Below, piece by piece: positions 1 through 36,361 of a DNA stretch of 36,361 nt; the stretch's first letter is position 1, and each line of letters starts with the position of its first letter. The notes under the pieces are model-generated. The model was not told where the DNA came from, ran no database searches, and saw only the letters and a list, made by a program, of their open reading frames with translations. A program made the translations under genes and the position numbers. This stretch comes from Maribacter sp. (GTDB lineage: Bacteria > Bacteroidota > Bacteroidia > Flavobacteriales > Flavobacteriaceae): contig JAAETN010000475.1 in assembly GCA_024228355.1 (NCBI GenBank), positions 1 to 36,361 on the forward strand, in the 5' to 3' direction.

Positions 1-930
1 ACAATAAACAAGGTTTGTGCCTCAGGAATGAAAGCGGTAATGCAGGCCGCTCAGGCCATAGCCTTAGGGGATATCTCAATTGCTGTTGCAGGGGGAATGG
101 AAAACATGAGTCTTATCCCACATTATTTGTACATGCGGACTGGACTAAAATTTGGACCTACATCTATAATAGACGGAATGCAGAAAGATGGCTTGGTTGA
201 TGTTTATGATCAAAATGCGATGGGGGTTTGTGCAGATGCATGTGCTGTTGAACATAATTTTAGTAGGGAGGATCAGGATAATTTTGCCATACAATCGTAC
301 CAGAGATCTGCGAATGCATGGAAGGGAGGGAAATTCACCAATGAAGTAATTCCCGTTGAAGTTCCACAAAAAAGAGGAGAACCAATTATTGTGGCGGAAG
401 ATGAGGAATTCAAAAATGTAAAGATTGAAAAAATTCCGGCTTTGCGTCCTGCATTTACAAAAGAAGGAACGGTTACGGCGGCCAATGCATCAACCATCAA
501 TGACGGTGCCGCTGCTATGATTTTGATGAGTGCAGAAAAGGTGAAGGAATTGAATCTTACCCCACGAGCCACCATTAAGGGGTTTGCAGATGCAGCACAA
601 GAACCTGAATGGTTCACTACTGCGCCAGCGAAAGCCTTACCCAAAGCATTGGACAAAGCTGGGATATCAATTGAGGATGTGGATTATTTTGAATTCAATG
701 AGGCTTTTTCGGTGGTTGGTCTTGCCAATATGAAATTACTTGGCTTGAATGATACCAATGTAAACGTGCATGGCGGAGCCGTATCCTTGGGTCATCCATT
801 AGGTTGTTCAGGGGCACGAATTATGATAACCCTTCTCAATGTTTTAGAACAGAATAATAGCAAATTAGGTGCTGCGGCAATTTGCAATGGAGGAGGTGGA
901 GCTTCCGCCATTATTCTGGATAGAAACTAA
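1..930 (+). CDS. Acetyl-CoA C-acetyltransferase (thiolase), 5' end missing
   Basis: Condenses two acetyl-CoA to acetoacetyl-CoA, or cleaves 3-ketoacyl-CoA in the reverse direction. The reading frame is open to the window edge and starts inside the gene: the first codons read TINKVCASGMK, which contains the nucleophilic cysteine of thiolases (codon at 16-18), so the methionine used by the ORF track is internal. Other family signatures are NEAFSVV at about residue 230 of the visible part, GHPLGCSGAR with the catalytic His and the second Cys, and the Gly-rich CNGGGGAS near the C-terminus. Roughly the first 85-90 residues lie outside the window. The next gene begins 20 bp downstream, so co-transcription is possible. 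Identification as a thiolase is firm; biosynthetic (AtoB/ThlA) versus degradative use cannot be decided here. Confidence 0.95.
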   Translation, partial: TINKVCASGMKAVMQAAQAIALGDISIAVAGGMENMSLIPHYLYMRTGLKFGPTSIIDGMQKDGLVDVYDQNAMGVCADACAVEHNFSREDQDNFAIQSYQRSANAWKGGKFTNEVIPVEVPQKRGEPIIVAEDEEFKNVKIEKIPALRPAFTKEGTVTAANASTINDGAAAMILMSAEKVKELNLTPRATIKGFADAAQEPEWFTTAPAKALPKALDKAGISIEDVDYFEFNEAFSVVGLANMKLLGLNDTNVNVHGGAVSLGHPLGCSGARIMITLLNVLEQNNSKLGAAAICNGGGGASAIILDRN

Positions 931-950
931 ATTGTAGCGTCAATAATTCT

Positions 951-1697
951 ATGCAATACGGTATTTGCCAATTAAGCATTGTTCCTATTAGATCCAACGC
1001 AGATGACACTGCCGAAATGGTCTCCCAGTTATTATATGGAGAACATTACAAGGTTTTGGAACAACGCAAATACTGGAGTAAAATACGTACGGCTTTTGAT
1101 AAATGCGAGGGTTGGGTTCAAAACTTACAGATTACCCTGATTGATGAAAACGAATATGCCACATTAGATACAGATGATTCTCCCCAACATACGGTTGATT
1201 TGGTCTCATTTGTAGCAATTGACAAAAGTAACCTCTTGCCTGTAGTTCTTGGTTCAATATTCCATGATACATCCAAACATGTACTTGAAGGAAATTTAAT
1301 TTCATCTAGACAACAAAAGTCGCACTTTATTAATATTGCACTGCTATATTTAAATACTACCTATTTATGGGGTGGCAAAAGCCCTTTTGGTATCGATGCC
1401 TCAGGATTTACACAAATGGTCTATAGAATAAACGGATACAAATTACTTCGAAGTTCAGAAGAACAGGCTACCCAAGGGACGGCGCTAAGTTTTATCGAAG
1501 AATGCGAAGCAGGTGATTTGGCCTTTTTTGACAATAACGAAGGAATTATTGATCACGTTGGAATCATTATGGACAACAACTACGTTATTCATGTTCATGG
1601 CAAAGTAAGAATAGACCGTATTGATCATACCGGTATTTTTAATAATGATGTAAAGAACTATACACACCAACTTCGGGTCATAAAAAAAATCATATAA
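951..1697 (+). CDS. SH3-domain NlpC/P60 (C40) family protein lacking the catalytic cysteine
   Basis: Resembles flavobacterial C40 peptidases that cut peptidoglycan stem peptides: an N-terminal bacterial SH3 domain (about residues 1-65, ending in EGWVQNLQ) and a C-terminal NlpC/P60 domain (about 120-245). The motif that normally reads GIDCSGF is here GIDASGF (GCC codon), so the nucleophile is alanine, whereas the histidines in DHVGII and HVHGKVRID are kept. The rest of the fold looks intact and the frame is open, so this is not a decayed gene. No signal peptide is visible. It follows the thiolase by 20 bp and ends just before a hairpin. As read it should not be a working cysteine peptidase; a binding or regulatory role is inference. 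Family assignment is firm, function is not. Confidence 0.9.
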   Translation: MQYGICQLSIVPIRSNADDTAEMVSQLLYGEHYKVLEQRKYWSKIRTAFDKCEGWVQNLQITLIDENEYATLDTDDSPQHTVDLVSFVAIDKSNLLPVVLGSIFHDTSKHVLEGNLISSRQQKSHFINIALLYLNTTYLWGGKSPFGIDASGFTQMVYRINGYKLLRSSEEQATQGTALSFIEECEAGDLAFFDNNEGIIDHVGIIMDNNYVIHVHGKVRIDRIDHTGIFNNDVKNYTHQLRVIKKII

Positions 1698-1723
1698 AAA
1701 AGCCCCGACTGTCTGTCAGGGCC
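1691..1723 (-). terminator. Intrinsic terminator, best on the minus strand
   Basis: Hairpin arms at 1702-1709 and 1715-1722 (GCCCCGAC / GTCAGGGC). The single C-A mismatch on the plus strand becomes a G-U wobble in the minus-strand RNA, and the minus-strand RNA continues directly into a run of six U. It therefore best fits termination of the TPR gene that ends at 1750, with possible weaker action on the convergent NlpC/P60 gene. Confidence 0.75.
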
Positions 1724-1749
1724 TTATTTACTATTTGTAACGAAATTGA

Positions 1750-3012
1750 TTATTCCCCTAAGAGTTTTTTCAATCTCATGAAATTCTCATTGTCGCCCAT
1801 GGCACCATAGATATTTTTCAACTGTGTCAAAATTCCTTGGTTATCAGGATTCACTTTTAAGGCATCTTCCAAAACCATTGCACCCTCTCTGAATAAGTCA
1901 TCTTTCTGTTGCTTTAATTCATCATAACGAGCAATATCATCTCTAGAGTTCCCTAAGGAATTCATCTCATCAATGAGTCCGTTACCTTCATTCACATAAG
2001 TGGTAGAAAGATTCAATTGTGCATTTGTATATCCCGGATTAATTTCCAATGCTCTAAGGTAAGAGGCTCTTGCCGCTTCAATATCACCTTGTTCCATACT
2101 AATTACGCCTATATTGTAATGCAAATCTGGATTGTCCGGTGCAACAGTTGCAGCTTCTGCCATTAATGATTTGAATTTTTCCTTGTCACCTAATTTATAA
2201 TGTAGATTTGCTTCATTTAAAATTAAGTTCACATCTTTTGGATCATTGGCCCTAGCCGCCTTATATGCTTCCATAGCTTTATCGTCCTCACCCAATTGCG
2301 TATAAATCAGAGCTATGTTCTTCACAATTTCAGTAGTTTTGGCCTCCGTTTTTTCATCAAGTGGATCTGTGTAGGTTCCTGATTTCACCATCAAATCCCT
2401 TTGGACTTTATCCATAATTTCAACTTTCCCAGTTGCTACATTGGTGGCCTTGTATTCTATACCACCTCCATTATAGCCTATTTGCTTAAGTTCATTATAA
2501 TAGCCCAGTGACTGATTCCAATGACCACCATTCACTGCACTACTTGCGGCATAATAAAGATAAATGGTATCCTTTGGGCTAAGCTTGTAGCTCATATAGA
2601 GCTTTTCTCCCGCCTCTTTGTATTTCTTGTTACCATTATCTTCTACAGCTGAATTAACCAAGTCACCCGCAAGAGTTGCCAGTTGCACCTTGATTTCTTT
2701 ACCATATTTTGCTTTACCACTGGCAACTTCAATTTCATCGGCTTTATTGAAGGAAGAAATCGCAGTATCAAAGGCACTATTATCCCCTTTTTTAGCCAAA
2801 TCGGCATATATCTTTCCGCGAAGAAAATGATACTGGGCCTGTAATTTTACATCTGCTGCATCGATTACTCCAGCGGCAGCCTCAAGGGATGCTTTAGCTC
2901 CTGCAGCATCACCTCCCTTAAGAGCTTTATCTGCTGCTTTTATCTCATTTTTTTGAGCAAAGCCAACAATTGTAAAGGACATTGCTGCAAGTATTAAAAT
3001 TTTAGTTTTCAT
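1750..3012 (-). CDS. Exported TPR-repeat protein
   Basis: A 420-residue protein with an N-terminal signal peptide (MKTKILILAAMSFTIVGFAQ, likely cleaved near FAQ-KN) followed by tetratricopeptide repeats. The clearest repeats are near residues 230-265 (ALIYTQLGEDDKAMEAYKAA), 265-300 and 300-335 (NIGVISMEQGDIEAARASYLRALEINPG). TPR arrays act as protein-protein interaction scaffolds; the signal peptide places it in the periplasm or at the envelope. It lies 32 bp downstream of gyrA on the same strand and may be read through from it; an intrinsic terminator follows. No catalytic domain is visible and the partner is unknown. Alanine-rich N-terminal helices (KALKGGDAAGAKASLEAAAG) also look TPR-like. 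Confidence 0.9.
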   Translation of the reverse strand: MKTKILILAAMSFTIVGFAQKNEIKAADKALKGGDAAGAKASLEAAAGVIDAADVKLQAQYHFLRGKIYADLAKKGDNSAFDTAISSFNKADEIEVASGKAKYGKEIKVQLATLAGDLVNSAVEDNGNKKYKEAGEKLYMSYKLSPKDTIYLYYAASSAVNGGHWNQSLGYYNELKQIGYNGGGIEYKATNVATGKVEIMDKVQRDLMVKSGTYTDPLDEKTEAKTTEIVKNIALIYTQLGEDDKAMEAYKAARANDPKDVNLILNEANLHYKLGDKEKFKSLMAEAATVAPDNPDLHYNIGVISMEQGDIEAARASYLRALEINPGYTNAQLNLSTTYVNEGNGLIDEMNSLGNSRDDIARYDELKQQKDDLFREGAMVLEDALKVNPDNQGILTQLKNIYGAMGDNENFMRLKKLLGE

Positions 3013-3044
3013 TTCGATTTAATTAAAATATTAGTGTATATTGA

Positions 3045-5579
3045 TTATTCTTTTGTATCGTCAGTACTTCCTTTATCAAGAGCCGTGCCATCTTCTGTTT
3101 CTACCTCAATATTCAAGATATCAGCTTCTTCAACGGCATCGTCGTCCTTCATAACCTTAGCAACAGCTGCAATACTATCGTTACCCTTGATATTTATTAA
3201 TTTAACACCCTGTGTAGCTCTACCCATTACGCGCAAGTCTTCTACACTCATCCGAATTGCAATACCTGATTTATTTATGATCATAAGATCATCGGAATCA
3301 GATACATTTTTAATAGCGACCAGACCGCCTGTCTTTTCAGTAATGGAAATGGTCTTAACTCCTTTGCCGCCTCGATTTGTAATTCTATAATCATCAATAC
3401 TGGAACGTTTGCCATATCCGTTTTCGGAAACCACAAGTATTTCTTCATCAAAGTTATGAACGGAAACCATTCCTATGACCTCATCATTTTCATCTGCCAA
3501 ACGTATTCCACGAACACCCGAAGCATTACGGCCCATAGGTCTAGTTTTTCCCTCTTCAAACCTAATGGCCTTTCCTGATTTTAATCCTAGGAATATTTGG
3601 CTTGTACCAGTCGTTAATTTAGCTTCCAAAAGTTCATCGTTCTCCCGAATACCAATGGCATTGATTCCATTCTGGCGTGGTCTTGAATATTGCTCCAAGG
3701 AAGTTTTCTTGACCGTACCCCTTTTTGTGGCCATTATTACAAAATGATTATTCACATAATCCTCATCCTTTAGATCTTGGGTACAAATGAAGGCTTTGAC
3801 CTTATCATCCTGTTCAATATTTATAAGATTCTGGATTGCCCTACCCTTTGAAGTTCTGCTGCCTTCGGGAATCTCAAAAACACGCATCCAGAAACACTTG
3901 CCTTTTTGGGTGAAGAACAACATATATTGGTGGTTGGTTCCCACGAATAAATGCTCTAAGAAATCTTCTGTTCTTGTAGATGAGGCTTTCTGGCCAACTC
4001 CACCCCTATTCTGGGTCTTGTATTCAGTAAGTGGTGTTCTTTTAATATAACCCGCATGTGAAATTGTAATGACCACTTGCTCGTCAGGAATCATATCCTC
4101 GATACTCAAATCACCACCAGCAAAATTTATTTCCGATCGCCTTTCATCACCATATTTGTTTTTTACTTCTAGAAGCTCATCCTTTATGATTTGCATTCTT
4201 CGATCTTTGCGATCCAAGATATCCTTTAGATCAGCAATCGTCTTAATGACTTGTTCATATTCAGATCGCAATTTATCTTGCTCTAGACCTGTAAGTTGGC
4301 GAAGTCGCATTTCAACAATGGCTTTCGCTTGAATCTCAGTCAATTTAAAGCGTTCCATCAAGTTCTCTCTTGCCTCATCCGCATTGGAAGATGCCCTTAT
4401 GATGGCGATGACCTCATCAATATTATCCGAAGCTATAATTAAACCTTCAAGGATATGCGCCCTATCCTCTGCCTTTTTCAGTTCGAATTTCGTCCTTCTA
4501 ACAACAACTTCATGTCTATGTTCCACGAAATAATGGATCATCTCCTTAACATTCAACATCTGTGGTCTGCCTTTTACCAGGGCAATGTTGTTTACGCTAA
4601 ATGACGATTGCAACGCAGTATATTTGAAAAGGGTGTTTAGGACAATGTTAGGAATAGCATCCCTCTTGAGAATATATACGATGCGCATACCTTTTCTATC
4701 GGATTCATCACGAATGGAGGATATACCTTCAATTTTTTTGTCATTTACCAAATCGGCGGTCTTTTTGATCATATCCGCTTTATTGACTTGGAAGGGTATC
4801 TCAGTCACAATAATGCACTCCCTCCCCTGAACTTCTTCTATATTTGCCTTAGCACGTATCTTAACCCTGCCCCTACCGGTGTGAAAAGCTTCCTTAACAC
4901 CATCGTACCCATATATCACACCTCCGGTCGGAAAATCGGGAGCTTTGATATGTGTTATCAGCTCATCAACCTCGATATCGCTATTATCAATATAGGCAAC
5001 CGTACCATCCACAACCTCAGAAAGGTTGTGTGGAGGCATGTTCGTTGCCATACCAACGGCTATACCCGAGGCACCATTAACCAACAAATTAGGAATCCTT
5101 GTAGGTAGTACTGTTGGTTCTTCTAAGGAATCATCGAAGTTCAACTGATGATCAACAGTATCCTTATCTATATCAATCAACATATCATCAGCTATCTTGC
5201 GCATACGTGCTTCTGTGTAACGCATGGCAGCTGGACTATCACCATCAATGGACCCAAAGTTACCTTGCCCATCTACCAACATATATCTCAAACTCCATTC
5301 TTGGGCCATACGCACCATGGAATCATAAACTGAAGTATCGCCATGGGGGTGGTATTTACCTAAAACCTCACCAACAATACGGGCAGATTTTTTATGTGCA
5401 CTATTTGAGCGAACACCCAATTCGTGCATGCCGTAAAGAACCCTTCTGTGTACAGGTTTTAAACCGTCCCTGACATCCGGCAAGGCGCGTGACACAATGA
5501 CCGACATTGAATAATCAATGTAGGCAGACTTCATTTCCTTATCTATGTTAATAGGAATCAATTTTTCTCCTTCTGCCAT
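3045..5579 (-). CDS. gyrA: DNA gyrase subunit A
   Basis: Catalytic subunit of type IIA topoisomerase; with GyrB it introduces negative supercoils. The N-terminal cleavage domain carries the active tyrosine at residue 121 ([10 protein letters not shown]) and the quinolone-determining segment [10 protein letters not shown] with Thr82 and Asp86, the positions equivalent to E. coli Ser83 and Asp87. The C-terminal beta-pinwheel contains a GyrA-box-like motif (QNRGGVG, near residue 525) and a related blade motif (TNRGGKG). These and the length of 844 favour GyrA over ParC. The C-terminal tail is acidic, as is common. It is divergent from clpC across 258 bp; I could not find a convincing TAnnTTTG box for it in that gap. 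Confidence 0.97.
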
Positions 5580-5837
5580 TCTACTATTTTATCTATTTAA
5601 TTTGGTTAAAAAAGCAAGGCAATATACGTAAATTCAAAGCTTTCAAAGCACATATCAAATACTTTATAAAAGAATTTATTAACACCTTTTACAGCTATTT
5701 TAGTTAATAATTTCAATGTTAATTATTTTGTAATTCGGTGCTTTTTTCGTCATTTAGGACATGTTTATCGATTATAGGTATAGTATTTGAACGAGTTTGG
5801 TATAGTTTTACTAATTTTATGGATGAAAGGATAATTT

Positions 5838-8387
5838 ATGGATGATAATTTTTCGCCGAGGGTAAAAGATGTAATTGCGTATAGCAAGGAAGAGGCATTA
5901 CGATTGGGCCATGATTTTATAGGCACCGAACATTTGATGCTTGGACTTTTGCGTGATGGAAATGGAAAGGCAATAAGCATTTTGGATGCTTTGGAAGTCG
6001 ACTTGGACCACTTAAGAAGAAAAGTGGAAATCCTGAGTCCATCAAACCCAAACCCAAGTGGAGTTCAAAAAGATAAAAAGAACCTGCATTTAACAAGACA
6101 GGCAGAACGCGCTTTGAAAACAACCTTTTTAGAAGCAAAACTATTTCAGAGCTCTTCAATAAACACCGCTCATTTGTTATTGTGTATTCTCAGGAACGAG
6201 AATGACCCAACTACCAAATTACTTCACAAACTAAAAGTTGATTATGACGGGGTAAAAGAACAATTCAAGTTTATGATTACAAGCGATGATGATATCGTTG
6301 ATTCTCCGACTTCTGAATCTTTTCCAAGCGATTCTGATGATGTTAACGAAGGTAAGGAAAGTACATTCGGGTCTACATCAACACAAAAAGGAAATAAAAA
6401 ATCGAAGACACCTGTCCTCGACAATTTTGGAAGGGACCTGACCCAAATGGCCGAAGAGAATAAGTTAGATCCGGTAGTAGGCCGTGAGAAGGAAATAGAA
6501 AGAGTTTCACAGATATTGAGCCGACGAAAAAAGAACAACCCTTTACTTATTGGTGAGCCTGGTGTTGGCAAAAGCGCCATTGCTGAAGGTTTGGCGCTAC
6601 GAATTATAAACAAAAAAGTTTCAAGGATTCTTTATAACAAGCGGGTAGTTACATTGGACTTGGCTTCGCTTGTTGCTGGCACGAAATATCGCGGACAGTT
6701 CGAAGAACGCATGAAAGCGGTCATGAACGAATTAGAGAAGAATGATGAAGTTATTCTTTTTATTGATGAGATTCACACGATTGTTGGCGCTGGTGGAGCA
6801 ACTGGAAGTTTAGATGCTTCCAACATGTTCAAACCTGCCTTGGCGCGAGGAGAGATTCAATGTATTGGAGCAACCACTTTAGATGAGTACAGACAGTACA
6901 TAGAAAAAGATGGTGCTCTGGAGCGAAGGTTCCAAAAGGTTATCGTTGAACCGACCTCGGTTAGTGAGACAATTGAAATTCTGCAAAATATAAAAGAAAA
7001 ATACGAAGACCATCATAATGTAGAGTATACGGATGAAGCTATTGTCGCATGCGTAAAGTTGACCAATAGGTACATGACAGATAGATTCTTGCCTGACAAG
7101 GCGATTGATGCCTTGGATGAAGCTGGTTCAAGAGTACATATTGTAAATATGGATGTGCCCAAGCAGATTTTGGAGCTTGAAAAACAGCTTGAGGACGTTC
7201 GAGAGTTGAAGAACAGTGTTGTCAAAAAACAAAAGTACGAGGAAGCAGCCAAGTTGCGCGATGATGAAAAAAGATTAGAGAAAGAATTGTCTGTTGCCCA
7301 AGAAAAATGGGAGGAAGATAGTAGGTTGCATAAAGAGGTGGTTTCTGAGGATAATGTCGCTGATGTTGTTTCTATGATGAGTGGTATACCTGTAAATAGG
7401 ATTGCTCAAACTGAAAGTAACAAACTAGCTGAATTACCTGAACTTATTAAGGCAAACGTAATAGGGCAAGATGAAGCAGTAGCAAAAGTAGCTAAGGCTA
7501 TTCAACGCAACCGAGCAGGATTGAAAGACCCGAACAAGCCTATAGGGTCATTTATATTCTTAGGTCAGACCGGGGTTGGTAAAACGCAACTTGCCAAAGT
7601 TTTAGCCAAGGAACTATTCGACTCAGAAGATGCTCTGATACGTATTGACATGAGCGAATACATGGAAAAATTCGCTATCTCGAGATTGGTTGGTGCACCT
7701 CCGGGTTATGTTGGTTATGAAGAGGGTGGACAGTTGACCGAAAAAGTGCGTCGTAAACCATATTCAGTAATACTTTTGGATGAAGTTGAAAAAGCGCATC
7801 CAGATGTATTCAATATGATGCTTCAGGTTCTTGATGATGGCTTCTTGACGGATAGTCTGGGTAGGAAAATCGATTTTAGAAATACCATAATCATCATGAC
7901 TTCCAATATTGGATCTAGACAATTGAAGGATTTTGGTCAGGGAGTAGGTTTTGGTACCTCCGCAAAAAAATCACAAGCGGACACTCATCAAAAAAGTGTT
8001 ATTGAAAATGCTTTGAAAAAAGCTTTTGCGCCTGAATTCTTGAATAGAATTGATGATGTCGTCGTATTCAATTCCTTGGAAAGAGAACATATCCACAAAA
8101 TCATCGACATTGAATTGGCCAAGCTCTTTGCAAGAATTAAGGATATTGGTTACAACCTCAATTTAACTGATAAAGCGAAGGATTATATTGCAGAAAAAGG
8201 CTTTGACAAACAATATGGAGCCAGACCTCTGAAACGGGCCATCCAAAAATACATAGAAGATGCCTTGGCAGAGGAAATTGTCAATTCCAAATTAGAGGAA
8301 GGTGATAACATTTTTATGGATTTGGATAAAAAGAAAGAAGTCTTGACCATAAAAATCAAAAAGGCTGAAAAGTCCTCTAAAACATAG
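5838..8387 (+). CDS. clpC: ATP-dependent Clp protease ATP-binding subunit ClpC
   Basis: AAA+ unfoldase that feeds substrates to ClpP. The order of domains is complete: N-terminal Clp repeats (about 1-150), a charged linker, AAA-1 with Walker A GEPGVGKS near residue 239, a middle UVR-type coiled region (about 455-490, EEAAKLRDDEKRLEKEL), AAA-2 with Walker A GQTGVGKT near 576, and a C-terminal D2 small domain. The UVR motif separates ClpC from ClpA and ClpB. The tripeptide VGF near residue 700 matches the ClpP-docking loop. The start was chosen because an ATG 15 bp upstream in the same frame runs into a stop at once; AAAGGA lies just before the chosen ATG. An intrinsic terminator follows. Confidence 0.96.
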   Translation: MDDNFSPRVKDVIAYSKEEALRLGHDFIGTEHLMLGLLRDGNGKAISILDALEVDLDHLRRKVEILSPSNPNPSGVQKDKKNLHLTRQAERALKTTFLEAKLFQSSSINTAHLLLCILRNENDPTTKLLHKLKVDYDGVKEQFKFMITSDDDIVDSPTSESFPSDSDDVNEGKESTFGSTSTQKGNKKSKTPVLDNFGRDLTQMAEENKLDPVVGREKEIERVSQILSRRKKNNPLLIGEPGVGKSAIAEGLALRIINKKVSRILYNKRVVTLDLASLVAGTKYRGQFEERMKAVMNELEKNDEVILFIDEIHTIVGAGGATGSLDASNMFKPALARGEIQCIGATTLDEYRQYIEKDGALERRFQKVIVEPTSVSETIEILQNIKEKYEDHHNVEYTDEAIVACVKLTNRYMTDRFLPDKAIDALDEAGSRVHIVNMDVPKQILELEKQLEDVRELKNSVVKKQKYEEAAKLRDDEKRLEKELSVAQEKWEEDSRLHKEVVSEDNVADVVSMMSGIPVNRIAQTESNKLAELPELIKANVIGQDEAVAKVAKAIQRNRAGLKDPNKPIGSFIFLGQTGVGKTQLAKVLAKELFDSEDALIRIDMSEYMEKFAISRLVGAPPGYVGYEEGGQLTEKVRRKPYSVILLDEVEKAHPDVFNMMLQVLDDGFLTDSLGRKIDFRNTIIIMTSNIGSRQLKDFGQGVGFGTSAKKSQADTHQKSVIENALKKAFAPEFLNRIDDVVVFNSLEREHIHKIIDIELAKLFARIKDIGYNLNLTDKAKDYIAEKGFDKQYGARPLKRAIQKYIEDALAEEIVNSKLEEGDNIFMDLDKKKEVLTIKIKKAEKSSKT

Positions 8388-8410
8388 ACGTTCGTAAGAA
8401 AATTATGATG

Positions 8411-8441
8411 AGGGAGTCACGCATAATGACTCCCTTTTTTT
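8411..8441 (+). terminator. Intrinsic terminator of clpC
   Basis: Perfect stem GGGAGTCA / TGACTCCC (8412-8419 and 8427-8434), extended by an A-T pair, with a 7-nt loop and followed by seven T. It lies 24 bp after the clpC stop codon. Confidence 0.9.
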
Positions 8442-8529
8442 ATATGTCATTTTGGAAAAGTGTAAAATAAGAGGCAAGGAATATTCTAGGTAGGCAGTAT
8501 ACACGATATTTAAGCCTTTTATCTAGTTT

Positions 8530-8562
8530 TTTGTTTATTCGCAATTCTACACTCTACATTCG
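8530..8562 (+). promoter_or_regulatory. Candidate promoter of the STAS-like gene
   Basis: TTTG (8530-8533), 21-bp spacer, then TACATTCG (8555-8562), one mismatch from the Bacteroidota -7 consensus TAnnTTTG. Transcription would start near 8567, downstream of the TTG used by the ORF track and 21 nt before the ATG at 8588, which supports the shorter start. Confidence 0.4.
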
Positions 8563-8587
8563 TTTCAGACACTATAACACACATGAA

Positions 8588-8992
8588 ATGGACGTGGGAT
8601 CAACCAAGAAAACCATTATTATCAGGGAGTATAATTTAGAGGTAGGAGTTATACAGGTATATAAAAAATATATGGTTGCAATTTTTGAGGAAGGAGCAAC
8701 TTTAACCCTGGAAAGAGCCTATCAGATTATTGGAATTGCTGAAATACATTTTAGAGACAAGCCTTTTGGTTACATAAGTCATCGCAAGCATGCCTATGCT
8801 GTTGATCCGACCGTATATACATACCTTAGAGAACTTGATAATATGAAGGCCTTTGCCATAGTTTCCGTAAAGGAAATAGATATGCACAACTTTAAGATTG
8901 AGAAATTATTCTATAAAAAACCAATGAAGTTCTTTATAGAGTTCGACAATGCCTTGTCTTGGGTAAAAAGACGCGTTAAAGCGGCAAAATAA
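8588..8992 (+). CDS. Small STAS/SpoIIAA-like protein
   Basis: A 134-residue cytoplasmic protein in the style of flavobacterial SpoIIAA-like (STAS-fold) proteins: alternating beta strands and helices, a conserved-looking centre FRDKPFGYISHRK followed by YAVDPTVY, and a C-terminal amphipathic helix (ALSWVKRRVK). No catalytic residues, signal peptide or membrane segment. The ORF track begins at a TTG at 8531, but that codon lies inside a promoter-like element; the ATG at 8588 precedes the first predicted strand (KKTIIIREYNLEVGVI) and is preferred. It is free-standing after the clpC terminator, and the next gene is convergent. The fold assignment is by pattern only; its partner is unknown. Confidence 0.75.
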   Translation: MDVGSTKKTIIIREYNLEVGVIQVYKKYMVAIFEEGATLTLERAYQIIGIAEIHFRDKPFGYISHRKHAYAVDPTVYTYLRELDNMKAFAIVSVKEIDMHNFKIEKLFYKKPMKFFIEFDNALSWVKRRVKAAK

Positions 8993-9029
8993 AACCCACA
9001 TTTAACGATTAAACCAACTTGTTATTTAA

Positions 9030-10577
9030 TTATTGATCCTCGTCAGGACCTTCTTGTTCCGTTGTTTCTGGAATCTCAAATAAATCAATATAGGCCTTAC
9101 CAATCGCATCGATTAATTTAGATGTGGTCAAGGCTTGGTAACCTGTATTCTCAATCGCCATATCCCCTGCCTTTCCATGCAGGTACACTCCAAATAAGAC
9201 TGCGTTTAATATATCGTAGCCTTGAGCTATCAATCCTGTTATTATTCCCGTTAGGGCATCACCACTTCCAGCGGTTGCCATTCCAGGATTGCCAGTTGAA
9301 TTGATATAACCTTTGTTATCATAAATGGTTATTGTGTGCGCACCTTTAATAACAAGTATAACATCGTATTTTTTTGAAAACGTCCTTGCCTTCTTCAATT
9401 TATCAAAATCATCCTTCCATTTACCAAGTAATCGCTCTAATTCTTTAGGATGCGGTGTCAGAACCGTTTTTGAAGGTAATTTTTTTAACAGGTCTTTGTT
9501 TTTGGCGAGTAAATTCAATCCATCCGCGTCAATAACCAAAGGTGATTTTACCTTTTCCAAAAATTTGGAAAATGCATTTAAGGTTTCCGTTTCAATGCCA
9601 AGACCAACGCCGATCCCAACTACCGAAGGCAGAATATCATACTCAATATTACTTATATGATTTTCATCACTATCGGTGATGACCATCGCTTCTGGTAAAA
9701 AAGTCTGAAGCGGTAAATAACCACATTTTGGTACATAGGCCGTGACTAAACCGCTACCGGTATTTAAACAAGCCTCTGCAGCGAGGGAAACAGCACCAAT
9801 CTTACCATAACTTCCGCCGATTATCAGGGAATGGCCATAGGTACCTTTATGGGAAAATTTCTCTCTAGGAATATATATGGGTAGCATTTCATTCTTGCCT
9901 ATGAGCTCAAATTCCGCTTCAGTATTCATAAAAAATTCAGGATCTAATCCAATATCCAATACCTCCCATTGATTGCTATAAACACCAGTCTCCGGTAAGA
10001 AAAATGTCAATTTTGGAGTTTGAAAGCTAAGCACATGATTTGCACGGACAACTGCATTTTTGTTTTCTACCGGTTTGTCCATGAATACTCCAGAGGGTAT
10101 ATCAACTGCTAGAATAAAAGCATCGGATTTATTCAAATATTGCATTAATTTGGCGACCCATTCATCAGGTGTTCGGTTCAGTCCGATACCGAATATTGCA
10201 TCAACAATAATATCATCGCGACCAATCTCAGGAAATTCAGCACCACACTCCATAAAATGTGGCCATATTTTGCGGTCTTTTAATCTGTCTAGATTGATTA
10301 AAAAATCCTTTGAACGCTTATCGCTATAATTGACAACATTCACTTCAATATTATAACCATGTTCCTTTAAATGCCTCGCCAATGCCATTCCGTCCCCACC
10401 ATTATTGCCGATACCACAGAACAAATGGATTTTCACTTGAGCACCTTGCATGCGTAAATGAAGCCAATTGAATATTTGTTTGGCAGCACGTTCCATGAGG
10501 TCATTACTCGAAATTTGCTGTTTTTCAATTGTGAATTTATCAGCAGCATATATCTGCTCAGCCGTAAAAAATTTCAT
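9030..10577 (-). CDS. nnr: Bifunctional NAD(P)HX epimerase / ADP- or ATP-dependent NAD(P)HX dehydratase
   Basis: Repairs hydrated NADH and NADPH. The N-terminal YjeF/NnrE domain (about 1-215) epimerises R- and S-NAD(P)HX; it shows GNNGGDGMALARHL near residue 60 and the conserved VDAIFG and VDIPSG segments. The C-terminal NnrD domain (about 225-500), of the ribokinase-like fold, shows HKGTYGHSLIIGGS, TPHPKE and GNPGMATAGSGDALTG, the latter being the ATP-binding and catalytic-base region. Full length at 515 residues, with a clean ATG start. The tail is acidic (TTEQEGPDEDQ). It diverges from the thr operon across 268 bp, where a palindromic -7 box could serve both directions. Confidence 0.95.
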   Translation of the reverse strand: MKFFTAEQIYAADKFTIEKQQISSNDLMERAAKQIFNWLHLRMQGAQVKIHLFCGIGNNGGDGMALARHLKEHGYNIEVNVVNYSDKRSKDFLINLDRLKDRKIWPHFMECGAEFPEIGRDDIIVDAIFGIGLNRTPDEWVAKLMQYLNKSDAFILAVDIPSGVFMDKPVENKNAVVRANHVLSFQTPKLTFFLPETGVYSNQWEVLDIGLDPEFFMNTEAEFELIGKNEMLPIYIPREKFSHKGTYGHSLIIGGSYGKIGAVSLAAEACLNTGSGLVTAYVPKCGYLPLQTFLPEAMVITDSDENHISNIEYDILPSVVGIGVGLGIETETLNAFSKFLEKVKSPLVIDADGLNLLAKNKDLLKKLPSKTVLTPHPKELERLLGKWKDDFDKLKKARTFSKKYDVILVIKGAHTITIYDNKGYINSTGNPGMATAGSGDALTGIITGLIAQGYDILNAVLFGVYLHGKAGDMAIENTGYQALTTSKLIDAIGKAYIDLFEIPETTEQEGPDEDQ

Positions 10578-10630
10578 TCAGTAAGAATTTTTGGTAAATT
10601 TTGCCGATTCCGTAAAAATCATAGGAATCA

Positions 10631-10661
10631 TTTGATTAGCAAGCCAAAAGTACTACTTTTG
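10631..10661 (+). promoter_or_regulatory. Promoter of the threonine operon
   Basis: TTTG (10631-10634), a 19-bp spacer and TACTTTTG (10654-10661): an exact match to the Bacteroidota sigma-A consensus TTTG/TAnnTTTG. With the roughly 5-nt offset seen at rnpB, RNA would start near 10666, only about 12 nt before the leader ORF at 10678 and about 180 nt before thrA. Confidence 0.75.
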
Positions 10662-10662
10662 G
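10644..10662. promoter_or_regulatory. Perfect 19-bp palindrome overlapping divergent -7 boxes
   Basis: CCAAAAGTA-C-TACTTTTGG: two 9-bp arms around a single central C. Because of the symmetry, TACTTTTG is present on both strands, giving a -7 box toward thrA (with TTTG at N19) and one toward nnr (with CGAA, read as TTCG, at N19). It could also be an operator; symmetry is seen, function is inferred. Confidence 0.6.
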
Positions 10663-10677
10663 TCCTTACAACGAAGT

Positions 10678-10770
10678 ATGCTTTTCAACAATTTGGACAT
10701 AGCAACCTTATTTTCTCCATTAACCAATGGACGCAATACTACGATTACCCATACAACCCCTTTGGGGTAA
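10678..10770 (+). CDS. Threonine-rich leader peptide of the thr operon (candidate attenuator)
   Basis: A 30-codon ORF, too short for the ORF track, between the thr promoter and thrA. It encodes MLFNNLDIATLFSPLTNG followed by RNTTITHTTPLG and a TAA stop. Seven of 30 codons are Thr, five of them within seven codons (ACT ACG ATT ACC CAT ACA ACC) together with one Ile, the two end products whose supply a threonine operon would sense. The ATG lies about 12 nt after the predicted RNA start. The stop codon sits in a small hairpin ACCCC-TTT-GGGGT (10756-10768). This is the layout of ribosome-mediated attenuation as in enteric thrL, but no sequence similarity to thrL is claimed. No classical hairpin plus U-run terminator was found before thrA. 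Confidence 0.6.
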   Translation: MLFNNLDIATLFSPLTNGRNTTITHTTPLG

Positions 10771-10841
10771 CAAATTACATATAATCCTTCCGTATTTGCG
10801 ATTTTTCGCACCCAAATATTCAGTACTAGATAATCAATTTG
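10745..10841 (+). promoter_or_regulatory. Competing base-pairing segments in the thr leader RNA
   Basis: Mutually exclusive pairings can be drawn: TTACCC (10745-10750) with GGGTAA (10765-10770); ACCCC with GGGGT (10756-10768); TTTGGG (10761-10766) with CCCAAA (10811-10816). A further helix CAAATT (10771-10776) with AATTTG (10836-10841) would close just upstream of the thrA ATG, and TGCGA/TCGCA (10797-10810) forms a small hairpin between. The helices are short, so a real switch is unproven. Confidence 0.35.
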
Positions 10842-10845
10842 TAAA

Positions 10846-13290
10846 ATGAAAGTTTTAAAATTCGGAGGCACATCGGTCTCCAATGCCCAAAATATAACCT
10901 TAGTAAAAGATATTGTTTCCAAGATCGAAAGCGACAAGGCCGTAGTTGTGGTTTCTGCTATGGGTGGAGTTACCGATTTATTATTGAATACAGCAAGCTT
11001 GGCAGCCCTACAGGATGATACCTATAAGCCATTTCTCAAAGAAATTGAGGATAGACATCTAAAAACCATCAAAGAACTTATTTCAATCAAAATCCAAAGT
11101 AGGGTTCTAAGTAAGGTTAAAAGTGAGCTCAATACTTTGGAAACCCTTTTGGAAGGTGCATTCCTGATAGGTGAAATCACACCCAAACTTTCAGACAAAA
11201 TAGTGAGTTATGGCGAACTCTTATCATCATACATAATTGGGGAGTTCTTTGCTGAGGCAGGTCTTGACGTTGCTCACATAGACAGTCGAGAACTCATTAA
11301 AACCGATGATTTTAATGGGAAGGCAGCGGTGAACTTTGAGTTGACCAACCAGCTATGTGCAGAGTATGTCGCAAAAACTCCTCATAGGATTATTGTTCTT
11401 GCCGGCTTTATAGCATCGACTGTAAATGGGGATTCAACAACTTTAGGACGTGGCGGTTCTGATTATACTGCGGCCATAGTTGCAGCGGCCATAAATGCTG
11501 ATTTACTGGAAATTTGGACCGATGTCAGCGGAATGTACACTGCAAATCCCAAATTGGTAAAACAGGCAAAGGCAATTCAACACATTTCATATGAGGAGGC
11601 GATGGAACTTTCCCATTTTGGGGCTAAAGTATTATATCCCCCAACCATTCAACCCGTACTTGCCAAAGGAATTTCAATCCAAATAAAAAATACTTTTGAA
11701 CCTGATAATCCTGGGACTATAATCACTAAAAATAAAAACGAGAAAGGAAAAACTGTTAGGGGGATTACCCATGTGTCGAACATAGCCCTACTCTCATTGG
11801 AAGGCCCAGGTATGGTAGGTATTCCTGGAATATCCAAACGTTTCTTCGAGGTGCTTTCACAAGCCAATATCAGTGTAGTGCTCATTACTCAGGCTTCTTC
11901 TGAACATTCTATTTGTGTGGGTATTTCTGCCAACGACATCACTGAGGCCGAACAAACCGTTAACACCACATTTGCTTATGAAATCAGCAGAGGAAAAATT
12001 AATCCGGTTTTGGTTGAGACCGGGTTGGCGATTATTGCATTGGTCGGGGATAATATGAAAAGCCATCAGGGCCTTAGCGGTAAAATGTTCAGCACTTTAG
12101 GAAGGAACAACGTGAATATTAGGGCCATAGCCCAAGGAGCCTCAGAGCGTAATATTTCGGCGGTCATCAACAAGGAAGATGTAAAGAAAGCCTTGAATTC
12201 GCTTCATGAGGAGTTTTTTGAGGAGAATATAAAACAATTGAATCTCTTTGTCATGGGAGTTGGTAATGTCGGAGGCAAATTCCTGAATCAAATAAAACAA
12301 CAGCAAAAATTCTTAAAGGAAAATTTAAAACTCAATCCTCGGGTTATCGGGATATCCAATTCAAGGACCATGATATTCGATGAAGACGGAATTTCCTTAA
12401 AAAACTGGGAAACTCGCTTATCGGAAGGAGAGCAGGCTAACAAGTCCAAATTCCTTGAAACCGTAAACGCACTAAATTATCGCAATAGCATTTTTGTTGA
12501 CAATACGGCAAGTGAGGAAGTTTCCAATACATACCATTCGTATTTGGGAAATAGTATTTCTGTAGTAACATGCAATAAAATTGCCTGTTCATCAAATTAT
12601 TCAAATTACTTGGAACTAAAGGAGTTAGCAAGGGAATACAATGCACCATTCTTGTTTGAAACCAATGTTGGAGCAGGTTTGCCTATAATTGACACTTTAA
12701 AACATTTGATAGCCTCTGGTGATAAAGTTCAAAAAATACAGGCTGTACTTTCAGGAAGTCTTAATTTTGTCTTTAACAACTTCAATGATAAAACAACGTT
12801 TCACGACGTTGTTAAACAAGCACAGGAAGAAGGGTATACAGAGCCCGACCCAAAAATAGATCTAAGCGGTATTGACGTCATGCGGAAGATTTTGATCCTT
12901 GCCAGGGAAAGTGGGAATCAATTGGAAATCGATGATATCGAGAATAAAGCGTTCTTACCCCAAGAGAGTTTGGACACTACCAACAACAAGGATTTCTTTG
13001 CTTCACTGAAAAAAAATGAAGCATCATTCCAGGAAATGTATAAAAATGCAGTCGCCTCTGATAGCAAATTAAAGTATGTAGCCCAATTTGAAAACGGGAA
13101 GGCCAGTGTTGGTTTACAACAGATTCCTAAAGGGCATGATTTTTATAATCTTGAAGGCAGTGATAATATTGTATTGTTCTTCACTGAACGTTATCCCAAT
13201 CAACCAATGATTATTAAAGGTGCGGGGGCAGGTGCAGATGTTACGGCCTCTGGAATTTTTGCTGACATAATCAGAATAGGTAACTTTTAA
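10846..13290 (+). CDS. thrA: Bifunctional aspartokinase / homoserine dehydrogenase
   Basis: Catalyses the first and third steps from aspartate toward threonine: phosphorylation of aspartate and reduction of aspartate semialdehyde to homoserine. The N-terminal kinase begins MKVLKFGGTSVSNA and has the TTLGRGGSDYTAA motif near residue 200; ACT regulatory repeats follow (about 310-460, VLITQASSEHSICV and NVRAIAQG-like NIRAIAQGASERNISAV). The homoserine dehydrogenase part starts at LFVMGVGNVGGKFL near 467, with the catalytic region ETNVGAGLPI and QEEGYTEPDPKIDLSGIDV further on. Full length at 814. It lies 75 nt after the leader ORF stop and six nt before thrB. Confidence 0.97.
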   Translation: MKVLKFGGTSVSNAQNITLVKDIVSKIESDKAVVVVSAMGGVTDLLLNTASLAALQDDTYKPFLKEIEDRHLKTIKELISIKIQSRVLSKVKSELNTLETLLEGAFLIGEITPKLSDKIVSYGELLSSYIIGEFFAEAGLDVAHIDSRELIKTDDFNGKAAVNFELTNQLCAEYVAKTPHRIIVLAGFIASTVNGDSTTLGRGGSDYTAAIVAAAINADLLEIWTDVSGMYTANPKLVKQAKAIQHISYEEAMELSHFGAKVLYPPTIQPVLAKGISIQIKNTFEPDNPGTIITKNKNEKGKTVRGITHVSNIALLSLEGPGMVGIPGISKRFFEVLSQANISVVLITQASSEHSICVGISANDITEAEQTVNTTFAYEISRGKINPVLVETGLAIIALVGDNMKSHQGLSGKMFSTLGRNNVNIRAIAQGASERNISAVINKEDVKKALNSLHEEFFEENIKQLNLFVMGVGNVGGKFLNQIKQQQKFLKENLKLNPRVIGISNSRTMIFDEDGISLKNWETRLSEGEQANKSKFLETVNALNYRNSIFVDNTASEEVSNTYHSYLGNSISVVTCNKIACSSNYSNYLELKELAREYNAPFLFETNVGAGLPIIDTLKHLIASGDKVQKIQAVLSGSLNFVFNNFNDKTTFHDVVKQAQEEGYTEPDPKIDLSGIDVMRKILILARESGNQLEIDDIENKAFLPQESLDTTNNKDFFASLKKNEASFQEMYKNAVASDSKLKYVAQFENGKASVGLQQIPKGHDFYNLEGSDNIVLFFTERYPNQPMIIKGAGAGADVTASGIFADIIRIGNF

Positions 13291-13296
13291 TTAAAG

Positions 13297-14220
13297 ATGG
13301 AAGAAATAAAAATTTTCTGCCCTGCCACCATTGCCAATATCTCATGTGGATTTGATGTACTCGGCGTTGCTTTGGATTCCGTGGGAGATGAAATGGTAAT
13401 TCGGAAGGTACCGAGGAAAGGTATCTATATCACCAAATTAGTTGGCCAGGATTTGCCCTTGGAAACAGAAAGGAATGTTGCTGGAGTTGCTGCTTTGGCC
13501 CTCATGGCAGAAAGCGATTATGAAGGTGGTTTTGAAATTGAGATTTACAAAAAAATAAAGGCCGGCAGTGGAATTGGTAGTAGTGCTGCAAGTTCTGCAG
13601 GAGCAGTTTGGGGAATAAACCAATTACTGATGAAACCTTTCCCAACTTCTAAATTGGTGGAATTTGCCATGGAAGGAGAACGGTTGGCCAGTGGGGTCGC
13701 ACATGCAGATAACGTGGCACCTGCCCTTTTTGGTGGATTTACTTTGGTACGCAGTTATGAACCATTGGATATTATTCCGATCAACAGCCCGTCGAAACTA
13801 TATGCTACGGTAATTCATCCGCAAATAGAGGTAAAAACCTCTGATTCCAGAAAAATCCTAAAAACCAATATTACCTTAAAGGATGGCATAAAACAATGGG
13901 GGAATGTAGGTGGTTTGGTTGCTGGCTTGTTCACCGAAGATTATGATTTAATTGGTCGTTCTTTGATTGACCATATTGTAGAACCCATTCGCTCTATCCT
14001 AATCCCGGGTTTTGATGATGTAAAATCAAAATCTCTGGAAGCTGGGGCATTGGGATGCGGAATTTCAGGTTCGGGTCCATCAATTTTTGCTTTTAGCAAA
14101 GGCGAGGATATTGCCCAGAAAGTAGCGTTAGCTATGTCCAATATCTATAAAAATATTGAGATTGATTATGATGTACATGTATCCAAATTCAATACAAAAG
14201 GTATTAAAATATTGAAGTAA
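13297..14220 (+). CDS. thrB: Homoserine kinase
   Basis: Phosphorylates homoserine to O-phosphohomoserine, the substrate of threonine synthase. GHMP-kinase family: N-terminal FCPATIANISCGFDVLG, the ATP-binding GSGIGSSAASSAG near residue 88-100, and the C-terminal GCGISGSGPSIFAF. Length 307 is usual. The ATG is six nt after the thrA stop and the gene ends three nt before thrC, so the three are one operon. Confidence 0.97.
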   Translation: MEEIKIFCPATIANISCGFDVLGVALDSVGDEMVIRKVPRKGIYITKLVGQDLPLETERNVAGVAALALMAESDYEGGFEIEIYKKIKAGSGIGSSAASSAGAVWGINQLLMKPFPTSKLVEFAMEGERLASGVAHADNVAPALFGGFTLVRSYEPLDIIPINSPSKLYATVIHPQIEVKTSDSRKILKTNITLKDGIKQWGNVGGLVAGLFTEDYDLIGRSLIDHIVEPIRSILIPGFDDVKSKSLEAGALGCGISGSGPSIFAFSKGEDIAQKVALAMSNIYKNIEIDYDVHVSKFNTKGIKILK

Positions 14221-14223
14221 CAA

Positions 14224-15522
14224 ATGAATTTTTATAGCTTAAATAAAAAAGCAGCAAACGTAACTTTTAGGGATGCTGTAATAAAAGGAATTGCTCCCGA
14301 CAAAGGGCTTTATTTCCCTGAGAATATTACGCCTTTACCTAATTCTTTTTTTGAGGACATTGAGACGCTCTCAAATACTGAAATCGCATTTGAAGCCATT
14401 CGTCAATTCGTAAATGATGAAATTCCTGATGATAAATTAAAGGAAATTCTCAAAGAAGTTCTGGATTTTGATTTTCCCATTGTTGCGCTTGAAGATAATG
14501 TCGCCACTTTGGAGCTTTTTCATGGTCCTACAATGGCATTCAAGGATGTAGGAGCTCGATTTATGGCACAATGTCTTGGATATTTTTCTAGTAGCACAGA
14601 TGATGAAGTTACAGTATTGGTAGCGACTTCAGGGGATACGGGTGGTGCCGTGGCAAATGGTTTTCTTGGGGTTGACGGCGTAAAAGTGGTCATCCTTTAT
14701 CCTAGTGGTAAGGTCAGTGATATTCAGGAAAGGCAACTTACAACGCTTGGAATGAACATTACCGCTTTGGAGGTTGATGGTACTTTTGATGATTGCCAGA
14801 AAATGGTAAAAACAGCTTTTTTAGATGCGGATTTGCTTGAGAATATGCAGCTTACATCTGCAAATTCAATCAATGTGGCACGTTGGTTACCACAAATGTT
14901 TTATTTCCTATTTGCTTACAAACAGCTAAAATCAATGGGGAAAGAATTGGTCTTTTCTGTCCCTAGTGGCAATTTTGGGAATATCTGTGCTGGCATGGTC
15001 GCACAAAAATTGGGAATGCCTGTGAAACACTTTGTGGCATCAACCAATGTCAATGACACTGTTCCACAATTTATGCAGACTGGAGAATACAAACCTAAAC
15101 CATCCACAGCAACTATTTCAAATGCTATGGACGTAGGTGACCCAAGTAACTTTATACGCATTCGACATCTTTTTAAAAACAATTTTGACGCTTTAAATGA
15201 AAATCTAAGTTCCTTTTCCTTTACTGATGAAGAGACGAGAGAAGCCATACAGCATATTTATGGAATGGCAGGCTATATAGCGGACCCCCATGGAGCTGTT
15301 GGCTATTTGGGATTAAAGGAATACCAAAAAAACCAAACAATTCCGTTTGGTGTATTCTTGGAAACTGCACATCCGGTTAAATTTTTGGATGTCGTCGAGG
15401 AAACCATTGCTACAACTTTAAAAATTCCACCACAGATACGACGGGTAATGGGCAGGAAGAAGAAATCTATTAGAATAGCTGAATACAAAGAGCTTAAAGC
15501 GCACTTATTGAATAATCACTAA
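14224..15522 (+). CDS. thrC: Threonine synthase
   Basis: PLP-dependent conversion of O-phosphohomoserine to threonine. The PLP-binding lysine is in HGPTMAFKDVGARF near residue 107, the phosphate-binding loop in ATSGDTGGAVANGF near 140, and SVPSGNFGN near 245. Length 432 matches the longer, bacterial type with the N-terminal domain starting at MNFYSLNKKAANVTFRDAV. Third gene of the operon; I see no strong terminator in the 103 bp before gcvT. Confidence 0.96.
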   Translation: MNFYSLNKKAANVTFRDAVIKGIAPDKGLYFPENITPLPNSFFEDIETLSNTEIAFEAIRQFVNDEIPDDKLKEILKEVLDFDFPIVALEDNVATLELFHGPTMAFKDVGARFMAQCLGYFSSSTDDEVTVLVATSGDTGGAVANGFLGVDGVKVVILYPSGKVSDIQERQLTTLGMNITALEVDGTFDDCQKMVKTAFLDADLLENMQLTSANSINVARWLPQMFYFLFAYKQLKSMGKELVFSVPSGNFGNICAGMVAQKLGMPVKHFVASTNVNDTVPQFMQTGEYKPKPSTATISNAMDVGDPSNFIRIRHLFKNNFDALNENLSSFSFTDEETREAIQHIYGMAGYIADPHGAVGYLGLKEYQKNQTIPFGVFLETAHPVKFLDVVEETIATTLKIPPQIRRVMGRKKKSIRIAEYKELKAHLLNNH

Positions 15523-15595
15523 GGCCCTATTTCATTACAGTAATTTTTTATTCAAAACAAAAGTTAAGAGAATACGGCAATCTACTTATTTTGAA

Positions 15596-15603
15596 TAAAT
15601 TTG
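15596..15603 (+). promoter_or_regulatory. -7 box of gcvT
   Basis: TAAATTTG, an exact match to TAnnTTTG, placing the RNA start about 18 nt before the gcvT ATG. No good TTTG is found at the expected distance upstream. Confidence 0.45.
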
Positions 15604-15625
15604 CCCAACTAAAAATTACTGTTTT

Positions 15626-16711
15626 ATGAAGAACACCGCCTTATCCAAAACACACGAAGCCCTTGGAGCTAAAATGGTACCTTTCGCAGGTTACAATATG
15701 CCCGTCTCTTATGATAGTGTAAATATTGAGCATGATGCTGTCAGGAATGGTGTTGGTGTTTTTGATGTTTCACATATGGGAGAATTTTTGATTGAAGGTC
15801 CAAATGCGTTGGAATTGATTCAGAAAGTTACTTCCAATGACGCATCCAAGCTAACTATAGGTAAAGCACAATACAGTTGTTTGCCCAATGAATCAGGGGG
15901 TATAGTTGATGATTTGATTGTTTATAGGGTGAAGGAGGAAACATATCTCTTGGTGGTCAACGCCTCGAATATTGAAAAGGATTGGAATCATATTTCAAAA
16001 TACAACGAGGCAATCAATGCTGAAATGAAAGACATTTCAGAAAATTATTCCTTGTTGGCCATCCAAGGCCCAAAAGCTGTTGAAGCAATGCAAAGCATAA
16101 CTTCCGTGGATTTAAGTGCCATAAAATTCTACAATTTTGTTGTTGGCGATTTTGCGGGTATTGCGCATGTAATTATTTCTGCGACCGGATATACCGGTTC
16201 TGGTGGCTTTGAGATCTATTGCAAGAACAGCGAGGTAAAACAAGTTTGGGACAAGGTCTTTGAAGCCGGAGCTGATTTCGGCATTAAACCTATTGGTTTG
16301 GCGGCTAGGGATACGCTTAGGCTGGAAATGGGATATTGCCTTTATGGCAATGACATTACAGATGAGACCTCGCCATATGAAGCAGGATTAGGTTGGATTA
16401 CAAAATTCACCAAGGATTTTGTTAACAGTGAGGCACTGGCCAGGGAAAAAGAGCATGGTCCAAAACGTAAACTAGTTGCATTTGAGTTGGATGACCGTGG
16501 TATTCCACGTCAAGGTTATGATATTGTGGACGGACAGGGAAAAACTATTGGAGAGGTAACCTCGGGAACTATGTCCCCATCGCTTGGCAAGGGTATAGGT
16601 TTGGGTTATGTGCCCAACATATTTACGGATATAGGTAGTAAAATCAATATTCAAATTAGGAAGAATGCCGTTGCGGCCACTGTTGTAAAACTACCATTTT
16701 ACAAAGGCTAG
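15626..16711 (+). CDS. gcvT: Glycine cleavage system T protein (aminomethyltransferase)
   Basis: Transfers the methylene group from the aminomethyl-lipoyl H protein to tetrahydrofolate, releasing ammonia. Family marks are the start [30 protein letters not shown] near residue 47, LLAIQGPKA near 142, [13 protein letters not shown] near 187, and the [18 protein letters not shown] segment near 230-245 that holds folate-binding residues. Length 361 is standard. The other glycine cleavage genes (gcvH, gcvP) are not nearby. Its own -7 box lies upstream; the next gene follows after 28 bp. Confidence 0.96.
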
Positions 16712-16739
16712 TTCGTAACCAAATAAGCTTTGTTGATTA

Positions 16740-17567
16740 ATGGAGGAAGGAGGTAAAAAGATATTGATTTTAGGAGGAAGCGGTTTCATCGGCCATGCCA
16801 TTTATAAAGAACTTTGTTCCTATTTCGATACCTACGGTACTTTCAATTCTGCCAGGCGGTCATTCGAGGACAACCAACAATTTTACAAATATGATATGGA
16901 AGAAGATGATATCTTCCAGTTGTTGAAGAAAATCCGTCCTCAGATTATAATTTCTGCACTCCGAGGAAACTTTGCTTCACAAATTCAAGCGCATCAACAT
17001 ATTATTGAATACATATCACAAAATGATTGTAGATTATTTTTTATCTCTTCAGCCAACGTTTTTGACGCCTATAGCAAATATCCTTCTTATGAGAATGACA
17101 AAACCCTTTCAGAAAGCGTATATGGCCGATTCAAAATCAAGGTTGAGAATATGTTATTGCGTCTACCAAAGGTAAAATCAGCTATTTTGAGGGTTCCCAT
17201 GGTGTTTGGCAATTCATCGCCAAGAATCAAGGAAATCAAGAACCTTATTTTGAACAATGAACCTATTGAAGTCTTTCCCAACCTCATCATGAACGTAACA
17301 CATGACGATAAATTAACGCAACAAATCCATTATCTGATCAACCAAGACAAAAGCGGTATATTCCATTTAGGAAGTAAAGACTTGGTACATCATGATGAAT
17401 TCATAAAAGAGGTGGTAGATCGTATTGGCAAGTTTAATCCCATTTTTAAAAGGGTATATACCTCTAATGACGATCGTTATCTTGCGGTGCTTGCAAAGTC
17501 CAATAAACTTCCGAAAAACCTTCAAATGACTTATCAGGAAATCATAAACCATCATATTTTGATTTGA
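16740..17567 (+). CDS. NAD(P)-dependent sugar-nucleotide reductase/epimerase-like protein (RmlD/SDR type)
   Basis: Extended short-chain dehydrogenase, 275 residues. The N-terminal nucleotide-binding motif is GGSGFIG (about residues 11-17), a strand ending ISALRGN fits the conserved second segment, and the catalytic YxxxK appears as YGRFK near residue 129, preceded by FISSANVFD for the Ser. The organisation resembles dTDP-4-dehydrorhamnose reductases (RmlD) and related NDP-sugar reductases, but there are no neighbouring rml genes to support a rhamnose role and the C-terminal substrate domain looks short. Likely co-transcribed with gcvT, 28 bp upstream. The substrate is unknown. Confidence 0.8.
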   Translation: MEEGGKKILILGGSGFIGHAIYKELCSYFDTYGTFNSARRSFEDNQQFYKYDMEEDDIFQLLKKIRPQIIISALRGNFASQIQAHQHIIEYISQNDCRLFFISSANVFDAYSKYPSYENDKTLSESVYGRFKIKVENMLLRLPKVKSAILRVPMVFGNSSPRIKEIKNLILNNEPIEVFPNLIMNVTHDDKLTQQIHYLINQDKSGIFHLGSKDLVHHDEFIKEVVDRIGKFNPIFKRVYTSNDDRYLAVLAKSNKLPKNLQMTYQEIINHHILI

Positions 17568-17596
17568 TTTGATTTATCACAAGTATTTTGCTTTTA

Positions 17597-17604
17597 TACC
17601 TTTG
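17597..17604 (+). promoter_or_regulatory. -7 box of the pterin dehydratase gene
   Basis: TACCTTTG matches TAnnTTTG exactly, with TTTA 20 bp upstream as a near -33 element. RNA would start near 17609, downstream of the start used in the ORF track, so translation should begin at the ATG at 17620. Confidence 0.5.
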
Positions 17605-17619
17605 CACAAAACAGTGATT

Positions 17620-17907
17620 ATGAAAAAATTGAATGAAGAGGAATTGCTACTTCAGTTACAAAAACTAAAAGGTTGGGAGTATATTGACGGAGCTATTGAA
17701 ACTACCTTCGAATTTAAAAACTTCAAGGAAACTTTTTCGATCATGACACGGATTGCCTTTGAATGTGAAGCACAAAATCACCATCCCGATTGGAGCAATG
17801 TGTATAACACTCTAAATATTCGATTAAATACACATGATGCAGGAGGTGTTACCGAAAAGGATTTCAAATTGGCCGAAAGCATTGAGGAAATAATTGAAAG
17901 TGAATGA
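17620..17907 (+). CDS. 4a-hydroxytetrahydrobiopterin dehydratase (pterin-4a-carbinolamine dehydratase)
   Basis: Dehydrates 4a-hydroxytetrahydrobiopterin, regenerating the pterin cofactor of aromatic amino acid hydroxylases; also reported as a moonlighting or Moco-related protein in bacteria. The family signature is intact in ECEAQNHHPDWSNVYN followed by LNTHDAGGVTEKD. I chose the ATG at 17620 (95 residues) rather than the upstream start: it is the usual length, and the extra 17 codons of the longer ORF cover a -7 promoter box. No phenylalanine hydroxylase gene is in the window. Confidence 0.93.
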   Translation: MKKLNEEELLLQLQKLKGWEYIDGAIETTFEFKNFKETFSIMTRIAFECEAQNHHPDWSNVYNTLNIRLNTHDAGGVTEKDFKLAESIEEIIESE

Positions 17908-17917
17908 AAATAGTTTA

Positions 17918-17967
17918 CAGTAATCAGTAATCAGTAATCAGTAATCAGTAATCAGTAATCAGTAATC
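17918..17967. repeat. Heptanucleotide tandem repeat (CAGTAAT)7
   Basis: Seven perfect, uninterrupted copies of CAGTAAT (17918-17966) plus the first base of an eighth, starting 11 bp after the pterin dehydratase stop. Not inside a gene. The copies are identical, which suggests recent slippage-driven expansion. Confidence 0.95.
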
Positions 17968-18122
17968 GAAGAAAAGTTTTCGAAGAAGAATTAATCTCCT
18001 AAAGTTATAAAGTTTGTTGAACTTGAACTTGAGATTAGCGCTTATTTTGAACCAGGCAAGGATTTTTCCCTCTCTAAATTTTCTTAAATTTACAGGCATT
18101 TAATCAATACGAATAATAAATT

Positions 18123-18833
18123 ATGGGTAGAGCTTTTGAATTCAGGAAGGCACGTAAAATGAAAAGATGGTCAGCTATGTCCAAGGCGTTTACGCGTATT
18201 GGCAAGGACATTGTTATGGCTGTCAAAGAAGGTGGTCCCGACCCAGATTCAAATTCAAGGCTAAGAGCAGTTATACAGAACGCTAAATCTGTTAATATGC
18301 CCAAGGACAATGTTGAAAGGGCCATAAAAAGAGCCACTGATAAAAGCTTAGGTGATTATAAAGAGGTATTGTTTGAAGGCTATGCTCCCCATGGAATTGC
18401 AATTCTAGTTGAGACTGCAACCGATAATAATACCAGGACAGTTGCCAATGTGAGAAGTTATTTCAACAAATGCAATGGCAGTTTGGGAACCTCAGGATCC
18501 GTAGAGTTCATGTTCGACCATACGTGCAATTTTCGTATCCCTGCTGAAGGCATTGACCCAGAAGAACTTGAATTGGAAATGATCGATTTTGGTGCTGAAG
18601 AAGTTTTTGTTGATGATGACGGCATACTCATCTACGCGCCTTTTGAAAGCTTTGGATCCATACAAAAAGAATTGGAAAACAAGGAAATTGAAATCCTATC
18701 CTCAGGATTTGAAAGAATACCTCAAGTAACCAAAAAACTGTCTGAAGAAGAAGTTGCCGATGTTGAAAAGTTGCTCGAAAAGATTGAGGAAGATGATGAT
18801 GTACAGAATGTATATCATACGATGGAGGAATAA
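18123..18833 (+). CDS. YebC/PmpR family regulatory protein
   Basis: YebC/PmpR/TACO1 family, 236 residues. The members are described either as DNA-binding transcriptional regulators or as ribosome-associated factors that help translate proline-rich stretches; the sequence does not choose between these. Typical features are the start MGRAFEFRKARKMKRWSAMSK, KAFTRIGKDIVMAVKEGG, PKDNVERAIKRA near residue 60, the central EGYAPHGIAILVE and the acidic C-terminal half with VEKLLEKIEEDDDVQNVYH. It is preceded by a repeat-bearing gap of 215 bp, where only a weak -7 box (TAAATTTA, 18085-18092) is seen. Confidence 0.94.
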   Translation: MGRAFEFRKARKMKRWSAMSKAFTRIGKDIVMAVKEGGPDPDSNSRLRAVIQNAKSVNMPKDNVERAIKRATDKSLGDYKEVLFEGYAPHGIAILVETATDNNTRTVANVRSYFNKCNGSLGTSGSVEFMFDHTCNFRIPAEGIDPEELELEMIDFGAEEVFVDDDGILIYAPFESFGSIQKELENKEIEILSSGFERIPQVTKKLSEEEVADVEKLLEKIEEDDDVQNVYHTMEE

Positions 18834-18936
18834 TACATTACTCTTTTTATCAGCATCCATACTCTCTCATTTTTTATATTGAAAACCTGAAAAATCCTTT
18901 TGGGTACATACCTTTTTAGCCCTCTCCTATTTTCTA

Positions 18937-18952
18937 AATGACATACGTCATT
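18937..18952. promoter_or_regulatory. Palindrome AATGAC-N4-GTCATT (possible operator)
   Basis: Perfect 6-bp arms with a 4-bp centre, 82 bp before the lipoprotein start in a gap without genes. The TGAC-N4-GTCA core resembles sites of Crp/Fnr-family regulators; that link is inference from a single site. Confidence 0.3.
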
Positions 18953-19034
18953 GCATACACCCCTTCACTCTTCTAACTTTATAAAAACGTATTACAAAAC
19001 GTGTTAATAAATACTCATTTAAATCCTGAAAGTC

Positions 19035-19523
19035 ATGAAAAAGTCTATTAAAATAGTAGTGTTTGGTGCAGTTCTTGTCTTGTTTACCGTTTTTGCATGC
19101 AGCAAAGATGATTCTGAACCGCTTGTCAAGGAAGGAGGTCCTTTTGCGATTAGTGAATTAGCTGGGAATTGGGAAGCTTCTTCCGCTAATTTTAATGGAG
19201 GCAATGTAAACATAGATGTAGTCGATCAAGGAGGAACTGTTTCCTTGACTGTTCAAGGAAATGGAAATTTTACCTTAAACATAGATCCCGTAGATCGTGC
19301 GGCATACACTGTTAGCGGAGAGATGTTCTGGGAAAAATTCGAAGGAGAATTCTATTTCGCAATCGAATGGGATGATTATCCAGGAGATTGGGATACCTAT
19401 GGCGCTACACTTGCAGGCACTACCTTCTCTATTAATGGAGGGGCCGATACTGGAGAATATGATTTTAACGACGATGGTACTTTCGAATCGGCCAGTATAA
19501 GTTTTACTTTTATAAGGGCTTAA
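19035..19523 (+). CDS. Small lipoprotein, probably surface-exposed
   Basis: A 162-residue lipoprotein: hydrophobic signal segment, then a lipobox-like VFAC with the lipidated Cys near residue 22. The residues after it, SKDD, resemble the lipoprotein export signal described in Bacteroidota (Lys followed by two acidic residues), which would send it to the cell surface. The mature part is beta-rich (ELAGNWEASSANF, GTVSLTVQGNGNFTLNI), similar in style to lipocalin-like flavobacterial lipoproteins, and rich in Gly, Asp and aromatic residues. No enzyme motif. Its TAA stop overlaps the TAA of the convergent acyltransferase gene, sharing TTAA. Confidence 0.8.
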   Translation: MKKSIKIVVFGAVLVLFTVFACSKDDSEPLVKEGGPFAISELAGNWEASSANFNGGNVNIDVVDQGGTVSLTVQGNGNFTLNIDPVDRAAYTVSGEMFWEKFEGEFYFAIEWDDYPGDWDTYGATLAGTTFSINGGADTGEYDFNDDGTFESASISFTFIRA

Positions 19524-20056
19524 GTATATTCCGGGATCTTCCCTAGGGATCCTTTAAAAAAAGCTTTGTAAATCTTAAAATCCATTTCTAGATTTTCGGA
19601 CGGAAAATGTGGCTTTGAAAATTTTATTTGTTTATGACCGTAGTCAAAAGCAACTAGAATAATAGGAACCTGTGCAGTTTTTGCTATGTAGTAGAATCCT
19701 GTTTTCCATTTTTCGACCTTTTTACGGGTACCTTCAGGAGACAATGCTAATCTAAATACCTCTTTTTCATTAAAAATATTGGCAATTGCAGTGACTGTAT
19801 CGCTGCTTTTGCTTCGGTCGATAGGAGCGCCACCCATCCACCTAAAATACCAGCCAAAAGGCGGTTTAAAAAGACTTTTCTTGGCAATAAAACTAATGTC
19901 CTGATTGATTACCCTTCGAATCAAAAGCCCCAAAAAGAAATCTACCCAACTGGTATGAGGTACAACAGCTACAATACATTTATTTAGTTTAGGGAATTCC
20001 CCAATCGTCTTCCAACCGAGCAATTTGAAATAAATAAATTTTGCAAGAACATGCAT
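19520..20056 (-). CDS. PlsC-like 1-acyl-glycerol-3-phosphate-type acyltransferase
   Basis: Short (178 residues) membrane-associated glycerophospholipid acyltransferase-like protein. The catalytic H-x4-D is HTSWVD near residue 34, GAPIDRSKS near 76 corresponds to the substrate-binding block, and PEGTRKK near 108 is the phosphate-binding block III. Acceptor specificity cannot be told from sequence; proteins of this size often annotate as generic acyltransferases. It is the last gene of a six-gene minus-strand run, 10 bp after the KdnB-like gene, which suggests envelope lipid or LPS acylation. Convergent and overlapping by four bp with the lipoprotein gene. Confidence 0.85.
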   Translation of the reverse strand: MHVLAKFIYFKLLGWKTIGEFPKLNKCIVAVVPHTSWVDFFLGLLIRRVINQDISFIAKKSLFKPPFGWYFRWMGGAPIDRSKSSDTVTAIANIFNEKEVFRLALSPEGTRKKVEKWKTGFYYIAKTAQVPIILVAFDYGHKQIKFSKPHFPSENLEMDFKIYKAFFKGSLGKIPEYT

Positions 20057-20066
20057 TTAAGGGTAC

Positions 20067-21194
20067 CTAAATTTTCTGATAAATTGATTTCAACTTAGCA
20101 GGGGTAATTATCTTTCTCCAGTCCTTTCCCAAAGCATTTTCCCATAAGGGATCCATACTCATTGAAACTGAGATCATCGTATTGAATTCATCATCCGCTA
20201 AATTGGCACATAATCCTTCGGGTAATTGAATTTCATGTTTTTCACGCATAATATTGAACAAAGCCACACCTTCTGGGTAAAACTCCTTTAAATGCTGAAA
20301 AACCAAACAATTGCCAATGCCATGTTTAACCCCTAAAAGGTATGACAACCCATAACTCATTGCATGGGCTACACCTACTTGTGAATACGCTATGCTCATA
20401 CCCCCATGCCATGAAGCCATCATTAATTTATTCCTAGACTCGCAAGGTGTTAATCCATCAAGAAAAACTTCTTTACAAAGCTCTAAAGCCTTCTCACCAT
20501 AACTTTGGCTAAAGGCATTAAGATAGGTGCCGTTAAGGGATTCTATGCAGTGTATATAGCAATCCATACCTGTATAAAACCATTGCTCTTTCGATACTCC
20601 CTCCGTCAAATCTGGATCTAAAACCACTTGATCAAAGGTCGTATAGTCTGAATTTATACCTAACTTTTTTTCAGGGCCCAAGAGTACTGTTGTCCTTGAG
20701 ACCTCAGCGCCTGTTCCACTAATGGTTGGAACACCAACGTGATAAATTGATGGTCTTATTACCAAATCCCATCCTTGATAGACCGAAGAGCTACCATCGT
20801 TGTTCATCATTATGGCGACGGCCTTAGCCAGATCCATTATGGTTCCGCCACCGATGCCTACAATCCCGGATGGTAGTTCTTGGAATTCGTTCTTTACTTT
20901 TTGAACCAAACTATCTACCTGTTGGGTTTTAGGCTCTTCACCTGCAGAAATAAATATGATTTGATCACAAAATATCGTAGGAATTCTGTTTGCCAATTCC
21001 GTTCCTTCAAAAACATCGTCTACCAAGAAAACGAAAGGAGAATCGGAATGTTTACGCTTGGGCATCAAAATATCTCCCAACTGATTGAAGCTTCCTTTGC
21101 CAAAAACTACATGCGGTACCATAGGAAAGTTCCTGTACTTTGTAGCTTGGTGAGAAGTTGTATTTTTTATTTCACTCTTATCCTTCAATTCCAT
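20067..21194 (-). CDS. kdnB: KdnB-like iron-containing alcohol dehydrogenase (probable Kdo 8-oxidase)
   Basis: Group III iron-dependent alcohol dehydrogenase fold, 375 residues. The nucleotide-binding GIGGGTIMD is near residue 113, and the four metal ligands can be placed at Asp211, His215 (MDCYIH), His277 (VAHAMSYG) and His291 (KHGIGN). The long conserved stretches such as YQGWDL, GTGAEVSRT, INSDYTTFDQ and QWFYTGMDCYIH recall KdnB of Shewanella, which oxidises C8 of Kdo as the first step to 8-amino-Kdo. The location next to a CMP-Kdo-type synthetase supports this. The partner aminotransferase KdnA is not in the window. Resemblance is from memory, so the exact substrate remains probable, not shown. 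Confidence 0.75.
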   Translation of the reverse strand: MELKDKSEIKNTTSHQATKYRNFPMVPHVVFGKGSFNQLGDILMPKRKHSDSPFVFLVDDVFEGTELANRIPTIFCDQIIFISAGEEPKTQQVDSLVQKVKNEFQELPSGIVGIGGGTIMDLAKAVAIMMNNDGSSSVYQGWDLVIRPSIYHVGVPTISGTGAEVSRTTVLLGPEKKLGINSDYTTFDQVVLDPDLTEGVSKEQWFYTGMDCYIHCIESLNGTYLNAFSQSYGEKALELCKEVFLDGLTPCESRNKLMMASWHGGMSIAYSQVGVAHAMSYGLSYLLGVKHGIGNCLVFQHLKEFYPEGVALFNIMREKHEIQLPEGLCANLADDEFNTMISVSMSMDPLWENALGKDWRKIITPAKLKSIYQKI

Positions 21195-21198
21195 AGCG

Positions 21199-21900
21199 CT
21201 AGTTCAAATAGTCCAAAACATCTTTTAAACTATTAATTTTCAAATAATTGTAATCTTGATCCTCAACAGACACCTGCTCATGTTGCCACGTGGTGTGAAA
21301 GGGAACGTGGACCGCTTTGGCCCCAATGTTTATAATAGGCAGTACATCAGATTTTAGGGAATTTCCGATCATTAAAAACTCATCAACCTCGATTTCAAGA
21401 TGTTCCAAAAGGTTTTTATAATTCTCTTCTTTCTTATCACTTAAGACCTCTACATGGTGAAAATATTTTGACAGGCTCGACCGATCAAGTTTGCGTTCCT
21501 GATCCAATAAATCACCTTTGGTCAACACAATCAAACGATATTTATCGCCAAGCTCCTTTAAAACTTCTTTGACACCATCCAATAATTCAACAGGGTGGGC
21601 TATCATTCTTTTACCAAGATTCAAGATTTCCTGAATCGTTGCTTGTGAAACCTCATTATTCGATAACTCCAGGGCAGATTCGATCATTGAAAGCATAAAC
21701 CCTTTAATGCCGTAACCATAGAGATCCAAATTATCCATTTCTTTTTTGAACAACTCCTGATCAATTTTGTTCTTGGTTTCGAATCCTTCCAACAAGTTTG
21801 CAAATTGCTCCTCAGTCTCTCGAAAATAGGTCTCGTTCACCCAAAGGGTGTCGTCGGCATCAAAGCCAATTACTTTTATATTGCTAAAGTCTACTTCCAT
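21199..21900 (-). CDS. HAD-superfamily hydrolase (subfamily IA type)
   Basis: Phosphatase-like HAD protein of 233 residues: motif I FDADDTLW (about residues 14-21) with the nucleophilic Asp, a helical cap (about 25-105), motif II VLTKGD near 128, and motif III/IV region [12 protein letters not shown] near 180. The cap makes it unlike the capless KdsC that dephosphorylates Kdo-8-phosphate. It overlaps the 3' end of the cytidylyltransferase gene by 10 bp and ends four bp before the KdnB-like gene, so it is translated as part of the same set. A role in nucleotide-sugar or phosphate housekeeping of that pathway is inference. Confidence 0.88.
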
Positions 21901-22619
21901 GCAGCCTGTGCTCTTTTTAAATCCTCTGGGGTATCAATTTCAATGCCAACGACCATGGTCTCAACCATTTTTATTTTTTTACCATACTCCAAATACCTGA
22001 TGGCCTCAATCTTCTCCTTAGCCTCTAGGGGTAGCATCGGCAATCGCTGAAAATCCATTAAGGCTCGTTTTCTAAAGGCATAAATACCCTTATGCTTATA
22101 ATAGATATCCTCAATTTCAGTATCCCTTGGGTATGGAATCGGAGACCTTGAAAAATAGAGGGCAAAGTTACGGTTATCGATAATAACTTTTACCGTATTT
22201 GGATTGTTTATTTCTTCCCAATCATTGATTCTTACCATAAGTGAGGCCAAATCAATTTCCTCGGTATGGTCTTGCTGGAAGACCTTTAAAACACTTGCCA
22301 AACTTTCACGATCCGTAAAAGGTTCATCGCCCTGAACATTTACAATAATATCCACATCCATATCAGCGACAGCCTCTGCTATACGGTCACTACCGCAGTC
22401 ATGCTCCTTAATGCTCATGATGGCATTACCACCTGCATCTGCTATTGTATTATAAATAATATCGCTATCAGTAACCACATAGACTTCATGGAACAATCGT
22501 GTTTTTACAGCAGCTTCGTACGTTCTAAGAATTACGGGTTTTCCAGACAAATCCTGCATTAGTTTAGCAGGAAATCTAGAAGCAGCATAGCGCGCCGGAA
22601 TCATGGCAATAATCTTCAC
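21891..22619 (-). CDS. kdsB: 3-deoxy-manno-octulosonate (Kdo/Kdo8N) cytidylyltransferase
   Basis: Activates Kdo, or its 8-amino derivative, with CTP for transfer to lipid A. Marks are [14 protein letters not shown] at the N-terminus, VTDSD near residue 50, the [10 protein letters not shown] segment near 73, NVQGDEPF near 93 and the C-terminal [15 protein letters not shown]. The start codon is GTG; the next ATG would remove the first strand (MKIIA), so GTG is preferred. Overlaps the HAD gene by 10 bp. Beside a KdnB-like oxidase, the enzyme could act on 8-amino-Kdo as in Shewanella, but the residues that decide this are not evident to me. Confidence 0.93.
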
Positions 22620-22642
22620 TTATTTATCTTTAGGTTGATTAA

Positions 22643-23212
22643 TTATGTTTTTGCCCTAGGTCTTAACTTTCGGTAAATCATAAATACGAATATCAAAATC
22701 GCAATGACCAAAAAAGCCGCTAAAATAGGGGCAAAAATCGAAGCTGTTGAAACGACAATAGCAGTTCCTGTTTCCACTGTGGATACCAGCGGATTTGCCA
22801 CTCCGCCCGTTGTTGCTGTAGAGGCCAATCGCGTTGATGCCCCTGCACCTTTAATGGCCGTAGCCGTGCCCCCACCAGCAATAATGGCCAAAGACCAGGT
22901 CACCACGGGATCTAGATTAGCAACAGTTGAAACCATTACCGCCGTACCTGCAATGGCAGCTAACGGGATGGCAATACTATCCAATAAATTATCGACCCAT
23001 GGAATAAAATAAGCGAATATTTCAGCCAAAGTCGCTACCCCTAGTGTTATCAGTGCGGCAATACTTCCTATCCATTGCCAATTCTCATTGAGTTCCCAAA
23101 CACCAAAATAAGAGGCAAGACTCAAAGCAAACAAGGGCAGAAAAACACGGAAACCGACAGATGCTGCCAATCCTACTCCCAAGAATATACTTATTACAGT
23201 TTCAGAGTTCAT
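22643..23212 (-). CDS. DUF4126 family membrane protein
   Basis: Integral membrane protein of about 189 residues with four or five hydrophobic segments (near residues 5-35, 48-70, 80-105, 107-125 and 155-180) and a basic C-terminal end (YRKLRPRAKT). The middle is rich in Gly, Ala and Thr (IAGGGTATAIKGAGASTRLAS), a DUF4126 trait. The ORF track starts at a GTG at 23227; the ATG five codons later is preferred. It lies between the helicase (24 bp) and the kdsB-type gene (23 bp). No function is known to me for the family. Confidence 0.8.
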   Translation of the reverse strand: MNSETVISIFLGVGLAASVGFRVFLPLFALSLASYFGVWELNENWQWIGSIAALITLGVATLAEIFAYFIPWVDNLLDSIAIPLAAIAGTAVMVSTVANLDPVVTWSLAIIAGGGTATAIKGAGASTRLASTATTGGVANPLVSTVETGTAIVVSTASIFAPILAAFLVIAILIFVFMIYRKLRPRAKT

Positions 23213-23236
23213 TTTTATACTTTTCACTAAATTAAG

Positions 23237-24676
23237 TTATTCCGATTCAAGAAAAAAATCAGATTTAAAACCAATGAGATACAATTGTTTCTTGGCCCTG
23301 GTAACTGCAGTATATAACCAACGGAGATATTCTTTATTGATGCCATTTGGCAGATAGGGCTGTTCTACAAAAACGGTATCCCATTGTCCACCCTGGGATT
23401 TATGGCAAGTTATTGCATAAGAGAACTTTACCTGTAATGCATTGAAATACTTGTTGTTCTTGACCCCTAGAAACTTCTTGTATTTTGATTTTTCATGGGC
23501 ATAGTCTTTCATTACCTCCTGGTACAGCTTATTACCATCTTCATAGGACAAAGATGGTGTTACAGCCTGAATCGTATCTAATAATAAAACAGTCTCAAAG
23601 GGACGCTGATTGGGATAATCGACCATTTTTACTTTTACCTCTGCGAATTTGAAGCCGTATAATTCCTTTATAGCAAATATTTCAAGTACTTCAATGATAT
23701 CCCCATTTGCAATAAACCCAGCTTCGGAAGTAGGTTTCAACCAAAAGTAATTGTTCTTGACAACCATCATATAGTCACCTACAGCCAGATCGTTCTCTAA
23801 ATAAAGAATCCTATTCCGAATGTTTTCGTTATAGAGATTGGCTCTTTTATTGGAACGGACAATGATTGTTGTTTCTTCTTTACCGTTCTCGGAATATGAT
23901 GCATCTATGGCCTCCTGTATTTCATACCCATCAACCAACCTTACGATGTCGGAATATGGGTTTACATTAAACTTAAAAGCATCAAAAAAGGTACCCTGCA
24001 ACTGTTCTCTTAATAAAGTAGCATTGACCAATATTCCCGAATCTTCGGTCTGACGTACTACTTCATCCAACTCCAGTCTTGTAACTTCCTTATTATAGTT
24101 GAGTGATAACTTTCCTTCATCCAAAGCAGGGCTTAAATCAAGATGAACCGGGGGTAGCTGGGCAGTGTCACCTATCAAAATCAATTTACAATTGTGACCT
24201 GAATAGGTAAACATCAACAGGTCATCCAATAACGAACCATTTTCAAAAAGCTTGGAGTCTGCCGGGGTATCAGGTATCATTGAAGCTTCATCAACGATGA
24301 AAATAGTATTCCGATGTTTATTGGGTGCCAATACAAACTGGACTCCTCCTCCCGTTTGTTTTTTAGGAAAATATATTTTCTTATGAATGGTAAAGGCTTG
24401 GGTTTTTGAATAATTTGACATTACCTTGGCCGCCCTCCCAGTAGGTGCCATGAGCACCGCTTTCATAGTAGTACGCCATAAATTATTCACCAAGGTCCCG
24501 ACAATGGTTGTTTTACCTGTACCGGCAAACCCCTTCAATAAAAACAATCGCTCTTTCTCTTTAGAAAGAACATAGACCGACAATAGCTGTAAGGCAACCG
24601 ACTGTTTTGGTGTAGGCTCATGCGGGAATCTTTCCTTTAAGATTTTAAAAAAAGAGGAGTCGGTAAGCACATTCAT
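23237..24676 (-). CDS. Superfamily 1B DNA helicase (RecD/Dda-like AAA ATPase)
   Basis: ATP-dependent 5'-3'-type helicase of 479 residues. Walker A is GFAGTGKTT near residue 50, followed by MAPTGRAAKVM (motif Ia), Walker B FIVDEASM near 128, GDTAQLPPV (motif III) near 170, VVRQ (motif IV region) near 205, and the C-terminal HKSQGGQWDTVF (motif V) and YTAVTRAKKQLYL (motif VI). The arrangement matches Dda/RecD2-like proteins without RecBCD partners. The ORF track starts at TTG 24685; the ATG at 24676 is chosen. A -7 box TATATTTG (read on the minus strand, 24683-24690) would start RNA only about two nt before this ATG. First gene of the six-gene minus-strand run. Confidence 0.9.
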   Translation of the reverse strand: MNVLTDSSFFKILKERFPHEPTPKQSVALQLLSVYVLSKEKERLFLLKGFAGTGKTTIVGTLVNNLWRTTMKAVLMAPTGRAAKVMSNYSKTQAFTIHKKIYFPKKQTGGGVQFVLAPNKHRNTIFIVDEASMIPDTPADSKLFENGSLLDDLLMFTYSGHNCKLILIGDTAQLPPVHLDLSPALDEGKLSLNYNKEVTRLELDEVVRQTEDSGILVNATLLREQLQGTFFDAFKFNVNPYSDIVRLVDGYEIQEAIDASYSENGKEETTIIVRSNKRANLYNENIRNRILYLENDLAVGDYMMVVKNNYFWLKPTSEAGFIANGDIIEVLEIFAIKELYGFKFAEVKVKMVDYPNQRPFETVLLLDTIQAVTPSLSYEDGNKLYQEVMKDYAHEKSKYKKFLGVKNNKYFNALQVKFSYAITCHKSQGGQWDTVFVEQPYLPNGINKEYLRWLYTAVTRAKKQLYLIGFKSDFFLESE

Positions 24677-24682
24677 AATCCC

Positions 24683-24690
24683 CAAATATA
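24683..24690 (-). promoter_or_regulatory. -7 box before the helicase gene
   Basis: TATATTTG on the minus strand, an exact TAnnTTTG match. No TTTG is found at 19-21 bp upstream. If used, the transcript would begin at or within a few nt of the helicase ATG. Confidence 0.35.
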
Positions 24691-24897
24691 AACATGATTA
24701 TTGGTGAAGTGCATCTTATCAATAATATTCCATAAAAAAAACAGGGAATAGTTCATAAAACCCCAATGGTAGCTCCTATTTAGTGTTTCGAATACCTTAT
24801 CACCTTCAATAAAACCAATCAACAACGGCATAATTTATAATATGGTCAATATGCATAAATCCTATTATAAAATATTAGGCAGTTTGCAAAAAAATTG

Positions 24898-24905
24898 TAG
24901 ATTTG
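24898..24905 (+). promoter_or_regulatory. -7 box of the membrane-anchored protein gene
   Basis: TAGATTTG matches TAnnTTTG exactly and predicts a 5' leader of about 30 nt before the ATG at 24940. No clear -33 element. Confidence 0.45.
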
Positions 24906-24939
24906 TGTTAACCACTAAAATATAATTAACACTTACGAA

Positions 24940-25590
24940 ATGAAGACCATTATACAAATTGTACTTTGGATTGCATGTATCGGATTCGGATACCTTATTT
25001 ATCAATCTGTTACAGGGCCTATGGAGTTTAAAAAAGTAAAGGAAGAACGTTTTGCAAAGGTTGTATCCAAATTAAAGGATATTAGGAATGCGCAAGAGGC
25101 CTATAAAACCGTAAATAGTAAATATGCCAATGACTTCAAAAGCCTAATTAGTTTTGTGGAAAGTGGTAAATATACCATAACTCAACAAAGGGATTCATCG
25201 TATATGGAGATGGATAAAACCTATGGTATTGAACTTTTAAAGGAAGTAAAAATCATTGATACATTAGGTTTTGTTTCGGTAAAGGATTCATTGTTCAAAA
25301 ATGATGATCGTTATAAGAGCTTAATGGATGTTCCTGGTGCAACGGCAGGTGAAAAATTTGAAATGAAATCTACAATTATTGATAAAGGAGGTTACAAAGC
25401 GCCTGTTTTCGAAGCCTCAGTAAAAAAGAATGTTGTATTGGGAGATCAGCCTAAAGACTTGTTAGAACGCGAAAATGCGCAGGTGAGTGTTGAGGAAGTA
25501 AATGGTGACATCATCAAAGTAGGTTCTTTGGAGCAAGTTAGTACAAGTGGTAACTGGCCACCAATTTATGACAAAAAAGAAGATTTATAA
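24940..25590 (+). CDS. Membrane-anchored protein of unknown function
   Basis: A 216-residue protein with one N-terminal transmembrane or signal-anchor segment (IIQIVLWIACIGFGYLIYQSV) and a soluble, probably periplasmic remainder. After the anchor comes a helical stretch LKDIRNAQEAYKTVNSKYAN that recalls the pilin-like N-terminal helix and following turn of type IV pilin-fold proteins, but no prepilin peptidase site is present. The C-terminal part is beta-rich and ends STSGNWPPIYDKKEDL. It overlaps the DUF3822 gene by 23 bp, and the gene order with DUF3822 and rsmD looks like a conserved flavobacterial unit. Function unknown. Confidence 0.85.
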   Translation: MKTIIQIVLWIACIGFGYLIYQSVTGPMEFKKVKEERFAKVVSKLKDIRNAQEAYKTVNSKYANDFKSLISFVESGKYTITQQRDSSYMEMDKTYGIELLKEVKIIDTLGFVSVKDSLFKNDDRYKSLMDVPGATAGEKFEMKSTIIDKGGYKAPVFEASVKKNVVLGDQPKDLLERENAQVSVEEVNGDIIKVGSLEQVSTSGNWPPIYDKKEDL

Positions 25591-26401
25591 TACAGAGGAT
25601 AACTCTTTGGAAAATTTTAATAAACTGTCCATTCAAGTTAGCTTGAATGGACTTTCTTTTTGTGTTCTGGATACTATTGGGAATACGATTCTGAAGTCTG
25701 ATCGCTTGGTTTACGAAAAGAGCCTTACCCCATTTGAGCTTCAAAATCATCTAGAGCAGCTGTTCAAAACCCACAACTTGGATACCGGCCAATTTTCAGA
25801 AGTTATAGTTGTACATAGTAACGGCCTATTCAGTTTGGTGCCTAAATCACTGTTTAATGTGAATGAACTGGCGAATTATCTTAAATTCAATACTAAGATT
25901 CTAGCTAATGACCATATTGCCTATGATGATTTGGAAAACTGTGATATGGTCAATGTTTATGTACCTTTCGTTAATATAAACAACTATATTTTTGAATTAT
26001 TTGGCGAATTTGAATATAAACACAATGGTACTGTATTGGTACAGGCTTTGTTGAATAATTCAAGTGCGAACAAAGAACCCATTTGCTATGTGCATCTAGA
26101 TGGTCAACAAATGGCTATTACCGTTATAGGGCAGAAAAAACTATTGTTCTACAATAGTTTCAACATTACCTCTAAAGAGGATTTTATATATTATCTACTC
26201 TTTACCATGGAACAATTAAAATTGGATACAGAGAGCACAAAACTAAAACTTTTCGGTACTATTGAACAAGGAGATGAGGTATATGATCTTTGTTATAAAT
26301 ATATCAAGGACATATCACTTTACATCCCGTCAGCAGCCTCAATCCCTATGGCCACTGCTAATCAAAAACCATTGGATTTTACAGTTTTAAGCGCCTTATA
26401 A
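25568..26401 (+). CDS. DUF3822 family protein
   Basis: A 277-residue soluble protein resembling the DUF3822 family found in Bacteroidota, which pattern-wise looks like an actin/ASKHA-type fold (LSIQVSLNGLSFCVLD at the N-terminus; CYVHLDGQQMAITVI near residue 170). The ORF track starts at a GTG at 25547; the ATG at 25568 is preferred, still overlapping the upstream gene by 23 bp. Its TAA overlaps the rsmD ATG (TAATG), implying translational coupling with the rRNA methyltransferase. No catalytic motif seen; function unknown. Confidence 0.85.
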   Translation: MTKKKIYNTEDNSLENFNKLSIQVSLNGLSFCVLDTIGNTILKSDRLVYEKSLTPFELQNHLEQLFKTHNLDTGQFSEVIVVHSNGLFSLVPKSLFNVNELANYLKFNTKILANDHIAYDDLENCDMVNVYVPFVNINNYIFELFGEFEYKHNGTVLVQALLNNSSANKEPICYVHLDGQQMAITVIGQKKLLFYNSFNITSKEDFIYYLLFTMEQLKLDTESTKLKLFGTIEQGDEVYDLCYKYIKDISLYIPSAASIPMATANQKPLDFTVLSAL

Positions 26402-26943
26402 TGCGAATTATATCAGGGAAACACAAAGGAAGAAGAATATCAGCTCCTAAAAAATTGCCCGTACGCCCTACCACCGATATGGCGAAGGAAGCCCTTTTCA
26501 ATATATTGAATAACAACTATTATTTTGAGGATATTTCGTTAATAGACCTATTTGCAGGTACCGGAAATATCAGCTTTGAATTTGCTTCTCGCGGAACCAA
26601 GGAATTGGTTGCCGTTGATGCCGATTATGGTTGTATTAAATTCATTGACAAGGTTTCGAATGAATTGGGTTTTGGCATCTCTACTATTAAAAGCGATGTT
26701 TTTAGTTTTTTGGAAAAAACCAACTTAAAATCGGATATAATTTTTGCCGACCCACCTTATGATCTTTCTGATGAGGATTTTTCAAGAATTCCTGAACTTA
26801 TCTTCAATAACAATATGCTGAATGAAAATGGGGTATTGATTTTAGAACATTCAAAACACACTGACCTCTCCCATTTGGAACACTTTACAAATCTACGAAG
26901 GTATGGTGGTAGCGTTTTTAGTTTTTTTGAACTAACAATCTAA
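26401..26943 (+). CDS. rsmD: 16S rRNA (guanine966-N2)-methyltransferase
   Basis: Methylates G966 of 16S rRNA in the small-subunit decoding region, using S-adenosylmethionine. The start MRIISGKHKGRRISAP, the segment RPTTDMAKEALFNIL, the SAM-binding DLFAGTGNISFEFASRG near residue 50 and the catalytic ADPPYDL near 118 are characteristic. Length 180 is usual. Coupled to the DUF3822 gene through TAATG. Downstream lies an inverted repeat and the convergent RNase P RNA gene. Confidence 0.96.
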   Translation: MRIISGKHKGRRISAPKKLPVRPTTDMAKEALFNILNNNYYFEDISLIDLFAGTGNISFEFASRGTKELVAVDADYGCIKFIDKVSNELGFGISTIKSDVFSFLEKTNLKSDIIFADPPYDLSDEDFSRIPELIFNNNMLNENGVLILEHSKHTDLSHLEHFTNLRRYGGSVFSFFELTI

Positions 26944-26945
26944 AA

Positions 26946-26988
26946 AGGTCCACTTTGCAACCTAGACCGAACGTAGTCAAAGTGCACA
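26946..26988. repeat. REP-like inverted repeat between rsmD and rnpB
   Basis: Arms CACTTTG (26951-26957) and CAAAGTG (26978-26984) around CAACCTAGACCGAACGTAGT. On the minus strand it reads GCACTTTGACTACGTTCGG, close to the dispersed palindromes of the form CACTTCGACTACGCTCAG that I recall in intergenic regions of flavobacterial genomes. Could also end rsmD transcripts, although it lacks a T-run. Confidence 0.5.
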
Positions 26989-27042
26989 AGGTTATTGCAG
27001 TCATCATTTTTCTTAATTAGTATTGAAAACCAGGGGTTCATT

Positions 27043-27049
27043 AAAAAAA
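27043..27049 (-). terminator. U-run ending RNase P RNA
   Basis: Seven A on the plus strand give a U7 run directly after the 3' strand of the P1 helix of the RNA, so P1 plus the U-run acts as an intrinsic terminator. Confidence 0.65.
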
Positions 27050-27357
27050 GCAGGCCATAAGCCGGATTCTGTAAGGTCATAAAGACCCCCTTATCATTTA
27101 TCTGGACCTTTGGTTGCCCAAAGGCTCTAACCGCCTACCCTTCAGCTCGAGCGTGCGACCCTCAATCACTGATTTACATGACGTTTCACCATATAGAGTT
27201 TACCTGATTTCACTACAGCATTACCTGTACATACTTTCTGTTGCACTTGTCCGTCCCCACCGATGGTGGGGAGACGGGTGTTACCCGCTATAATGCACTG
27301 TGGTGTCCGGACTTTCCTACCTGACGTTAACCGTCAGCTCGATAAGGTGGCCTGCTT
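27048..27357 (-). ncRNA. rnpB: RNase P RNA (bacterial type A)
   Basis: RNA subunit of the enzyme that matures the 5' ends of tRNAs. On the minus strand the P1 arms are AAGCAGGCCA at the 5' end and TGGCCTGCTT at the 3' end. The conserved core follows in the right order: GGAAAGTCCGGAC (27305-27317), AGATAAATGATAA (27091-27103) and ACAGAATCCGGCTTA (27058-27072). A hairpin CCCCACC-atc-GGTGGGG and other helices fit the type A layout. The length is about 310 nt. It occupies most of the 544-bp gap between rsmD and dnaX, with its own -7 box on the dnaX side. Confidence 0.96.
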
Positions 27358-27361
27358 GCGG

Positions 27362-27369
27362 CAAATTTA
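27362..27369 (-). promoter_or_regulatory. -7 box of rnpB
   Basis: TAAATTTG on the minus strand ends five nt before the P1 5' strand of RNase P RNA. Because the RNA end is known from its structure, this gives an internal measure of the offset between TAnnTTTG and the RNA start in this genome. Confidence 0.7.
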
Positions 27370-27434
27370 CTTCAATTGTTGATAAAAAAGTGTTTAATCC
27401 TTCTTAAATAAACATAAGAATACACCGCTATTTT

Positions 27435-27442
27435 TATATTTG
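27435..27442 (+). promoter_or_regulatory. -7 box of dnaX
   Basis: TATATTTG, exact TAnnTTTG, on the plus strand 45 bp before the GTG start of dnaX; predicted leader about 41 nt. No clear -33 element. Confidence 0.45.
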
Positions 27443-27487
27443 TAAAGAAGCCTTGGCATTACCAAAATGCCCCATAAATAAAACATA

Positions 27488-29302
27488 GTGGAGCCATTCA
27501 TTGTATCAGCACGAAAGTATAGACCACAGACATTCAAGGATGTCGTTGGGCAACAGGCTATCACCAATACCCTACTCAATGCGATCGAAAATAACCATTT
27601 GGCACAGGCTTTACTTTTCTGTGGGCCTCGAGGGGTTGGTAAAACCACATGCGCCCGTATATTGGCCAAACAAATTAACCAAGATGGTACTGTACGTGAA
27701 GATGAGGATTTTGCATTCAATATTTTTGAATTGGATGCCGCCTCGAATAACTCGGTCGATGATATTAGGAATTTGATTGATCAAGTGCGAATTCCGCCCC
27801 AAGTAGGTAAGTACAAGGTTTATATCATTGATGAGGTACATATGCTATCGCAGTCGGCCTTTAATGCATTTTTAAAGACTTTGGAAGAACCTCCAAAACA
27901 TGCTATTTTTATTTTGGCGACAACAGAAAAGCACAAAATAATTCCTACAATACTTTCTCGCTGTCAAATATTTGATTTTAAACGTATTACGGTAAAAGAC
28001 GCCGCCGAATATTTAAAATATATTGCCGAGAGCCAAGGAATTGAAGCAGATGATGATGCCTTACATATCATTGCCCAAAAGGCAGATGGTGCGATGCGTG
28101 ACGCGTTATCGATATTTGATAGGGTCGTAAGTTTCTCTGGTAAAAACCTAACTAGAAAAGCGGTTACGGAAAATCTTAACGTTCTTGATTACGATACCTA
28201 TTTTTCGGCGACAGATCTTGTTTTAAAACATGACATTCCGGGATTGTTGTTACTTTTCAATAAAACACTGGCTCTAGGTTTTGATGGACATCATTTCATA
28301 AGTGGACTTGCATCACATTTCAGGGATTTAATGGTTTGCAAACATGAAGAAACGATTGCATTATTGGAAGTTGGGGAATCTGCAAAAAAGAATTACTTGG
28401 AGCAGTCCAAACAAACTTCAAATTCGTTCCTGTTACAAGCATTGAATATTGCCAATGAATGTGACTTAAAATACAAAACCAGCAAAAACCAAAGACTTTT
28501 GGTTGAACTTTCACTCATGAAATTGGCTTCCATTGATTTTAAGGCTGAAAAAAAAAACCTTGAATCTTTAGCATGGTCAAACAAAACCATTGAGTTCATT
28601 GCACCTGCCGCCTTTTACAAACAATCAACTCAGGTTTCACCAATCATACTTTCGAAAGAAGAGTCTGAAATAATTGACACTAATTCCGATCGTGTGACCC
28701 CATCACCTGGTCAAAAAGAAATAGCTCCACTCACTGAAGGAATTGATGATGGTGCAATGGTGCCTGAAATGGTAGATGCTGGACAAAATGAGGTTGAAGA
28801 GATTGTAATTACAAAACCAATCAGCATTAAGCCGGCCGTAAAGAGGGTTTCTGGCTTATCTATATCGAGCTTAAAAGCAAAGAAACAACATCAAATCAAT
28901 AAAATCGAGGTTATTATTGATGAAAGCATGTTGCCTAATGAAGCTTTCACTGAGAAGGATATGCAAAAACATTGGGGCGATTTTGTAAAAAAAATCGATG
29001 AGAGTGGAAGAAAACTACTAGCTTCTAGCTTGGGTACAGATGTTCCTAAATTAACTAATGAGACTACGATTTGGATAGAACTTCCCAATCATACCATGAA
29101 GAAAGAAGTGGAACGGGAACAGTACGATCTTATTCAACATCTGCAAACCAAGCTCAACAACCATTTCATAACCTTAAAAATATCGGTGAATGAGGAAGTA
29201 GCAAAAAAGTTCGCTTTTACTCCTGAAGAAAAATATCAAAAACTTAGGGAGAAAAACCCTGCCATTGATGTTCTCAGAAAGACATTCGACTTAGATCTTT
29301 GA
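27488..29302 (+). CDS. dnaX: DNA polymerase III subunits gamma/tau
   Basis: Clamp-loader ATPase. AAA+ core: VSARKYRPQTFKDVVGQ at the start, Walker A GPRGVGKTT near residue 45, Walker B IIDEVHM near 116, sensor 1 ATTEKHKIIPTILSRCQ near 140. The zinc-binding four-cysteine insert known from E. coli and many other DnaX proteins is missing: the frame runs from AKQINQDG through REDEDFAFN directly to FELDAASNN. I believe this is shared by other Flavobacteriia. The start codon is GTG; there is no in-frame ATG upstream. Residues 390-470 form a low-complexity linker, followed by a tau-like C-terminal domain. The 3' end overlaps the convergent TMEM220-type gene by 12 bp. Confidence 0.95.
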   Translation: MEPFIVSARKYRPQTFKDVVGQQAITNTLLNAIENNHLAQALLFCGPRGVGKTTCARILAKQINQDGTVREDEDFAFNIFELDAASNNSVDDIRNLIDQVRIPPQVGKYKVYIIDEVHMLSQSAFNAFLKTLEEPPKHAIFILATTEKHKIIPTILSRCQIFDFKRITVKDAAEYLKYIAESQGIEADDDALHIIAQKADGAMRDALSIFDRVVSFSGKNLTRKAVTENLNVLDYDTYFSATDLVLKHDIPGLLLLFNKTLALGFDGHHFISGLASHFRDLMVCKHEETIALLEVGESAKKNYLEQSKQTSNSFLLQALNIANECDLKYKTSKNQRLLVELSLMKLASIDFKAEKKNLESLAWSNKTIEFIAPAAFYKQSTQVSPIILSKEESEIIDTNSDRVTPSPGQKEIAPLTEGIDDGAMVPEMVDAGQNEVEEIVITKPISIKPAVKRVSGLSISSLKAKKQHQINKIEVIIDESMLPNEAFTEKDMQKHWGDFVKKIDESGRKLLASSLGTDVPKLTNETTIWIELPNHTMKKEVEREQYDLIQHLQTKLNNHFITLKISVNEEVAKKFAFTPEEKYQKLREKNPAIDVLRKTFDLDL

Positions 29303-29650
29303 TTTACTCTTAAATCTAATTCTTAGCGCCAACACAAACATTACAATTGCGGTAATCAACAGTCCACAAGCCTCTCTAGCCTCTTCGATATTCTTTATAT
29401 CCCCTTTACCAATTGTGAACCCTTCAAACTTTTCCGGCATTAAATAGAAGAATCCGATTATTCCCAATACACAGGCAATTGCGGGAATAATAAAAGGCAC
29501 TTTGTTGAATACATATCCCAAGGTTACCAAGGTTGCCACCAGATAAATAACAATCCAAAGAAAAGCATCTGGATCATTATATTGAAGCCCCGCTGTGATT
29601 AAAAACAAAATTGCAAAAATGCCGCCGAAAAATTTAAAAGCCTTGTCCAT
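29291..29650 (-). CDS. TMEM220-type small membrane protein
   Basis: A 119-residue membrane protein with four hydrophobic helices (about residues 5-22, 30-48, 52-70 and 92-110). The sequence LQYNDPDAFLWIVIY after helix one is the signature I associate with the transmembrane 220 family. It ends in a basic tail (RIRFKSKSKI). Function unknown. It diverges from miaE across 70 bp, and its -7 box lies so close that the RNA would start at the ATG. Confidence 0.85.
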   Translation of the reverse strand: MDKAFKFFGGIFAILFLITAGLQYNDPDAFLWIVIYLVATLVTLGYVFNKVPFIIPAIACVLGIIGFFYLMPEKFEGFTIGKGDIKNIEEAREACGLLITAIVMFVLALRIRFKSKSKI

Positions 29651-29654
29651 ATAA

Positions 29655-29662
29655 CAAATTTA
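29655..29662 (-). promoter_or_regulatory. -7 box immediately before the TMEM220-type gene
   Basis: TAAATTTG on the minus strand, identical to the rnpB -7 box. Applying the rnpB offset of five nt puts the RNA start at 29650, the A of the ATG, implying a leaderless mRNA. No -33 element at N19. Confidence 0.45.
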
Positions 29663-29672
29663 TGAATTCAAT

Positions 29673-29703
29673 TTTGAATAGATTCCGATTCATGGTATTT
29701 TTG
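29673..29703 (+). promoter_or_regulatory. Promoter of miaE
   Basis: TTTG (29673-29676), 19-bp spacer, TATTTTTG (29696-29703): the same complete consensus and spacing as the thr promoter. RNA start near 29708, about 13 nt before the ATG. Confidence 0.65.
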
Positions 29704-29720
29704 ATTTCAAATTAAAAGAG

Positions 29721-30302
29721 ATGCTTGGCCTTAAATTACCAACAGACCCTAGATGGGTCAATATTGTTGAAATGAATATTGATGAAATTCTTACTGACCA
29801 TGCTTATTGCGAGCAGAAAGCGGCAAGCACGGCAATCTCATTGATTATTTCATTTCCTGAATACACAGAACTTACCCAAGAGATGATTGCCCTTTCCCGA
29901 GAGGAAATGGGGCATTTTAAAATGGTGCATGATCGTATAATCGCCAGAGGACAAACTTTGGGTCGAGATAGAAAAGATGATTATGTGGTCGCATTGATGA
30001 AATTCTTTCCCAAAGGAGGAAGCCGTACCAATCAATTGGTGCATCGTCTTTTATATGCAGCCTTAATTGAAGCCCGAAGTTGTGAACGTTTCCGGTTATT
30101 ATCAGAACAATTAAAGGATAAGGAATTGGCTGAATTTTATCATAAATTAATGGTAAGTGAGGCTGGGCATTATACGATGTTCTTGAAATTTGCTCGCGAA
30201 TATGGTAATTTGGAAGAGGTAAACCAAAAGTGGAAAAGTCTCTTGGAATATGAGGCAGGGATTATACGAAATCTAGGCACTGAAGGAAGAATACATGGTT
30301 AG
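29721..30302 (+). CDS. miaE: tRNA-(2-methylthio-N6-isopentenyl-adenosine37) hydroxylase
   Basis: Oxygen-dependent diiron enzyme that hydroxylates the isopentenyl group of ms2i6A37 in tRNA. Ferritin-like four-helix bundle, 193 residues: ligand motifs EEMGHF (about residues 59-64) and SEAGHY (about 145-150), together with ILTDHAYCEQKAA near 20-32 and EARSCERF near 113. The length is usual. It acts after MiaA and MiaB, which are not in the window. Monocistronic, with its own full promoter; convergent with the polyphosphate cassette, with only 17 bp between the two stop codons. Confidence 0.93.
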   Translation: MLGLKLPTDPRWVNIVEMNIDEILTDHAYCEQKAASTAISLIISFPEYTELTQEMIALSREEMGHFKMVHDRIIARGQTLGRDRKDDYVVALMKFFPKGGSRTNQLVHRLLYAALIEARSCERFRLLSEQLKDKELAEFYHKLMVSEAGHYTMFLKFAREYGNLEEVNQKWKSLLEYEAGIIRNLGTEGRIHG

Positions 30303-30319
30303 AACGTTCACCTAAAACC

Positions 30320-31216
30320 TTATTTTTTTTGATTACTAGTATGATAAAGCGTCTTGATGATTCCATCAGAAAGACCAATTTTAGGTACATGTATTTTTTT
30401 GGCACCACTCCATTTGGCAGCCATTAAGAATATACGCGTTGCCGGAATTATAACATCGGCCCTATCGGTGTTAAGACCCAATTCTGATATTCTATCTTCA
30501 TAACTCAGACTATTCAAGAAATTAAACTGTGCGTTCAACCATATAAACGAAAGAGGCTGACCTTCTTTTCTACCCGACATTTTATGTAATTTATTAATAT
30601 TACCCCCAGAGCCGATTATTGAAATTTTATGTAAATGCACTGTATTTTGCCTAATCCAATCCTCCAAATTTTTCCAAGTAGATTCGTCTACCATATCATT
30701 CAGCAATCGAACAGTACCTATTTTAATTGATTTCGATGTCTTGATTTCACCTTTGCTAAAGAGGGTAAACTCTGTACTTCCTCCTCCCACATCAATATAA
30801 AGGTAGGATTGATCTTTCTTTATTAACTTTTTTAAATCCGTGGATGCGATTATCTCAGCTTCTCTTTTCCCATCTATCAATTCAATTTTTATCCCTGCCT
30901 CACTATTGATCTTTTCAATAACCTCCATTCCATTTTTGGCTTCACGCATGGCCGAGGTTGCACAAGCCATGTAATTTTCTACTCGATTAACATCCATTAG
31001 GAACTGAAAGGCCTTCATCGACTTTGTGATGCGTATAGCATTTTCTTCTGATATTTCCCCTATCGTGAACGAATCTTCCCCCAAACGAACCGGAACCCGT
31101 ACTAACTCACTTTTCGTAAATAAGGTCTTTTTTCCTTTTTCTTCAATTACATTTTGAATTAGGAGCCTAATAGCGTTTGACCCTATATCTATTGCTGCAA
31201 ATTTTCGAATTTTCAA
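30320..31216 (-). CDS. ppx: Exopolyphosphatase / guanosine pentaphosphate phosphatase (Ppx/GppA), short form
   Basis: Releases phosphate from polyphosphate ends or from pppGpp. ASKHA fold: AAIDIGSNAIRLLI at the N-terminus, ATSAMREAKNG near residue 88, YIDVGGGSTEFTLF near 139. With 298 residues it is the short form without the C-terminal HD domain of the E. coli enzyme. The start codon appears to be TTG: there is no ATG between the ppk stop and the conserved N-terminus. It lies 11 bp downstream of ppk. A rare start codon in the degrading enzyme behind the synthase may lower its yield; that is inference. Confidence 0.92.
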   Translation of the reverse strand: MKIRKFAAIDIGSNAIRLLIQNVIEEKGKKTLFTKSELVRVPVRLGEDSFTIGEISEENAIRITKSMKAFQFLMDVNRVENYMACATSAMREAKNGMEVIEKINSEAGIKIELIDGKREAEIIASTDLKKLIKKDQSYLYIDVGGGSTEFTLFSKGEIKTSKSIKIGTVRLLNDMVDESTWKNLEDWIRQNTVHLHKISIIGSGGNINKLHKMSGRKEGQPLSFIWLNAQFNFLNSLSYEDRISELGLNTDRADVIIPATRIFLMAAKWSGAKKIHVPKIGLSDGIIKTLYHTSNQKK

Positions 31217-31227
31217 TTTTTGAAGTT

Positions 31228-33300
31228 TTAAGATTTTAACTTATTAGCGTAATAATCGTACATAGCAAATTGCGAACGCACTTTTGGCTTGTTGTTTTTT
31301 CTATAGGCGTTATCCTGTTTATCCGAAAATACACGGGCCTTGACATTATCGTTCCAGGATATTTCGAAAGTATCAATCAATTCCTGTTTAATGTCGTCAT
31401 CATAAACCGGGCAACCTACCTCTACCCTATTATCCAAATTCCGTGTCATCCAATCAGCTGAGGATATATAGACCTTTGGATTACCTTCATTATTGAAAAT
31501 AAAGACCCTAGGATGCTCTAAAAATTTATCAACCACACTGATTGCCTCTATATTTTCACTCATTCCCTTAACTCCGGGTATAAGACAACATACACCCCTT
31601 ATAATCAATTGTATTTTCACCCCTGAATTGCTGGCCTCATATAATTTATCAATCATTTTATACGAGGTAAAACTGTTCATCTTTATTTTAATGCACGCCT
31701 CTTTCCCTGTAATAGCGTTTTCTATCTCTTTGTCAATTTGTTCTATGAAAAAACTTCTGGTATAGTGCGGGGATACCACCAAATGCTTGTATTTATTTAT
31801 TTTATAAGTAGTGATAAAAAAATCAAATACTTTATTGATTTCTTTTAATATAGGTTCGTGCGCAGTAAATAATGTATAATCGGTATAAATACGTGCTGTA
31901 GACTCATTAAAATTACCTGTGCTAATAAATCCATAACGCTTTATCTTATTCCCTTCTTCACGTTCGACTACACATATTTTACTATGTACTTTCAAACCTG
32001 GTACACCAAAAATCAGTTTTACTCCTTCAGCTTGGAGCTTTTCGGCATACCCAATATTAGCTTGTTCATCAAAACGGGCCCTTAACTCGATCTGCATGGT
32101 GACCTGCTTTCCATTTTTAACGGCATTGATTAAGGAAGCCGCTACTTGCGAGTTATTCGCAAGACGGTATACCGTAATTTTTATACTTCTGACCTTTGGA
32201 TCTAAAGCGGCCTCCTTTAAAAATTTTATTACATAGGAAAATGTTTGATAGGGTGTGTATTGCAAGTAGTCTTTTTCAGCAATCTTTTCGAACAAACTCC
32301 CTTCCAAAGTTAGACCCTTAACTGGAAGTGGTGTAATCTTATCATACATTAAATCTTGTCGACCCAAGCTTGGAAATCCCATATAATCCCGTCGGTTGTG
32401 ATACCGCCCTCCAGGAATGACACTATCGGTATCTTCAATATTCATTTTGTCCTTTAGAAATTGTAGGGTGTCTTTTTCTATATCCTCATCATAAACGAAT
32501 CGAACGGGGTCACTAATTTTTCTTCCTTCTACACTAGATGATATTTTTTCGATAAAACTCTTACTTAAGTCATTATCAATATCCAACTCCGCATCACGGG
32601 TTATTTTTATCATATGGGCCGTAATTGACTCATAGGAGAACATATTGAAAATACTTCGCAATGAATACCGAATTAAATCATCAAGAATGATAATATAATT
32701 CTTATCACCTATTTTTGGAAGAACCACAAAACGGTCAATACCTTTAGGAATTTCTATAAGCGCATACCTCTTATTCTTCTTTTTAATGTCCTCATCATCA
32801 ATAAGTACCATTCTCACTGCCAAATATGCAGCAGTATCTTTTAATAATGGGAATTCGGCCAAGTCGTTCAAAATTATGGTCATCAATATTGGACTTATAT
32901 TTTGAATGAAATAATTCTTGATAAATTCTTCATGCTCGCCTCCAATTTGGGTTTCATCAATTACGAATATATTCTGAGACTCCAGCTCTTTTTTGATATT
33001 GGTTAATATCTCGAGGCTTTTGGCCTGCTGTATAATCACAATTCTCGTGATTTCTTCCAATAGGTCTTTTGCAGTTTCCCCTCCCAAAGCACTTTTTCCT
33101 TTTTTTCCGGCATCAACAATTCGCTTTATTGTTGCATAGCGTACCTTGAAAAATTCATCGAGGTTATTAGAGAAAATCCCCAAAAATCGAAGACGTTCTA
33201 TAAGTGGTACATTTTTGTCTGCACTTTCCTGTAGGACCCGCTCATTGAAACTAAGCCAACTTATCTCTCGATTTATATATTGATTTTTGGCTTTAATCAT
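31228..33300 (-). CDS. ppk1: Polyphosphate kinase 1
   Basis: Reversibly polymerises the terminal phosphate of ATP into polyphosphate. 690 residues: N-terminal domain INREISWLSFNERVLQES, then the head and two phospholipase-D-like C-terminal domains. The autophosphorylated histidine is in GLKVHSKI near residue 436, and the second histidine in LEHPRVF near 593; STGNFNESTARIYTD near 460 and SADWMTRNLDNRVEVG near 615 are conserved blocks. The ATG overlaps the sixA stop (TAATG), and ppx follows after 11 bp, so synthesis and breakdown are in one operon. Confidence 0.97.
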   Translation of the reverse strand: MIKAKNQYINREISWLSFNERVLQESADKNVPLIERLRFLGIFSNNLDEFFKVRYATIKRIVDAGKKGKSALGGETAKDLLEEITRIVIIQQAKSLEILTNIKKELESQNIFVIDETQIGGEHEEFIKNYFIQNISPILMTIILNDLAEFPLLKDTAAYLAVRMVLIDDEDIKKKNKRYALIEIPKGIDRFVVLPKIGDKNYIIILDDLIRYSLRSIFNMFSYESITAHMIKITRDAELDIDNDLSKSFIEKISSSVEGRKISDPVRFVYDEDIEKDTLQFLKDKMNIEDTDSVIPGGRYHNRRDYMGFPSLGRQDLMYDKITPLPVKGLTLEGSLFEKIAEKDYLQYTPYQTFSYVIKFLKEAALDPKVRSIKITVYRLANNSQVAASLINAVKNGKQVTMQIELRARFDEQANIGYAEKLQAEGVKLIFGVPGLKVHSKICVVEREEGNKIKRYGFISTGNFNESTARIYTDYTLFTAHEPILKEINKVFDFFITTYKINKYKHLVVSPHYTRSFFIEQIDKEIENAITGKEACIKIKMNSFTSYKMIDKLYEASNSGVKIQLIIRGVCCLIPGVKGMSENIEAISVVDKFLEHPRVFIFNNEGNPKVYISSADWMTRNLDNRVEVGCPVYDDDIKQELIDTFEISWNDNVKARVFSDKQDNAYRKNNKPKVRSQFAMYDYYANKLKS

Positions 33301-33785
33301 TATTTTAAATGTTTTGGGAATATGGTATAGTTCGTGGCCCCTTTTTCAATTGAACTCCAGTTATTTGTGTCAAAAGTCAAATGCACCAATCCACTGGTAG
33401 GTACATTCTCTATGTAGATGCTTCCCAAAGCGTTTGCTAGATGTGTAAAGGCATGATTATGACCGAAGATCATTACAGTTTCAAATGAATTATCCAAATT
33501 TTTCACAAACTGTAGTATATAATCCCCCGAAAAATCATAAAGTTCATTGGTAATCTCAAATTGGCTAAATGGAAAATGAAGTTGGCGTAAAAAAATCATG
33601 CACGTATGCAAGGCCCGATTTGCTGGACTAGCAAATATCGCATCAATAGCTACGTCTTTTTGCTTGAAAGCATTTGCCACCAGATGACCATCATTGATTC
33701 CTCTTTCCTTTAAAGGCCTATCCTTATCATTTACCGAATATTCCCATGAGGATTTACCGTGCCTAACCAAAATCAACTTTTTCAT
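33300..33785 (-). CDS. SixA-type histidine phosphatase
   Basis: Histidine-phosphatase-superfamily protein of 161 residues. The catalytic motif is LVRHGKSSWE at the N-terminus, followed by RPLKERG near residue 24, SPANRALHT near 55 and the second histidine in FGHNHAF near 108. SixA removes phosphate from phosphohistidine in phosphorelay proteins; the substrate of this one is unknown. It overlaps the ppk1 start by one base and sits 13 bp after pdxH. Since Ppk1 works through a phosphohistidine, a functional link is conceivable but only inferred from position. Confidence 0.9.
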   Translation of the reverse strand: MKKLILVRHGKSSWEYSVNDKDRPLKERGINDGHLVANAFKQKDVAIDAIFASPANRALHTCMIFLRQLHFPFSQFEITNELYDFSGDYILQFVKNLDNSFETVMIFGHNHAFTHLANALGSIYIENVPTSGLVHLTFDTNNWSSIEKGATNYTIFPKHLK

Positions 33786-33798
33786 AAGATCCTATATT

Positions 33799-34446
33799 TT
33801 AAGGAGCTAGTCGCTCTATTTTCCAACTAAAATCATCTTGCAAGGAATAGCGGATCCTATCGTGTAATCGATTGGGTCTTCCTTGCCAAAATTCAATGGA
33901 CACTGGTCTTACCAAATATCCTCCCCAATAATCAGGACGTGGTATTTCCTTGCCTTCATATTTCGCTTCCAAGTCTTTTAACTTTTCTTCCAGAACAGCT
34001 CTTGAAGCAATAACCTTGCTCTGGTCAGATACAATTGCACCTAACTTGCTACCTTCGGGTCGGGATTCAAAATAACCATCTGATAAATTTTCCGCAATCT
34101 TTTCTGCAGTTCCTTTAATAATGACCTGTCGCTCCATGGAATGCCAAAAGAAAGAAAGGCAAACATTCGGGTTTACTTCAATGGCGTTCCCTTTTTCACT
34201 TTCATAATTTGTATAGAAAATAAAACCCTCATAGGTATATTTCTTCAAAAGGACTACCCGATTCTTGGGATACCCATCCAAACCAATGGTTGAAATACAC
34301 ATTGTATTGGTCTCGTCAACCGTATTTGAAGCCTCAACTTCGTAAAACCACTTTTGAAACAACTCCATGGGGTTGTCTGAAATAGTATCCTCATTCAAGG
34401 CACTCTTTCCGTAAGATTTTCTATAATTTCCTAAGTCGTTCTCCAT
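33799..34446 (-). CDS. pdxH: Pyridoxamine/pyridoxine 5'-phosphate oxidase
   Basis: FMN-dependent oxidation of PNP or PMP to pyridoxal 5'-phosphate. Full length (215 residues): MENDLGNYRKSYGKSAL, NRVVLLKKYTYEGFIFYTNYESEKG near residue 65-90, SFFWHSMERQVIIKG near 105, SRPEGSKLGAIVSDQS near 130-146, and the C-terminal FWQGRPNRLHDR with IERLAP. First gene of the run that continues with sixA, ppk1 and ppx. I found no exact TAnnTTTG box in the 123 bp upstream. Confidence 0.97.
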   Translation of the reverse strand: MENDLGNYRKSYGKSALNEDTISDNPMELFQKWFYEVEASNTVDETNTMCISTIGLDGYPKNRVVLLKKYTYEGFIFYTNYESEKGNAIEVNPNVCLSFFWHSMERQVIIKGTAEKIAENLSDGYFESRPEGSKLGAIVSDQSKVIASRAVLEEKLKDLEAKYEGKEIPRPDYWGGYLVRPVSIEFWQGRPNRLHDRIRYSLQDDFSWKIERLAP

Positions 34447-34569
34447 GGTATAACAATCTTAAAACAAGATAGACAAAGTTCAACAAAAGATGGGAAAAAG
34501 GGAAGATTTATGGTGTTTTTATTGAGGTCTAAAATGCGATGGAATAAACCCTAGAGCCAAATATGATGC

Positions 34570-35475
34570 CTATATATCAATTTGCATTCCATCATCGGCC
34601 AAAACAACCTTCTGGAATATTTCCTGAGCTTCTTCTTTAAAGAGTGCAATCGATTTATAGCGTGTGGAGTAATGACCCAGGATTAATATGCCGACCTCAG
34701 CTTTTTTGGCAATAGTTGCGGCCTCTTTGGCGGTTGCATGTTTGGTTTTGGCAGATAGGTGAGCCTCAGTTTCCAAAAATGTGGATTCATGGTATAACGC
34801 ATCAATCATTTTTATTTGACCTATAATTTCCGGATAGTATCCTGTATCACTGCAATAGGCATAACACTTGGCCTTGGGAGGATCAAATGTGAGTTTGATA
34901 TTGGGAACAATCGTGCCATTATCCAAAGTAATGTCCTTACCATTTTTGATATTCTGAAAATAACATTTGTCTATCTTATATTTTGCCACGGCCTCAATAT
35001 TCAATTTACGTTCTCCCAATTTCTCGCTGAAAAGAAAACCATTCGTATATATACGGTGATCTAAAGGAATAGTTTCTACGGTCACTTTTTCATCCTCATA
35101 AATGATTTCAGGTTCTTTAGCGGTGAGCTCATGAAACCTTATTGGATAATTGGTCCATGAGTCTCCCAATTTTAATAGTAAGGTAATAGCTTCTTTAATG
35201 CCCTTTGGTCCGTAAATATGCATCTCCTTGTCCCTTCCCAAAAGACGAAAGGTTGATAATAATCCGGGTAATCCAAAAAAATGATCGCCATGAAGATGGG
35301 AAATAAAAATATGGTTGATTCTGGAAAATTTTATTTTGTATTTGCGAAGTTGTACTTGGGTGCCCTCTCCACAATCTATTAAAAACAAATGGTTTTTAAT
35401 CTCCAGTACTTGGGAGGTAGGGTTGGTAAGTGTGCGCGGGGTTGCTGCATAACAGCCTAATATGTTTAACTTCAT
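34570..35475 (-). CDS. rnz: Ribonuclease Z (tRNA 3' endonuclease)
   Basis: Zinc beta-lactamase-fold endonuclease that trims the 3' trailers of tRNA precursors. Motif II is SHLHGDHFFGLPGLL near residue 59-73; further ligands are in YCSDTGYYP near 207, HESTFLE near 228 and LGHYSTRYK near 266. The HEAT-like lid and length of 301 fit bacterial RNase Z. It lies 34 bp after the small STAS-like gene, separated by a small AT-rich palindrome (AATTCAG-N4-CTGAATT). Confidence 0.96.
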   Translation of the reverse strand: MKLNILGCYAATPRTLTNPTSQVLEIKNHLFLIDCGEGTQVQLRKYKIKFSRINHIFISHLHGDHFFGLPGLLSTFRLLGRDKEMHIYGPKGIKEAITLLLKLGDSWTNYPIRFHELTAKEPEIIYEDEKVTVETIPLDHRIYTNGFLFSEKLGERKLNIEAVAKYKIDKCYFQNIKNGKDITLDNGTIVPNIKLTFDPPKAKCYAYCSDTGYYPEIIGQIKMIDALYHESTFLETEAHLSAKTKHATAKEAATIAKKAEVGILILGHYSTRYKSIALFKEEAQEIFQKVVLADDGMQIDI

Positions 35476-35490
35476 AAATCCAAAATTGTG

Positions 35491-35508
35491 AATTCAGAAT
35501 GCTGAATT
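35491..35508. repeat. AT-rich palindrome between the STAS-like gene and rnz
   Basis: AATTCAG-AATG-CTGAATT, perfect 7-bp arms. It could form a weak hairpin in the minus-strand mRNA just upstream of the rnz start. No U-run follows on the minus strand, so it is not a terminator in that direction. Confidence 0.4.
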
Positions 35509-35509
35509 T

Positions 35510-35842
35510 TTATATATCCAAATCCCTTTCTATTTCTTCCATCTCGATGATGTCCTTGGCTTCTTGAATTGTAGGTACAACACAAATTTCTTCTGGCACT
35601 TCTTCAAAAGACACCTTATCGGTCACCAGAACGAATGACTTTTTCAGACCTCTATGCGCATTGGAAATTTGAAGAAATTCCAAAATATCTCCAGCCGTAA
35701 GATCTGAGAAGGAGAAAAGATTTACGATGATATTGTCATTCTTCACATTTGGATAGCCTTTGCTCAGGTTCTTCAAAAACTCCTGAAGCGCAATATTTTC
35801 CTGGAAAATTATGGTAGTGGTACCATCCTTATCAAAAATCAT
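35510..35842 (-). CDS. Small STAS-like protein preceding RNase Z
   Basis: A 110-residue cytoplasmic protein in the style of anti-sigma-factor antagonists: a buried strand NDNIIVNLFSFSDL where the STAS loop usually lies, a helix (GDILEFLQISNAHRG), a strand KKSFVLVTDKV and the end VVPTIQEAKDIIEMEEIERDL. I see no clear conserved phosphorylatable Ser in the usual position, although Ser and Thr are present in the loop. It lies six bp after pyrB and 34 bp before rnz. Its role is unknown; it may be a general partner protein. Confidence 0.8.
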   Translation of the reverse strand: MIFDKDGTTTIIFQENIALQEFLKNLSKGYPNVKNDNIIVNLFSFSDLTAGDILEFLQISNAHRGLKKSFVLVTDKVSFEEVPEEICVVPTIQEAKDIIEMEEIERDLDI

Positions 35843-35848
35843 AAAGTC

Positions 35849-36361
35849 CTATTTTATTTTTGAGGCCAATAGATATATAGCCGCCATACGAATGGCGACC
35901 CCATTTTCTACCTGATCCAAAATAATGGATTGTTTTGAATCTGCAACATCACTTGTTATCTCCACGCCCCTATTAATTGGTCCTGGGTGCATTATCACTA
36001 TTTCCTTGTCCAAAGAATCCAATAGTGCCTTGTTAACCCCAAATTGTTGGGTGTATTCCCTAGTGGTTGGGAAATAACTAATATCCAACCGTTCATTCTG
36101 AATACGTAACATATTTGCAACATCACACCAATTCAGGGCTTCCCGCAAATTAGTTTCAACCTCAACCCCTAAAGATTCAATGTGCTTGGGCATTAAGGTC
36201 TTTGGGCCACAAACTTTAACTTGTGCACCCTGAAGTTTTAAAGCGAAAATATTTGACAAGGCCACTCTTGAATGTAAAATATCCCCAACAATAACGACTT
36301 TCTTGCCCGTTACATCACCTAGTTTTTCACGAATGGAGAAAGAATCCAATAAGGCTTGTGT
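35849..36361 (-). CDS. pyrB: Aspartate carbamoyltransferase catalytic subunit, 5' end missing
   Basis: Second step of pyrimidine synthesis: carbamoyl phosphate plus aspartate to carbamoyl aspartate. The frame is open to the window edge; the visible protein begins TQALLDSFSIREK, the end of the HPTQALLD block that holds the carbamoyl-phosphate-binding residues, so the methionine of the ORF track (a TTG codon) is internal. Further marks are VVIVGDILHSRVALSN, MLRIQNER and the conserved MHPGPINRGVEI near the C-terminus. Roughly the first 135-140 residues lie outside. The small STAS-like gene follows after six bp. Confidence 0.96.
   Translation of the reverse strand, partial: TQALLDSFSIREKLGDVTGKKVVIVGDILHSRVALSNIFALKLQGAQVKVCGPKTLMPKHIESLGVEVETNLREALNWCDVANMLRIQNERLDISYFPTTREYTQQFGVNKALLDSLDKEIVIMHPGPINRGVEITSDVADSKQSIILDQVENGVAIRMAAIYLLASKIK

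Follow-up and report, generated by a model that had tools for sequence, protein, structure and literature searches.

The textbook case of leader-peptide control over threonine biosynthesis is enterobacterial thrL, which governs the thrABC genes. Other regulatory upstream ORFs, such as tnaC and mgtL, are linked to Rho. Leader regulation has been little studied in Bacteroidota; attenuators are reportedly among the predictions that a comparative study of 2004 made for the Bacteroidetes/Chlorobi group. Transcriptome work on structured 5' regions of Flavobacterium psychrophilum yielded strong indications that amino-acid operons are attenuated by leader peptides encoded ahead of them, and it singles out the hisG and pheA elements as conserved in the family (PMC9723704); the main text of that report mentions neither thrA nor a design with a hairpin at the leader stop codon, in which the Maribacter thr leader described below differs from it. 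As outlined in a report on the toiL-topAI system of Escherichia coli, an antibiotic-sensing upstream ORF there acts through occlusion of the ribosome-binding site and then through Rho (PMC12121999). On that account, toiL-topAI shares with the thr leader mechanism that we propose the stalling in a short upstream ORF and the lack of an intrinsic terminator, but the signal is an antibiotic in toiL and would be Thr/Ile in the thr leader, for which we infer the involvement of Rho (PMC12121999). Our literature searches turned up neither this thr leader nor its stop-codon hairpin design.

The locus lies on a stretch of 36,361 nucleotides (contig JAAETN010000475.1, referred to as the window) from a Maribacter-like member of the Flavobacteriaceae. 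All features of the thr locus are on the plus strand. The gene under putative control, thrA (10846-13290), is an ORF of 814 amino acids for a bifunctional aspartokinase/homoserine dehydrogenase, orthologs of which are present in 58 of 60 relatives. It is closely followed by thrB (13297-14220) and, in turn, by thrC (14224-15522), both assigned by sequence and gene order, and judging from this arrangement the three genes are probably co-transcribed. A promoter of the exact Bacteroidota type, which a previous sequence-only reading of this DNA had placed before thrA, was found at 10631-10661, with TTTG at 10631-10634, a spacer of 19 nt, and TACTTTTG at 10654-10661. The ATG of a short ORF follows 16 nt past the promoter element and about 12 nt past the likely start point of transcription. 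This ORF (10678-10770; 30 codons plus TAA, MLFNNLDIATLFSPLTNGRNTTITHTTPLG) occupies the interval between promoter and thrA, and 75 nt separate its stop from the thrA start at 10846. Its codons 21-27 (10738-10758; ACT ACG ATT ACC CAT ACA ACC) specify Thr-Thr-Ile-Thr-His-Thr-Thr; i.e., five Thr, one Ile, and one His. Both the position and the codon content agree with the sequence-only reading, which had singled out a Thr-rich ORF of this length at this distance from thrA. When 10640-10845 was shuffled 20,000 times with its dinucleotide content preserved, only 3 shuffles produced an ORF of comparable Thr/Ile richness (defined as 12-60 codons from an ATG, among them a run of seven codons that holds five or more Thr and six or more Thr plus Ile).

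We gathered thrA orthologs from relatives and from named genomes and compared their upstream regions, which amounted to 204 distinct regions from Flavobacteriaceae. A loose search recovered a CCC..GGGG hairpin in 190 of them; a stricter test, which additionally demanded Thr/Ile codons ahead of this hairpin, left 178 regions with both an in-frame Thr/Ile-rich leader ORF and the hairpin. A comparison across many Flavobacteriaceae upstream regions, which had been suggested as a check on the Thr-rich ORF, bears it out. The roughly 180 leader-bearing relatives include marine and soil bacteria, their leaders have a median length of 30 codons, and a TAnnTTTG element precedes the leader in 174 of the 178. 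Thr accounts for 34% and Ile for 16% of the last 12 codons, compared to 13% Thr in the first 12; this corresponds to 4.1 Thr per 12 codons at the end and 1.5 at the beginning. The leader frame was chosen partly by its Thr/Ile content, and contrasts between in-frame and out-of-frame codons are consequently partly circular and biased upwards; the positions of leader start, leader stop, and promoter provide independent support for the chosen frame, which in the 178 relatives starts near the promoter and stops at the hairpin. Across these sequences the Thr codons are maintained by differing synonymous codons. Taken as a whole, the comparison strongly supports the designation of 10678-10770 as a leader peptide ORF. 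Seven relatives (L022, L023, L029, L156, L158, L191, and L192) have no recognizable Thr leader or stop-codon hairpin upstream of thrA, and in L023 and L029 a different ORF ends immediately before the gene; such cases possibly represent losses of control.

S2 (10756-10768; ACCCC-TTT-GGGGT, ACCCCTTTGGGGT), the hairpin that straddles the end of the leader ORF, had gone unmentioned in the sequence-only reading and is nearly invariant among the relatives. The final Thr codon falls within its 5' arm, and the 3' arm takes in the opening base of the stop codon; in most of the 178 relatives, the stop codon begins between 1 base before and 3 bases after the end of S2. The hairpin persists in relatives that translate it in differing frames (TPLG, TLWGC, TPFGV, TPWG), which indicates selection on the RNA hairpin rather than on the peptide. 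When 103 leaders were folded in silico, the pairing probability of S2 was 0.86 in free RNA and 0.03 when a ribosome mask was placed on the Thr codons, and S2 was the single local hairpin that responded to the mask. With its 5' arm blocked, the 3' arm of S2 paired with the downstream box at a probability of about 0.3 and had no single conserved partner. The locus thus has a conserved short ORF rich in codons for the product of the pathway, set between promoter and biosynthetic gene, and the regulatory codons are so placed that in the folding model a stalled ribosome would block a defined RNA structure; both traits are expected of an attenuator. The modeled response lends moderate support to S2 as the switch.

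Further conserved RNA elements flank S2. Just 5' of the Thr codons lies hairpin S1 (10716-10731; TCCATT-aacc-AATGGA), whose position is occupied by a hairpin in 140 of the 178 relatives and in 84 of 178 shuffled controls. Downstream of S2, a conserved box (10777-10792; ACATATAATCCTTCCG) follows the pattern A[CT]ATAT...TCCG; 117 of 178 relatives have A[CT]ATA at most 24 nt away from S2, against a background of 11% per window, and TCCG or GTCC is found in the box region of 115. The box is followed by hairpin S3 (10797-10810; TGCG-attttt-CGCA, TGCGATTTTTCGCA), which has the strongest covariation at the locus: its sequence varies widely and its pairing is kept, so that the complementarity of own versus swapped arms reached z values of 8 to 12 (about 8 for S1) in tests that used a simple helix score and modeled phylogeny only in part. 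The distance between S2 and S3 is 28 nt (interquartile range 26-30). S3 usually lies 34-40 nt before the thrA ATG, yet in six relatives this gap amounts to 114-227 nt and leader, S2, and S3 persist. The spacer between leader and thrA (10771-10845) is C-rich and G-poor, with a C minus G value of +8 in the window and a mean of +7.6 in the 178 relatives, compared to -1.2 (standard deviation 5.3) in 122 control upstream regions of 75 nt. Such a composition would suit a site of Rho loading, for which the spacer is a candidate, although an excess of C over G is not by itself proof that Rho acts here.

A covariance model built from S2, the box, and S3 matched 65 of 151 genomes of the family, nearly always once per genome, and had almost no matches outside the family. 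Wherever coordinates of thrA were listed, the matches were positioned just upstream of this gene, with the exception of one marginal extra match in G073, and a sequence-pattern search within the genus gave the same thrA-specific outcome. These searches support the view that the hairpin element is specific to thrA. A second S2-like genomic site (L340) resembled coding sequence upon inspection and was devoid of leader context. By eye, S2-type leaders can be discerned before thrA in other Bacteroidia as well (L295, L299, L303, L315, L324, and L326). Elsewhere in the Bacteroidia (L304, L306, L307, and L308), thr leaders close with a different stop-codon hairpin (e.g., ACGGGgtaaCCCGT), whose loop holds the stop codon and which is not accompanied by a strong terminator.

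Comparison with classical attenuators brings out what is peculiar to this leader. As in enterobacterial thrL (RF00506), a Thr/Ile-rich peptide is encoded between promoter and thrA, and stalling at Thr/Ile codons is presumed; unlike thrL, the Maribacter leader has no U-run terminator, and the principal hairpin extends across the stop codon of the peptide. The absence of a U-run hairpin between leader and thrA, already remarked upon in the sequence-only reading, holds for the window, where no GC-rich hairpin with a U-tract as in thrL-type leaders was found before thrA. Among 128 relatives, a T-run directly after S3 was present in 13% compared to a background of 8%, no clear enrichment, although a few relatives (L231, L211, and L204) do carry one. 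The Rfam covariance model Thr_leader did not match even at an E value of 10. The leader thus behaves like an attenuator and yet lacks the terminator by which the classical family is defined. As for a mutually exclusive antiterminator like that of thrL, scans of the leaders brought up two candidate helices, neither of which stayed significant enough once related sequences had been thinned out. Helix P0, formed by the leader start and the box (TATGTAATTA/TAATTACATA in L227), scored z values near 6 in scans but 2.3 when the set was reduced to 75 dissimilar sequences; we regard it as a lead only. Helix T, which joins the Thr codons to the 5' arm of S3, scored 3.0 on the same thinned set; it is absent in the clade of the window and kinetically awkward.

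Leaders for other amino acids in these bacteria do conform to the classical scheme. In the genome of the window itself, the his leader (L257; MRNQNTHHHFYTCSQAR) finishes with the terminator GACCCGTTTGAGaaatCAAACGGGTTTTTT, and its segment CTCAAGCG is complementary to the terminator arm CGTTTGAG; an ilv leader from the same genus (L268) likewise has a classical terminator. Both resemble the thr leader in being short, rich in the amino acids of the pathway, and situated near the promoter and before the first biosynthetic gene, but they end in GC-rich hairpins followed by 6-7 U and contain segments complementary to the terminator arm, neither of which the thr leader possesses. The two leaders indicate that ribosome-mediated attenuation is in use in these bacteria, and set against these canonical U-run attenuators, the absence of a terminator at thrA argues for an unusual mechanism, a suspicion that the sequence-only reading had voiced. 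Thr/Ile-rich leaders also precede thrA in other Bacteroidia (L310-L313 and L317), where, unlike in Maribacter, they carry classical terminators (e.g., GTCCCGAT..ATCGGGACGCTTTTTTTT); two designs therefore serve the same gene within one class. Classical his attenuators with an HHH leader were seen in L257, L252, L253, and L241-L264, and many his leaders have between leader stop and terminator an ACATAT-like box resembling that of the thr leader. L268 and L270 are ilv leaders with peptides rich in Ile, Val, and Leu and with classical terminators; the former additionally has a hairpin, CCCA..TGGG, where its leader stops.

We consider it probable, with some reservation, that thrABC is subject to Thr (and Ile) sensing by a ribosome-mediated attenuator in which S2 is the switch and for which termination of a non-intrinsic kind is favored. 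Transcription would start near 10666-10668, and a ribosome would translate the 30-codon leader. When charged tRNA-Thr is scarce, the ribosome would stall at the Thr/Ile codons directly before S2, its leading edge would cover the 5' arm, and S2 could not form; by keeping S2 open, stalling would raise thrABC expression. When Thr is plentiful, the ribosome would reach the stop codon and depart, S2 would fold, and with the leader RNA free of ribosomes, transcription could end early in the spacer by a Rho-type route. The parts of this proposal differ in strength. By sequence comparison, we regard as established the ORF, the bias of its codons, the conservation of S2 and S3 at the RNA level, and the restriction to thrA. 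That translation of a leader gauges the supply of Thr (and Ile) on behalf of thrA had been proposed in the sequence-only reading; since Flavobacteriaceae conserve the ORF together with its codons and with three segments of RNA, a Thr/Ile sensor is well supported at the sequence level; the thr leader is almost certainly a sensor of threonine. That S2 acts on transcript elongation, most likely via Rho-type termination in the spacer, is weakly suggested by the composition of the latter; output at the level of transcription would also fit the constant S2-S3 distance, given that the distance from S3 to thrA varies.

The position of the leader ribosome might instead hide or free the thrA start through RNA structure, with no termination involved. 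The sequence-only reading had pointed to a helix over this start, and the minimum-energy fold of the window does contain one (10770-10776 paired to 10836-10842, immediately ahead of the ATG); the rather fixed distance from S3 to the ATG would also suit such translational control. The fold of the leader region is not exceptional, however (z of -1.6), and the start helix is not conserved; S3 is the only covarying helix in the 45 nt before thrA. Nor did modeled stalling alter access to the thrA start, which was 0.517 in free and 0.513 in stalled RNA of 103 relatives, and the folding model accordingly gave no sign of an ermC-type translational attenuator. The fixed spacing of S2 and S3, combined with the long gap between S3 and thrA in the six relatives mentioned above, likewise argues against occlusion of the start, and we judge this explanation unlikely.

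A classical intrinsic attenuator would be retained if simple scans had missed a long-range or AT-rich terminator, formed either by S3 or by the Thr codons together with the 5' arm of S3 and followed by the U-rich S3 loop (58% U). S3 does occupy the position that the terminator has in his and ilv leaders, and the T-runs in three relatives and the genuine U-run terminators in Thr leaders of other Bacteroidia lend this idea some substance. It is countered by the near-background frequency of T-runs after S3 and by S3 itself, which is weak and insensitive to ribosome position (pairing probability of 0.78 in free and 0.77 in masked RNA, predicted in every modeled state); the helix between Thr codons and S3 arm finds no support in the clade of the window, and if termination took place in the S3 loop, it would precede the synthesis of the 3' arm, so that the covariation of S3 would have no explanation. 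We deem such a terminator quite improbable. Even less credit is due to hairpins that act on thrA independently of translation, by affecting RNA stability or by binding a protein, with the Thr-rich ORF incidental. The formation of S3 in all modeled states would fit, as would the conserved sequence of the mostly unpaired box between S2 and S3, which might be a protein site; but the Thr codons are preserved in 178 sequences through synonymous codons, in a frame that starts near the promoter and stops at S2, and amino-acid-rich leaders precede his and ilv genes too, so that we hold this explanation to be very improbable.

If the ribosome-mediated attenuator with S2 as its switch is borne out, the leader control known from enteric thrABC has a counterpart in Bacteroidota with a different output device. 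Classical and terminator-less leaders would stand side by side in one genus, and members of the Bacteroidia would differ in whether thrA has a classical terminator or a hairpin at the leader stop. How a ribosome controls elongation without an intrinsic terminator could then be addressed by clean comparisons. More tentatively, terminator-less amino-acid attenuators could be widespread in Flavobacteriales and perhaps in other Bacteroidia, with a stop-codon hairpin as the ribosome-controlled switch that acts by pausing or through Rho, and with his and ilv leaders remaining classical.

Two minor observations concern other parts of the window. An RNase P RNA of bacterial class A (RF00010; 184 bits) is encoded on the minus strand at 27043-27358 and appears ordinary. 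The -7 element of the thrA promoter lies inside a perfect inverted repeat, CCAAAAGTA-C-TACTTTTGG (10644-10662), which creates a second TACTTTTG on the minus strand; this copy faces a divergent gene (9030-10577) that probably encodes an NAD(P)HX epimerase/dehydratase, so that the promoters of both genes may overlap and have an element at 10644-10662 in common.
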